Positions 1 through 63,184 of a DNA stretch of 63,184 nt are shown in pieces. The stretch comes from Betaproteobacteria bacterium (GTDB lineage Bacteria; Pseudomonadota; Gammaproteobacteria; Burkholderiales; Casimicrobiaceae), in NCBI GenBank assembly GCA_005881895.1, contig VBCG01000116.1:1-63184 (forward strand). Direction: 5' to 3'. The notes under the pieces are model-generated. The model was not told the origin of the DNA. It saw nothing but the letters and a program-made list of their open reading frames with translations, and did not search any database. Each line of letters opens with the position of its first letter. Position 1 is the first letter of the stretch. The translations under genes were made by a program, and so were the position numbers.

Positions 1-165
1 AAGGGCGCCTGTGGCGCAGTCGGCGAAAAGCGGGTCGCGCGGCCGTCTTGGGCGGCGTTGTGTCGACGCAGAGGCCGCGCGGGGTACCCGCTCGCTGACG
101 TGATTTGCGCCACCCGAAGCCCGAGCGCAGCGGTTCAACCCGCTTCGATGTGAATATGCATCGAC

Positions 166-1362
166 TCACGCAGGCACGCCCTCTTCGGGTTTGGGCGCCG
201 GCACCTGAAACACTTCGCGCAGGTACGCGACATACGAGGGATCGTAGTCCATCGCCTTCGAGGGCTCGTCGCTGATCTTGGCGACCGGCTGTCCATTGCA
301 ACGCGTCATCTTGATCACGATCTGCAGCGCCTCGTAGCCGAGATCGTTCGTCAGATTCGTGCCGATACCGAACGCCGTCTGGCTGCGGCCGCGGAAATAG
401 TTGAACAGTCGGATGGCCAGCGGAACGGTGAGGCTGTCCGAGAACACCATCGCCTTCGTGCGCGGATCGATCCGCATCTTCTGGTAATGCGCGATCAGCT
501 TCTCGCCCCACTCGAATGGATCGCCCGAATCGTGACGCACGCCATCGAATAGCTTGCAGAAGAACAAGTCGAAGTCGCGCAGGAACGCAGCCATTCCGCA
601 GACGTCCGACAACGCGATGCCCAGGTCGCCGCGATATTCGCGCGCCCACGTGTTGAACGCGAACACCTGCGAGTCGCGTAACCGTGGGCCAACCGCCTGA
701 CACGCCTGCAAGTATTCGTGCGCCATCGTTCCAAGGGGCGTGAGACCGCGTTCCAGCGCGAGCATGACATTGCTGGTCCCGACGAACTTCTGGCCGATCT
801 TGGATTTCAGCGTCGCCACAATCTCGTCCTGCCATGCATGCGAGAAACGGCGGCGCGTACCGTAGTCGGCGATCCGAAACGCCGGATCGGGAACACCGTT
901 GATAATTTCGATTTTGGCCGCGAGCCGGCACCTGCCTTCGTCGAAGTTAGGCGTTGCGACCGTGTTGCGAAAGTAGATCTCGGACACGATCGCCAGAACG
1001 GGCACCTCGAACATGATCGTGTGCAGCCACGGGCCTTTGATCGCGATGTCGATCTCTTCGGTGCCTGCGATGCGGGTCACTTTAATGAACCGCTCGTCGA
1101 GCTGAAAGAGCCCCAGCAAGTCGATGAAGTCGCTCTTGAAAAAACGCCAGTGGCGAAGGTAATCGAGCTCGCGCCGGTTGAATCTGAGCGAGCAGAGCTG
1201 CCGAATTTCGTCCTGGATCTCGCCGATGTAAGGCGCCAGCGGAACGTCGGCATTGCGACATTTGAACCGGTACTCGACTTCCGCGCCCGGAAAATGATGC
1301 AATACGACCTGCATCATCGTGAACTTGTAAAGATCGGTATCGAGAAGCGATTGGATGATCAT
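166..1362 (-). CDS. pncB: Nicotinate phosphoribosyltransferase
   Basis: ORF with [26 protein letters not shown]-terminus and [34 protein letters not shown] motif typical of PncB; start moved to internal ATG at 1362. Confidence 0.95.
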
Positions 1363-1527
1363 TGCAAGATGGCGGCTCCGCGCCGTGCCAGCCTGTTGCT
1401 CGGCACTGGATGAAACCATCGATGTTACCCGTTGATGCGCAGCCGGGCCATCGGATCGGTCTACAGCGCCGGTAGCGCCGCCTGCGTCGCGTCGCTATGA
1501 TGCGACCGGAAGGCATTCATCCGCGCC

Positions 1528-2514
1528 ATGCTGATCACCTGCGTTGTCTACGCGAACGGCCGCAAGCTCGCCGATATCCCGGTCGAGGACATCAGCGAAT
1601 ACGTCACGCGTCCCGATTGCTTCGTCTGGGTAGCGCTCTTTGAGCCGACCCGCGAAGAGCTCGATCAGATGGCGGAGGAGTTCGACCTGCATCCGCTCGC
1701 CGTTGAAGATGCACGGTCGGGCCATCAACGACCGAAGATCGAGGAGTACGGCGATTCGTTGTTTGCCGTGTTGCAGCCGATCGAAAAAATCAAGACCGAC
1801 GACGGCGACGACGATCTTCTCGTTGGCGAAGTCGATATTTTCGTAGGCGAGAATTACGTCTTGTCGGTGCGCCATCGGACGCACCTCGGATTCGCCGCCG
1901 TTCGCGCGCGCGCTGAACGCGAGCCCGAATTGTTGCGACACGGATCGGCCTTCGTGTTGTACGCACTGATGGACAACGTCGTCGATCGTTATTTCCCGGT
2001 GCTGGACGGTCTCGAGACGCAATTGGAAACCGCCGAGGAGCAGATGTTTTCGACCGCGCCGACGTCAACGCGCGACAGACTGGAAACGCTCTATGTTCTC
2101 AAGCGCAAGCTAATGACGCTGAAGCACGCGATCGCGCCGCTGATGGAAGCGGTCGGCAAGCTGTATGGCGGGCGCGTTCCGCATCTCTGCAAGGGGACGC
2201 AGGAATATTTTCGCGATGTCTACGATCACCTGTCGCGCATCAACGGCGCGATCGAAAGCAGCCGCGAAATGCTGACGACGGCGACACAAGTCAACCTCGC
2301 GCTCATCAGCTTGTCGGAAAACGAGGTGACGAAAAAGCTCGCAGCGTGGGGCGCGCTCATCACCGTGCCGACGCTGATTGCGGGCGTCTATGGGATGAAC
2401 TTCAAGAACATGCCGGAGCTCGACCTTTCGTTCGGCTACCCGCTCGCGATCATTTTTATGGTCGCCATCGATGCGCTGCTGTTCTGGCGCTTCCGGCTCG
2501 CCAAATGGATTTGA
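1528..2514 (+). CDS. corA: Magnesium/cobalt transporter CorA
   Basis: CorA family architecture with C-terminal YGMNFKNMPEL (GMN motif) and two TM segments. Confidence 0.93.
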   Translation: MLITCVVYANGRKLADIPVEDISEYVTRPDCFVWVALFEPTREELDQMAEEFDLHPLAVEDARSGHQRPKIEEYGDSLFAVLQPIEKIKTDDGDDDLLVGEVDIFVGENYVLSVRHRTHLGFAAVRARAEREPELLRHGSAFVLYALMDNVVDRYFPVLDGLETQLETAEEQMFSTAPTSTRDRLETLYVLKRKLMTLKHAIAPLMEAVGKLYGGRVPHLCKGTQEYFRDVYDHLSRINGAIESSREMLTTATQVNLALISLSENEVTKKLAAWGALITVPTLIAGVYGMNFKNMPELDLSFGYPLAIIFMVAIDALLFWRFRLAKWI

Positions 2515-2518
2515 TGTT

Positions 2519-3499
2519 CTAGCGCTTCTCGCCGTTCGTCGCGATGGGAATCACGCGGCGGTCGCCAAAGCGAGCGGGCGGCGGCCACGCCGGTTGCAGC
2601 GTCACATGCTCGATGCCGTAGTTTTCCAGCAGCAGCCGTTGCGCACGCGCTAGGATCACCGGCCATTCGGCGGCATCCGCGAGCGACAGGTGAGCCGACA
2701 GCGCAACGCGCTCGGAGCCCATGTGCCAAATATGCAGATCGTGCACACCGGTAATGCCGGCGATACGCGACAGCGCGCGCCCGATGGCATCGTAGTCCAG
2801 ATGAGCGGGAACGCCTTCCATCAGCACCCCGGTCGACTGTGCGAGGAGACGCCATGTCGAACGCAGGATCAATAGCGAAACGACAATCGACAGAATCGGG
2901 TCGATCGGTGTCCACGCCGTCGTGACAATCACCGCGCCCGCGATGATCGCGGCAACCGATCCCAGCACGTCGGAGAGAACGTGCAACAACGCGCCGCGCG
3001 TATTCATCGATGACGAAACACGCGAGAGGATCCACGCCGACACGAGGTTTGCGAGCAGGCCAACGATGGCGATCGCCAGGACGGTCGCTCCTGCGACGGG
3101 CGCAGGTTCGAGCAATCGCCGCACCGCTTCAACCGCGATGAATACAACGAGACCGAGCAGCACGAGCGCGTTGACGAATGCTGCCAGGACTTCGGCGCGC
3201 GCGTAACCGTAAGATGCCCGCTGCGTCGGTGGCCGCTGCGCAATGCGGGAAGCGAACAACGCGAGGCCGAGCGCTGCGGCGTCGGTCGCCATGTGACCGC
3301 CGTCGGAGAGCAGCGCGAGCGAGCCCGACCAGAACGCGCCGATCACCTCGACCAGCGCCATCCCGCCGGTGACCATGAGCGCCCAGATCAGCGCACGCTG
3401 CGCCGCCGGCGCACCAAGCGAAGCCGCGTGAGAATGCGCCGTCGTACCGGACCCGTGCCCGGCGTGATCATGGCCGCCGCGTCGATGATGAGCAGTCAT
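2519..3499 (-). CDS. Cation diffusion facilitator family transporter (CzcD-like)
   Basis: His-rich N-terminus, LLSDGGHMATDAAALGLALFA and HVLSDVLGSVAAIIAG TM motifs of the CDF family. Confidence 0.92.
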   Translation of the reverse strand: MTAHHRRGGHDHAGHGSGTTAHSHAASLGAPAAQRALIWALMVTGGMALVEVIGAFWSGSLALLSDGGHMATDAAALGLALFASRIAQRPPTQRASYGYARAEVLAAFVNALVLLGLVVFIAVEAVRRLLEPAPVAGATVLAIAIVGLLANLVSAWILSRVSSSMNTRGALLHVLSDVLGSVAAIIAGAVIVTTAWTPIDPILSIVVSLLILRSTWRLLAQSTGVLMEGVPAHLDYDAIGRALSRIAGITGVHDLHIWHMGSERVALSAHLSLADAAEWPVILARAQRLLLENYGIEHVTLQPAWPPPARFGDRRVIPIATNGEKR

Positions 3500-3646
3500 C
3501 GACGTTGATTGTCATGCAAAGTGCCGCGGCGTGTCACATTTCTATCTGGAACACACCTTTCAAAACGCGTCGAGCCCTCGGCTGATCGGCTCAAAACCTC
3601 GTCCGACTGCAACGCAAACGGTGAGGCAGGACGGTAAAATCCGGCC

Positions 3647-4273
3647 GTGGATGCCCAGGAAGCGCTCTCAGACCGGATCGACGCATTGTTGCCGCAAACG
3701 CAATGCACGCGCTGTGGATATCGTGCCTGCCGTCCCTACGCCGAAGCGATTGTGGCGGGAACGGCCGACATCAACCGGTGTCCGCCCGGCGGCCCGCAAA
3801 CCATCGTTGCGCTTGCGGCACTCACCGGACGCCCGGTTCAAGCTCTCGAAGCCGCGTGCGGCACGCACGGTCCGCCGGCCGTAGCACGCATCGATGAGGA
3901 AGCCTGTATCGGCTGCACATTGTGCATTGCGGCGTGCCCCGTCGACGCGATCATCGGCGCCGCAAAGCGAATGCATGCGGTGCTGCCATCGCTTTGTACC
4001 GGTTGCGAGCTTTGCGTTGCGCCCTGCCCTGTCGATTGCATCGTCATCGAGCCCACCGACCGCGAATGGACGCAGCGCGATGCCGTAATGGCACGCGACC
4101 GCTTCGTTGCACGCAATAACCGCCTCGCGCGTGGCGAGCGGATCGCGAATCGCACGTGCGCTGATGAATCGCCGGGTCACGTCGACGCACGCGTCAGCCG
4201 GCAGGCTCGCGTCGCGGCCGCCTTTGCGCGCGCTCGGGCACGGAGAGCAGCAGCGAAACCCGATTCGCGATGA
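3647..4273 (+). CDS. RnfB/RsxB-like electron transport ferredoxin subunit
   Basis: [19 protein letters not shown] 4Fe-4S motif plus two CxxCxxxCP clusters. Confidence 0.9.
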
Positions 4274-4337
4274 TGGCGACTCGTGTACGCGAACATCGAT
4301 ACTTCTTGCACTCTTGTCGCTGCCCCTGACAACTTCG

Positions 4338-5243
4338 ATGCTGCTCGCCGTAGACCGCGATTTCTCTGAGCATCTCGACGCCCTATGGGATTTCGATGCG
4401 CCGGCTATTTCGGAGGCTCGATTTCGCGCCGAGCTCGCAAAGCATCCAATACCTTCCCGCGAAGCACGTGAGACGACGACGCAGGTTGCGCGCGCACTCG
4501 CATTGCAGCGAAAATTTGCCGACGCGGACGCCGCACTCGACACACTTGCAAACGATCTGGACAAAGCGCCGGCACGGATTCGCGTTCGCTATCTGCTCGA
4601 GCGTGGACGCATTCGCAATTCAAGCGGAAAGCGGGAGGACGCAGTACTGCTGTTCAGGCAAGCCGCCAATGCGGCCCTGACTGACACTCTTCCCGGCGCT
4701 GATTTCTACCGCGTCGATGCGTTGCACATGTTGGGCATCGCAACGCCCCCGGACGAGCAGATTGACTGGAACCTGCGGGCGCTCGCCGCCGCTGACGGGT
4801 CGGCAGACGTCCGCGCCCGCGGCTGGCGCGGATCGCTATTCAACAACATCGGCTGGACGTACCACGATCGTGGCGATTACGCGACGGCGCTCGATTATTG
4901 GCAGAAAGGATTGACGGCGCGAGAAGCTGCCGGTGACAAGGCGCGAGCGAAAATCGCGAAGTGGACGCTTGCGCGTGGGCTGCGTTCTCTGAATCGTCTC
5001 GACGAGGCAGAAAAGATCCAGCGCGAGCTCGTCGTGGAAAACGAGAAGGCAGAAGCGCCGGATGGGTATGTCTACGAAGAGCTTGCCGAAATCGCGCTGG
5101 CGCGGAACGACGCCGCCGCCGCAAAGCCGTGGGCCGCGAAGGCGTATACCGTTCTCAAGAACGATATCTGGCTCGCCGCAAACGAGAAGGCGCGTCTGGC
5201 TCGCCTCGCGGAGATCGGCGGGGTCGTGGGGGTCGTGAAATGA
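4338..5243 (+). CDS. Tetratricopeptide-repeat-like protein
   Basis: Helical repeat pattern (GWTYHDRGDYATALDYWQKGLTAREAAGD...); start uncertain, ORF extends upstream. Confidence 0.65.
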   Translation: MLLAVDRDFSEHLDALWDFDAPAISEARFRAELAKHPIPSREARETTTQVARALALQRKFADADAALDTLANDLDKAPARIRVRYLLERGRIRNSSGKREDAVLLFRQAANAALTDTLPGADFYRVDALHMLGIATPPDEQIDWNLRALAAADGSADVRARGWRGSLFNNIGWTYHDRGDYATALDYWQKGLTAREAAGDKARAKIAKWTLARGLRSLNRLDEAEKIQRELVVENEKAEAPDGYVYEELAEIALARNDAAAAKPWAAKAYTVLKNDIWLAANEKARLARLAEIGGVVGVVK

Positions 5244-5884
5244 GTCCGGCGAAACGCCGCACGCTCTTCGAGCGGCTTGCGGCGCTCGATCCGCATCCGA
5301 AAAGCGAGCTCGAGTATTCGACGCCGTTCGAGCTGCTGGTGTCCGTCGTGCTCTCCGCGCAAGCGACCGACAAGGGTGTCAACAAGGCGACTGCGAAGCT
5401 TTATCGCGTGGCCAGCACACCGGCAGCGATTATCAAGCTCGGCGTCGACGGATTGATCCCCTACATCAGCTCGATCGGACTTTATCGGAACAAGGCCAAG
5501 AACGTCGTCGCGTTATCGGAAATCATTGTGCGTGAGCATGACGGCGAGGTGCCGCGCACGCGTGAAGCGCTGGAAAAACTGCCCGGCGTGGGTCGCAAGA
5601 CGGCCAATGTCGTGCTGAACGTCGCGTTCGGCGAGCCCACGATCGCCGTCGACACGCACATCTTCCGCGTCGCGAATCGCACGGGACTCGCCCCGGGTAA
5701 GGACCCATTCGAAGTGGAGCAACGGCTCGTCAAGGCCGTGCCGCCACCGTTCGTTCAGCACGCGCACCATTGGCTGATCCTGCATGGACGGTACACATGT
5801 GTTGCGCGCGTGCCGAAATGTCCGGAGTGCGCGATCCGTGATCTGTGTGCGTACCCGCGGAAGACAAAGTCCAAGGCGGCCTGA
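5240..5884 (+). CDS. nth: Endonuclease III
   Basis: MSPAKRRTLFERLAALDPHPKSELEYSTPFELLVSVVLSAQATDKGVN, LPGVGRKTANVVLN HhH motif, C-terminal Cys cluster CxxxxxxCPECAIRDLC. Confidence 0.96.
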   Translation: MSPAKRRTLFERLAALDPHPKSELEYSTPFELLVSVVLSAQATDKGVNKATAKLYRVASTPAAIIKLGVDGLIPYISSIGLYRNKAKNVVALSEIIVREHDGEVPRTREALEKLPGVGRKTANVVLNVAFGEPTIAVDTHIFRVANRTGLAPGKDPFEVEQRLVKAVPPPFVQHAHHWLILHGRYTCVARVPKCPECAIRDLCAYPRKTKSKAA

Positions 5885-5887
5885 ACG

Positions 5888-6313
5888 ATGTTCACGCCTA
5901 CGCGCGACGAGGTGCGTCGTTTCTTCGTCAATGCATGGGCAAAGTATCGCGCGGGCGCGCCGATCGAGGGCCTCGAGAAAACTGCCGTCGGTCTTGTCGC
6001 GTTGCATCCCGAATACCAGGCCATTGTCGAAACGCCCGAGCGGCATTTGGAGCGCGACTTCGTGCCGGAGAGCGGAGCCGTCAACCCGTTCCTGCATCTA
6101 TCATTGCATCTTGCCGTCGCCGAGCAACTGGCGATCGATCAGCCGCGCGGGATTCGCGCACATTTCGAGCGCCTGCGCGCGTCGCGCGACGATGAGCACG
6201 CCGCGTTGCACGCGCTGCTGGAATGTCTGGGGGAAACGCTATGGCAGGCTCAGCGCCTGAACACGCCGCCCGATGAGCGTGTCTACCTCGAATGCCTTGA
6301 ACGACAGCGATAG
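5888..6313 (+). CDS. DUF1841 family protein
   Basis: Short ORF directly downstream of nth with FLHLSLHLAVAEQLAIDQPRGIRAHFERL motif. Confidence 0.75.
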   Translation: MFTPTRDEVRRFFVNAWAKYRAGAPIEGLEKTAVGLVALHPEYQAIVETPERHLERDFVPESGAVNPFLHLSLHLAVAEQLAIDQPRGIRAHFERLRASRDDEHAALHALLECLGETLWQAQRLNTPPDERVYLECLERQR

Positions 6314-6321
6314 TAAATCGC

Positions 6322-6651
6322 CTACATCCTCGACTGGAGCACCGTGGGTTGCGTGCTGAAGTACGCGGCGAGATTATCGATGTCTTGCGTGGTCAACGTT
6401 CCCGCGAACCCGTTCATCGTCGGATCTTTGCGTGCGCCGGATTTGTAATCGCGGAGCGCCTTCGCGAGATAGTCCTGGTTTTGCCCGGCGAGCTTCGGAT
6501 AGTCCGGCACCTGGCTGTTACCGTCCATCCCGTGGCACGCTTGGCAGACTTCGCTAACCTTCTTCTTTGCTGCCGCGAGGTCGGCCGCTTGGACCGCCCC
6601 TGAGGCGAGCATCGCCGCCGCGGTGACGACGCCGAGAAAGAATCGGCTCAT
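6322..6651 (-). CDS. Class I cytochrome c
   Basis: Signal peptide plus CQACHGMDG heme motif and PKLAGQNQDYLAKALRDYKSGARKDPTMNGFA. Confidence 0.9.
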   Translation of the reverse strand: MSRFFLGVVTAAAMLASGAVQAADLAAAKKKVSEVCQACHGMDGNSQVPDYPKLAGQNQDYLAKALRDYKSGARKDPTMNGFAGTLTTQDIDNLAAYFSTQPTVLQSRM

Positions 6652-7001
6652 TGTGCGACCCGCAATCCCAGTTGGGCGTAATACGCAGCGATGTTGGCCA
6701 TGTCGGCATCCGACAACGACGAGGCGATCGCGCGCATCGATGGATGCGTACGCGCGCCGCTCTTGTATTCCTGCAACGCCTTGACGATGTAAGTCTGATG
6801 CTGGCCGGCGATCTTCGGCACCCGATAGACCTCCGGATAAGCCGTCCGCCACCCGGGGATGCCATGGCAACCCTGGCACATCTGGACTTTCTGACTGCCT
6901 ATCTCCGCATTCCCGGCGGCACCGGGTGCTTGCGCGAAGGCGGCAGCGCAGAATGCGATCGCCGCGGCGGCGCTTGCGGCAAACGGAATGGATCGGGTCA
7001 T
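6648..7001 (-). CDS. Class I cytochrome c
   Basis: Signal peptide plus CQGCHGIPG heme motif; overlaps the downstream cytochrome gene by 4 nt. Confidence 0.9.
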   Translation of the reverse strand: MTRSIPFAASAAAAIAFCAAAFAQAPGAAGNAEIGSQKVQMCQGCHGIPGWRTAYPEVYRVPKIAGQHQTYIVKALQEYKSGARTHPSMRAIASSLSDADMANIAAYYAQLGLRVAQ

Positions 7002-7120
7002 CGGGTGAGGACGGGGTGGACCGGTGGGCGAAGGACAGAAATGGCTGGCGAAGCGCCAAAACCTTGCAATTCTATGGGCTACAAATGCGACGGGTCAAAA
7101 CCCCCGACGATCGCTCACCC

Positions 7121-7450
7121 TTATTCTCCGCGCTCGAGGTATTGCATTTTCTCTTTCACGTCTTTCCACTTATCAGCGTCTTCCGGCGCCGGCTTCCGCT
7201 CGATGATCGGCTTCCAGACCTTGGATAGCTCGGCGTTCAGCGCCTTGAATTGCTGCTGGCCCGCCGGCACGTCATCTTCGGCGTAAATCGCCTCGACCGG
7301 ACATTCCGCGACGCACAACGTGCAATCGATGCATTCGTCGGGGTCGATGACGAGGAAATTCGGACCCTCGCGAAAGCAATCGACCGGGCAAACATCGACG
7401 CAATCGGTATATTTGCAGCGAATGCAACTCTCGGTTACTACGTAGGTCAT
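7121..7450 (-). CDS. fdxA: 7Fe ferredoxin FdxA
   Basis: [55 protein letters not shown]. Confidence 0.95.
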
Positions 7451-7613
7451 CCCAAAAAACCGTGCGACGTCTTGCAAGGACTTGAATTCTAGCAGATCGC
7501 TCCCTACGTTCGAAGGACGCGGTCCGGCCGTCCGGACCAGGCTACGGTAAAATGGCAAGCAACGCAGCCGTCGCGGGTAGCCCGGCGCACGGCCGGCGTT
7601 AGAGAGGACTTAA

Positions 7614-7940
7614 ATGAGCGAAATGATCAAGCAGGTTTCTGACACGACGTTCGAGCAGGATGTTCTGAAATCGGCTAACCCGGTCCTGGTTGATTTCTGG
7701 GCCGAATGGTGCGGCCCGTGCAAGATGTTCGCGCCGGTGCTGGACGAAGTGGCGAAAACCTATCAGGGCAAGCTGACGGTGGCGAAGCTCGACATCGATG
7801 CCAATCCCGCCACTCCGGGAAAGTACGGCATCCGCGGCATCCCGACGGTCATTTTGTACAAGGGCGGGCAAGTCCACGCGCAAAAGGTGGGTGCCCTCAC
7901 CAAGTCGCAATTAACAGCCTTTCTTGACAGCAACCTGTAA
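7614..7940 (+). CDS. trxA: Thioredoxin
   Basis: [18 protein letters not shown] active site; [17 protein letters not shown]. Confidence 0.97.
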
Positions 7941-8171
7941 CCCCGTTACGCTGCCCATCGACTGAGTCCCCGCGTGGTTTGACCGCGAGGGCTTTAGCCG
8001 GCGTTCAAGGGTCGCCAGCCGATGCTGGAACTTGAGCGCCGGAGAGCGATTCCCGGCGCCACCGCCTTCCTTTCGGGGCGCCGGTAGTTCCCAAAAATCC
8101 AGCTCCCGCGTCGTTCATCGGCCCCGAGAGGCCGCCCTTCGTCGTATTCGCACGACTTTCCCTTCCGCCCC

Positions 8172-9405
<1,234 letters not shown>

Positions 9406-9592
9406 CACTACAGTTTGAAGTCCGTTCTCCGCCTCCCGAGGCAACGCCGAGGGACCTGCTGTTGTTCTCCAACTACGCGAAATCACGTATTGCTTCCCCT
9501 CGCGCTCGGTTGCAGCATTCGATCTCCGCCGACCGTTGCGGGCGGGCGCGGCCGGTGGATTTCTTGCTCTGACCCGCCGGAGGAGTGTCGCG

Positions 9593-9787
9593 ATGCCAAG
9601 GAAATATGTCGATTGCCGCGAGTTCCCGAGCGACATGAAATGCACGGTCGCACTGTCGGCCGACAATGAGGATGAGCTTCTCGACGCTGCTGCGCAGCAC
9701 GCCGTTACCGTGCACAAGCATTCGGATTCGCCCGAGCTGCGCCGTCAACTTCGTTCGATGATCCGCGAAGGCAGTCCGTCTTTGTAG
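9593..9787 (+). CDS. DUF1059 domain-containing small protein
   Basis: MPRKYVDCREFPSDMKCTVALSADNEDELLDAAAQHAVTVHKHSDSPELRRQLRSMI. Confidence 0.75.
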   Translation: MPRKYVDCREFPSDMKCTVALSADNEDELLDAAAQHAVTVHKHSDSPELRRQLRSMIREGSPSL

Positions 9788-10062
9788 AAAAATAGGCCGC
9801 TGGCCAACGATCGGGGCCGGCGGCTTCCCTACCTCTTCGGGCTAGCTCGTCCCCGTGCAAGTCATTGAAGTGGTTTAGTCTTTTGACTGCGGCTTGCAAT
9901 GAGCGTCCGCGGCCCAACCTTGTCTTGCACAGCAGAATCGGGGATAATGTCCGATTGCCCGAAGCCAAGCTATTTCAGCGTTTTAGGCCGAATGGCCTAT
10001 CGCGGCGACGGCGTTTCCGGTGCAGGATTCCCAGCATTCCGGGCCCAAGCGAGAGGCACACA

Positions 10063-10287
10063 ATGAAAGCCGATATTCATCCCAAATACAGCGAAATCGA
10101 CGTGACATGCAGCTGCGGCGTCACGTTCAAGACGCGCTCGACGATTAACAAGCCGCTGCACGTCGAAGTTTGTTCGTCGTGCCATCCGTTCTACACGGGA
10201 AAACAGAAGATCGTTGACACGGCCGGACGCGTCGAGAAGTTCCGTCAGCGTTACGGGCAAAAGAGCGCGCCGACGACGGCTTCGTAA
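10063..10287 (+). CDS. rpmE: 50S ribosomal protein L31
   Basis: [65 protein letters not shown]. Confidence 0.97.
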
Positions 10288-10323
10288 CGTATCGCTGCTT
10301 CGTCCCTCGCGCTCTGTCCTAGT

Positions 10324-10347
10324 AAAGGCAGCTTCGGCTGCCTTTTT
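10324..10347 (+). terminator. Rho-independent terminator after rpmE
   Basis: AAAGGCAGC-TTCG-GCTGCCTTTTT hairpin followed by T-run. Confidence 0.9.
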
Positions 10348-10349
10348 CA

Positions 10350-14322
<3,973 letters not shown>

Positions 14323-14376
14323 AAGCGGTCCAACGCTACAATCGCGGCATAAGCTCCAATAAGCCACGGAGGCACG

Positions 14377-14946
14377 ATGGCACTGCTCGATCGCTTGAAG
14401 GGGATTCTGTTCGACCCGCGAACCGAATGGCCGAAGATAGCCGCCGAACCGGCGACGACGCAATCGATCTACACCGGCTGGGTCATGATCCTGGCGGCGA
14501 TTGGTCCCTTGGCCATGCTCATGGCGCTTGGAGGGCTGGGGCTCGGCGTCCGTGTCGCGGTGCTCGCTTATCTCAATGCGCTGATCGGCACAGCAGTGCT
14601 TGCGCTGATCGTCGATCTGTTGGCGTCATCGTTCGGTGGAACGAAGGATTTTGTCGCATCGCTCAAACTCGTCGCGTACAGCTTGACCGCGGTATGGGTC
14701 GCGCAAGTGATGCTGATCCTTCCGTTGCTCGGAATGCTGATCCTGCTGGGCGCCGCAATCTACGCCTGTTATACGTTCTTCGTCGGCGCGGCGGTCCTCA
14801 ACAAGTGCGCGCCGGACAAGGCCATCCCCTACACGCTCGTCGTCCTGTTGTGCGCGATCGTGTTGTCGTACATTTTCCGCCTGACGGTTGGCGGCATCGG
14901 CTATAGCGCCGCCACCGCCCTTTCGGGAATGGGCGCGCTGCGTTAG
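14377..14946 (+). CDS. Yip1-domain membrane protein
   Basis: MALLDRLKGILFDPRTEWPKIAAEPATTQSIYTGWVMILAAIGPLA plus multiple TM segments. Confidence 0.8.
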   Translation: MALLDRLKGILFDPRTEWPKIAAEPATTQSIYTGWVMILAAIGPLAMLMALGGLGLGVRVAVLAYLNALIGTAVLALIVDLLASSFGGTKDFVASLKLVAYSLTAVWVAQVMLILPLLGMLILLGAAIYACYTFFVGAAVLNKCAPDKAIPYTLVVLLCAIVLSYIFRLTVGGIGYSAATALSGMGALR

Positions 14947-14953
14947 CGCGCGT

Positions 14954-15517
14954 TCAATCGCCGGAGCTTGGCGTCGGTTCCCCGTACGACGGCGGCATCA
15001 CAGGATGCGCGAAGCCGTACAGCCGTTCGCGGCGCGTCTGCGGCTTCATGTGAATGTAGCGCTCGAGCTCGAGAAGCGCACGCCGGTACACCTCGCGCTT
15101 GAATTCGATCACGGTTTCGAGCGGCACCCAATACTCGTGCCAGCGCCACGCATCGAATTCGGGGTGCTCGGTTGCGCGCAGCGAAACGTCGTTGTCGCGG
15201 CCGGTGAGCCGCAGCAGATACCAAATCTGCTTTTGGCCGCGGTAGCTGCCCCGCCATTCACGCTTGATCCAGTGTTGCGGAACGTCGTACCTCAGCCAAT
15301 CGCGCGTACGGCCCAGGATCTTCACGTGCTGCGAACGAAGCCCGACTTCCTCGCGTAGCTCCCGGTACATCGCCCGTTCAGGCGTCTCACCGGAGTTGAT
15401 GCCACCCTGCGGAAATTGCCACGCGTGTTCGCGGATCCGTTTGCCCCAAAAGACCTGATTCCTGCCGTTGACGATGACGATGGCGACGTTCGGGCGATAG
15501 CCGTCACGGTCGAGCAT
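14954..15517 (-). CDS. rppH: RNA pyrophosphohydrolase (Nudix)
   Basis: [60 protein letters not shown] Nudix box. Confidence 0.95.
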
Positions 15518-15628
15518 CGCGGTCCACCCTGATGCAATAAAGTTGGAACAATTGTTGCACAGGAGGGGGTCTGTTGCCTAGCTTGTACCCCGCGCCCACC
15601 GGGGACAGCAGCGATCGTGGAGTACAGC

Positions 15629-16645
15629 TCAACGTTTATGCGGCTCGGACTCGCGCGGCGTCAATGGCACTTTGAGAACGCGATCGCGGCGCACAACAGC
15701 TATCTCGGTTGTCCTGCCGATTGCCTCTCCGACGAGCAGTCGCTGCAAATCATCGATGTTCGTGACCGGTTCGCCGTCCAGCGCAATGATCACATCGCCC
15801 GATTTCAGTTCGGCGGACGCTGCGGGCGAGCCGGCTTCGATCGATTCGATGCGGACGCCGGATTCGTGCGCAAGCCCGAAATGCCGGACGATGCGACGCG
15901 GCAACGCGAGTGTCTGTCCGCCCACACCCAAGTACGCGCGACGGACGCGGCCCTCGCGAATCAACGCGATCGCCACGCGCTCGACAGTCGATGCGCCGAT
16001 CGCAAAGCAGATGCCTTGTGCCGGAAGAATCACCGCCGTGTTGACGCCGATGACGAGTCCTTGCGTGTCGATCAGCGGTCCACCCGAATTGCCGGGATTG
16101 AGCGCGGCGTCGGTCTGCAGCACGTTATCGAGCAAGCGGCCCGTTTGCGCGCGCATCGAGCGACCCAGCGCGCTCACGATGCCGGCCGTCACCGTGTGCT
16201 GGAATCCGTACGGGCTGCCGATTGCAATGGCGATCTGGCCGACCCTGACACGCGCCGAATCGCCAAAGCGACACCAAGCGAGATCGCCTGCCGCAACTTT
16301 GAGCAGTGCGAGATCGGAGTGCGGATCATCGCCGACGATCGTTGCCGACGCGGTGCGACCGTCGGGCAACGTCACTTCGATGGCTGCGGCGCCGCCGGCT
16401 ACATGGCTGTTGGTGACCAGATAGCCGTCAGGCGTGATGATGAATCCCGAACCGGAGCCTTCGCGTCCCCATCGCGACGCCTTCGCGCGCTCGACGCGCA
16501 CGTGTGCGACAGCCGGCGCAACTCGCGTCACGGCACCGCTGACCGCCTCGGAATAGGCGTCGAGCAGCGCATTGTCGGAATCCGGAGAGGGCTCGGCGCC
16601 GACGGGCCCGGCAGATCCGTCAGCGCGGGGAAGATCGAGGGGCAT
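15629..16645 (-). CDS. Trypsin-like serine protease with PDZ domain (DegP/HtrA family)
   Basis: SGFIITPDGYLVTNSHVAGG, TDAALNPGNSGGPL, C-terminal PDZ. Confidence 0.93.
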   Translation of the reverse strand: MPLDLPRADGSAGPVGAEPSPDSDNALLDAYSEAVSGAVTRVAPAVAHVRVERAKASRWGREGSGSGFIITPDGYLVTNSHVAGGAAAIEVTLPDGRTASATIVGDDPHSDLALLKVAAGDLAWCRFGDSARVRVGQIAIAIGSPYGFQHTVTAGIVSALGRSMRAQTGRLLDNVLQTDAALNPGNSGGPLIDTQGLVIGVNTAVILPAQGICFAIGASTVERVAIALIREGRVRRAYLGVGGQTLALPRRIVRHFGLAHESGVRIESIEAGSPAASAELKSGDVIIALDGEPVTNIDDLQRLLVGEAIGRTTEIAVVRRDRVLKVPLTPRESEPHKR

Positions 16646-16694
16646 GCCGTCCCAGATGACGCCGGCCGCCCGTCATTTCAACTGCCGCCGGTCG

Positions 16695-17534
16695 TCAAAG
16701 GAAAAGGTCAGGCAAGAGATCGGCTTCGGCCGCGTTTTCGTGCAGGTACTGCGAAAAGTCGGCGACGCCGGCCGAACGCAGCACTTCGTCGTCGATACAG
16801 AATTGCCCCGTGAAGGTCCGCGACTCGCGCGTAAGAATGACATGCGCGGCGTCGGCGACGATCGTCGGCTTGCGCGTACGCAGCCGTTCACGCGGTCCAA
16901 AAGTCGGCAGCGCCTGCAACGCCGCCGTGTCGATGATGGTCCGCGGCCACAACGCGTTGACCGCGATTCCGTCGGCGCGAAACTCGCCGGCCATGCCGAG
17001 CACGCACAGGCTCATCCCGTATTTTGCGATTGTGTAGGCGACATGCGGCGCGAACCAGCGCTCATCCATGTTGAGCGGCGGCGAGATCATCAACACATGC
17101 GGATTTTCCGCGCGTTTCAAATGCGGCAAGCACTTCTGCGTGCAGAGGAACGTGCCGCGCGTGTTCACCTGCTGCATCAGGTCGAAACGTTTCAGCGGCG
17201 TGGCCAATGTGTCGGTCAAGCTGATTGCGCTCGCATTGTTGACGAGCACATCGATGCCACCGAACGCATCGACCGCTTTGGCCACCGCCGCCTCGACCTG
17301 GGCCTCGTCGCGTATATCCACCGCAAGCGGCAACGCGCCGCCGCCCGCCGCTTCGATGTCGCTTGCGGCGGTGTAGATGGTTCCCGGAAGCTTCGGATGC
17401 GCGTCAGCGGTCTTCGCGGCGATTACGATATTCGCGCCATCGCGTGCGGCGCGAAGCGCAATGGCGAGGCCGATGCCGCGGCTCGCACCGGTGATGAACA
17501 GCGTCTTGCCGCGCAAGGTGGACGGTTTATCCAT
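16695..17534 (-). CDS. Short-chain dehydrogenase/reductase (HSDL2-like)
   Basis: GKTLFITGASRGIGLAIALRAARDGANIVIAAKTADAHPKLPGTIYTAASDIEAAGG; NNASAISL. Confidence 0.92.
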   Translation of the reverse strand: MDKPSTLRGKTLFITGASRGIGLAIALRAARDGANIVIAAKTADAHPKLPGTIYTAASDIEAAGGGALPLAVDIRDEAQVEAAVAKAVDAFGGIDVLVNNASAISLTDTLATPLKRFDLMQQVNTRGTFLCTQKCLPHLKRAENPHVLMISPPLNMDERWFAPHVAYTIAKYGMSLCVLGMAGEFRADGIAVNALWPRTIIDTAALQALPTFGPRERLRTRKPTIVADAAHVILTRESRTFTGQFCIDDEVLRSAGVADFSQYLHENAAEADLLPDLFL

Positions 17535-18712
17535 TAAATCGCGCCTTCCTCACGCATGCGATCAATCATCGCCTGATCATAATCCAGCTCGCGCAGGATC
17601 GCGTCGGTGTGCTGTCCCAGCGCGGGCACGGCGTCCATGCGCGGCGTTACGGTGCTCGGCAGCGCGGGCGGCAGAAGCGCGGCGATCCTTCCCGCGGGTG
17701 TTTCGACATCGGTCCAGCGTTGGCGCGCCTTGAGTTGCGCGTGCTCCCACACTTCATGCATGTCGTTCATCCGCGCATTCGCGATCTGCGCCGCGTCGAG
17801 CCGCGCGACCACCTCTTCGGTGGTGAGATCGCGAAATGCCGCGACGATCACTGCCCGCAAGTCTTCGCGTGCAGCCGCGCGCTTTGAATTCGAGGCGAAA
17901 CGGCTATCGGTCGCGAGCGCAGCGTTATGCAATACCTTGTCGCAAAACACGCTCCACTCGCGCTCGTTTTGCAATCCCAGCATGACGATCTTGCCATCGC
18001 CCGCGGGGAACGGTCCGTACGGATAAATCGTCGCGTGCGCCGCGCCCGTTCGCGGCGGCGGCGCTGCGCCCTCGTGTGCGTAGTAGAGCGGATAGCTCAT
18101 CCACTCGACCATCGTTTCGAGAAGCGCGACCTCGATCCGGCAGCCGCGTCCACTGCGCTCGCGCGCGAAAAGCGCCGCGAGAATGCTGCTATACGCGTAC
18201 ATCGCCGCCGAAATATCCGCGATCGAACAGCCCGCCTTCGCCGGATCATCCGGTGTACCGGTAATCGACAAGAAGCCGGATTCGCTTTGAATCAGCAGAT
18301 CGTAGGCCTTCTTGTCGCGATAAGGCCCCGAATCGCCGTAACCCGAGATGTCGCAGACGATGAGCCGCGGATGCGAAGGCTCAAGTGCCTCGTATGACAA
18401 TCCAAGGCGCGCCGCTGCACCCGGCGCCAGGTTTTGCACGAGGACGTCGGCTTTCTCCAACAGCCGGCCGAGAATCGCCGGTGATTCGCGATGCTTCACA
18501 TCGAGCGTCAGGCTCTCCTTCGAGCGGTTGGTCCAGACGAAGTGGGACGCGAGTCCGCGCACGCGCTCGTCGTAGCCACGAGCGAAATCACCGCTGCCCG
18601 GCCGCTCGATCTTGATGACGCGCGCGCCGAGATCCGCCAGCTGCCGCGTGCAGAACGGTCCCGCAACGGCATGCTCGAGCGTGACAACGGTAATACCTTT
18701 TAGAGGAAACAC
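17534..18712 (-). CDS. Class III CoA-transferase (CaiB/BaiF family)
   Basis: MFPLKGITVVTLEHAVAGPFCTRQLADLGARVIKIERPGSGDFARGYDERVRGLASHFVWTNRSKESLTLD. Confidence 0.94.
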   Translation of the reverse strand: MFPLKGITVVTLEHAVAGPFCTRQLADLGARVIKIERPGSGDFARGYDERVRGLASHFVWTNRSKESLTLDVKHRESPAILGRLLEKADVLVQNLAPGAAARLGLSYEALEPSHPRLIVCDISGYGDSGPYRDKKAYDLLIQSESGFLSITGTPDDPAKAGCSIADISAAMYAYSSILAALFARERSGRGCRIEVALLETMVEWMSYPLYYAHEGAAPPPRTGAAHATIYPYGPFPAGDGKIVMLGLQNEREWSVFCDKVLHNAALATDSRFASNSKRAAAREDLRAVIVAAFRDLTTEEVVARLDAAQIANARMNDMHEVWEHAQLKARQRWTDVETPAGRIAALLPPALPSTVTPRMDAVPALGQHTDAILRELDYDQAMIDRMREEGAI

Positions 18713-18715
18713 GAG

Positions 18716-19885
18716 TCAAAACGATCGCGGTAAGCCGAGAACGTGCTCGGCAACGTACGAAAGAATCAGATTGGTCGAGATCGGCGCGACTTGATAGAGG
18801 CGCGTCTCGCGAAACTTGCGCTCGACGTCGTATTCGCTCGCAAAACCGAAGCCGCCGTACGTCTGCAGGCAAGCATTGGCCGCTTCCCACGAGGCCTTTG
18901 CCGCGAGAAATTTAGCCATGTTCGCTTCCGCGCCGCACGGACGATTCGCGTCGAACAGCTCGCACGCGCGAAAGCGCATCAGATTCGCGGCTTCCACTTC
19001 GATGTACGCCTCGGCGAGCGGAAACTGCACGCCCTGATTCTTGCCTATCGGCCGATCGAACACGATGCGCTCGTTCGCATATGTCGCCGCGCGGTCGATG
19101 AACCAGTAGCCGTCGCCGATGCATTCCGCCGCGATCAACGTGCGCTCGGCATTGAGTCCGTCGAGAATGTATTTGAAACCTTTGCCCTCCTCGCCGATCA
19201 GATTTTCGGCGGGAATCTCCAGCGCGTCGAAGAAAAGCTCGTTGGTCTCATGATTGACCATGTTCGCGATCGGCCGCACCGTGAGCCCGTTGCCGATCGC
19301 TTGGTGCAGATCGACGATGAAGATCGACATCCCGTCGGATTTTCGTTTCACATCGGCGAACGGCGTCGTCCGCGCCAGCAAGATCATCAGGTCCGAGTGC
19401 AATACGCGCGAGATCCAGACTTTCTGTCCGTTGATGACGTAACGATCGCCCTTTTTTTGCGCCGTCGTCTTGAGCTTCGTCGTGTCGGTTCCGGTCGTCG
19501 GCTCGGTCACGCCCATCGATTGCAGCCTGAGCTCGCCGGATGCAATTCGAGGAAGGAAATTTCGCTTTTGCGCCTCGGAGCCGTGACGGAGCAGTGTGCC
19601 CATGTTGTACATCTGGCCGTGACAGGCGCCGGAATTTCCGCCACAGCGATTGATCTCCTCCATGATGACCGACGCTTCCGCGAGGCCCAGCCCAGAGCCG
19701 CCGTACTCCTGCGGAATGAGCGCGGCGAGCCAACCGGCCTTCGTCAGCGCGTCGACGAACGCGTCCGGATAGCCACGCGCGTCGTCGATCTTGCGGAAGT
19801 ATTCGTCGGGGAATTCCGCGCAGAGCGCGCGCACGCCGTCGCGAATATCCTGAAACCTGTCAGACGATACGCTCATGCGCGTCAC
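18716..19885 (-). CDS. Acyl-CoA dehydrogenase
   Basis: GVTEPTTGTDTTKLKTTAQKKGDRYVINGQKVWISRVLHSDLMILLART; YGGFGFASEYDVERKFRETRLYQVAPISTNLILSYVAEHVLGLPRSF. Confidence 0.94.
   Translation of the reverse strand: MTRMSVSSDRFQDIRDGVRALCAEFPDEYFRKIDDARGYPDAFVDALTKAGWLAALIPQEYGGSGLGLAEASVIMEEINRCGGNSGACHGQMYNMGTLLRHGSEAQKRNFLPRIASGELRLQSMGVTEPTTGTDTTKLKTTAQKKGDRYVINGQKVWISRVLHSDLMILLARTTPFADVKRKSDGMSIFIVDLHQAIGNGLTVRPIANMVNHETNELFFDALEIPAENLIGEEGKGFKYILDGLNAERTLIAAECIGDGYWFIDRAATYANERIVFDRPIGKNQGVQFPLAEAYIEVEAANLMRFRACELFDANRPCGAEANMAKFLAAKASWEAANACLQTYGGFGFASEYDVERKFRETRLYQVAPISTNLILSYVAEHVLGLPRSF
18950..19049. repeat. 100-bp exact direct repeat, copy 1 (within acyl-CoA dehydrogenase)
   Basis: GTCGAACAGCTCGCACGCGCGAAAGCGCATCAG...CTGATTCTTGCCTATC identical to 19996..20095. 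Confidence 0.95.
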
Positions 19886-20722
19886 GCAACCGTTGCAACG
19901 GCATCCATCGCGAGTCGTCCGTCGCTACCCTTCGCCCATAGCGCGATATTGCCGCCGTCTCCCGCGGGACGAGCGCAGACACTGAATGGCGCATTGTCGA
20001 ACAGCTCGCACGCGCGAAAGCGCATCAGATTCGCGGCTTCCACTTCGATGTACGCCTCGGCGAGCGGAAACTGCACGCCCTGATTCTTGCCTATCCAGCC
20101 CGGGATAGCCTTCGACGCCCGTCACGTAAGGAAAATCGTAATGGATGCGGTGGCTGTTGAACGTCAGCGCCGAATAGCGAAAGAGCAGCACAGGCGTCGG
20201 ATGAATCTCGCGGATCCACGCGTGGTCATTCGGCGCCATTCGCGGTACAGGCGCATTCGTGTCGGCCTTTTGCAGATCGCGATAGACAATGTCGTGCTCA
20301 TCGACGAGCAGCGATTCCGCGTTGCGGGTTATTTCGTGCCGAACGGTAACGAACACCAGCGTTCCGGAGCGCCCTTCCTTGACGTTCACATCGGCGATGC
20401 GCGATTCGCGCCGAATCGCGTCGCCGACCCGCAGCGGTCGCAAGAACGTCATCCGGCTTCCGGCCCACATCCGGCGCGGCAAGGGAACCGGCGGCAGGAA
20501 ACCGCCGCGCTTCGGGTGCCCATCGGGGCCGGCATCGGACAGCGGCTCCATCGTGAGGAAGTACAGCCAATGCCAGGGCGGCGGTAACGGATCGCCGGCG
20601 TTGAAGGCGATCTCGCGGTCCAACGTTGCGGCAAGCGCGCAAGCCGGTGTCGCGGTGACGTGATCTTCGGCAGCTACCGTTTTGCCGATCCAGCGGCGCA
20701 AATCTTCGAATGTCGCTTGCAT
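19882..20722 (-). pseudogene. FAS1-like/HTD2-type MaoC dehydratase, interior replaced by foreign 100-bp patch
   Basis: MQATFEDLRRWIGKTVAAEDHVTATPACALAATLD...HWLYFL...VTGVEGYPGL, then 100 bp of acyl-CoA dehydrogenase sequence, then NAPFSVCARPAGDGGNIALWAKGSDGRLAMDAVATVA in a different frame. Confidence 0.85.
19996..20095. repeat. 100-bp exact direct repeat, copy 2 (inside MaoC-like gene)
   Basis: Identical to 18950..19049. Confidence 0.95.
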
Positions 20723-20741
20723 GCCAGCCACGAGGACTGCG

Positions 20742-22223
20742 TCATTCCACGGGCAGCGTTGAGAGCGCCCGCGCCTTTTTCTGATCGGAGATGTCCATGC
20801 AGGCGCCGATGTAACCGACGAACGTGCCGTCCGGCGCGAATCGAGGGACGCCATCGTCGAGTACCCAGCGATATTCACCGTCGAAACGGCGCAAGCGATA
20901 TTCCATCTTGAACGGCTGTCGCGCGTCGAACGCCGCGTTGTACGTGGTGAGGCACTGCGGCAAATCGTCGGGATGGACGCCTTGCGCCCAACCATTGCCT
21001 AATTCCTGTTCCAGCGTACGCCCGGTGAATTCGAGCCATTGACGATTGAAATAATCGCAAGCCTTGGTCGAATTCGACATCCATATCAACACCGGCGCGC
21101 TGTCCGCGGCGACCCGAAAACGTTCTTCGCTCTCTTGCAATGCCGCCTGTGCGCGGCGCGCGCGCGTGACATCGCGGAATACGACGATGTGGCCGATCGG
21201 GTCGCCCTCGGCGCTGACAATGGGCACCGCGCTGTCCTCGATCGGATGCTGCTTGCCGTTGCGATCGATGAGCATGACGCTTTGCATCGCGCCTCGCGCA
21301 GCGTCCGGCCTTCGGCGAACCATCGGCAACGCAACCCGGGCTCGGCTTTTTTCGTCGACGAGCTCCATCACTTTTGACAGCGGTACGCCGTGCGCATCGC
21401 GCAGGCGCCATCCGGTCAGCCGCTCCGCCGAGGGATTGAGAAACGTGATGCAACCGTCGGTGTCGGTGGTGATGACGGCGTCGTCGATCGCGTCGAGCGT
21501 CACTTTGATTCGGTCACGCTCGCGGCGGAGCTCGGCTTCGATTGACTGCAGCTCGGCATTGCGAACTTGCGTGACGGCGGAGAGCCGTTCGGCTTCGGCA
21601 GCCGTTGCGCGCATCGCTGCGGTGATCACGCCAATGGCGAGCGCGGTCGCGGCGAAGACGCCGATCGAAACAACATGTGCGAGTTGATACGGCGGAACAT
21701 CGCTCGAGCTTTGCAACGTCCAATGCCATGCGATAGCGATCGAGAGCGCCACGGCCAACGCGGAAGGCCCGAATCCGCCGATCCATGCGGCAAGCGCAAC
21801 GCCGAGAAAAAACGTGATGTACGGAACGGAATCGCCGAGAACCGGATGCAACCAGATGCGCAATCCCGCTGACAGGCCTACGACAACGATTGCCGCGGAG
21901 TAGCGAAATATCGCCGGCCAGTCGTAAAAACCGAAGCGATGGGGCGGCGGATTCTTATCAGAGCCCGCAGAGCCCGAAACGGGTGCGGCGATACTGACAC
22001 GATCGGCGTCGAGCAATGGATCGAGGAGCCACGCGAGCGTCAATGCGACGAGCGACGGCAAGCCGAAACCGAGCGCCGCGACGATCACGGCGGTACGAAA
22101 GTCGTCGACTCCGCGCGTCCACCATAAAGCCCAGACGACAACCATGATGCCGGAGCCCAAAGCGCCCGCGCCGATCCAATTGAGCGCTCGGGTGATCCGT
22201 TGGACGTCGGACTGATAGGCCAT
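20742..22223 (-). CDS. DUF4118/KdpD-like membrane sensor with two PAS domains and no recognisable output domain
   Basis: Four TM segments (YITFFLGVALAAWIGGFGPSALAVALSI), PAS (DAIDDAVITTDTDGCITFLNPSAERLTGW; VIWMSNSTKACDYFNRQWLEFTGRTLEQELGNGWAQGVHPDD); ends shortly after DISDQKKA. Confidence 0.8.
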   Translation of the reverse strand: MAYQSDVQRITRALNWIGAGALGSGIMVVVWALWWTRGVDDFRTAVIVAALGFGLPSLVALTLAWLLDPLLDADRVSIAAPVSGSAGSDKNPPPHRFGFYDWPAIFRYSAAIVVVGLSAGLRIWLHPVLGDSVPYITFFLGVALAAWIGGFGPSALAVALSIAIAWHWTLQSSSDVPPYQLAHVVSIGVFAATALAIGVITAAMRATAAEAERLSAVTQVRNAELQSIEAELRRERDRIKVTLDAIDDAVITTDTDGCITFLNPSAERLTGWRLRDAHGVPLSKVMELVDEKSRARVALPMVRRRPDAARGAMQSVMLIDRNGKQHPIEDSAVPIVSAEGDPIGHIVVFRDVTRARRAQAALQESEERFRVAADSAPVLIWMSNSTKACDYFNRQWLEFTGRTLEQELGNGWAQGVHPDDLPQCLTTYNAAFDARQPFKMEYRLRRFDGEYRWVLDDGVPRFAPDGTFVGYIGACMDISDQKKARALSTLPVE

Positions 22224-22499
22224 GGCCGTTCGACGGTCCCGGCACAGGGCAGACACGCCGTTTGCGTAAGAGAACCACCGCTAGATTAGCGCGGTTCGGC
22301 ACAAAACATCGAATAACCATGCCGGAATCAAGGGGAAAAGGGACTCCCGGGCCTGTAGGACCCCCATCGAGGTCAATTCCTACACGGGTGACCCGTCGAC
22401 GCCGATAACGGTGCCGGCGCCGCCGGCAGATGATTGCTATGGGACTCCGCAAGTGGTCGACGGATATTTTTCCCTCGGGCGCTTGCGATGGAGGCTTCT

Positions 22500-23186
22500 A
22501 TGATCAAGACAGTGATTGGTTCGTTCGACAGCGCCGACGACGCTGATCGCGCAACGCGCGATTTGCGCAGCGCCGGCTTCGCGGACACCGACATCAATCT
22601 CGTTGTCAGCAACGTGCGTCAGGGTGACGCCGAGACCGAATTGCCGGCGATCGGTGACGGAACCGGTCCCGTCGCAAAGGGTGCGGTCGCGGGCGGCGTG
22701 TTGGGCGGCGCGGCTGGTCTGGCCGCAAGCCTGGCGGGATTGGCCATTCCCGGCATCGGGCCGATTTTGACGGCCGGTCCGATCATCGCGACGTTGGCGG
22801 GCGCAGGCGCCGGTGCTGTTGCGGGCGGTGTGATCGGCAGCCTTACGGAGATCGGCGTGGAAAAGCAGGATGCGGAGCTCTATGCGGAAGCGGTTCGCCG
22901 CGGCGGTACGCTGGTCACGCTGCGCGCGGAGGAATCTCGCGCCGACGAAGCCTCGGCAATCCTGCGCAAAGCGGGGGCGATCGACATAACGCGCCGCGCG
23001 GAGGATTGGCGGGCGACAGGTTGGATGGGCGATGCGAGCGCGAAAGGCGAACGCGCTCGGACGCGCGTTCAAACGCCCGACGTCGGCGAGCCGATGGCAA
23101 GCTCTACGGGTTTGTCGGACAGTGCGTGGGCGATGGACGAAGAGATCCGCTCGCGTGCCGGTCCTGGCACGCATATCCCGCGTTGA
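22500..23186 (+). CDS. General stress protein 17M-like / glycine-zipper membrane protein
   Basis: MIKTVIGSFDSADDADRATRDLRSAGFADTDINLVVSN plus Gly/Ala-rich AKGAVAGGVLGGAAGLAASLAGLAIPGIGPILTAGPI. Confidence 0.7.
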   Translation: MIKTVIGSFDSADDADRATRDLRSAGFADTDINLVVSNVRQGDAETELPAIGDGTGPVAKGAVAGGVLGGAAGLAASLAGLAIPGIGPILTAGPIIATLAGAGAGAVAGGVIGSLTEIGVEKQDAELYAEAVRRGGTLVTLRAEESRADEASAILRKAGAIDITRRAEDWRATGWMGDASAKGERARTRVQTPDVGEPMASSTGLSDSAWAMDEEIRSRAGPGTHIPR

Positions 23187-23190
23187 TTTA

Positions 23191-23466
23191 CTAGGCGGGC
23201 GACATCGACCCGTCGTCGGAGTCGGATAGTCCTCGTCCCACGAGTCGCGCGCCGAAGATGGCGATGCCGGCAGTGATTGCACCGACGCGCTTCACGTACG
23301 CAGCGAGAAACTCCTCGGGCAGGCACGGCGCAATCGCACGCGCGATTTCGTCGCAGATTCCTTCGTCGAGCGGATAAGATTCAAGTTCGGCCGGCGTCAG
23401 TCCGCTGATGTCGCGCTCGACCATCTCGCCCGACCACGGATTCTTGATTACGATTTTCTTTGCCAC
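23191..23466 (-). CDS. Hypothetical small protein
   Basis: VAKKIVIKNPWSGEMVERDISGLTPAELESYPLDEGICDEIARAIAPCLPEEFLAAYVKRVGAITAGI; GTG start with upstream AG-rich RBS; start uncertain. Confidence 0.5.
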   Translation of the reverse strand: MAKKIVIKNPWSGEMVERDISGLTPAELESYPLDEGICDEIARAIAPCLPEEFLAAYVKRVGAITAGIAIFGARLVGRGLSDSDDGSMSPA

Positions 23467-23753
23467 GATTCCCCCGAGAAGTTTGATCGAAGCCGTCGCG
23501 GTCTCATGGTCTGCCGCTGTCATTACCCGAACATCGAATTCCCGCGTCCGGCGCGCGTGGGGCTGTGCGCTATCGTAGATCAGTGCTCCGCAAAAACGCA
23601 ACGGTCGCTGGGCACGCCGTAATGACGACGTCATCATGCCGCGACACAGTTGCTGACGAATCAATTATTTCGCAGTGAAACCTTGCTATCGATAAATTTG
23701 CGGCAGCCTAACCCACCCGGCATGTTCGTTAAAATTGACATGGAAGACATGCT

Positions 23754-25004
23754 GTGAGCGAAACATCGACGCAATCCGCGCACTCAATCGCGGAATCCGT
23801 TTACCGCGCCGAATCGCGTCGCGTGTTCGCCACGCTTGTTCGCCTGCTCGGCGACTTCGACGTTGCGGAAGAAGCGTTGCACGATGCGTTCCACGCGGCG
23901 CTCGAGCAATGGCCGCGCGATGGTGTGCCGGAGAACCCGCGGGCGTGGCTCGTGTCGACGGGCCGCTTCAAGGCGATCGACGGCATCCGCCGCCGCGCGC
24001 GCTTTGATTCGATCGAGGATCACGCCGAGCACGTCGAGAACATCGCCGATGAATCGCCGCAAGGGGACGATGAGAGCATCGAAGACGATCGCCTGCGACT
24101 CATCTTTACCTGCTGTCACCCGGCGTTGTCGTCCGACGCGCAAGTCGCGCTCACGCTCCGCGAAGTGTGCGGCCTTACCACCGAAGAGATCGCACAGGCG
24201 TTCCTGAGCGGCGCACCCACACTTGCCCAGCGCATCGTGCGCGCGAAGGCGAAGATCCGCGACGCGCGCATTCCGTACGAAGTGCCGACGCCGGATGAAT
24301 TGCCGCAACGGCTCGAGAGCGTGTTGCGCGTCGTGTACCTGGTGTTCAACGAGGGGTACCTGGCATCGTCGGGCTCGTCGCTGACGCGCGTTGATTTGTC
24401 AGCTGAGGCGATCCGTCTCGGGCGGCTGCTGGTCGATTTGCTGCCCGAGCCTGAGGCGGTCGGCCTGTTGGGATTGATGCTGTTGCATGAATCGCGACGC
24501 ACAGCGCGCACGTCGTCCACCGGCGGGATTGTGCTGCTCAATGATCAGGATCGCTCGCTGTGGAATCGCGAACAGATCGCCGAGGGATTGGCGCTGATCG
24601 AGCGCGCGCTCGCATCACGGCGCTTCGGCCCTTACACGCTTCAGGGCGCAATTGCAGCCGTACACGCCCAGGCGACGAATGCCGACGCCACCGATTGGGC
24701 GGAGATCGTCGGTATCTACGACGTCCTGCTGCGTCTCGAGCCATCGCCCGTCGTCGAGCTGAACCGTGCCGTAGCGGTCGCGATGCGCGACGGCCCCGCC
24801 GCCGGCGTGGCGCTCATCGAGACTATTCTTGGTCGGGGCGACCTTCAGGATTATCACTTGGCGCACGCAGCGCATGCGGACCTTTGCCGGCGACTCGGCG
24901 AGACGGCGAAGGCGCGGAGGTCGTATCAACGCGCGATCACGCTTTCGCGCCAGGATCAGGAGAGGCAGTTTCTCGAGCGACGACTAACCGAGCTGCCCGC
25001 ATGA
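23754..25004 (+). CDS. ECF RNA polymerase sigma factor with long C-terminal TPR-like extension (ECF42-type, COG4941)
   Basis: GTG start; ESVYRAESRRVFATLVRLLGDFDVAEEALHDAFHAALEQWPRDGVPENPRAWLVSTGRFKAID; sigma4 LREVCGLTTEEIAQAFLSGAPTLAQRIVRAKAKIR; 416 aa. Confidence 0.9.
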   Translation: MSETSTQSAHSIAESVYRAESRRVFATLVRLLGDFDVAEEALHDAFHAALEQWPRDGVPENPRAWLVSTGRFKAIDGIRRRARFDSIEDHAEHVENIADESPQGDDESIEDDRLRLIFTCCHPALSSDAQVALTLREVCGLTTEEIAQAFLSGAPTLAQRIVRAKAKIRDARIPYEVPTPDELPQRLESVLRVVYLVFNEGYLASSGSSLTRVDLSAEAIRLGRLLVDLLPEPEAVGLLGLMLLHESRRTARTSSTGGIVLLNDQDRSLWNREQIAEGLALIERALASRRFGPYTLQGAIAAVHAQATNADATDWAEIVGIYDVLLRLEPSPVVELNRAVAVAMRDGPAAGVALIETILGRGDLQDYHLAHAAHADLCRRLGETAKARRSYQRAITLSRQDQERQFLERRLTELPA

Positions 25005-25037
25005 CCTAGCAACTGCGCAAGCAACGGGCGCCCAGCC

Positions 25038-25065
25038 TGTCGATTTGGGCGTCACCTGTTCGACT
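25038..25065 (+). promoter_or_regulatory. Candidate ECF42-type promoter P1
   Basis: TGTCGA-N17-CGAC (TGTCGATTTGGGCGTCACCTGTTCGACTA) upstream of small ORF 25085. Confidence 0.7.
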
Positions 25066-25084
25066 AGTTAGTGAAAGGACACAG

Positions 25085-25288
25085 GTGACGCAAATGCAAC
25101 GAGTCATATTCATCTTGGCCGCGTGGGCGCGCAGAGTGGGACCTTATCTCATGCTCGAAATCCTGTTACCCGGCGGTACGCTGTTCGCCTTGCTGCTGTT
25201 TTTGTACCAGAACCGGAAGGCCAGTTTGGGGCCTGTTGCCTCGCGGTCTCCGCTTGCGATGACGCGCGCGCCGATTCGTAATGTCTAG
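25085..25288 (+). CDS. Small single-pass membrane protein
   Basis: MTQMQRVIFILAAWARRVGPYLMLEILLPGGTLFALLLFLYQNRK; RBS-like GAAAGGAC; preceded by candidate promoter. Confidence 0.5.
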   Translation: MTQMQRVIFILAAWARRVGPYLMLEILLPGGTLFALLLFLYQNRKASLGPVASRSPLAMTRAPIRNV

Positions 25289-25358
25289 CATCTTGTACGG
25301 ACTTGGCGTGACGCTCGACTCGGCCAATTTGTCGCCGGAATTATTTAATGCGACCCAT

Positions 25359-25386
25359 TGTCGATTTCGGGCTTCCCCGATCGACT
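25359..25386 (+). promoter_or_regulatory. Candidate ECF42-type promoter P2
   Basis: TGTCGA-N17-CGAC (TGTCGATTTCGGGCTTCCCCGATCGACTA) upstream of the YCII gene at 25431. Confidence 0.75.
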
Positions 25387-25430
25387 ACAGGGTAGGTCCG
25401 CCCGCATTCCATCCCGATCAGGAGTGAGCC

Positions 25431-25766
25431 ATGAAATACCTGTGCCTCGTCTACCTCGAGGAAAGCAAATTGAGAACTATTCCCGACAGCGAATGCAAAG
25501 CGTACGGGGAAGGGCTCCGAAGCAACGGACGCTGGCTCGCCGCCGAGGCCCTCCAGTCGGTACAAACGGCAACGACCGTGCGCGTTCGCAACAGTAAGGT
25601 GTCAGTCACCGACGGCCCGTTCGCCGAAACGAAGGAGCAGCTCGCGGGCTTCTACCTGGTCGACGCGAAAGATTTGAACGAAGCCATCCAGCTCGCCTCC
25701 AAGATTCCTCCGGCGCGCGTGGGCAGCATCGAAGTGCGGCCGGTCAGAGAATTGGCTGTGCAATGA
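25431..25766 (+). CDS. YCII/DGPF-domain protein
   Basis: MKYLCLVYLEESKL...ATTVRVRNSKVSVTDGPFAETKEQLAGFYLVDAKDLNEAIQLASKIPPARVGSIEVRPV. Confidence 0.92.
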   Translation: MKYLCLVYLEESKLRTIPDSECKAYGEGLRSNGRWLAAEALQSVQTATTVRVRNSKVSVTDGPFAETKEQLAGFYLVDAKDLNEAIQLASKIPPARVGSIEVRPVRELAVQ

Positions 25767-25805
25767 CGCGCCCTTTCGATCATTGATTCCCCGAAGGAGA
25801 TCACG

Positions 25806-26654
25806 ATGAACACCGGAAAAGCTTCTGATCTCGTTCGCAAGTACTACGCGGCTTACGAGGCCAACGACAGGAAAGTCGTCGAAGCGCTGTTGAGCGATGA
25901 CTTCAGATTCACCAGCCCGTACGACGATCACATCGACAGAGCGGCGTATTTCAAGAAGTGCTGGCCAAACAGCGAAAACATTCGCGCCTTTCGCATCGAT
26001 ACCTTGTTCGACAACGGCAGCGAAGCGATGGTCCATTACGAGCTCGAGCAAAAGGCCGGTGACCGATTCCAAAACACCGAGCATTTCAGATTCGACGGCA
26101 ACAAGATCAAGGACATCGAAGTCTTCTTCGGATCGCTGCCCAAAGGTGGTTCGAGCGCACAACCGCGCGCGCGCTCAGGGGACGAAAGCAACAAGAAATA
26201 CCTGTGCCTTGTCTACCAGCAAGACGGGAAGCTCGACGCGCTCTCAGAGCGCGAGTTGGATACGCTGGTCGCCGAGCTCGTCGACTGGGTCGACGAGCTC
26301 GAGAAGAGCGGTCGACACATCTATTCCGCGGGCCTCCAATCCGTCCGTTCGGCAACGACGCTGCGCAAGCGCAACGGCCAGCTGTCGATGACCGACGGTC
26401 CGTTTACCGAGACGAAGGAACACCTCGGTGGATTCACGCTCCTTAGCGCCAGGGACTTAAACGAAGCGATTCAGCTGGCCTCGCGGCTCCCCGCCGCTCG
26501 AATTGGCAGTGTCGAAGTGCGACCGCTGCTGGAGTCGACCGCCGATTTAAACGACCCGATCGACCGCAAGATCGCGGCTGCGTTACGCCGCAACCATCGC
26601 GATGCGATGCAACCGCGTGACCTGGGCATAACGCACGCGAGCGCGCACGTTTGA
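25806..26654 (+). CDS. SnoaL-like domain fused to YCII/DGPF domain
   Basis: N-term [38 protein letters not shown] (SnoaL/NTF2-like), C-term [13 protein letters not shown]...[47 protein letters not shown]. Confidence 0.88.
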   Translation: [282 protein letters not shown]

Positions 26655-26676
26655 GCATTCGACAGGAGCAAAGTGC

Positions 26677-28134
26677 ATGACAAGCACCATGGACCGCCGT
26701 AAGCGCTGGCTGGCATTCATCGTCCTGTGCTTTGGCGTTTTGATGATCGTGCTCGACACGACGATCGTGAATGTCGCACTGCCGTCGATCAAGGAAGATC
26801 TGCGCTTCACGGAAACCTCGCTCGTATGGGTCGTGAACGCATACATGCTGACCTTTGGCGGCTTTTTGCTGCTCGGCGGCCGGCTCGGCGATCTGTATGG
26901 GCATCGCCGGCTATTTCTCCTCGGACTCACGCTATTCACGCTCGCGTCGCTCGTCTGCGGGCTCTCGAATTTGCAGGGGCTGCTGATCGGCGCGAGAGCC
27001 GCGCAGGGCCTGGGGGGCGCCGTGGTCTCCGCGGTCGCGCTGTCGCTCATCATGAACCTGTTCACCGAGCCGGCCTATCGTGCGAAGGCGATGGGCGTTT
27101 ATGGCTTCGTGTGCGCGGGCGGAGGAAGCATCGGCGTGCTGCTGGGCGGAATTCTGACGAGTGCGCTCAGCTGGCACTGGATCTTTCTTGTCAACATTCC
27201 GATCGGTATCGCCGTGTACGCGCTGTGCGTCGCGCTGCTGCCGAATGCTCGCGGCCAGATGCAGAACGCGCGTCTCGACGTCGCAGGCGCGGTGACCGTG
27301 ACGACGGCGCTGATGCTTGCCGTCTACGCGATTGTCGACGGCAACGCGGCCGGCTGGGCTTCCGCACAGTCGATCGGATTGCTTGTTGCGTCGGCGGTGC
27401 TGCTCGCCATCTTTCTCGGGATCGAAGCGCGCGTCCGCTCGCCGCTCATGCCGCTTGGTCTCTTCCGCTTGCGCAATGTCGCGACGGCGAACGTCGTGGG
27501 CGTGCTATGGGCGGCGGCGATGTTCGCGTGGTTTTTCATTTCCGCGCTCTACATGCAGCTCGTGCTTGGTTACAGCGCGCTGCAAGTCGGTCTTGCCTTC
27601 TTGCCGGCGAACTTGATCATGGCGGTGTTCTCGCTCGGGCTCTCGGCCAAGCTCGTGATGCGCTTCGGCATCCGCGTGCCGCTCGCAGTGGGCCTTTTGT
27701 TGGCGGCGGCCGGGCTCGCACTCTTCGCCCAGGCGCCGGCCGAAGGCAGCTTCGCGTTGCACGTGCTGCCGGGCATGACGCTGCTCGGACTCGGCGCAGG
27801 CGTTGCATTCAATCCGGTCTTGCTCGCCGCGATGAGCGACGTCGCGCCGAACGAGTCCGGTCTTGCATCAGGCGTCGTCAATACTTCGTTCATGATGGGC
27901 GGCGCGCTCGGACTGGCGATTCTCGCGAGCCTCGCGGGCGCACGCACCGAGCATCTGCTTGCTTCGGGCGTCGACGCACTCATCGCGCGCAACGGTGGTT
28001 ACCACATTGCATTCGGCATCGGCGCGCTCTTCGCGGCTCTGGCCGCAATGCTCAGTGTGATGCTTATTCGCGTCCTACCCTATGCGCCGGCGCGCTCGAG
28101 TGAGCCCGCGATCGAGGCGCTGGAAAGGACGTAG
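26677..28134 (+). CDS. MFS drug exporter, DHA2 (EmrB/QacA-type)
   Basis: VLMIVLDTTIVNVALPSIKEDLRFTETSLVWVVNAYMLTFGGFLLLGGRLGDLYGHRR, 14-TM-type pattern. Confidence 0.93.
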   Translation: MTSTMDRRKRWLAFIVLCFGVLMIVLDTTIVNVALPSIKEDLRFTETSLVWVVNAYMLTFGGFLLLGGRLGDLYGHRRLFLLGLTLFTLASLVCGLSNLQGLLIGARAAQGLGGAVVSAVALSLIMNLFTEPAYRAKAMGVYGFVCAGGGSIGVLLGGILTSALSWHWIFLVNIPIGIAVYALCVALLPNARGQMQNARLDVAGAVTVTTALMLAVYAIVDGNAAGWASAQSIGLLVASAVLLAIFLGIEARVRSPLMPLGLFRLRNVATANVVGVLWAAAMFAWFFISALYMQLVLGYSALQVGLAFLPANLIMAVFSLGLSAKLVMRFGIRVPLAVGLLLAAAGLALFAQAPAEGSFALHVLPGMTLLGLGAGVAFNPVLLAAMSDVAPNESGLASGVVNTSFMMGGALGLAILASLAGARTEHLLASGVDALIARNGGYHIAFGIGALFAALAAMLSVMLIRVLPYAPARSSEPAIEALERT

Positions 28135-28171
28135 CCGCGGCAGCACGAAACCTGGAGCGACGGAGACGACG

Positions 28172-28543
28172 ATGAAATTTCTATGCTTGGGCTACTACGA
28201 CGAAAAGAAATTCGATGCGATGCCGAAGGATGAGGTCGACGCGCTCGTGCGCAACTGTCGCACCCACGACGAAGGACTTCACCAAAGCGGCCACCTGATT
28301 GCCGTGGCTTCTCTCGGACCCACGCGTACGACGAAGAGTGTGCGACCGAAACAGGGCAAAGCCTCGGTGACCGATGGTCCTTTCGCGGAGACAAAAGAGC
28401 AAATCGGCGCATTCTTCATCATCGAGGCGCGTGATTTGGACGAGGCCGCGGAGGTCGCGTCACTACATCCGGCGGCGCACCTCGGCGAACAGGTGGGATG
28501 GGGGATCGAGGTGCGGCCGATCGATCATTTCGAGCAACACTAG
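28172..28543 (+). CDS. YCII/DGPF-domain protein
   Basis: [21 protein letters not shown]...[53 protein letters not shown]. Confidence 0.9.
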   Translation: [123 protein letters not shown]

Positions 28544-28596
28544 CCGCAGGACATCGATTTTTCAATATTCACTTCAACTGTTACGAGGAGAATGCG

Positions 28597-29010
28597 ATGC
28601 AAGTCCAACCGTATCTGTTCTTCGACGGCCGCGCCGAGGAAGCTATCGAGTTCTATCGGAGCGCGCTCGGCGCCGAAGTGCAGACGCTGCTGCGTTTCAA
28701 GGACAATCCCGAAACACCTCCGCCCGGCATGGTTCCGCCCGGCGCTGAAAACAAGATCATGCATGCGAGCTTCGTAATCGGCGATACGACGGTGATGGCG
28801 TCCGACGGTCGCTGCTTGGGAAAGCCGGCCTTTCAAGGTTTTTCGCTTTCCTTCACCGTGCCTGATGAAGCCGAGGCCGAGCGGGTGTTTTCAGTGCTTG
28901 GCAAAGGCGGCCAAGTGCAGATGCCGCTCGCGAAGACGTTCTTTTCACCACGCTTCGGGATGGTCGCCGACCGCTTTGGAGGGTGGTGGATGGTCCATGT
29001 CGAGCGCTGA
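28597..29010 (+). CDS. VOC family / PhnB-like protein
   Basis: MQVQPYLFFDGRAEEAIEFYRSALGAEVQTLLRFKDNPETPPPGMVPPGAENKIMHASFVIGDTTVMASDG. Confidence 0.92.
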   Translation: MQVQPYLFFDGRAEEAIEFYRSALGAEVQTLLRFKDNPETPPPGMVPPGAENKIMHASFVIGDTTVMASDGRCLGKPAFQGFSLSFTVPDEAEAERVFSVLGKGGQVQMPLAKTFFSPRFGMVADRFGGWWMVHVER

Positions 29011-29041
29011 GACCAGGAGAAGAAGTGATGGAGAAGAAGTG

Positions 29042-29470
29042 ATGAGATTCATGATGCTGATGATCCCCAAGGGATACGAAAAGGCCGCGCCCGGCACGAC
29101 GCCGGATCCCAAGGCAGTCGAAGCGATGATGAAGTACAACGAGACGCTCAAGAAAGCGGGCGTGTTGCTGTCGCTGGACGGCCTTCATCCGCCCTCTGTG
29201 GGCGCGCGCGTCTCATTCACCGGCGGCAAGCCAACGGTGACCGACGGGCCGTTCATCGAGGCGAAGGAAGTCCTCGGCGGGTACTGGATGATCCAGGTGA
29301 AGTCGAAGCAGGAGGCTATCGAATGGGCGTCGCGCTGCCCTGCATCGGACAACGAAACAATCGAAATCCGGCAGGTGTTCGAAATGGCGGACTTTCCAGC
29401 GGACGTTCAGAAAATGGCGGAAAAGTTTCCCGACATGCAGCCGAAATTCGATCAGCCTGCAAGGTCGTGA
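29042..29470 (+). CDS. YCII/DGPF-domain protein
   Basis: MRFMMLMIPKGYEKAAPGTTPDPKAVEAMMKYNETLKKAGVLLSLDGLHPPSVGARVSFTGGKPTVTDGPFIEAKEVLGGYWMIQVKSKQEAIEWASRCP. Confidence 0.92.
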   Translation: MRFMMLMIPKGYEKAAPGTTPDPKAVEAMMKYNETLKKAGVLLSLDGLHPPSVGARVSFTGGKPTVTDGPFIEAKEVLGGYWMIQVKSKQEAIEWASRCPASDNETIEIRQVFEMADFPADVQKMAEKFPDMQPKFDQPARS

Positions 29471-29479
29471 CGTTTATCG

Positions 29480-29896
29480 ATGGAGAAAAAAATGGCGACC
29501 AAAATTTTCGTCAATCTGCCGGTGAAGAGTCTCGACAAGTCGATGGCGTTCTTCAAACGACTTGGCTACGGCTTCAACGCCCAATTCACGGACGAGACGG
29601 CGGCCTGCATGGTCGTGAGCGAATACATCTATGTCATGCTGTTGACGCACGACAAATTCAAGTCTTTCACGCCCAAAGCAATTGCCGATGCAACCAAAAG
29701 CACGGAAGTACTCGTCTGCTTATCTTGCGAGAGCCGCGCGAAAGTCGATGAGATGGTTCGCAAGGCGGTCGATGCCGGCGGAACGACGTACAAGCAGCCG
29801 GAAGACCATGGCTTCATGTATGGACACGGATTTCAGGACTTGGATGGGCATATCTGGGAACTGATCTACATGGAGCCCAGCGCAATAAAGCAATAG
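29480..29896 (+). CDS. VOC family (glyoxalase-fold) protein
   Basis: MATKIFVNLPVKSLDKSMAFFKRLGYGFNAQFTDETAACMVVSEYIYVMLLTHDKF...HGFMYGHGFQDLDGHIWELIYM. Confidence 0.92.
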   Translation: MEKKMATKIFVNLPVKSLDKSMAFFKRLGYGFNAQFTDETAACMVVSEYIYVMLLTHDKFKSFTPKAIADATKSTEVLVCLSCESRAKVDEMVRKAVDAGGTTYKQPEDHGFMYGHGFQDLDGHIWELIYMEPSAIKQ

Positions 29897-29900
29897 TAAG

Positions 29901-29981
29901 AAGCAGGTTCCTCGGACGATAGAGCGTTGTCCTCGGAATGACTTGTAGTGCTGTCATCCCAGGTGCACCGAGGACCTGCTT
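29901..29981. repeat. Long imperfect palindrome (REP/terminator-like) with nested inverted repeats
   Basis: AAGCAGGTTCCTCGG ... CCGAGGACCTGCTT arms (one bulge); internal GTCCTCGG and ATGAC/GTCAT pairs. Confidence 0.75.
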
Positions 29982-29987
29982 TAGCAT

Positions 29988-30314
29988 TCAATGCAGGTTC
30001 TCGCCCTCGATGGTCGGCCGCGGGCCAATGTACAGTGCCGCGACCGCGTCGGCAATCATCGTAATGTTGCCTTTGCAGCGATTGTGGCCGGTATCGCTAT
30101 ATTCGAACTCGTAGATACGGCGAAGCGTGAGATGCCCGTCATCATCGCGCGCCGGCCACACCGATTGCAGCGCGACGGTATCGTCGAGAAATAGCAGTCC
30201 TTCTTCTCTGCATGCCGCGCGCATGGCCGCGTTGGCGCGCTCGCGCACCTTGAGACTGTCCCACAAGAACCAGGCGCCGCAGGCGAGCAGTAGGAATCCA
30301 AGGATTTCCGGCAT
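29988..30314 (-). CDS. DUF3301-like single-pass membrane protein
   Basis: MPEILGFLLLACGAWFLWDSLKVRERANAAMRAACREEGLLFLDDTVALQSVWPARDDDGHLTLRRIYEFEYSDTGHNRCKGNITM. Confidence 0.8.
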   Translation of the reverse strand: MPEILGFLLLACGAWFLWDSLKVRERANAAMRAACREEGLLFLDDTVALQSVWPARDDDGHLTLRRIYEFEYSDTGHNRCKGNITMIADAVAALYIGPRPTIEGENLH

Positions 30315-30613
30315 CGGAATTGTCGCGCCGCACGACGACTGTGCAGCACGGCCAAACGGTCGCTTTGTCGAAGATGCGACGAAGTGTACCGGTGCGCCGG
30401 CGGCGGGCGAAGCTCTGCGCCCCACCGCGGTGACGGACATGCCCGCGAGCGCGTCGCATCGTTGCGCGAGAACGCTCGACTACCCGCTCTTCGCACGCGC
30501 CCCGTGGGCGCGCGCGAATCGACGTGACGACAACAGCTGGCGCGTGCCAGCTAGAAATCGACTACTTGGGACTTCCGGACGACCCGCTGCTGCTTCCAGT
30601 ATCGCCGCTACCG

Positions 30614-31003
30614 CTACTTCGTGCCGGTACTGCCGCTTGCGCCGCTTGTACCGCTACTGCTGGCCCCGCTCGCGCTGCTGCTATCCGAGCCAGATGCTCC
30701 GCTGTCGGGCTTGGCAGGCGCTGCCTGGGCGCGCCCGCTGTTGGGGTAGTAGCTCTTCTCGCAGTCCGAGCGAACCGTACCCGACATACCGAAGCAAAGT
30801 GCATTCGATGCATTTTGTGCGCTTTCGCAATCCGACTTCGCCGTCCCGATCAGTCCGGCGCACGAGCTTGCCGGAGCAGGCGCCGGTGCGGCCGCCGACT
30901 TGGCGGGCGCTTCGGTCGATACTGCCGGTGTCTCGGCAAACAATGGAGCGGCGAAAATCAACGACGTGGCACATGCGATCGCACTCAGTCTCCAAGGTTT
31001 CAT
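30614..31003 (-). CDS. Hypothetical secreted Cys-containing protein with Ser/Gly-rich tail
   Basis: Signal peptide MKPWRLSAIACATSLIFAAPLFA; CAGLIGTAKSDCE / CFGMSGTVRSDCE repeats; low-complexity SDSSSASGASSSGTSGASGSTG tail. Confidence 0.6.
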   Translation of the reverse strand: MKPWRLSAIACATSLIFAAPLFAETPAVSTEAPAKSAAAPAPAPASSCAGLIGTAKSDCESAQNASNALCFGMSGTVRSDCEKSYYPNSGRAQAAPAKPDSGASGSDSSSASGASSSGTSGASGSTGTK

Positions 31004-31350
31004 AAATCCTCCGTTCGTGAAACGAACACGTTGCGATGCCAGGCCCACGCCAATCGACAAATGCGGCTGCAAGGCCGCGACCGGGAGAGCCCGCCCTCAT
31101 GCTGAACAGCCCGATGGATATCGATGCCTAGCGCATGTTGATCGCCGCTGGGCATCGACTTAGCTACTCGATGCGCTGTCGCGAGTCATAACCTAGCAGG
31201 CGACGTGCCAAGTGGCGATGCGCGATTTCTGCTATGGAATCCGCGCGCGCCGGCCGTCAAGGCGTCTTGGTGGAGAAAATCCTGATGAGGCGGCATGCAT
31301 CTTTTACCTACGTCGTAGGCGAATCTGAATGCCCTCCCACGCGCCTTCGC

Positions 31351-31377
31351 AAAAAGAAAGCGGCCTCGCAAGGCCGC
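31351..31377 (-). terminator. Rho-independent terminator (minus strand) after gene 31404..32231
   Basis: Minus strand GCGGCCT-TGCG-AGGCCGC followed by TTTCTTTTT. Confidence 0.85.
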
Positions 31378-31403
31378 GTGACTTTCGTCGAATCCAGCGA
31401 AAA

Positions 31404-32231
31404 TTATCCGCGCGGTTCGCCGTTGATGTTGACCATGACGCTGCGACCAGGAGGCGTGCTCGTTTGCATATGATGCAGGATGCCGCGGAAATGATAAGTG
31501 ACGTCCCAATACTCCGGACGCGTGTGCGTTTGCACAGTGGCGCAGCGCTGAACGTCCTGGCTGTAGACTTGCGAGCCGCCGCGACCGATATTGGCGCCGA
31601 TTGCCGCCCCAGCTACTGCACCGCCGGCAGTGGCCACATCCCTGCCGCGCCCGCTGCCGATCTGGTGCCCGAGCACGCCGCCAATCACTGCGCCGGCAAT
31701 CGCACCGGGTACATTGGCCGCATCGCTGCGATCTTCGACGACTTGCTGGCGCTCGACCCAGCAGCGCTGCTCGGGGGCACCGACGATTGCGCGCACCGAC
31801 GTGACCGGCACTTCGTATAGCCGCTCATGAGGGCGTTGCTGATACTCGTAGCCGGGTGCCACGAATGCAACCGGCTCACCGCCGACTCGATACGCGCCGC
31901 CGCGGTGATGCGCAACATAGACGTTGTTGTACCAACTCTCCTGGACGAAATAGACCGGTTGGCCGCACGCGTTGTATCGGGCGCAGTGTTTGGACCAGTT
32001 CTTTGCATGTCCCGGCGGGACGTGCAGATAGATCGGAAGGGACGATACATGCGCCGGCCCGGGTTGGATGACGATCGGTTGCGCGTAGACGAGCTGCGGT
32101 GGCGGAAGACTGCCGATTTCGACGCGACCGTAGAAACCGGGTTGGCCGACGCTAACCGAAACACCGACGTCAGAAGCAAGCGCCGGCGCGCTGATCGTCA
32201 GCGCGGCGATCGCGTATACGAATCGTTTCAT
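31404..32231 (-). CDS. Glycine-zipper 2TM-domain surface protein
   Basis: Signal peptide MKRFVYAIAALTISAPALA; NVPGAIAGAVIGGVLGHQIGSGRGRDVATAGGAVAGAAIGANIG. Confidence 0.85.
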   Translation of the reverse strand: MKRFVYAIAALTISAPALASDVGVSVSVGQPGFYGRVEIGSLPPPQLVYAQPIVIQPGPAHVSSLPIYLHVPPGHAKNWSKHCARYNACGQPVYFVQESWYNNVYVAHHRGGAYRVGGEPVAFVAPGYEYQQRPHERLYEVPVTSVRAIVGAPEQRCWVERQQVVEDRSDAANVPGAIAGAVIGGVLGHQIGSGRGRDVATAGGAVAGAAIGANIGRGGSQVYSQDVQRCATVQTHTRPEYWDVTYHFRGILHHMQTSTPPGRSVMVNINGEPRG

Positions 32232-32326
32232 GGCGACTCCCCTTCGATGGCACCCGCGTATTATGACATTGGCATGGTCGCGCGATGCTACCGTTCATCG
32301 GGACGACGGTAGAGCCCGGTGCCCTT

Positions 32327-33691
32327 CTAGGCTTCCATCAAACGACCTTCGTCCTCCCTCAAGTGTCCGTTCCGCCGCGTTTCCGGCATCAAAATGGCCG
32401 CGATCAACGCGATGCCGCCCATCAGCGTCACATACCAGAAGAACGTCGATTCCATGCCGATCGACTTGAACCACAACGCGACGTATTCCGCGCTGCCGCC
32501 GAATGCAGCATTGGCGAGCGCATACGAGAGCCCGACGCCGAGCGCGCGCACGTGCATCGGAAACAGCTCCGCCTTCACGAGCCCGCTGATCGACGTGTAG
32601 AAGCTCACGCCCGCCAACGCCAGGATCGCCCAGCCGAATGCAGCGTATGGGTCCGCGACATGCGCGAGCGCGCTCAAGATCGGCACTGTGGCGACCACCG
32701 TGAACACACCGAAGCACAGCATCGAATTGCGGCGCCCGATCTTGTCTGCCAGTGCGCCAAACACGGGCTGCAGCAGCATGTAGCAGAACAGCACGACCGT
32801 CATGACGCGGCTTGCGATCTTGGCGTCCATGCCGGCGGTGTTCACCAGATACTTCTGCATGTACGTGGTGAAGGTGTAGAAGACGAGCGAGCCGCCGGCC
32901 GTGAATCCCAGGACGGTGAAAAACGAACGCGGATAGCGAAAGACACCCTTCAGGGTTCCCGCCTCTTTCTCGCGGCGTGCCGAAGCGGATGTTGTTTCGG
33001 CGAGGGAGCGCCGCAGAAAAAAGGCGATCACCGCCGCCACGGCGCCGATCGCGAACGGAATGCGCCAGCCCCACGCCTTGAGCTCGGTATCCGATAGAAA
33101 TTGTTGAATGATGACCAACACGAGCACTGCGAGCAGTTGGCCGCCGATCAACGTCACATATTGAAACGACGCAAAGAAACCGCGGTGTCCATGCAGCGCG
33201 ACCTCGCTCATGTACGTCGCGCTGGTGCCGTACTCGCCACCCACGGACAGGCCCTGCAAGAGCCGCGCGAACAGCAGCAGGAACGGTGCAGCAAGCCCGA
33301 TGGTCGCGTACGTCGGCAGTACGGCGACGAGCAGCGAACCCGCGCACATCAGGATCACCGCGATCATCATCGATGTTCGGCGGCCGCGCTTGTCGGCAAT
33401 ACGGCCGAACAGCCAGCTGCCGATGGGTCGCATCAAAAAACCCGCACCGAAGACGCCCGCAGCGTTGAGAAGCTGCGTCGTCTGGTCGCCCGCGGGAAAA
33501 AATTCCGACGCGAAATAAAGCGCGGTGAACGAATAGACGTAAAAGTCGTACCACTCGACGAGATTGCCGGAGGAGCCGCCGACGATCGCCCAGATGCGCC
33601 GTGCGGTCTCCGTCATGCCAATGCTATGGTGCGGGTGCGGCTCTACGATCGTCGCCATAGTTGCTCCTACGCCGACATCTCGCGTCACCAT
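32327..33691 (-). CDS. MFS transporter, metabolite:H+ symporter (ProP/KgtP-like) family
   Basis: [70 protein letters not shown]. Confidence 0.92.
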
Positions 33692-33751
33692 CGCGTCACC
33701 GGCGCGACCCGATCGAAGGCGATGATCGGGCCCGCGTTACTTTCGACGCAG

Positions 33752-34714
33752 TTACTGTTGCTTGTCGCGATCAGGTCCGCCTGCGCCGCGTCCCTCGGGC
33801 GGTCCCTTCCCTTCTTGTTGTCCCTTCCCTTCTTGTTGTCCCTTCCCTTGTTGTTGTCCGCCTCTTTCGGAAGGCGGTCCGGCTTCGGGTCGTCCCGCTG
33901 GCTCAGGCCGTCCCGCGGATTCGGGCGGTCGTCCCTCTGGTGGTCGGCCTTCAGGCGGTCTGCCCGCTGGCGGACGTCCTTCAGGCGGACGCGCCGATTG
34001 CAATGACTGGGCCGCTTGCGGCGCCGGCATCGATTGCGGCGGCTGTCCAGCTTGCTGCGAGCGAGTTCCAGACTGCGGCGATGGCTGTGTCGCTTGAGAC
34101 TGCGATTGCGGCGGTGCTTGTGCCGGTTGGGCCGCTTGCGGTCGCTGTGGCGGCTGCGCTTGTCCCGACGGCGGCGGTGCTGCTGCGCCCGGCGAAGGCT
34201 GTGCCGTTACCGCCGCTCGGCCCTGTGGCGGTCGGCCGCCGCGATCGACCTGCGCATGGACGCGATTTACCCAAACGTCGCGCTCGCGGTACCACGGCCG
34301 GCCGCGATAATGCGCGTCCCAATAGGCCGGCAGAGAGAACGCGACGACCGGAATGCCAAGCCGAGGACCGTATTCGATGATTACCACGCGATTGTTCTGG
34401 TACGGATAGCCGAGATCGGCCGCGTACACCCAACCGCGGGAATCGGCAAAATTGATATCGCACCAGCTCCAGTCACTCAAACATCCCGCAATCTCAACAG
34501 CGGTGTTCGGCGGCAATGTAGCGACCGGCGGATATTCGCTGCCCGGGCCGGTATAGACCTCGACGTCGCGCATCGTAAAAGCATTGTCCGCGCTCGCGGA
34601 TAACGGGATTGCGGCGACGGCGAGTGCAAACAGGATTCGAGAAGTTGCCTGTTTCATGGAACCCTCCGTTGCGTGAATCAAAGTTCGATCCACGCTCCGT
34701 CGCCGTGGTTCCAA
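33752..34714 (-). CDS. SH3-domain protein with Pro/Gln/Gly-rich repetitive C-terminus
   Basis: DVEVYTGPGSEYPPVATLPPNTAVEIAGCLSDWSWCDINFADSRGWVYAADL; tail PPEGRPPAGRPPEGRPPEG...GQQQGKGQQEGKGQQEGKG. Confidence 0.8.
   Translation of the reverse strand: MEPRRRSVDRTLIHATEGSMKQATSRILFALAVAAIPLSASADNAFTMRDVEVYTGPGSEYPPVATLPPNTAVEIAGCLSDWSWCDINFADSRGWVYAADLGYPYQNNRVVIIEYGPRLGIPVVAFSLPAYWDAHYRGRPWYRERDVWVNRVHAQVDRGGRPPQGRAAVTAQPSPGAAAPPPSGQAQPPQRPQAAQPAQAPPQSQSQATQPSPQSGTRSQQAGQPPQSMPAPQAAQSLQSARPPEGRPPAGRPPEGRPPEGRPPESAGRPEPAGRPEAGPPSERGGQQQGKGQQEGKGQQEGKGPPEGRGAGGPDRDKQQ
33803..33860. repeat. Short tandem repeat encoding the (GKGQQE)n tail of the SH3 protein
   Basis: 18-nt unit CCCTTCCCTTCTTGTTGT repeated with minor variation. 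Confidence 0.85.
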
Positions 34715-34829
34715 TGCGGCATCATTGTTCGTGATGCAACGCTGTGGTCGGCAATCTTTGCAACGTCCATCACATCGGACGCCTGTCGGCGCCGCACCGA
34801 CAGGCGCGCGGCACGCTTGCGTCGACGCG

Positions 34830-36065
34830 TCAGCCCGGTGCGGCCCCCTGCGTCGCCGTGTAGACCGCGTAGAGCGATTGGCTCGCCGCCATGAACAAAC
34901 GGTTGCGTTTGGGGCCGCCGAAGCAAACGTTGCCGCAAATTTCCGGCAGCCGGATGCGCCCGATGAGTTGGCCTTGCGGCGTCCACACCGTCACGCCGCT
35001 GTAACCGACGCTGCGACCCGCATTGCTCGAGCACCACAGATTGCCATCGACGTCGGCCCGCACGCCGTCGGGTCCGCACTTGACGCCGTCGATCATGAAA
35101 TTGTTGAAGAGCTTGCCGTTCGAAAGCTTGTTGTCGGCACCGACGTCGAAGACATACATGTCGTCTTTGCCGCCGCTGTGCGTGTCGCCGGGTCCTTGAC
35201 CGGTGCTGACGACATAAAGCTTCTTGTAGTCCGGCGAGAAACACAGTCCGTTCGGATCGGGGACTTGATCCTCACGCACGACCAAATCGACCTTGCCGCT
35301 CTTGTCGACACGGTACACGCTCGTCGGCAGCTCGCGCTTATAGCTGCCGATCTCGGGCGGCTGCCCGAGCCTCGAATTGATTCGACCGGGACGGTTCGCG
35401 GGTCCGCCAGCGGCGTCCACTGTTCCCTCGTAGAGCTGTGCCCCATACGGCGGGTCGGTGAACCAGTAGCTGCCATCCGGGTGGGGCACGACATCGTTCG
35501 GCGAATTGAGACGTTTGCCATCGAACTGCGACGCGATGATGGTCACCGAGCCATCGAGCTCATAGCGCACGACGCGACGCGTCAGGTGCTCGCAGGAGAG
35601 CTGGCGTCCCTGAAAATCGAATGTGTTGCCGTTGCTGTTGTTCGATGGTGCGCGAAAAACGGTGACGCGGCCGTCGTCCTCGATCCAGCGAAGCTGGCGG
35701 TTGTTTGGAATGTCGCTCCAGACGAGATACTTGCCTTCGGCGTTCCACGCCGGACCTTCCGACCACAAAGCGCCGGTCCACAAACGCTGAATCGGCGCGT
35801 TCGGTTGGCGCATACCGTCGAAAGCGGGCTCGATCGTGAGAACGTCGGGATCGGTGAAATACGTCGTCGGCGCGCCGCGCGGGCTGAAGTCGCGCGGCGG
35901 CTGCGTGATCGTGCTCGGCGGCCCAACGGGCACGCTCGCTGGACTCTGTGCGGCGGCAAGTCGCGGGGCCAATATCGCGGCGCCCAACGCAACGCCCACG
36001 GTGCGAATCGCATTGCGTCGCGATGTCGACGCGACCGCGTTCGGAACACCAGCTTCGTGAGTCAT
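34830..36065 (-). CDS. SMP-30/gluconolactonase family protein, putative Tat substrate
   Basis: SRRNAIRTVGVALGAAILAPRLAAAQ signal; LWTGALWSEGPAWNAEGKYLVWSDIPNNRQLRW; NGLCFSPDYKKLYVVSTG. Confidence 0.88.
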   Translation of the reverse strand: MTHEAGVPNAVASTSRRNAIRTVGVALGAAILAPRLAAAQSPASVPVGPPSTITQPPRDFSPRGAPTTYFTDPDVLTIEPAFDGMRQPNAPIQRLWTGALWSEGPAWNAEGKYLVWSDIPNNRQLRWIEDDGRVTVFRAPSNNSNGNTFDFQGRQLSCEHLTRRVVRYELDGSVTIIASQFDGKRLNSPNDVVPHPDGSYWFTDPPYGAQLYEGTVDAAGGPANRPGRINSRLGQPPEIGSYKRELPTSVYRVDKSGKVDLVVREDQVPDPNGLCFSPDYKKLYVVSTGQGPGDTHSGGKDDMYVFDVGADNKLSNGKLFNNFMIDGVKCGPDGVRADVDGNLWCSSNAGRSVGYSGVTVWTPQGQLIGRIRLPEICGNVCFGGPKRNRLFMAASQSLYAVYTATQGAAPG

Positions 36066-36161
36066 TTCCACCCTCCTCTCACCCGGTTGTTCGAAGATGC
36101 CCCCGCGGCAGGTTAGCACTCCAGCGCGCGCAAATCACGCGGCGGCGCGAGAACGTCGATC

Positions 36162-36866
36162 CTATGGCGTCCACTGCACGCGTATGCCCGCGATGGTCCA
36201 CCACGCCGTCGATTCGCCGCCGATGCGATTGCCATAGCTCAAGTAGACTTCGAGTCGATTGCGAATGGCCACGTAGCGCGCACCCAGCTGGAACTTGGAC
36301 CGCCCCGGCTCATCGCGAAAAATTTCGCTTAACAATTGGAGACGGTCGAACAACGCGTATTGGAGCGCCGCGCCCGCTAGCGCGTAAGTCCCGACACCAT
36401 ACGTGTTCGCGAGTCCGAGATTGACGTCGACTTCGACGTTGTTCGACGGATTGAATGACGCGAGTGCTTTTCCGTAGTAGGTCTGAAACGCCACACGGCC
36501 GTGCGGCGCACCGGTGTCGCGTTGCGCTCCGGCGGAAGCGCCGACGGACCATGCACGGTCGCCGGGCGGAATCAACACTGTCTTCGCCTGCAGTTGGAGA
36601 AGGCTCGACCGATCACCATCATCCGCCATTGTCCGCGCGCCGCCCGCGGTGATCTCGAGCGCGCCAAGGGGATTGCACGCGGGCAACGCCCAGACTTCGC
36701 GGCCGCCGTGAAAGGACTGGACCCAGGCTTCCAGCTGGCACGCCTTGGCGTCAACGAGGGCGACGTTGTCGGTCGCGAGCGGCTGCCCGGCGTTGGCGGA
36801 CAACGTTGCGATCACGGACAGTACACAAGCGATGGCGCCAGGCCGCGTCAGTTTGTGATTGAACAC
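36162..36866 (-). CDS. Hypothetical outer-membrane beta-barrel-like protein
   Basis: GTG start, signal peptide, alternating strands ending YLSYGNRIGGESTAWWTIAGIRVQWTP. Confidence 0.55.
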   Translation of the reverse strand: MFNHKLTRPGAIACVLSVIATLSANAGQPLATDNVALVDAKACQLEAWVQSFHGGREVWALPACNPLGALEITAGGARTMADDGDRSSLLQLQAKTVLIPPGDRAWSVGASAGAQRDTGAPHGRVAFQTYYGKALASFNPSNNVEVDVNLGLANTYGVGTYALAGAALQYALFDRLQLLSEIFRDEPGRSKFQLGARYVAIRNRLEVYLSYGNRIGGESTAWWTIAGIRVQWTP

Positions 36867-36891
36867 CGCGTGAGCTCCCCTTCGTGTGCGG

Positions 36892-37467
36892 TCAATCGAT
36901 CGAGCGCGCAGCCGCGTCGAACGCCGAAGGCGGCACGACCCTGTATCCTTCGGTGCCGGCCGATGCGCACAGATCACCCCACGCATCGACCGCCAAGCTG
37001 CGCGCCACCATCACGATGAAGGCCGGCCGCTCATCCACCTTGTAGAGCAACGCGTTAATGTGGCCCAGCACGCTTTGCGCGCAACGTCCCGCCGGAAACG
37101 CACTCGGATGCAAGTCGAGCGGACAACTTCGGTTCAGCGCTCGCGCCGCACGCGCTCCCGCCATCATCCAGCCGACGTAACTTGACGAGACATCGAACAA
37201 TGCGCCACCCGCCGTATTCAATGCCGTGCGCGTAACGTCGAACTCGTTGCGCCGCAACGCCGGTCCCGCCACCAGAAGCCACGACCTCGGCCCGAGCCAT
37301 AGCACTGTTTTGCCGGCGCTACGCGTACTGGTGTTCGGTTCCAGCGGCAATGGCAATCCGAGCAAACGCTCTGCTGCGGAGACGAACGACGATTGCGCCG
37401 GATTGCCGCGAACGTTCCATGCGAGCGCGAACAAAACCTCGCCCAGCGTGACGCCATGGTCAGCCAC
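36892..37467 (-). CDS. soxG: Sarcosine oxidase subunit gamma
   Basis: WLGPRSWLLVA..., FDVSSSYVGWMMAGARAARALNRSCPLDLHPSAFPAGRCAQSVLGHINALLY; position after soxA; GTG start assumed. Confidence 0.85.
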   Translation of the reverse strand: MADHGVTLGEVLFALAWNVRGNPAQSSFVSAAERLLGLPLPLEPNTSTRSAGKTVLWLGPRSWLLVAGPALRRNEFDVTRTALNTAGGALFDVSSSYVGWMMAGARAARALNRSCPLDLHPSAFPAGRCAQSVLGHINALLYKVDERPAFIVMVARSLAVDAWGDLCASAGTEGYRVVPPSAFDAAARSID

Positions 37468-40465
37468 GAAGCCGCTCTCCGCTGGGATCGATGAAGCATG
37501 ACGGGCCGACCTTGACTCGGACTTTTGCGTCGGCAAGCGGTGAGACGGCCCACAACGTTTCGCCGTAACGCGAACGGCCACCGGATAGGAGCGCAAGCGC
37601 GATCCACGCATCAAGGTTCGGACTGAAGCACCACGACGTGACGTGCCCCAGCGTCGGGTTGGGCGTTGCGCGATCAGGATCCGCGACAAGCTTTGCGCCT
37701 CGCGGCATCGGTGCGCCGCGCTGCGCGGTGAGCCCAACCAATTGCCAGCGGTCGGGCGCGTTCAACGCCGGACGCGTTAACAGCGGCTTGCCGATGCACC
37801 ACTTAGTCGGATTGACGAGCTTCTCCATGCCGATATCCGCGGCGGTCGTGCGGCCGTCGATCTCGGAGCCGATCACCACGTGACCTTTTTCGACGCGCAA
37901 CGTGTTCATCGCCTCGGTGCCGTAGGGCATGATGCCGAATGCCTGACCGGCATCGAGCACGGCCTCCCACACCACGCGACCTTGACTCGAAGGTACGTGG
38001 ATTTCGTAAGCGAGCTCGCCCGAGTAGCTGATGCGGAAGACGCGCGCGGAGATGTCTCCGTTCGCTATGCGCGCGCGGCATGCAGCCACGGCAAGAAACG
38101 GAAACGCTTCGTTGGAAACATCGATGTCGACCAGCTGCGCGAGCACCTTTCGCGCCTTTGGTCCGGAGAGCGCGGCGGCCGCCCACTGCTCGGTGACCGA
38201 TGTCGCGTAGACGTCGAGCTCCGGCCAGTCGATCTGCAGCAGCCGATCGATGTGCTGCATGATCGAAACCGCATTCGCCGTTGTGGTCGTCATCAAGTAA
38301 TGCGTCGCGTCGAGACGCGATGTCGTCCCGTCGTCGCGCACGATGCCATCCTCGCGCAACATCACGCCGTAGCGGCAGCGGCCGATCTGCAGCGTGTCCC
38401 AGCGATTGATGTAGATGCGATCGAGCAGCGCAGGAACGTCGCGTCCCTGCAGCTCGATCTTGCCGAGCGTGGAAACGTCCACGATGCCGACGTTTTCGCG
38501 GACATTGTGCGCCTCGCGATTGGCCGCGGCGTCCTCGGATTCGCCGGGCCGCGGATACGAGTGGGGCCGCTTCCACAAACCCGCATTGACCAAGCGCGCA
38601 CCGTGCTCTTCATGCCAAGCGTGCATCCCCGTGTACCGCGTGGGTTCGACGTGCGGACCCTGCGCGTGTCCCGGGAATGCGCCGAGGGTTACCGGCGTGT
38701 AAGGCGGGCGGAACGTCGTCGTGCCGACTTCAGGAATTGATAACCCAAGCTGTTCGCCCAAGAGCGCGAGCCCGATGACATTGCTCGTCTTGCCCTGGTC
38801 GGTGCCCATGCCAAGCGTTGTGTAGCGCTTCAGGTGCTCGGCAGCCTGATATCCCTCGCGCGTCGCCAATGCAATGTCGGCAACCGTCACATCGTTCTGG
38901 AGATCGACAAAGGACTTTGCACGTCGGTGATGTGACGCAACGGCCCAGAATGGCTCTACTGCCACGGGATTCGCGCGGCGTGTCGGCGGCGCGGGCGTCG
39001 ATCCGGTAATGTGGAGACCCGCACGCTCGACGGCGGCAGCGCCTGCCGCTTCTCCGTCCGCGATGGCTTCCGCCAGCGAAAAGTGTCCATTCACCGCGCC
39101 CGCAGGAATGATCGGCCACGGCGATGCGTCCGGGAAAAAGCTTGCCGTCATCGGGTCATACTTGAGCGACCCGCGCGCCTGCGAGAAGAGATGCACGGCG
39201 GGACTGTAGCCGCCCGACACCGCGGTGACGTCGCAGTCGAATGATTTCGCGGCCCCGCCGGCGCGCGGTACGACGTCGACGCTTGACACGCGCAATCGAC
39301 CGCGTGCGCGTGCAATGACGGACGCCGGTAGCAGCACAAGACCGGTTGCGCGCGCTCGTGCAGGCAGTGCGCCGCCGAGTTGCGACTCCTGCCGCACATC
39401 GACGATCGCGGAAATCCTAACGCCGGCCTCGTGCAACCCCAGCGCCGCTCCGTAAGCGCCATCGTTGTTCGCAAAGACGACCGCCTGCGTTCCAAGCCGC
39501 ACGCCGTAGCGTTTGACATATGTGAGCGCCGCGCCGGCGAGCAACGTGCCGGGCAGATCGTTGTTTGCGTACGCGATGCCGCGCTCGATCGCGCCGCTTG
39601 CCAGCACGACGGCCTTGGCGCGAATCATCCACATCCGCTGGCGCGGGAGGTGCGCGGGCGGCGACGGCAAATGATCGGTGAGCCGTTCGATCGCACCTAC
39701 CAGATTGTCGTCGTAGTAGCCGAACGCCGTCGTGCGCGAAAGCAGCGTGACGTCCGCACGCTCCGTGAGCTCGGCGATCGTCCCATCGACCCAATCAGCG
39801 GCCGGCCGGTCGTCGATCGATCCAACATCGATACCGAAGAGATGTCCGCCAAAATGCGGTGATTGCTGACACACGATGACGCGCGCGCCGGCATTGGCAG
39901 CCGCGCGAGCCGCGGCCAAGCCGGCAGGACCGCCGCCGATCACCAGCACGTCGCAATGCGCGTATTGATGCTCGTAATGGTCGGGGTCGGGAACGCCGGG
40001 CGCACGCCCCATCCCGGCCGCACGACGAATCGCGCGCTCGTACTTGAGCCACCACTTGGGTGTCGGCGGCCACATGAAGGTCTTGTAGTAAAAACCCGCA
40101 GGCAGTATCGGCGACATCGCATCGGCGATTGCGCCGGCGTCGAAACGAACGGAAGGCCAGCAGTTCTGGCTGCCCGCTACGATACCGTCGTATAGCTCCT
40201 GCACCGTTGCGCGCGTGTTGGGCTCGGTGCGCGCTGCGCGTGCGAGTTGCACCAACGCGTTGGGTTCTTCAGCGCCGGCGCTGTGAATACCGCGTGGCCT
40301 GTGATACTTGAAGCTGCGCGCCACCAGGTGCACACCATTGGCCAGCAGCGCGGAAGCGAGCGTGTCGCCGGCGTAGCCTTCGTAGCGCGTCCCGTCGTAG
40401 TCGAACGCGAGCGGGCGTGAACGATCGATCGCGCCTCCTTCCGGCAGGCGCCACGATTGCGTCAT
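37460..40465 (-). CDS. soxA: Sarcosine oxidase subunit alpha
   Basis: SRPLAFDYDGTRYEGYAGDTLASALLANGVHLVARSFKYHRPRGI; FAD/NAD GGGPAGLAAARAAANAGA; C-terminal GcvT domain. Confidence 0.95.
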   Translation of the reverse strand: MTQSWRLPEGGAIDRSRPLAFDYDGTRYEGYAGDTLASALLANGVHLVARSFKYHRPRGIHSAGAEEPNALVQLARAARTEPNTRATVQELYDGIVAGSQNCWPSVRFDAGAIADAMSPILPAGFYYKTFMWPPTPKWWLKYERAIRRAAGMGRAPGVPDPDHYEHQYAHCDVLVIGGGPAGLAAARAAANAGARVIVCQQSPHFGGHLFGIDVGSIDDRPAADWVDGTIAELTERADVTLLSRTTAFGYYDDNLVGAIERLTDHLPSPPAHLPRQRMWMIRAKAVVLASGAIERGIAYANNDLPGTLLAGAALTYVKRYGVRLGTQAVVFANNDGAYGAALGLHEAGVRISAIVDVRQESQLGGALPARARATGLVLLPASVIARARGRLRVSSVDVVPRAGGAAKSFDCDVTAVSGGYSPAVHLFSQARGSLKYDPMTASFFPDASPWPIIPAGAVNGHFSLAEAIADGEAAGAAAVERAGLHITGSTPAPPTRRANPVAVEPFWAVASHHRRAKSFVDLQNDVTVADIALATREGYQAAEHLKRYTTLGMGTDQGKTSNVIGLALLGEQLGLSIPEVGTTTFRPPYTPVTLGAFPGHAQGPHVEPTRYTGMHAWHEEHGARLVNAGLWKRPHSYPRPGESEDAAANREAHNVRENVGIVDVSTLGKIELQGRDVPALLDRIYINRWDTLQIGRCRYGVMLREDGIVRDDGTTSRLDATHYLMTTTTANAVSIMQHIDRLLQIDWPELDVYATSVTEQWAAAALSGPKARKVLAQLVDIDVSNEAFPFLAVAACRARIANGDISARVFRISYSGELAYEIHVPSSQGRVVWEAVLDAGQAFGIMPYGTEAMNTLRVEKGHVVIGSEIDGRTTAADIGMEKLVNPTKWCIGKPLLTRPALNAPDRWQLVGLTAQRGAPMPRGAKLVADPDRATPNPTLGHVTSWCFSPNLDAWIALALLSGGRSRYGETLWAVSPLADAKVRVKVGPSCFIDPSGERLRG

Positions 40466-40734
40466 GGGTCGGCAGGCTGCGGCGGATCGATCGTCGCGCT
40501 TTCCAGAATCTGGTGCGTGCGTGTATCGCGCCTGACTTTGAACCAGCTCCGGCAACCGGCGCCGTGATACCACAGCTCGTCATGCGGCCCGCACGGATTG
40601 TCGCGTAGATAGACGTAGTCGACCCAGGCGGACTCGGGTGCGTCAGGCGCGGGACGTCGCAGCGTCGCATCGCCGCCGTAAGTGAATTCGATCTGGTTGC
40701 GCGGCCCGCAGTAGGGGCAAGGAATCAACATCAT
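40462..40734 (-). CDS. soxD: Sarcosine oxidase subunit delta
   Basis: MMLIPCPYCGPRNQIEFTYGGDATLRRP...YVYLRDNPCGPHDELWYHGAGCRSWFKVRRDTRTH. Confidence 0.95.
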   Translation of the reverse strand: MMLIPCPYCGPRNQIEFTYGGDATLRRPAPDAPESAWVDYVYLRDNPCGPHDELWYHGAGCRSWFKVRRDTRTHQILESATIDPPQPADP

Positions 40735-40750
40735 GGGCAGTCCACCCGCA

Positions 40751-42007
40751 TCAATGCGCCCACGGATAGGGGCCTGCGCCCTTTTCGTCGATCGTGCGAC
40801 CCTCGCCAAAACGCTCGAGCGTGAACGCGGCGTTGAGCGGATGCGGCTCGTCGCGCGCGATCGTCCATGCATGCACATATCCGGATGCCGGCGTCGCCTT
40901 GAAGCCGCCGTAGCACCAGCCACCTGTCATGTAGAGCCCCGACACCGGCAATTTGCCGATGATCGGGCTGCCGTCCATCGTCATGTCCATGATGCCGCCC
41001 CACGTGCGCATCAGGCGCAGCCGCCCGAAGCTCGGAAACAACGCCAGGCACCCGCTCACCACGTTTTCGATCATCGGCAGATTGCCGCGCTGCGCATACG
41101 AGTTGTAGAAATCGAGGTCGCCGCCCATGACCAGTTCGCCCTTGTCGGACTGGCTGATGTAGAAATGCACGGCGCCCGATGTCACGACTGTATCCAGCAC
41201 CGGTTTCACCGGTTCGGAGACCATCGCCTGCAGCACATGCGACTCGATCGGTAATTTGACGCCGGCCATTGCAGCAACTTGACTGGAATGCCCCGCGACA
41301 GCGATGCCAATCTTTGACGTACCGATATCGCCGAGCGTCGTCTGCACGCCACTCACCGCTTTGCGCTCGATGCGAATGCCGGTGACTTCGCAGCGTTGGA
41401 TGATATCGACGCCGAGCGAGTCGGCCGCGCGTGCATAGCCCCAGGCGACCGCGTCGTGACGCACCGTGCCGCCGCGCGGCTGCAGCAGGCCGCCGACGAT
41501 CGGGAAACGTGCATTCGGCGAGCAATCGAGATTCGGAATGCGCGTTGCGATCTCTTCGCGTGACAGGAATTGTGCGTCGATCCCGTTCAAACGCATCGCA
41601 TTGCCGCGCCGCATCGCCGCATCGATTTCCGCCGGCGTATGGACGAGGTTGAGCACGCCCCGTGCGCTGTACATCACGTTGAAGTTGAGCGCCTGCGACA
41701 GCCGCTCCCACAGCTTGAGCGAGAGATCGTAGAAATGCGCGTTGGGATCGAGATGGTAATTGGAGCGAACGATCGTCGTGTTGCGGCCGGTGTTGCCGCC
41801 ACCGAGCCAACCTTTTTCGAGCACGGCCACATTGCGGAGGCCATGCTCCTTCGCCAAGTAATATGCGGTGGCAAGCCCGTGACCGCCGCCGCCGATGATT
41901 ACGACGTCGTATTGCTTCTTCGGCGAAGGGTTCCGCCATGCGAGCGGCCAGTTCTGGTGGCCGCTGAGTGCGTTGCCGACGAGAGAAAAAATCGAATAGC
42001 GCTTCAT
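40751..42007 (-). CDS. soxB: Sarcosine oxidase subunit beta
   Basis: MKRYSIFSLVGNALSGHQNWPLAWRNPSPKKQYDVVIIGGGGHGLATAYYLAKEHGLRNVAVLEKGWLGGGNTGRNTTIVRSNY. Confidence 0.95.
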   Translation of the reverse strand: MKRYSIFSLVGNALSGHQNWPLAWRNPSPKKQYDVVIIGGGGHGLATAYYLAKEHGLRNVAVLEKGWLGGGNTGRNTTIVRSNYHLDPNAHFYDLSLKLWERLSQALNFNVMYSARGVLNLVHTPAEIDAAMRRGNAMRLNGIDAQFLSREEIATRIPNLDCSPNARFPIVGGLLQPRGGTVRHDAVAWGYARAADSLGVDIIQRCEVTGIRIERKAVSGVQTTLGDIGTSKIGIAVAGHSSQVAAMAGVKLPIESHVLQAMVSEPVKPVLDTVVTSGAVHFYISQSDKGELVMGGDLDFYNSYAQRGNLPMIENVVSGCLALFPSFGRLRLMRTWGGIMDMTMDGSPIIGKLPVSGLYMTGGWCYGGFKATPASGYVHAWTIARDEPHPLNAAFTLERFGEGRTIDEKGAGPYPWAH

Positions 42008-42074
42008 AGGGTCAGACTCCATTTTGTCGGATCTTGCAAAGCGCTATCCAAGCGGACTACGGAGTCTGACCCTA
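42007..42074. mobile_element. Palindromic MITE/REP-like element, copy 1
   Basis: TAGGGTCAGACTCC ... GGAGTCTGACCCTA perfect 14-bp inverted repeat. Confidence 0.85.
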
Positions 42075-42824
42075 CAAGATCTGCGACAGAAATGCCCGCG
42101 TTCGATCTTTTCTTGGATGGTCGAAGAGCTCCGCCGGACGTCCTGATTCGACGATCGTTCCGCCGTCGGTAAACAGCACCTCGTCGGCGAGCTCTCGCGC
42201 GAAGCGCATCTCATGTGTCACCAGGATGCACGTCATGCCCTCGCGCGCAAGCTCGCGGATCGTGTTCAACACTTCCTTGACCGTTTCGGGATCGAGCGCC
42301 GCGGTCACTTCGTCGAACAGCATCACCTCGGGCCGCATCGCAAGCGAGCGGGCGATCGCCACGCGCTGCTGCTGGCCGCCGGATAGCTCGCCCGGATACG
42401 CGTCCTGCTTGGCAGCAAGCCCTACTTTAGTCAGCAAGGCAATGGCACGTTCGCGAACCTCTTTCGGATCCTCCTTGAGCACGTAAATCGGCGCCATCAT
42501 CACGTTCTCGAGCGCGGTCTTGTGGGGGAAAAGGTTGTATTGCTGGAACACCATCGACACTTCCTTGCGCAGCGCGATCTTTTCCTGGTCCGTGTGTAGA
42601 TTGTGGACCTCGAAATCCGCAACGCGGATGCTGCCGCTCTTGATCGGCACGAGGCCGTTGATGCAACGTAAGAGCGTCGACTTGCCCGAACCGGAAGGGC
42701 CGATGATGCAAACGACACCGCCCTTCGCAACGCCGAACGACACGCCCTTCAGCACTTCGACGTCGCCAAACGACTGATGCACATCGCGCAGCGCGACAAT
42801 CGGTTCGGAGTTGGCTTCCGGCAT
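42072..42824 (-). CDS. Amino acid ABC transporter ATP-binding protein
   Basis: GPSGSGKSTLLRCINGLVPIKSG, YPGELSGGQQQRVAIARSLAMRPEVMLFDEVTAALDPE. Confidence 0.95.
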   Translation of the reverse strand: MPEANSEPIVALRDVHQSFGDVEVLKGVSFGVAKGGVVCIIGPSGSGKSTLLRCINGLVPIKSGSIRVADFEVHNLHTDQEKIALRKEVSMVFQQYNLFPHKTALENVMMAPIYVLKEDPKEVRERAIALLTKVGLAAKQDAYPGELSGGQQQRVAIARSLAMRPEVMLFDEVTAALDPETVKEVLNTIRELAREGMTCILVTHEMRFARELADEVLFTDGGTIVESGRPAELFDHPRKDRTRAFLSQIL

Positions 42825-42829
42825 GACGG

Positions 42830-43711
42830 TCACTGGTTGACGGCGTAGCGCGCTTCCAGACGCACGGTCCAGCGCGCGATCGGATAGCAGTACAGGAAGA
42901 ACCACAGCAGCACATAACTGTAGAACGCAAGCAGCAGGCCGGGACGGCTCTCAGCGGACAACGCGCGCTGCGTGAGCGTCATCATTTCATTCACGCCGAC
43001 GATTGACGCAAGAACCGTTGCCATCGTAAGAATCGCGTACAGATTCATCCATGGCGGCAGCATGCGCTTGATGCATTGGGGGAAGATGATCATCCACAAC
43101 GCCTGCCGGCGGTTGAAGGCGAGCGACGCGGCCGCTTCCCATTGCGTCGTCGGGATCGACTGGATCGCGCCGCGAACAATCTCCGACACATTGGCCATCA
43201 CGGGCAGCGCGAGACCCAGCGTCGCCTTCGTCCAATCCGGAATCGGTATCGTCACGCCGAGGACCGTCACCTGAAACGGCAACAGGAACATGCAATAAAA
43301 GAGCAGCACCAGCCACGGTGCATTGCGGAAGAAATGCGTCGCGAAAAAAGCGCCCTTCTTCACCGGCGGCAGCAGCGAGATCTGCGCGAAGCCAAGGAAA
43401 AGGCCGGCAATCGTGCCGATCGCCATCGCCATGAAGCTGATCGCGAGATTGAACACGAAGCCGCGTGCGAGCAGCGGCGTCCACTTCCAGAGCGTCGTGA
43501 AGATCGAAGGATCGGCTGCTTGGGACTGCGCTTGCGTGATGCCACAGCCGCAGAGAAACGCGACTACGAGCGCGACGCCGTGCGATGAATCGAGTCGCAA
43601 CGTTGGCGAGCCCATCGCGCGCTCGCGCAACGCAGCGCGAGTCATTCTTTCCGCGAGTGGAAGAAGCACCGGCAGAACGCCGCTCGTTTGCGCAACGTGG
43701 GAGTCGTTCAT
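42830..43711 (-). CDS. Amino acid ABC transporter permease
   Basis: HisM/GlnP-type: EIVRGAIQSIPTTQWEAAASLAFNRRQALWMIIFPQCIKRMLPPWMN. Confidence 0.92.
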   Translation of the reverse strand: MNDSHVAQTSGVLPVLLPLAERMTRAALRERAMGSPTLRLDSSHGVALVVAFLCGCGITQAQSQAADPSIFTTLWKWTPLLARGFVFNLAISFMAMAIGTIAGLFLGFAQISLLPPVKKGAFFATHFFRNAPWLVLLFYCMFLLPFQVTVLGVTIPIPDWTKATLGLALPVMANVSEIVRGAIQSIPTTQWEAAASLAFNRRQALWMIIFPQCIKRMLPPWMNLYAILTMATVLASIVGVNEMMTLTQRALSAESRPGLLLAFYSYVLLWFFLYCYPIARWTVRLEARYAVNQ

Positions 43712-44439
43712 ATTCCGAAGCCGGGAACGCGAATCGCCCGCTCCCACCGATGCATCAGGTATACCAGGATGCCGACCAGCACGAAGTAACAAATCAACAA
43801 GACGTTCATCATCACCGGCACGTTGAGCTCATCCGACCAGATCTGGCTCGACACATAAAGCATCTCCGGCACCGCGATGGCGTACGCCAGCGTCGTCGTC
43901 TTGACTAGATTCACCAGATTGTTATTGAGCGCCGGCAGGCTGATGCGAAATGCAAGCGGAAGCACGATCCGCAGATACGCCTGCGCGCGACTGAAGCCGA
44001 GCGATTCAGCCGCCTCGAGCGTCGTCCGCGGAACCGCTTCGATGCCCGAGCGAAAGATCTCGACGTTGAATGCGCCGGCAAAGAATGACAGCGATACGAT
44101 CGCCCAAGTCACGTTGGTGATGAGCGGTCCGCCACCAGCCGCCTTCAGCAGACTCCCTAGACCAAAGTAAAAGAAGTAAAGCTGAACGAGCGGCGGCGTG
44201 TTGCGAAAGGCCTGGATGTACCAGTGGACGATCGTGCGTGCGACGCGCAGGCGCGAGCCTTGTATCCACGCGCCCACCACGCCGATCACGACGCTCGACA
44301 CGATGCAGATGACCGAGAGCTTGACCGTCATCAGGAAGCCGCTCGCGAAGCGGCTCCGATCGAACTGATCGTAGAAGATCGTGAGATTGATCCCGGTGCT
44401 TTCGTTCAGCCACCGGAACCAATCCCAGACGAGCTGCAT
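43708..44439 (-). CDS. Amino acid ABC transporter permease
   Basis: FNVEIFRSGIEAVPRTTLEAAESLGFSRAQAYLRIVLPLAFRISLPALNNNLVNLVKTT. Confidence 0.94.
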   Translation of the reverse strand: MQLVWDWFRWLNESTGINLTIFYDQFDRSRFASGFLMTVKLSVICIVSSVVIGVVGAWIQGSRLRVARTIVHWYIQAFRNTPPLVQLYFFYFGLGSLLKAAGGGPLITNVTWAIVSLSFFAGAFNVEIFRSGIEAVPRTTLEAAESLGFSRAQAYLRIVLPLAFRISLPALNNNLVNLVKTTTLAYAIAVPEMLYVSSQIWSDELNVPVMMNVLLICYFVLVGILVYLMHRWERAIRVPGFGI

Positions 44440-44449
44440 CGCTACACGA

Positions 44450-45259
44450 CTATTTGGCGTATTTGTCGTGCATTTCCTGGGCGAACTTCGTCGGCTTGAT
44501 GCCGTACTTCTTTTCCAGCTCCTGGATGAAACCGGTCTTATGCCAGTCGGCGATCGTCTTCGACATGAAATCCGCGAACGCTTTTTCGCCGGTCTTCACC
44601 GCAAGACCCCACGGCTGCGGGAGAATCGAATCGAGCGGCATGTCGTAGTCGCTCCATTCCGGCTTCTGCAATTCGCCCACGATCGCCGTGTCGTCATAGG
44701 CGAACGCAACGCAGTTGCCGTTACGGAGCGCCGAATAGGCTTCGGCGGTTCCCGGGAAGGCGACGCCGTCAACGCCGTACTTCTCCTGCAACTCCTTGTT
44801 GTAAAACGCGCCCTGGATCAGGCAGACCTTCTTGCCCTTGAGCTGATCCCAGCTTTTGAGATTCTCGGATTTCTTCGCCATGACGTTCGTACCCGACGCG
44901 TAATAGTCGGGATCGATGATGTCGACCGTCTTGCGCCGCTCGGGCGTGTCGCTCATCGTCGCGATCATCAGATCGATCTTGCCTTGCTGCAGGAACTGGA
45001 TCCGATTCGATGCCACAACCGGCAACAGCTCGAGCTTCACACCAAGGCGCTTCGCCACATCGGCCGCAAGATCGGGCTCGAAGCCGATGATCTTGCCGGA
45101 TGGATCGAGATATCCGAACGGCCGGTAATCGGCCTTTGACCCCACCGTGAGCACACCCTTCTTCTTCACGTCCTCCAACACGTCCGCGTTCGCAATGCGG
45201 ACGCCGAACACGCCGAGCAGCACGGCGGATGCGACGATCGTAAGCCACTTGTTACGCAT
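44450..45259 (-). CDS. Amino acid ABC transporter substrate-binding protein
   Basis: Signal peptide; GVLTVGSKADYRPFGYLDPSGKIIGFEPDLAADVAKRLGVKLELLPVVASNRIQFLQQGKIDLMIATMSDTPERR. Confidence 0.94.
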   Translation of the reverse strand: MRNKWLTIVASAVLLGVFGVRIANADVLEDVKKKGVLTVGSKADYRPFGYLDPSGKIIGFEPDLAADVAKRLGVKLELLPVVASNRIQFLQQGKIDLMIATMSDTPERRKTVDIIDPDYYASGTNVMAKKSENLKSWDQLKGKKVCLIQGAFYNKELQEKYGVDGVAFPGTAEAYSALRNGNCVAFAYDDTAIVGELQKPEWSDYDMPLDSILPQPWGLAVKTGEKAFADFMSKTIADWHKTGFIQELEKKYGIKPTKFAQEMHDKYAK

Positions 45260-45277
45260 GTTCTCCTCCTCCATTCA

Positions 45278-46657
45278 CTAAGGGATCGATGCCCTAGACC
45301 GGCTCCCGGTTTCCAGGTCCGGCGCAATTGTGCCCGATCGCGGCCGTCCTGCAATCGTTGATTTCATTTCCGTCAACGCCTGATCGAATATCGTCATCGC
45401 GAGGTCGATGTCTTCGCGCTTCACCGTCAGCGGCGGCGCGATGCGCCACACCGAGCCGCGCTCGGGACGCCGGCGGATGTTCATGCTGAGGCCGAGCTGC
45501 AAACATCGTTCGGTGGTAAGCGCGCCCAGTTCGTGATGCGGCTCGCGCGTCTCGCGGTCCTTGACCAACTCGATCCCACGCAGAAGGCCCATACCCCGAA
45601 TGTCGCCGATCTCCTCGTGGCGCTGCTGCAGGTCTTTGAGACCCGCGGCGAGATACTCTCCCATCTCGCGGCTCCGCGTCAGCAGGTGTTCCTGCTCGAT
45701 CGTCTGCAGAACGGCGAGACCCACGGCCGACGGCAGCGGATCGGATACGTGCGACGTATAGAAACTGAAGCCGCGTCGATGACACGTGTCTTCGATCGCG
45801 TCGGTGGTGATCACGCCGGCGAGCGGTATCCCGCCGCCCAACGTTTTCGAGACGGTCATGATGTCCGGCGTCACGTTGAGATACGACGCGGCAAACCAAT
45901 GACCGAGCCGGCCGAAGGCTGTTTGCGCCTCGTCGAAGATCAGCAGCATCCCGCGCTTCTGCGTTTCCTGCTGCAACGCGTCAAAATAACCGTCCGGAGG
46001 AACGATGATCCCGCCGGCGCTGATGATCGGCTCCGCGACGACGGCGGCGCGAGCGCCGGTGGATTGCGCGTCGTACAGCTCAAAACCAACCTTCATGCAC
46101 GTTCGGTCGCACTTGTCGCGACAGTGCTTGATCGGACAACGATAGGCGTTCGGCTCCGGCAGGATGAACGTCCCCGGCATGCCGGGACCGTAGCCTTTGC
46201 GATCGCTCGCGAACGACACGGAGCCGGCCGTGCCGGTGACGCCGTGCCACGAGCCGCCGAGGCCCATGACCTCGAAGCCGCCCGTGTACAGCTTCGCCAT
46301 CTTGATCGCGGCCTCGTTGCTTTCGCTGCCGGTGTTGACGAACAACGATTTTTTGAGCGGTTTCGGAACGATCCGCGCGAGCGCGTCGGCCAATTGCACG
46401 ACGCTGCGTGGAATCATTCCCGAGAATAGGTGGAGGGCGGTATCGCAACTTTTCTTGATCGCCGCGACGATGTTCGGATGATTGTGGCCAACCGTCGCGC
46501 ACATCTGGCCGGACGTGAAATCCAGAATTTTCTTCCCGGCCGCGTCCCACACGTAGCACCCCTGCGCCTTCTCGACAATTTCCGGATAGACATCCCCGCC
46601 GTAACGGATCAGATGCTCGCTGAAATCTGCTTCGCCTTCGCCCTGCACACCCATCAT
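45278..46657 (-). CDS. Class III PLP-dependent aminotransferase (2,2-dialkylglycine decarboxylase-like)
   Basis: DFTSGQMCATVGHNHPNIVAAI, NTGSESNEAAIKMAKLYTG, FDEAQTAFGRLGHWFA, TVSKTLGGGIPLAGVI. Confidence 0.88.
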   Translation of the reverse strand: MMGVQGEGEADFSEHLIRYGGDVYPEIVEKAQGCYVWDAAGKKILDFTSGQMCATVGHNHPNIVAAIKKSCDTALHLFSGMIPRSVVQLADALARIVPKPLKKSLFVNTGSESNEAAIKMAKLYTGGFEVMGLGGSWHGVTGTAGSVSFASDRKGYGPGMPGTFILPEPNAYRCPIKHCRDKCDRTCMKVGFELYDAQSTGARAAVVAEPIISAGGIIVPPDGYFDALQQETQKRGMLLIFDEAQTAFGRLGHWFAASYLNVTPDIMTVSKTLGGGIPLAGVITTDAIEDTCHRRGFSFYTSHVSDPLPSAVGLAVLQTIEQEHLLTRSREMGEYLAAGLKDLQQRHEEIGDIRGMGLLRGIELVKDRETREPHHELGALTTERCLQLGLSMNIRRRPERGSVWRIAPPLTVKREDIDLAMTIFDQALTEMKSTIAGRPRSGTIAPDLETGSRSRASIP

Positions 46658-46675
46658 CGGCCCCCTTTCCAAATA

Positions 46676-46745
46676 GGGTCAGACTCGATTTTCCGCTTGC
46701 CCGCGTGAATTCTGGATTAGACGCTCGGAAATTCGAGTCTGACCC
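46676..46745. mobile_element. Palindromic MITE/REP-like element, copy 2
   Basis: GGGTCAGACTCGA ... TCGAGTCTGACCC perfect 13-bp core, extending imperfectly through TTTTCCGC/CGGAAAT. Confidence 0.85.
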
Positions 46746-46753
46746 CACCTGCG

Positions 46754-47275
46754 CTATTTGCGGCCCGGCACCTCGATGATACGCACCGAATGGCCGGTCG
46801 CCGCAAGGAAACGCTCGAGCTCCGCGTGCGGGATGACCATCGTGGCGTCATTCACGAGCGGATGCGCATGAACGGCGTCAGCGTCCCACAAGCGGCGATC
46901 GATGACGAACTCGACCGCGTGCGCCGTATCGTTGACGAGCGCGAGCAGGCTGACCGATCCCGGCGTGATGCCGATATGCGTCATAAGGCGCTCGGCCGAA
47001 GCGAATCCCAGGCGGCCCACGCCGAGTTGCGCGCCGAGCGCGATGAGATCTACCGCGAGGTCATGCGGAACCGTAACGAGAAAATGTCGTGCACCTTTCT
47101 TGTCGCGCAGAAACAAGTTCTTCGTCTTCGCACCCGGCAGGCGCGGCACCAAGCGTTCCGATTCCTCGACGGTCATCACGGGCGGATGGGCGAAGCGCTG
47201 CAGCCTGATGCCGTGATGTGCGAGAAATGCCGTTAGATCCATCCGCGTTCGGCGAAGCGCGTCCATTAGCTCCAC
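46754..47275 (-). CDS. YbaK/ProX-like aminoacyl-tRNA deacylase
   Basis: RLPGAKTKNLFLRDKKGARHFLVTVPHDLAVDL; GITPGSVSLLALVND. Confidence 0.9.
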   Translation of the reverse strand: MELMDALRRTRMDLTAFLAHHGIRLQRFAHPPVMTVEESERLVPRLPGAKTKNLFLRDKKGARHFLVTVPHDLAVDLIALGAQLGVGRLGFASAERLMTHIGITPGSVSLLALVNDTAHAVEFVIDRRLWDADAVHAHPLVNDATMVIPHAELERFLAATGHSVRIIEVPGRK

Positions 47276-48621
47276 GGAAACGGGCTATGCGACACCGGGT
47301 GCAGTTTTCCTTCGGCATAACGCGCAAACCGAAACGGTGCGAGCAACGTCGACTTCTCGCCGAGAAGCTCGGCGGCGACGAGTTCGCCCACGCCGATCAT
47401 CTTGAACCCGTGGTTGGAATCGGCGATCACATAAACATTGTCGCGAAAGCGATCGAACACCGGAAAGCTATCCGGCGTGAAGCACCCGATGCCACCGGAA
47501 GGTTCGTGGCGATAGACGCCGTGCTGCCCTTCGAAACGTTTCTGACAGAAGGCGAGCGCGGATGTCCACATGTCCGCGAAATTGTCAGTAACGACGAACT
47601 CCGGCGACTTCGGCCCGTACGGATCGACGCGCACGGCGTCGGCGTCGCGCTCGACATTCGCCGGCATCGCGCCGCCCTGCACACCGTTGAAATGGAAGTC
47701 GGGCTTGTAGTACAGGCCCCACAGCTTGTCAGTGATCAATTTTCCGTCACGATCGGAATAGAGCGGCGCGTCGGTGTCGACGTGGATCACGGGCGGCATG
47801 CACCCATCGTTCATCTTCTGATAGTCCGGATCGACGCCGAGCGTGCCCTCCTGCAATGCCATGTAGTGCCACATCCGGACGCCGTCATGCACGCTGCCGT
47901 CGCGGCCTTTCACGCTGATCGTCTTCGGTAGCTCGAGCATGTTCCAGATCGAATTGATCCATGGGCCGACGCCGACCACGACCTGATCGCAGCCAATCGT
48001 CCCGGCGCTCGTCTCGACGGCACTGATCGCACTGCCGCCACCGGCCGAGCGAAATCCGGTGACTTCGACGCCGGTGATGATCTCGACGCCGAGAGCGGTC
48101 GCTTTCTTGGCGAGACCTTCCACGGCCGCAAGATTGTTCGCATATCCGCCACGCTTTTCATGGAGCACCGACGTGATGTTGCGTGCCTGCCAGTCGCTCA
48201 GCAGCCCTTTCATGTAGTCCAGCGAATCGCGTTCGCCCTCGATGAACACCGACTCGTAGCCGATCGCCTTCTGCTGCTCGTAAATCGTGCCTACCTGCGC
48301 GTGCATCACTTCAGGACTGATCTGCATGTAGCCGACCGGGTGATAGCTGTACGCTTGCGGATCGCGCTCCCACACGGACACAGAGTGCGCCATCAGCTCG
48401 CGCATCGCGGGCTGGTAATAGTTGTTGCGGACGACGCCACACGCGATGCCCGACGCGCCTGCGCCGACGCCCGACTTGTCGAGCACAACGATCGGTGTGC
48501 CGCCTGCGCCAATGGTCTTGCCTTGTGCGCGCAGCCGCTGTGCGAGATGCATTCCCGTCGATAGGCCGTGAATGCCGGCGCCGATGATCACATACATCGC
48601 GCTCGATGGAAGGTTCGACAT
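47266..48621 (-). CDS. FAD-dependent oxidoreductase (sarcosine oxidase beta/DadA-like)
   Basis: YVIIGAGIHGLSTGMHLAQRLRAQGKT...VLDKSGVGAGASGIACGVVRNNYYQPAMRELMAHSV. Confidence 0.9.
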   Translation of the reverse strand: MSNLPSSAMYVIIGAGIHGLSTGMHLAQRLRAQGKTIGAGGTPIVVLDKSGVGAGASGIACGVVRNNYYQPAMRELMAHSVSVWERDPQAYSYHPVGYMQISPEVMHAQVGTIYEQQKAIGYESVFIEGERDSLDYMKGLLSDWQARNITSVLHEKRGGYANNLAAVEGLAKKATALGVEIITGVEVTGFRSAGGGSAISAVETSAGTIGCDQVVVGVGPWINSIWNMLELPKTISVKGRDGSVHDGVRMWHYMALQEGTLGVDPDYQKMNDGCMPPVIHVDTDAPLYSDRDGKLITDKLWGLYYKPDFHFNGVQGGAMPANVERDADAVRVDPYGPKSPEFVVTDNFADMWTSALAFCQKRFEGQHGVYRHEPSGGIGCFTPDSFPVFDRFRDNVYVIADSNHGFKMIGVGELVAAELLGEKSTLLAPFRFARYAEGKLHPVSHSPFPWS

Positions 48622-48648
48622 TGGGTTCTGCGATTGATCGATGGGATG

Positions 48649-50025
48649 CTAAGTGGCCGGGTGCAGCAGGTCTTCCAGCAACGTCGAAAGCGCACTGTTG
48701 TCGGGCAACGCATTGACGACTCGTTCGATTCGCTCCGCACGCACGTGTCCCAGCACCGGCGAGGCCAGCGCGAAATACTTCTCGCGCAGTTCTTCGTCCG
48801 AAAGCGGGTTCCCGGGATCGCCCCGGGCTTCCGCAGGTTGCGAGCGGAAGGTACGACCGTTCTTTAGCGTGATTTCCACGCATGCAAAGCGTGCGGAGGG
48901 AAAGCGGCGTGAGAATTCACGATCTTCGGTGAGCGTCATGACGTCAAGCAAACGCCGCACGCGAGGATCTGCGAGAGCCGTTTGAACGATTTCGTCGCCG
49001 CCAAGCCGCCCGAACACCAACGCCGCCGCGACCGGATACGGCAAGCTGTATTGCGCATCGTCCGTCGTCTCCGGAACAACACGGCCTGAACCCAGCGCGA
49101 CCGCCTCGGAAAAGGTGTCGATGTTGATGTGCGCAATCTCATCGGCGGCGAAACCGTGTTCGCGTTGCACTCCGAGGGCGGCTTCGATTGCAGGTTGCGC
49201 CCAGCGACAGACCGGATAGGCCTTGAAGTACTGCTCGCGAATGCGCCAGCGCGTGCCGAGGTCGCTCCACAGCGAACGAACGTCGTCATCTTCGACGGTG
49301 AGTGCAGGCGCACCCGTGAAGCCGTCGCGTGCGAGGAGCGCGGCCGTTACGCCCGCATGCGCGCCCCAGCTCGAGCCGTCCTTCAGCATCGTCGGATGCG
49401 AGCAAACGCGAAGGATTTGGCCACGCGGACCGATGTATTCGGCGATGCCGAGCGCTTCGCGCAATCTCGCACCGTCGAGGTGGAGCAGCCGTCCAACGAT
49501 CGCGGCGCACGCGAGCGCGTTCCAGGCACCCGAGCAGTGATAATCGGCGGTGCTTGCATGCAACGCGATGCCCGCCCTTGTGCCGATCTCATAGCCGAGG
49601 ACAAGACACGTGAGAAACTCCGCCCCGCCGCATTCGGCGCCACCATCGATTGCCGCGAGCAGCGCCGGCAGCGCCGCGACACCTGCGTGTCCTTTGGTCA
49701 ATACATGGCCGTCGTGCGCGTCGAGCGCGTCGATTGTCGATGCGCCGGCGAACGCAGCGCCGGCGCGGCTCGCGCGTCGGCCATCGAAGAGCAGGCGCGC
49801 TTCTGCATCGCGGCTCGTCATTTGCGTTGCGGCGTACGTATTGGCGATCGACGCCGCCGGCATCCGTGAACCGCCCGCGGCGACGCCGATCAAGTCGAGA
49901 ACGCAGCGCTTGCCTTGCCCCACGACTTCCGCGGGCAGGACGTCGAAAGACAGCGTGCGCACGAAAGCGGCGACATCGATCACGATCGTCGTGCCCCCTG
50001 TTGGCGAAGCAACCGCGATATTCAT
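48649..50025 (-). CDS. MmgE/PrpD family protein
   Basis: RCVLDLIGVAAGGSRMPAASIANTYAATQM; AHDGHVLTKGHAGVAALPALLA; ALGIAEYIGPRGQILRVCSHPTMLKDGSSWGAHAG. Confidence 0.9.
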   Translation of the reverse strand: MNIAVASPTGGTTIVIDVAAFVRTLSFDVLPAEVVGQGKRCVLDLIGVAAGGSRMPAASIANTYAATQMTSRDAEARLLFDGRRASRAGAAFAGASTIDALDAHDGHVLTKGHAGVAALPALLAAIDGGAECGGAEFLTCLVLGYEIGTRAGIALHASTADYHCSGAWNALACAAIVGRLLHLDGARLREALGIAEYIGPRGQILRVCSHPTMLKDGSSWGAHAGVTAALLARDGFTGAPALTVEDDDVRSLWSDLGTRWRIREQYFKAYPVCRWAQPAIEAALGVQREHGFAADEIAHINIDTFSEAVALGSGRVVPETTDDAQYSLPYPVAAALVFGRLGGDEIVQTALADPRVRRLLDVMTLTEDREFSRRFPSARFACVEITLKNGRTFRSQPAEARGDPGNPLSDEELREKYFALASPVLGHVRAERIERVVNALPDNSALSTLLEDLLHPAT

Positions 50026-50120
50026 TGTTGTACCCCCACGCTTGCGGACTGTCGCCGCTACGCTCTGCCCTCTGCCCCCAGAGGGGAAGCAGTTCGCGCC
50101 TTCGGGCGGCCCGGCGGCGC

Positions 50121-51683
50121 TCATGACATTACCGTTTCGCTGTAGCGCGCGATCAGGTCGCGCTTCAGCACCTTGCCACTTGGGTTGGTTGGCAGACTGT
50201 CGACAAAGATGATCCTGCGTGGCCGCTTGTACGACGCGAGATCGCGACTCGACCGGCAGAACGCGTCGATCGCCGCCGCATCGAGGCCGGGTGTGTCCCG
50301 AACGACGAACGCCGTGACCACACTGCCCCACTTTTCGTCGGGCAGCCCGACCACCGCCGCCTCTTTCAATCCCGGACAGCGGTAGAGCACTTCCTCGACC
50401 TCGCGCGGATAGATGTTCTCGCCACCGGAGACGATCATGTCATCGACGCGTCCGCGAAAATAGAAAAAGCCCGCATCATCTTTGCTGACGAGATCGCCCG
50501 TGTAGAGCCAGCCGTCGCGCAGTTTTTTCGCCGTCTCGACCGGATCGTTCCAATATCCCCACATCACCTGCGGACCGCGGACGATCAGCTGCCCGATTTC
50601 GTTGTGCGCGACAGTCTCGTCGGGCCTCGCGTCGTCTTGCGGCCGATGCGCGATGACGCGGCAGGCCGTGATCAACGTCGGCTTGCCGCACGAGCCTAGA
50701 TGCGACAGCGCGTCCTCGGGATGCAGCAACAGCGCGAGACTCGCCTCGGTCATGCCGTAACCGTTGAAGATGCTCGGACAGAACTCCTTGATGACGCGCT
50801 CCATCGTCGCGGCGGCGATTGCCGCGCCGCCGGTCGTGATCATCCGGAGGCTCGAGACGTCGTACTCGGCAAATCGCGGATGGTGCAGCATCTCCTGGAT
50901 CTGCGTCGGCACGGCGAACAGCGTCGTGATGCGCTCGGCCTGAATCGTTTCGAGCGTCTTGACCGCGTCGTAGTATCCGAGCACGACGCTCGTACCGCCT
51001 ACCATCATATGTGGGATGAAGAACGCCTGCATGCCCCCCACGTGGTACAGCGGTGCGATGTGCAGCGCGATGTCGGTGTGGCGCAAGCCATACTCCATCA
51101 CGCAGTTCATTGCGATCGCGACGTCGTTGATATGGTTGTGCATCACCCCTTTGGGCCGGCCTGTCGTGCCAGACGTGTAAACCAGTGCCGAAAGGTGGCT
51201 CGATGACGGAACCGGCCGTGCAACATTGTCGTCGCGCGTCTGTTCCGCAATCGTGTCGAAGTGATGATGACCCGGCGGCACATTCGCCGGGTCGTACGCG
51301 CACGAGATAAAGTCGTGGACGCTGCGAACGCGCTTTTGTACTTCAAGCACGTTCGGCGTCAAGTATCGTCCATAGACGAGCACGCGGGCACCCGAATCCT
51401 TGAGCACAACTTCGGCTTCGCCGGCAGCGAGGCGGAAGTTGAGTGGCACGGCGACCGCGCCAAGGATCTGGCAAGCGAAGTACGTCGTGACCGAATTTTC
51501 CGACGTGGTCACGTAGAACGCGACGCGATCACTTGGCCTCACGCCGAGATCTGCCAGCCCTTGCGCGAAGCGGCACACGCGCGCGTACCACTCGCGGTAT
51601 GTCCAGCGGCGGTTTTCGAAAATGAGCGCGGTATGGTCCGGATAGCGTTCCGCCGCTTGGATGAAAATCGACGCGATGTCCAT
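50121..51683 (-). CDS. Acyl-CoA synthetase / long-chain fatty-acid-CoA ligase-like (ANL superfamily)
   Basis: LVYTSGTTGRPKGVMHNH; NGYGMTEASLALLLHPEDALSH; GWLYTGDLVSKDDAGFFYFRGRVDDMIVSGGENIYPREVEEVLYRCPG; PTNPSGKVLKRDL. Confidence 0.94.
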   Translation of the reverse strand: MDIASIFIQAAERYPDHTALIFENRRWTYREWYARVCRFAQGLADLGVRPSDRVAFYVTTSENSVTTYFACQILGAVAVPLNFRLAAGEAEVVLKDSGARVLVYGRYLTPNVLEVQKRVRSVHDFISCAYDPANVPPGHHHFDTIAEQTRDDNVARPVPSSSHLSALVYTSGTTGRPKGVMHNHINDVAIAMNCVMEYGLRHTDIALHIAPLYHVGGMQAFFIPHMMVGGTSVVLGYYDAVKTLETIQAERITTLFAVPTQIQEMLHHPRFAEYDVSSLRMITTGGAAIAAATMERVIKEFCPSIFNGYGMTEASLALLLHPEDALSHLGSCGKPTLITACRVIAHRPQDDARPDETVAHNEIGQLIVRGPQVMWGYWNDPVETAKKLRDGWLYTGDLVSKDDAGFFYFRGRVDDMIVSGGENIYPREVEEVLYRCPGLKEAAVVGLPDEKWGSVVTAFVVRDTPGLDAAAIDAFCRSSRDLASYKRPRRIIFVDSLPTNPSGKVLKRDLIARYSETVMS

Positions 51684-51704
51684 GGCGCGGAGGCTCTCAG
51701 AAAC

Positions 51705-52844
51705 TCAGAGTCCCGGCTTGATCGCCGGCAGATCCGCCGACGCGATCAAATAACGCACCATCTCCGACGTCCCGCCGACGATCGGCAGCGCTGCTCGGCC
51801 CGTCCGTATTCCTTGGTAAGCCCGTCGCCGCCGAGAATCTGCACGGTCCGGTCGGCGCAGAACGTAGCGGTTTCGCTGGCGACGAGCTTCGCCATCGCCG
51901 CGGGCTTCATCAGCTCGCGCGGCGCCGTGCCGGCATCGTAGAGCTTCGCAGCTCGATAAGTGAGGAGCTCTGCGGCGTCGATCCGCCAGCTCATCTCCGC
52001 AATGTCACTCCAGACCAACTCCTTGCAACCGAGCTTCTCGCCGAATGCCTCGCGACGCTGCGCATGCGCCGTGGCGATATCGAACGCACTTCGCGCGACG
52101 CCGAGCGCCGATCCACCGAGAATGATCCGTTCGAAGTTGAACATCTCCGCCATCACGCGCATGCCACCGTTCGTTGTGCCGAGCAGATGGTCCGCCGGCA
52201 CCCGGCAATTCTCGAACGCGACTTCGCCGACGACGCAACCGCGGCGTCCCATGAACGTGTAGCGGCGCGGAAACGACAATCCCGCCGTGCCGCTCGGAAC
52301 GACGACGGCGCTTAAACCTTTGCCCGCCGGCAACGCCGGATCGGTAACGCCGTAGACGATGTAGACGTCGGCAACGCCCGCATTCGAGATGTAGCGCTTG
52401 TTGCCGCTCAGGGATCCGCGTCGCGAGCCGCGACGTGTCTGATCCGGCGTCGGGCTCGGTAACACATATCGCGCCCACCGCGCGTCCGTCGACGATGTCC
52501 GCAAGATAGCAGTCGCGCACGGGAGCGGTTGCGTGCCGGTGCAACGGATATGCGCACGAGAGCGCGGTTGCAATCGTCGTCTCGAAAGCGTAATTGATCG
52601 CGCTCGCTTCTTCGGACAAGATCGTCGCATGAGTGAGGCCCGGTTTGGTGAGCGGCCCACGATAGAGATCGCGAAACATGAGGCGCAGGTAGCCGGCGCT
52701 GCCCAGTGCCGCCACGACGGACTGGATCGCGCTCCAGTCGTCGCGGTCCTCGATGTCCGCCGCGCGTGGCGCGAGCTCGCGTGCAAGGAACGCACCGACT
52801 TCCTCGCGGAAGGCGCGGTCTTCGGCATCGAGAATGAAATCGCG
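51705..52844 (-). pseudogene. Acyl-CoA dehydrogenase disrupted by two internal deletions and lacking a canonical start codon
   Basis: Three reading frames: LRDFILDAEDRAFREEVGAFLA...ICVTEPDAGSDTSRLATR / SGNKRYISNAGVADVYIVYG...QILGGDGLTKEYG / LPIVGGTSEMVRYLIASADLPAIKPGL. Confidence 0.85.
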
Positions 52845-52915
52845 TAGGGTCAGACTCGACTTTCCAAATCGTTAGCGGGCGAGTGGAGTGCGCCGGAAAG
52901 TCGAGTCTGACCCTA
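52845..52915. mobile_element. Palindromic MITE/REP-like element, copy 3
   Basis: Perfect 21-bp inverted repeat TAGGGTCAGACTCGACTTTCC ... GGAAAGTCGAGTCTGACCCTA. Confidence 0.92.
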
Positions 52916-53771
52916 TTTGCCGCCGCGCGATCCGCTCGATCTCACGTTGAACCAACGGAAGGTTGGCATCGCGGACGGTCGGCAGCAGGTAACGCGCGCG
53001 GCGGACCTCGGCGAAGTCGATGCGTGCTCGCACAAGGTCTTCGCCCTCGCCCGTCGCTTGCGCGAGCGTGCGACCGAACGGATCGACAATGCGGGATCCG
53101 CCCCAAAACGTGAGCTCGCCTTCCCGGCCAACGCGATTCGCCATCGCGATGGGCAAACCGTAGGTCAGCGCGTAGAAGCGCAAATTGATGTCCCAGCCGC
53201 CTGGATTATCGAAGTCCGCACCGACTGCTTCGATCGCCGAGCTGATCGGCGCGAGCACCACCGTCGTACCTTGGATGGCCGCGAGATGCACAAGCGCGGG
53301 GTTCCACAGGTCGGCACAGATCATGACGCTCGCACGCCAGTCGGTTGCCAAATCGAATGTGTCCACGCAACGGCCGGCCGCGAAATGCTTGCCGTCCTCG
53401 AGTCGCCCGTACGTCGCCAGGTTGATCTTGCGATGCACGGCCAGAATCGCGCTATCGCGCACGGCGATCGCAGCGTTATAGAACTGAGCGGCGGATCCTT
53501 CCTCGATCAGGCCGAACACCGTGCACATCGCACCCGATGCATGAGCGATCTCGGCAATGACTGGATTGTCGCGGCGAAGCGCGAGCGACAGCGTATCCGG
53601 CCCTGCCGCGTGTCCGGTCAGCGACAGCTCGGGAAACACCAGCACGTCGACGCCCGCGGTGCGCGCAGCGTCGATGACGTCGAGGTGTTTACGGCGATTG
53701 GCCGCGACGTCGCCCAGGACCGACGCGATCTGCGCGACCGCGACGGTGAAATTCTGCGCCGGCGACGTCAC
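52872..53771 (-). CDS. Carbon-nitrogen hydrolase (nitrilase superfamily), C-terminus extended into MITE copy 3
   Basis: VDVLVFPELSLTGHAAG (Glu), HRKINLATYGRLEDGKHFAAG (Lys), SVMICADLWNPALVHLAA (Cys). Confidence 0.92.
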   Translation of the reverse strand: MTSPAQNFTVAVAQIASVLGDVAANRRKHLDVIDAARTAGVDVLVFPELSLTGHAAGPDTLSLALRRDNPVIAEIAHASGAMCTVFGLIEEGSAAQFYNAAIAVRDSAILAVHRKINLATYGRLEDGKHFAAGRCVDTFDLATDWRASVMICADLWNPALVHLAAIQGTTVVLAPISSAIEAVGADFDNPGGWDINLRFYALTYGLPIAMANRVGREGELTFWGGSRIVDPFGRTLAQATGEGEDLVRARIDFAEVRRARYLLPTVRDANLPLVQREIERIARRQIGSDSTFRRTPLAR

Positions 53772-54655
53772 ACCAATCCTTGCTCCTTGAGGAATGTCTT
53801 TGCCACATCCTCGACCGTTTTCTTGTCGACGTCGACGCTGGCGTTGAGCCGTGCCATCGTCGCGTCGTCCAGTTTGGCCGACAGCGCGTTCAAGTATTCC
53901 GCGAGCTTCGGATTGGCGTCGAGCACCTGCTTTCGCACGACCGGTGTCAGCGCGTAGTTGGGAAAGAAGCCCTTGTCATCCTTCAGCACGACGAAGTTGA
54001 ATGCCGGGATCCGGCCGTCCGTCGCAAAGACCAGGCCGACGTCGACCTGCTTCTCCTTCAGCGCCTGATAAACGAGCCCGGTATCCATGCGCTTCACGCT
54101 CTCGCGCGGAAACTCGAAGCCGTACGCTTGCTCGAGCGGCTTCAACCCGTCGGGCCGCGCGTAGAACTCCGCGTTGCTCGCAAACGTGAGCTTCGCGCCG
54201 CCCTTCACTTTTGCCGCGAGGTCACTGATGCTGACGATCCCCTGTTTCTTCGCGTCGTCCTGGTTCATCGCCAGCGAGTAGGTGTTATTCGCCTTCGAGG
54301 GGTTGAGCCACACGAGGCCTTTGGCGGCATCGAGATCTTTCACTTTCGCATACGTGTCCGCGGCCGACATCCGGTCGTTGATCTTGTTGTACGTGATGAG
54401 CGACGTGCCGGTGTATTCCCAGTAAACGTCGATCTGGCCGTTTTCCTGCGCTTGCCGCAGCACCGCGCTGCCCATGCCGGCCTTGACGTCGACCTTGAAG
54501 CCCTTCGCCTGCAGGAGCTGCGCGGTCATCTGCGACATGATCTGCTGTTCGGTGAAGTTCTTGCCGCCGACGACGATGTTCTGCGCCGTTACAGGCGATG
54601 TGACGTTCACGAGCAACGCCCCCGCGACGAACGCGAGAATCCGAGTCATCTTCAT
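53768..54655 (-). CDS. Osmoprotectant (glycine betaine/choline) ABC transporter substrate-binding protein, OsmF/OpuBC-like
   Basis: NIVVGGKNFTEQQIMSQMTAQLLQAKGFKVDVKAGMGSAVLRQAQENGQIDVYWEYTGTSLITY. Confidence 0.93.
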   Translation of the reverse strand: MKMTRILAFVAGALLVNVTSPVTAQNIVVGGKNFTEQQIMSQMTAQLLQAKGFKVDVKAGMGSAVLRQAQENGQIDVYWEYTGTSLITYNKINDRMSAADTYAKVKDLDAAKGLVWLNPSKANNTYSLAMNQDDAKKQGIVSISDLAAKVKGGAKLTFASNAEFYARPDGLKPLEQAYGFEFPRESVKRMDTGLVYQALKEKQVDVGLVFATDGRIPAFNFVVLKDDKGFFPNYALTPVVRKQVLDANPKLAEYLNALSAKLDDATMARLNASVDVDKKTVEDVAKTFLKEQGLV

Positions 54656-54716
54656 TTTTTCCGCCTCCTATGATTACGTTCTGCCACTACGTTACACGTC
54701 AGAGATCGAAGTTCTC

Positions 54717-55451
54717 TCATCGTAGCGGATTGACACCCCGTGGAACGACCCAATACGCCAATGCACCAACGGCGTAATCGACGAGTACCGCAAGAAGCGC
54801 GGTCGGAATCGCGCCTGCGAGCATCATGCTCGGCTCGTTGAGGTCGATGCCGGTAAAGATCAGCTCGCCCAGGCCACCTCCTCCGATCAGGAACGCGAGC
54901 GGCGCCGTACCGACGTTGACCGCCAGCGCGGTCCGAATCCCGGCAAACATGACGAACAACGCGTTCGGAAGCTCGACGCCCGACAGAATCTGTAAAGGCC
55001 GCATGCCCATCCCTGTCGCCGCCTCGATGAAATGCGCCGGTACGCCCAGCATGCCCGCGTAGGTATTGCGTACGATCGGCAGCAGCGAGGCGGCCCACAA
55101 GCCGAAGATCGCGGGAACGACGCCGATACCGAGAAAGGTCATCGCGAGCGCGAGCACGGCGAGAGTCGGAATCGTGCTGCCGAGGTTCAACGCCTGCATG
55201 ATCGTCTCGGCGGCGCGGCGCATTCCCGGCCGGCTGAGCCACAAGCCGAGTGGTACGCCCACGGCGATGGCAAGACCACCGGAGATCGCCACCAGCTTGA
55301 TGTGTTGCTGCGTGAGGAAGACGATATCGCCGCGGTACTTGCCGATGGAATCGATCAGGCCGTTGCGTTGCGCGATGATGCCGAGCGAAAACGCCACGAT
55401 GAGCGCAATCGCCATTGACCACCGTCCCGACATGACCGCGCGGATGGCCAT
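54717..55451 (-). CDS. Osmoprotectant ABC transporter permease
   Basis: KLVAISGGLAIAVGVPLGLWLSRPGMRRAAETIMQALNLGSTIPTLAVLAL; EAATGMGMRPLQILSGVELPNALFVMFAGIRTALAVNVGTAPLA. Confidence 0.93.
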   Translation of the reverse strand: MAIRAVMSGRWSMAIALIVAFSLGIIAQRNGLIDSIGKYRGDIVFLTQQHIKLVAISGGLAIAVGVPLGLWLSRPGMRRAAETIMQALNLGSTIPTLAVLALAMTFLGIGVVPAIFGLWAASLLPIVRNTYAGMLGVPAHFIEAATGMGMRPLQILSGVELPNALFVMFAGIRTALAVNVGTAPLAFLIGGGGLGELIFTGIDLNEPSMMLAGAIPTALLAVLVDYAVGALAYWVVPRGVNPLR

Positions 55452-56585
55452 TCAGTGCGGCACGGCGTCGGGGGCGCGGTAGGTTTCGCCGAGGAGCCGC
55501 GTGATGCCTCGCTGCGTGACGCAGCCGACGAACACGCCGTTGCGATCGACGCACGCGAGCCAGCGGATGTCGTGCATGAACATCGTCGAAACCGCCGCAC
55601 GCAAATCTTCGTCGAGACGAACGGTCGCCGGCAGCGGTGCGCAATGCTCGCCGACCGCGCCGGAGCGATCGCGGACAATGTCGACGTCAACGTAGCCGCG
55701 CGGACGACCTTCGGGATCGACGATCACCATGAATTCCTGGCCGTGCTCGTTCATCAGCGCCACAGTCTGCTCGACCTGCTCATCACCGGAAACGCGCAAC
55801 GACGACGCTTGCAGCACATCGCCTACCCTGACGAGGCGCAGGCGCTTCAGCGTGCGGTCGCTGCCGACGAAATCGGCGATGAAGCTGTTGCCCGGGTGCG
55901 CGAGGATGTTGTCCGGGCTGTCGAACTGCTCGAGCTTGCCCGCGCGGAAAATCGCGACTTTATCCGCCATCTTCACGGCCTCGTCGATGTCGTGGCTCAC
56001 GAACATCACGGTTTTTCGCAAGCGGTGATGCATTTTCAGGAACTCGTCCTGGATCACTTCGCGGTTGATCGGATCGATGGCGCCGAACGGCTCGTCCATC
56101 AGCAGCACCGGCGGATCGGCCGCCAGCGCGCGCGCCACGCCGACGCGCTGCTGCTGGCCGCCCGAGAGCTCCTTCGGGTAGCGCTTGAGAAAGAGCGCGG
56201 GATCGAGGTTGATCGTCGCGAGGAGCTCGCTCGCCCGCGTGCGCGCCTTAGCGAGGTCCCATCCCAGGAGCTTCGGCACCACGCAGATGTTCTCTTCCAC
56301 TGTCATGTTGGGGAAGAGACCGATCTGCTGAATCACATAGCCGATCGTTCGGCGCAGTTCGACGGGATCGTATCGGTCCGTATCCTTGCCGTTGATGAAG
56401 ATCTTGCCCGACGTGGGTTCTATCAGCCGGTTGATCATCTTGAGCGTCGTCGTCTTGCCGCAGCCGGATGGCCCCAGCAGTACGCAGATCTCACCGTCGG
56501 CGACTTCCATCGTAATACGGTCCGCAGCGACCACGGTGCCCGCCGGCGTTTCGAACGCCTTCGTCAAGTTCTCGAGCTTGATCAT
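55452..56585 (-). CDS. Osmoprotectant ABC transporter ATP-binding protein with CBS domains
   Basis: MIKLENLTKAFETPAGTVVAADRITMEVADGEICVLLGPSGCGKTTTLKMINRLIEPTSGKIFINGKDTDRYDPVELRRTIGYVIQQIGLFPNMTVEENI; C-terminal CBS pair. Confidence 0.95.
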   Translation of the reverse strand: MIKLENLTKAFETPAGTVVAADRITMEVADGEICVLLGPSGCGKTTTLKMINRLIEPTSGKIFINGKDTDRYDPVELRRTIGYVIQQIGLFPNMTVEENICVVPKLLGWDLAKARTRASELLATINLDPALFLKRYPKELSGGQQQRVGVARALAADPPVLLMDEPFGAIDPINREVIQDEFLKMHHRLRKTVMFVSHDIDEAVKMADKVAIFRAGKLEQFDSPDNILAHPGNSFIADFVGSDRTLKRLRLVRVGDVLQASSLRVSGDEQVEQTVALMNEHGQEFMVIVDPEGRPRGYVDVDIVRDRSGAVGEHCAPLPATVRLDEDLRAAVSTMFMHDIRWLACVDRNGVFVGCVTQRGITRLLGETYRAPDAVPH

Positions 56586-57277
56586 GCCGCCAATTTTCCT
56601 TCGACGACGCGGCGAACACGAAACCGCGCGTGACGGATGCCTTTCGGCGTCAACTGGTGTTGCGCCCAGAGCAGCAGATAGTCGGCGGCAATCGCCAGCA
56701 GGCTGACGGCGAGCGCGCCCGTGATCAGCTGCCGGGGGTCGGTCTGCGAGATGCCGCGGCTGATGAAAGCGCCCAGCCCGCCTGCGCCGATGTACGTCGC
56801 GATTGCGGTGATGCCGATGTTGATCACGACAGCGATGCGAACGCCCGCCATGATCACGGGAACCGCCAGCGGAATTTCAACTTGCCGCAAGCGCTCGAGC
56901 GCCGACATGCCCATGCCGCGCGCGGCTTCGCGCAGCGCCGGATCGACGTTGCTGATCGCCGTATACGTGTTGCGGATGATCGGCAGTTGCGAATAGAGCA
57001 GCACGGCAATCACCGCCGGCAGGTAGCCGATCCCCTGGCCGATCAACGAGAGCGCCGGAATCATGACGCCGAACAATGCAATCGACGGAATCGTCATGAT
57101 CATCGCGGCGGTGTAGAGGACGATGTCGGCCGCGCGCTTGTTCTGCGTGATTGCGATCCCGATCGGCACGCCGGTAATGACCGCAAGGCTCACGGCGACG
57201 CCGACGATCGAGATGTGCTCAATCGTCCGCTGGCCGATGGCCGGCAGGTTGTCCAGGATGAACTTGAGCGTCTCCAT
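56582..57277 (-). CDS. Osmoprotectant ABC transporter permease
   Basis: IGQRTIEHISIVGVAVSLAVITGVPIGIAITQNKRAADIVLYTAAMIMTIPSIALFGVMIPAL; AARGMGMSALERLRQVEIPLAVPVIMAGVRIAVVINIGITAIATYIGAGGLGAFI. Confidence 0.94.
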   Translation of the reverse strand: METLKFILDNLPAIGQRTIEHISIVGVAVSLAVITGVPIGIAITQNKRAADIVLYTAAMIMTIPSIALFGVMIPALSLIGQGIGYLPAVIAVLLYSQLPIIRNTYTAISNVDPALREAARGMGMSALERLRQVEIPLAVPVIMAGVRIAVVINIGITAIATYIGAGGLGAFISRGISQTDPRQLITGALAVSLLAIAADYLLLWAQHQLTPKGIRHARFRVRRVVEGKLAA

Positions 57278-57325
57278 TCGTGCGAGTGAAGGATAAACGG
57301 TCCCGTCGGCGGGAAATGTTCCAGA

Positions 57326-57446
57326 TGCGACATCGGCTGGCCCCCGTCGGACAGCACGGCACGGAAATGCGCCTCCTGGAGTTAGGAGGGAATGCAGCGT
57401 TTGCGATGTCGCGACCGCGACAAATTGTGTCGCATGCCGACGCGTC
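57326..57446. promoter_or_regulatory. Candidate operator array in divergent intergenic region
   Basis: TGCGACA at 57326; TGTCGCG-AC-CGCGACA palindrome at 57407-57422 overlapping GCGACA-AATTG-TGTCGC at 57417-57433; further CGTCGCA nearby. Confidence 0.5.
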
Positions 57447-57502
57447 GCATTCGTTGGAAGGTGCGATATTGGGTTCGATTAACTCCACGACGGGATTTCG
57501 CC

Positions 57503-58555
57503 ATGACCGCACCGAAGCCGCATGCCACGCTTATGCAACGACTCGGCGCTGGACCGGTCATCTGCGCCGAAGGCTATGTCTTCGAGCTCGAGCGGCGCGG
57601 TTACCTGCAGGCCGGCGCATTCGTACCGGAAGTCGTGCTTGAGCATCCCGAGGCAGTGACGCAGCTCCATCGCGACTTCGTTCATGCGGGCTCGGACGTC
57701 GTTGAAGCGCTCACCTATTACGCCCACCGTGAGAAGCTGCGCATCATCGGACGCGAGCAGGATCTCGAGCCGATCAACCGCCGCGCGCTCGATCTCGCCA
57801 AAGCCGTCGCGCACGAGAGCGGCGCGCTCTTCGCCGGCGACATCTGCAATACGAACGTCTACGATCCTGCGGATCCCGCTTCGCACAAGGCCGTGCGCGC
57901 GATGTTCGAGGAGCAGGTCGGCTGGGCAGTCGATGCCGGCGTCGATTTCGTGATCGGCGAAACGTTCAGCTACGCCCAGGAAGCACTGATCGCGCTCGAC
58001 GTCATCAAAAGAGCCAAGCAGGTTGCCGTCATCACGCTGGCGATGCACCAGGCTGATGTGACGCGCGAAAATTGGAGTGTCGCCGATGCCTGCAAGCGCA
58101 TCGCCGATGCCGGCGCCGACGTCGTGGGCCTCAATTGCATCCGCGGTCCGGCGACGATGATGCCGCTGCTGCGCGAGATTCGCGCGACGGTGACGACGCA
58201 CTTGGCTGCGCTGCCCGTTCCATTTCGCACGACCGAGCACGAGCCTTCGTTCCAATCGTTACGCGATTCGAAGTGGAACGGTGCGCCGGGCTGGCGGCCG
58301 TTTCCCGTTGCGCTCGATCCCTTCACCTGCAACCGCTTTGAGATCGCCGAGTTCGGCCGTCAAGCGGCGGAGCTCGACATCCGTTACCTCGGCGTGTGCT
58401 GCGGCGCAGGCCCGCATCATGTTCGCGCGTTGGCCGAAGCCGTCGGCAAGCACCCACCCGCCAGCAAATATTCGCCCGACATGTCGAAGCATGCGTTCCT
58501 CGGTTCGCACGAGCGCATCCGGCAAGTACAGAAGGACTACGCCGACAAGCTTTGA
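57503..58555 (+). CDS. Betaine-homocysteine/homocysteine S-methyltransferase family protein (BHMT-like)
   Basis: LMQRLGAGPVICAEGYVFELERRGYLQAGAFVPEVVLEHPEAVTQLHRDFVHAGSDVVEALTYYAHREKLRIIG; Zn ligands GLNCIRGP and GVCCGAGPHH. Confidence 0.9.
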   Translation: MTAPKPHATLMQRLGAGPVICAEGYVFELERRGYLQAGAFVPEVVLEHPEAVTQLHRDFVHAGSDVVEALTYYAHREKLRIIGREQDLEPINRRALDLAKAVAHESGALFAGDICNTNVYDPADPASHKAVRAMFEEQVGWAVDAGVDFVIGETFSYAQEALIALDVIKRAKQVAVITLAMHQADVTRENWSVADACKRIADAGADVVGLNCIRGPATMMPLLREIRATVTTHLAALPVPFRTTEHEPSFQSLRDSKWNGAPGWRPFPVALDPFTCNRFEIAEFGRQAAELDIRYLGVCCGAGPHHVRALAEAVGKHPPASKYSPDMSKHAFLGSHERIRQVQKDYADKL

Positions 58556-58584
58556 CGGAGCGGCCACGCCGTCACTGATGATCG

Positions 58585-59670
58585 TCAATGACGTCGTGAC
58601 CGCGATGCCGGAGCACGCGTCCCCAGCAGCGCGGCACGCTCGTCGCTTGGTCGGTGGCCGTACAGGGTGCGGTAGCAGCGGCTGAAATGGGACGCCGATG
58701 CGAATCCGCACGCCACGGCTACGTCGAGGATCGGCTTCGCCGTCTGCAAAAGCATCGAGCGGGCACGATCGAGGCGGAGCTTGAGATAGTAGCGGCTCGG
58801 ACTCACGCGCAGGTACTTGGCGAACAGTCGCTCGAGCTGACGTGCGGACAGCTCGACATCCGTGGCAATGTCGTGCACCGGCCGGGGGTCCTCATTCGTT
58901 GTTTCCATCATGCTGATCGCGGCAATCAGCTTATTGTTCGCGACGCCCACTCGGTTCTGCACCGCCATGCGCTGCGAGTCGTGCGCGCCGCGGATCCGCG
59001 GATGGATGAACTGCTCGGACACGTCGTTCGCCAGTGCGCGACCATCGCGCTCCGTGATGAGATGCAACATCATGTCGAGCCCCGTGGTGCCGCCGGAGCA
59101 TGTGTGCCGGTTGCCGTCAACGACGAAGATATCGGTGGTCGTGCGGACGCGCGGAAACTGCTCGGCGAACGCCGCCAGGCTTTCCCAGTGCAGCGCGCAG
59201 CGGCGGCCATCGAGCAGACCCGCGCGGGCGAGCACGTACGCGCCCAAACTGATTGCACCGAGTGCCGTGCCCGACCGGGCGAGGCCGCGCAGCCATTTGG
59301 ACACAGCGGCATCGCCGGGATTCGCGTCGCGTGTCCCGGCGCAGACAAGGAGCAGATCGACCGCTGCTTCGTCGTCGATTGCGCCATGTACATTGATGTC
59401 GATGCCATTGCTTGCCCGTACCGGCGCGCCATCGCGCGAATAGAGCTGCCAGTCGAAGAGCTTTTCCCCGCGAAGGCGATTGGCCGCACGCAACGGTTCG
59501 ATCGCCGACGCGAATGCCATCATCGGAAACTCGGGCACAAGGTAGAACCCGACGACGTAAGGCGGTAACCGCGTCTGCGGTGTAGGCCGCGTCACCGGCT
59601 CACGAGCCTTGCGAGACTTGGCGGTCCCGGCTGAATGCGGCGGACGCCTGCCGCGCGACTGTCGGCTCAC
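58585..59670 (-). CDS. GlxA/GbdR-like transcriptional regulator (DJ-1/PfpI-like + AraC HTH)
   Basis: YVVGFYLVPEFPMMAFASAIEPLRAANRLRGEKLFDWQLYSRDG; C-terminal AraC HTH RVSPSRYYLKLRLDRARSMLLQTAKPILDVAVACGFASASHFSRCYRTLYGHRPS; GTG start assumed. Confidence 0.9.
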   Translation of the reverse strand: MSRQSRGRRPPHSAGTAKSRKAREPVTRPTPQTRLPPYVVGFYLVPEFPMMAFASAIEPLRAANRLRGEKLFDWQLYSRDGAPVRASNGIDINVHGAIDDEAAVDLLLVCAGTRDANPGDAAVSKWLRGLARSGTALGAISLGAYVLARAGLLDGRRCALHWESLAAFAEQFPRVRTTTDIFVVDGNRHTCSGGTTGLDMMLHLITERDGRALANDVSEQFIHPRIRGAHDSQRMAVQNRVGVANNKLIAAISMMETTNEDPRPVHDIATDVELSARQLERLFAKYLRVSPSRYYLKLRLDRARSMLLQTAKPILDVAVACGFASASHFSRCYRTLYGHRPSDERAALLGTRAPASRSRRH

Positions 59671-60062
59671 GCGCGGCGAATCGGAATGGCGGTGTCCACG
59701 TCGTAGTAGTCGCCTTTGCTTTCGACGTAGATTTGCACGACCGTTCGAAGACCCGTCGGCGCATCGAGCGTGCCCGCAGCGATCGAGATCGTGTGCCGGC
59801 CAGTCCCATCCCAGAACAGCGTTCCGCCGCATTTACCGCAAAAGCCGCGCCGCGCGATGCCGGAGGATCGATACCATTTGAGATCGCGCGATTCGATCAG
59901 GTGAAACGCATCCCTTGCCGCCGCGGTATATGCGCCGATGTGCCCATGCGACTTGCGGCACATTTTGCAGTGACACACGACGGCGTCACGCAAAGGACCG
60001 GTCACTTCATAACGGACTGCGCCGCACAGGCAACTTCCGGTGAAGCGGGTCGAGGTCAACAT
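59667..60062 (-). CDS. GFA family protein (CENP-V/glutathione-dependent formaldehyde-activating-like)
   Basis: GSCLCGAVRYEVTGPLRDAVVCHCKMCRKSHGHIGAYTA; RGFCGKCGGTLFWD. Confidence 0.93.
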   Translation of the reverse strand: MLTSTRFTGSCLCGAVRYEVTGPLRDAVVCHCKMCRKSHGHIGAYTAAARDAFHLIESRDLKWYRSSGIARRGFCGKCGGTLFWDGTGRHTISIAAGTLDAPTGLRTVVQIYVESKGDYYDVDTAIPIRRA

Positions 60063-60077
60063 CTCCGCAAGTTTATC

Positions 60078-61085
60078 TCAGGGACTCGACCGCGCCGCCT
60101 GCACCTCTGCAATCACCTCGGCAGCGCGGCCTTCATACCGGGGCGAAAAATGGAACGGCTTGACCGTCTTCGCGCGTACCGTGCGCGCAATGCGACCGGC
60201 CTGGCCTGCCGTAAGGTGATTCTTGCGAGCCCCGTGCTCGGCATCCTCATCGAGAAACACGCTTTCGATGAAGAGCACATCGACATCTTCGAGCAACGCC
60301 GAAAGTACTTTTACGTTCGCTTCGGTGTTGCGGAGATCGGTGACGTATCCGATGCGCTGGCCAGGAGCTATGTCGAGGATCAGATGGCAGAGCTCGTCGA
60401 CCGTTCGTGCCATCGCGTGTTCACCATCGCGGTCACGCCATTGCACGTCGATGGGCGTTGTGCCGGACGCGCCGGTCAAAACCGCGTGCTTCAGCTCGCG
60501 CAGCCATGGACCGACACCAACGCCGAGCGCTTCGAGGCGATCCTTCGCGACGTTGACGTGCGCCTTCTCTTCGATCGCGTAAGAGAGGCAGGGGATGTCG
60601 TGATCGACGAAGCGGCCACGAACGCGGAACGTCGCCTCATCGTGCACGATGTCACCCGACCACTCGAAAGACGCGTTCGCTTCACGCTTGAAACGTGTCC
60701 GACTCGAGAAACGCGCGCGCCGTCCGCGACCGTCGGTGCCGATCTCGCACACATCGAGCACTAACTCGTCGTAGCGGTGCACGACATTCCACGTGTACGC
60801 ATGCAGCTTATGCTCGACTTGCGCGACGAAATCCGGTCCTCCGAACAGCATCAAACCGGCCTTGCGCCCAAGCACCACGCGCAACAAATGATCGAACCCG
60901 GCGAAGTGATCCATGTGCGTATGCGTGACGAAGACATGCGAGACACGCATCAGCTTTCGCGGAGGGAGCACCGTAATATCGCCGAGGTCGAACAGCAACG
61001 CTCGACGCTCATCGCGAAAATCGACATACAGACCCGGGTCGCCGAACGTATCGTTGACGAGACGAGGTTCAAAAAGGCAGCGCAT
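60078..61085 (-). CDS. MBL-fold metallohydrolase, ribonuclease Z-like
   Basis: ALLFDLGDITVLPPRKLMRVSHVFVTHTHMDHFAGFDHLLR; ESVFLDEDAEHGARKNHLTAGQAGRIA. Confidence 0.88.
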   Translation of the reverse strand: MRCLFEPRLVNDTFGDPGLYVDFRDERRALLFDLGDITVLPPRKLMRVSHVFVTHTHMDHFAGFDHLLRVVLGRKAGLMLFGGPDFVAQVEHKLHAYTWNVVHRYDELVLDVCEIGTDGRGRRARFSSRTRFKREANASFEWSGDIVHDEATFRVRGRFVDHDIPCLSYAIEEKAHVNVAKDRLEALGVGVGPWLRELKHAVLTGASGTTPIDVQWRDRDGEHAMARTVDELCHLILDIAPGQRIGYVTDLRNTEANVKVLSALLEDVDVLFIESVFLDEDAEHGARKNHLTAGQAGRIARTVRAKTVKPFHFSPRYEGRAAEVIAEVQAARSSP

Positions 61086-61134
61086 CGGTCGTCAAGCCGG
61101 CGCGGCGCTGCCGGCCGCGCCCCGTTGCGCCCAG

Positions 61135-61494
61135 CTATTTCGTGCGCGGATTGTTCTTGTAGAAATCCAAGTACTCTTTTTGGTCAATCTTTCCGTCCTT
61201 GTTCGTGTCGGCATCGCTGAACTTGGTCAAAAGCCGCGGCTCCATCATCGCTTCCGCCTTGTCGAGGGCGCCATCGTGGTTCTTGTCGAGCTTCGCGAAC
61301 TCCGCCGCGTCATCATCGCCTTTGCGTGCAGGGGCGGTCGTTGCCGGCGTGCTCGGTGTTGCGCTCTTCATCGTGCTCGGCGGCGTAGTAGGCGTCGTGC
61401 TTTGCGCGCCGGCTGGCAACGCCAATGAAAGCATTGCGGCGCCCGCCAGTGACAGAACCACTGCCGAACGTGTCCAAAACCTTGTGCTAGTCAT
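61135..61494 (-). CDS. Secreted EF-hand domain protein
   Basis: Signal peptide; FAKLDKNHDGALDKAE and FSDADTNKDGKIDQKEY EF-hand loops. Confidence 0.9.
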   Translation of the reverse strand: MTSTRFWTRSAVVLSLAGAAMLSLALPAGAQSTTPTTPPSTMKSATPSTPATTAPARKGDDDAAEFAKLDKNHDGALDKAEAMMEPRLLTKFSDADTNKDGKIDQKEYLDFYKNNPRTK

Positions 61495-61695
61495 GGTGTA
61501 TTCCTCATGAGTGATTAGACGGCCGAAGATTTGCAGCCATCCCAAAGACATGAATCAAGTCGCGTGCCAGGGCCTAGGATGATAAATAGGATTGAAATCG
61601 GCGAAAAAGACTGCAGAATCGCCGACGATCGAGTCGCCCGCCTCAAGAAGAGGCCGGTGATATTGTAACTATTGCAGGCCGGCCGATCAGAATGG

Positions 61696-62397
61696 TCACA
61701 ATTCGGCTCGACGTGCCCGGATCGAGAAACGTAGATTCACGCGGTCTTGCACCTGAAGTGCGCCGCCGAGAAGCGACAGCGGGTTGATCGCAAAATCGCT
61801 TTGGTCGAAGGCTAGACGCCCGGTCACGTTCAAGTCATCGGCACTCATTTCGACATCGGCGGCAATGCGCATGTTGCGCGTCACGCCATTCAACGTGATC
61901 GCGACGTCCAGATAACGGTTGGCATCGATGCCCGCGACCGTAACGAGTGCGAAAGGATGTTCCTCGGCGTGGAGCACCCGCCCGAGCATGTTCGCGCGTG
62001 TGGCTGAAATGGCGGCTTCGGAGATTTGCGTATCGAAACCCGCAGCGCTGCGGAGGTCAGGCTCGTCCACAACCAGGCGATCCAGCTTGACGTACAGATC
62101 TGCGCGAGCATCTTTTGGCGCCGCGATGCCCTGAACATCATGGCTTACGACCACGTGGTCGTGCCCGGCTTGAGCGATTGGTCCGCCGCGGAGTACTTCG
62201 ATCACGACGAGTGAGCGTTTGGCATCGACGCGAAAAATGGGCTCGCCGCGCTCCGCGGCGCGTTGATAATAAGCGTCGGGAAATCCGGCGGGTCGCTGTT
62301 CTTCGCGCGCTGTCGGCTGCACAACGGGTGGCGCGCAAGCGGACACCCATCCCACGATCAAAGCAAGCGTGATGAATAGCCAACGTCTGTCACGCAT
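61696..62397 (-). CDS. YceI family protein
   Basis: FRVDAKRSLVVIEVLRGGPIAQAGHDHVV; VTLNGVTRNMRIAADVEMSADDLNVTGRLAFDQSDFAINPLSLLGGALQVQDRVNLRFSIRA. Confidence 0.8.
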   Translation of the reverse strand: MRDRRWLFITLALIVGWVSACAPPVVQPTAREEQRPAGFPDAYYQRAAERGEPIFRVDAKRSLVVIEVLRGGPIAQAGHDHVVVSHDVQGIAAPKDARADLYVKLDRLVVDEPDLRSAAGFDTQISEAAISATRANMLGRVLHAEEHPFALVTVAGIDANRYLDVAITLNGVTRNMRIAADVEMSADDLNVTGRLAFDQSDFAINPLSLLGGALQVQDRVNLRFSIRARRAEL

Positions 62398-62424
62398 TTT
62401 GCAAGCGCGAGAGCTTCCCGCGGG

Positions 62425-63075
62425 TCAGCCGTTGGTCATGCGGCCAAGGACGGTTTGAATCGTGCGAACGTCGGTCAAAATCGCATCTCCGATAAACGCA
62501 ATGCTTGCAAGTGCGCGATCGCCGGCGTCTGCATGACCCGCACCACACGCATCCGTCACCATAATGGGGATATAGCCGAGATCGCTACCATGGCGAATCG
62601 TGGGCTCGATACCGATTTCGGTTGCAACGCCCGCGATGATGAATGAGTTGATGCCGCAGTCGCGAAGGGCGATGTCGAGCGGCGTCCCCTCGAATGCCGA
62701 CATCGTGATCTTGTCGAAAACCACTTCAGTTGGAAGCGGATTCAGATCCGGCACCAACTGAAATCCAGGCGAGTCGCGCAGAAACCACGGCGTTACCTCG
62801 GCGACCGTTTTCACTTTTTGCCACGCCATCGCCTGACGCAGTTGGAAAACGCCGGCCGTTTCCTTCGGCAACGACATGTGGCGCATGAAAAACACGCGCA
62901 ATCCTGCCGCACGTGAAGCTTCGAGGACCCGCTTTACTTGCGCGACAATCTCCGGGCCGTTTTTCATCTGTCGGATGATGCCGACTTGCATGTCATAGAC
63001 CAGTAGCGCGGTGCGTTGGCGGTTGCACGCTTCCCCGAGGTTCTGCGGAATCTCCAGACTGTATGCAGGTTCCAC
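62425..63075 (-). CDS. Isochorismatase/cysteine hydrolase family protein
   Basis: RTALLVYDMQVGIIRQMKNG; FDKITMSAFEGTPLDIALRDCGINSFIIAGVATEIGIEPTIRHGSDLGYIPIMVTDACGAGHADAGDRALASI. Confidence 0.93.
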   Translation of the reverse strand: MEPAYSLEIPQNLGEACNRQRTALLVYDMQVGIIRQMKNGPEIVAQVKRVLEASRAAGLRVFFMRHMSLPKETAGVFQLRQAMAWQKVKTVAEVTPWFLRDSPGFQLVPDLNPLPTEVVFDKITMSAFEGTPLDIALRDCGINSFIIAGVATEIGIEPTIRHGSDLGYIPIMVTDACGAGHADAGDRALASIAFIGDAILTDVRTIQTVLGRMTNG

Positions 63076-63184
63076 GGCATTACCTCCGTTACAGCAGCGG
63101 ACTTTTCTCGAATAACGCGACGCCGTAGCGCGGGAGATGGACGAGTCCCACATCCGGCTAGCAGTTCGTTGAAATTAACACTGA

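Follow-up and report, generated by a model that had tools for sequence, protein, structure and literature searches.

Two near-identical sites in a betaproteobacterial gene cluster are very probably promoters of the ECF42 sigma factor encoded upstream of them at 23754-25004, a factor that would also serve, in trans, a further transcription unit on another contig (C168). This promoter reading rests on the motif itself, its spacing, orientation and conservation, its rarity across the genome, and its co-occurrence with the sigma factor gene. ECF42 proteins are specialised stress-type sigma factors and are widespread. The DNA analysed, referred to throughout as the window, is the whole stretch of 63,184 nucleotides (positions 1-63,184, forward strand) of contig VBCG01000116.1, from Betaproteobacteria bacterium (Burkholderiales; Casimicrobiaceae; assembly GCA_005881895.1), and genome-wide searches covered the 4.29-Mb assembly.

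Both sites occur where a first-pass annotation of this DNA had placed them, at 25038 and 25359, on one strand, with a 17-nt spacing and in front of consecutive open reading frames. Site 1 lies between the stop codon of the sigma factor gene (25004) and a 64-aa ORF (ATG at 25094), and site 2 in the gap that separates this ORF from the first YCII gene, whose ATG is at 25431; on the plus strand of the window, the two share the extended signature TGTCGATTT-N14-CGACTA. The features of the cluster, and of the unit in trans, are the following.

23754-25004, + strand: ECF42-type sigma factor gene, 416 aa, with sigma region 2, region 4, DUF6596 and a TPR-like C-terminal extension
25038-25066, + strand: predicted ECF42 promoter 1, TGTCGATTTGGGCGTCACCTGTTCGACTA; -35 TGTCGA at 25038-25043, 17-nt spacer, -10 CGAC(TA) at 25061-25066
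25073 (G), + strand: predicted transcription start of promoter 1
25094-25288, + strand: small membrane-protein gene, 64 aa, with one predicted hydrophobic helix and homologues in relatives
25359-25387, + strand: predicted ECF42 promoter 2, TGTCGATTTCGGGCTTCCCCGATCGACTA; -35 TGTCGA at 25359-25364, 17-nt spacer, -10 CGAC(TA) at 25382-25387
25394 (A), + strand: predicted transcription start of promoter 2
25431-25766, + strand: first YCII-domain gene, first of the promoter-2 operon (Pfam YCII, 1e-19)
25806-26654, + strand: SnoaL_2-YCII fusion gene (Pfam)
26677-28134, + strand: MFS transporter gene (Pfam MFS_1, 1.7e-49)
28172-29896, + strand: YCII, VOC-like, YCII and VOC genes separated by short gaps (Pfam); presumed end of the promoter-2 operon
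Contig C168, position 2292: third perfect match to the extended signature, unlinked to the window cluster, flanked by a divergent GntR/aminotransferase-type regulator gene and by the VOC (glyoxalase fold)-DUF1428-AHSA1 (SRPBCC-type)-VOC-like operon that it precedes
Contig C168, position 2327 (G): predicted transcription start of the C168 site

Conservation of the motif across ECF42 loci

The 350 bp located 3' of the sigma stop codon were searched for 87 distinct ECF42-type genes, gathered from 93 loci. In these regions, TGTCGA is followed by CGAC at a spacing of 17 in 30 cases and at all other spacings between 8 and 27 in a single one, while within the sigma genes themselves, taken for comparison, spacing 17 accounts for 1 of 7 TGTCGA/CGAC pairs. 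All 30 pairs lie on the strand of the sigma gene and 0 on the opposite strand, and the motif is found at this fixed spacing and orientation beside ECF42 genes of several phyla. Where loci have CGA[C/T] sites, the motif is present only downstream of the sigma gene in 31, only upstream in 8 and on both sides in 2; when a motif stands 5' of the sigma gene in these other loci, it usually fronts a YCII or VOC gene, itself located ahead of the sigma gene. A weight matrix (PWM), built from 45 sites belonging to other genomes only, attributes the highest score of the window to the site at 25359 (38.3) and a score of 32.9 to the site at 25038, the next-best value (11.0) being that of the reverse strand of site 2.

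In an alignment of 56 sites TGTCGA is invariant, and the -10 element consists of CGA, followed by C or T and then mostly by A. The -10 of relatives reads CGAC in most cases and CGAT in some, and it looks, from these alignments, as if the element were CG[A/T]C across the group as a whole. In a divergent ECF42 clade (L142, L144, L145, L146, L165, L170 and others) CGTC replaces CGAC, and sigma residues G70/F72 are replaced by mostly A70, with R or N at 72; this co-variation between the third base of the -10 and residues 70 and 72, which is confounded by phylogeny, could be a specificity switch.

The CGTC form is also that of the ECF42 factor RpoE10 of S. meliloti, whose three listed promoters are all TGTCGG-N17-CGTC (PMC6180224, Table 1), including a copy upstream of SMc01151 that did not respond to RpoE10 overexpression (PMC6180224). 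Like the RpoE10 promoters of SMc01149 and SMb20475 (PMC6180224), the window sites combine a TGTCG(A/G) -35, a 17-nt spacer and a CG(A/T)C -10; unlike the RpoE10 sites (TGTCGG, CGTC), they carry A at position 6 of the -35 and CGAC at the -10. In two of the three RpoE10 promoters the printed sequence ends 9 nt past the -10, a point taken here as the transcription start (PMC6180224), and the position at this same distance (motif position 36) is a purine in 47 of the 56 aligned sites. The starts predicted for both window promoters and for the C168 site were placed from this purine peak and from the comparison with RpoE10.

Since the halves of each site are partly inverted repeats, the reverse strands score above background (11.0 and 5.2), and the sites could be conceived of as dyad-like operators (GTCGA...TCGAC) recognised by a dimeric repressor or activator, not as promoters. 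Such operators are very unlikely, and were set aside on account of the single orientation of the motif across loci (30 to 0) and of its asymmetric conservation, with an invariant TGTCGA facing CGA, C/T and mostly A. Also at odds with them are the CGTC form of the divergent clade and of S. meliloti, which breaks the symmetry, the S. meliloti starts taken 9 nt downstream, and the identity of the conserved neighbour, which is a sigma factor, while the GntR-like gene found beside the C168 site has no counterpart close to the window sites.

Co-occurrence with the sigma factor and genome-wide rarity

The sigma factor is present at about 60% identity or more in 21 of 100 related genomes, and TGTCGAW-N16-CGACYA was found in 20 of these 21 vs 22 of the 79 others (Fisher 1.5e-8), in a count that makes use of the plain pattern. 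Across the 100 relatives, 50 of the 54 sites scoring at least 25 fall within sigma-bearing genomes, as judged by a PWM trained partly on cis sites of these same relatives. Exceptions include G034 and G010, incomplete assemblies with good motifs and no ECF42 gene; their high-scoring motifs are located at L113 and L116 (G034), where they front a small ORF and a YCII gene, and at L205 (G010).

These exceptions, two relatives with motifs in which no ECF42 gene was detected, together with the presence in the genome under study of at least one other ECF-like protein of weak similarity (C94, E 4e-4), could suggest that a different ECF sigma factor is the main user of these ECF-type promoters, the ECF42 gene being merely a neighbour. 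This is highly improbable in view of the strong co-occurrence of motif and sigma gene over 100 genomes, of an adjacency that is conserved over several phyla, and of the fact that the sigma factor gene is the sole DUF6596 gene of the genome.

The assignment of the sites to the ECF42 factor also draws on their rarity. TGTCGA at -35 with CGA(T/C) at -10 is the reported ECF42 target signature used by the first-pass annotation, but the genome-wide scan that had been proposed with it, as TGTCGA-N16-18-CGAY, is too loose to discriminate: it was dropped after yielding 354 matches over the 4.29 Mb of the genome and, within the window, 4 vs 2.5 expected. The extended signature TGTCGATTT-N14-CGACTA has exactly 3 matches in the same genome, both window sites included, and 0 when read backwards over the whole genome as a control. 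Places with 0, 1, 2 and 3 mismatches number 3, 0, 6 and 73, respectively, and extrapolation from the three-mismatch class (455 x 27 combinations) predicts approximately 0.006 perfect matches by chance, the observed number being about 500 times higher. Chance similarity in a G+C-rich genome, to which the commonness of the loose pattern could point, is extremely improbable, being refuted by the genome count and its reversed control, the mismatch spectrum, the fixed spacing and the matrix scores, with the full signature intergenic each time and conserved in position across relatives.

Lying in trans, on a contig other than that of the window, the third site was outside the view of the first-pass annotation, whose two sites stand. 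It has a matrix score of 34.7, and the operon that follows encodes small soluble-domain proteins, of kinds also found in the window cluster. An orthologue of its VOC gene from another family (G081; 71% identical) has the motif at a distance of 76 bp on its 5' side; a second orthologue (G085; 64% identical) is preceded by the CGTC form, and no CGAC-type site accompanies VOC paralogues of less than about 60% identity. In the genome, the relaxed pattern TGTCGAW-N16-CGACYA adds two matches only (C1:2198 and C129:2349), which were dropped as promoters, both being antisense within coding frames, of which one is nusA-like; with CGAT and CGTC allowed as well, the search recovers the same three sites and nothing further. 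Given that the relaxed and variant patterns add no promoter-like site, the predicted regulon of this genome comprises three transcription units, served by one sigma factor through three promoters, one of which would be in trans.

The sigma factor and its predicted targets

The gene upstream of the two sites encodes an ECF42-type sigma factor. Pfam searches identified Sigma70_r2 (2e-9), Sigma70_r4_2 (1.5e-7), DUF6596 (1.6e-35) and a weak, sub-cutoff TPR_7, and a profile comparison gives matches to ECF sigma structures in the PDB along the first 160 positions of the profile. An AlphaFold2 model (mean pLDDT 89) displays an all-helical C-terminal repeat domain, and the top matches in a fold search of the PDB are TPR proteins or chains, of which only the first has an E value below 0.001. 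Domains, model and fold matches thus fit ECF42 as described (PMC8999054, PMC6180224), with ECF-type regions 2 and 4, a C-terminal extension of approximately 200 residues with TPR, a YCII (DGPF) gene in the neighbourhood (the four YCII domains of the cluster are the genome's only ones), and promoters that have a TGTCGA -35 and a CG(A/T)C-type -10 at conserved spacing. The proposal that the sites are candidate ECF42 promoters is hence well supported, by the type of the upstream gene, conserved spacing and orientation, co-occurrence, and the match with S. meliloti RpoE10.

The combination of sigma domains with a TPR-type C-terminal extension of about 200 residues is shared with Sven_0747, Sven_4377 and Sven_7131 of S. 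venezuelae and with ECF-10 of P. putida (PMC8999054). These factors also have YCII neighbours and no anti-sigma gene nearby (PMC8999054), and among the adjacent genes scanned here with Pfam no known anti-sigma domain was detected, although the 64-aa membrane protein, which matches no family in either Pfam or NCBIfam, might be a partner. Binding of a protein to the TPR extension has been proposed to control ECF42 activity, with the partner left unidentified (PMC8999054, PMC9023288).

No similar site had been noticed before the sigma gene in the first-pass annotation, a remark supported by the best matrix score of that region (-8.6 at 23480-23760); direct autoregulation is not evident, as far as the sequence can tell. 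A sigma-70-like promoter was also sought before the sigma gene, yielding one weak match only, on the minus strand. The RpoE10 system is comparable in that no autoregulation was measurable there (PMC6180224), and in that its targets include glyoxalase-like/ligand-binding-domain proteins, some of them unlinked to the sigma gene (PMC6180224). Gene order differs between the two systems, the sigma gene preceding its targets here and the YCII gene preceding the sigma gene in S. meliloti.

Within the promoter-2 operon the matrix scan detected no motif. The gene at 25806-26654 joins SnoaL_2 and YCII domains in one fused protein, SnoaL_2 being the domain that is fused to ECF41 sigma factors.

The 64-aa product of the gene behind promoter 1, whose likely Shine-Dalgarno sequence is AGGTGA (25083-25088), contains a single, strongly hydrophobic segment and the conserved core GPYLxLEixLPGGTLxALLlfLY. 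The motif is located 5' of every ECF42-linked copy of this small ORF found in relatives, 78-90 nt before the start and with scores of 31.7-38.5; the distance is 56 nt in the window copy and 51 nt in a further copy from G034. Other unlinked paralogues carry no CGAC-type motif, including a second copy in the same genome (G000:C133:5547-5669, L115), which has no ECF42 motif upstream. As the linked copies carry the motif and most unlinked ones do not, promoter 1 appears to serve a conserved regulon member and not a chance ORF. In betaproteobacterial ECF42 loci a predicted ECF42 promoter of its own precedes the gene, immediately after the sigma gene or near it, and unlinked paralogues are mostly devoid of one, which raises the idea, in itself unlikely, that the protein is a dedicated partner of the TPR extension, acting as a minimal membrane tether, a feedback anti-sigma factor or a signal-passing subunit.

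A perfect 9-bp inverted repeat, GTCACCTGT / ACAGGTGAC (25051-25059 and 25081-25089), spans the -10 of promoter 1. Its two arms would occur together only in read-through RNA from upstream, where they would cover the Shine-Dalgarno sequence of the small ORF, RNA initiated at 25073 not containing both. The fold z-score of the repeat is only -1.3, and a hairpin role was not adopted, the repeat not being conserved in relatives. The predicted small-ORF leaders of relatives (L066, L067, L070, L071 and L126) start with GAAGG or similar, followed by a strong hairpin and by another, small hairpin in the region of the Shine-Dalgarno sequence; the window leader has neither of the two.

Proposed regulation and significance

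In the mechanism that we infer, including its start sites, dependence on this sigma factor, operon extents, activating signal and absence of direct autoregulation, the sigma gene would head the cluster under some other promoter, and its product would act when the TPR-like C-terminal extension permits activity. The active sigma factor would start transcription at approximately 25073, leading to the small membrane protein, at approximately 25394, leading to the YCII, SnoaL-YCII, MFS, YCII, VOC, YCII, VOC operon, and, in trans, before VOC-DUF1428-AHSA1-VOC (motif at C168:2292). It would consequently raise the levels of a membrane protein, several YCII/SnoaL/VOC/AHSA1-type proteins and an MFS exporter.

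The ECF42 promoter type was already known; to it the present analysis would add the operon in trans and a strict signature, together with a probable conserved target, the small membrane protein, of which the ECF42 reviews consulted make no mention. Unlike the loose signature, the strict promoter definition is suited to genome-wide prediction. The locus offers a compact, testable regulon for ECF42 sigma factors, with one sigma factor and three predicted promoters in a single genome, and suggests that the conserved small membrane protein is regularly an ECF42 target in betaproteobacteria.
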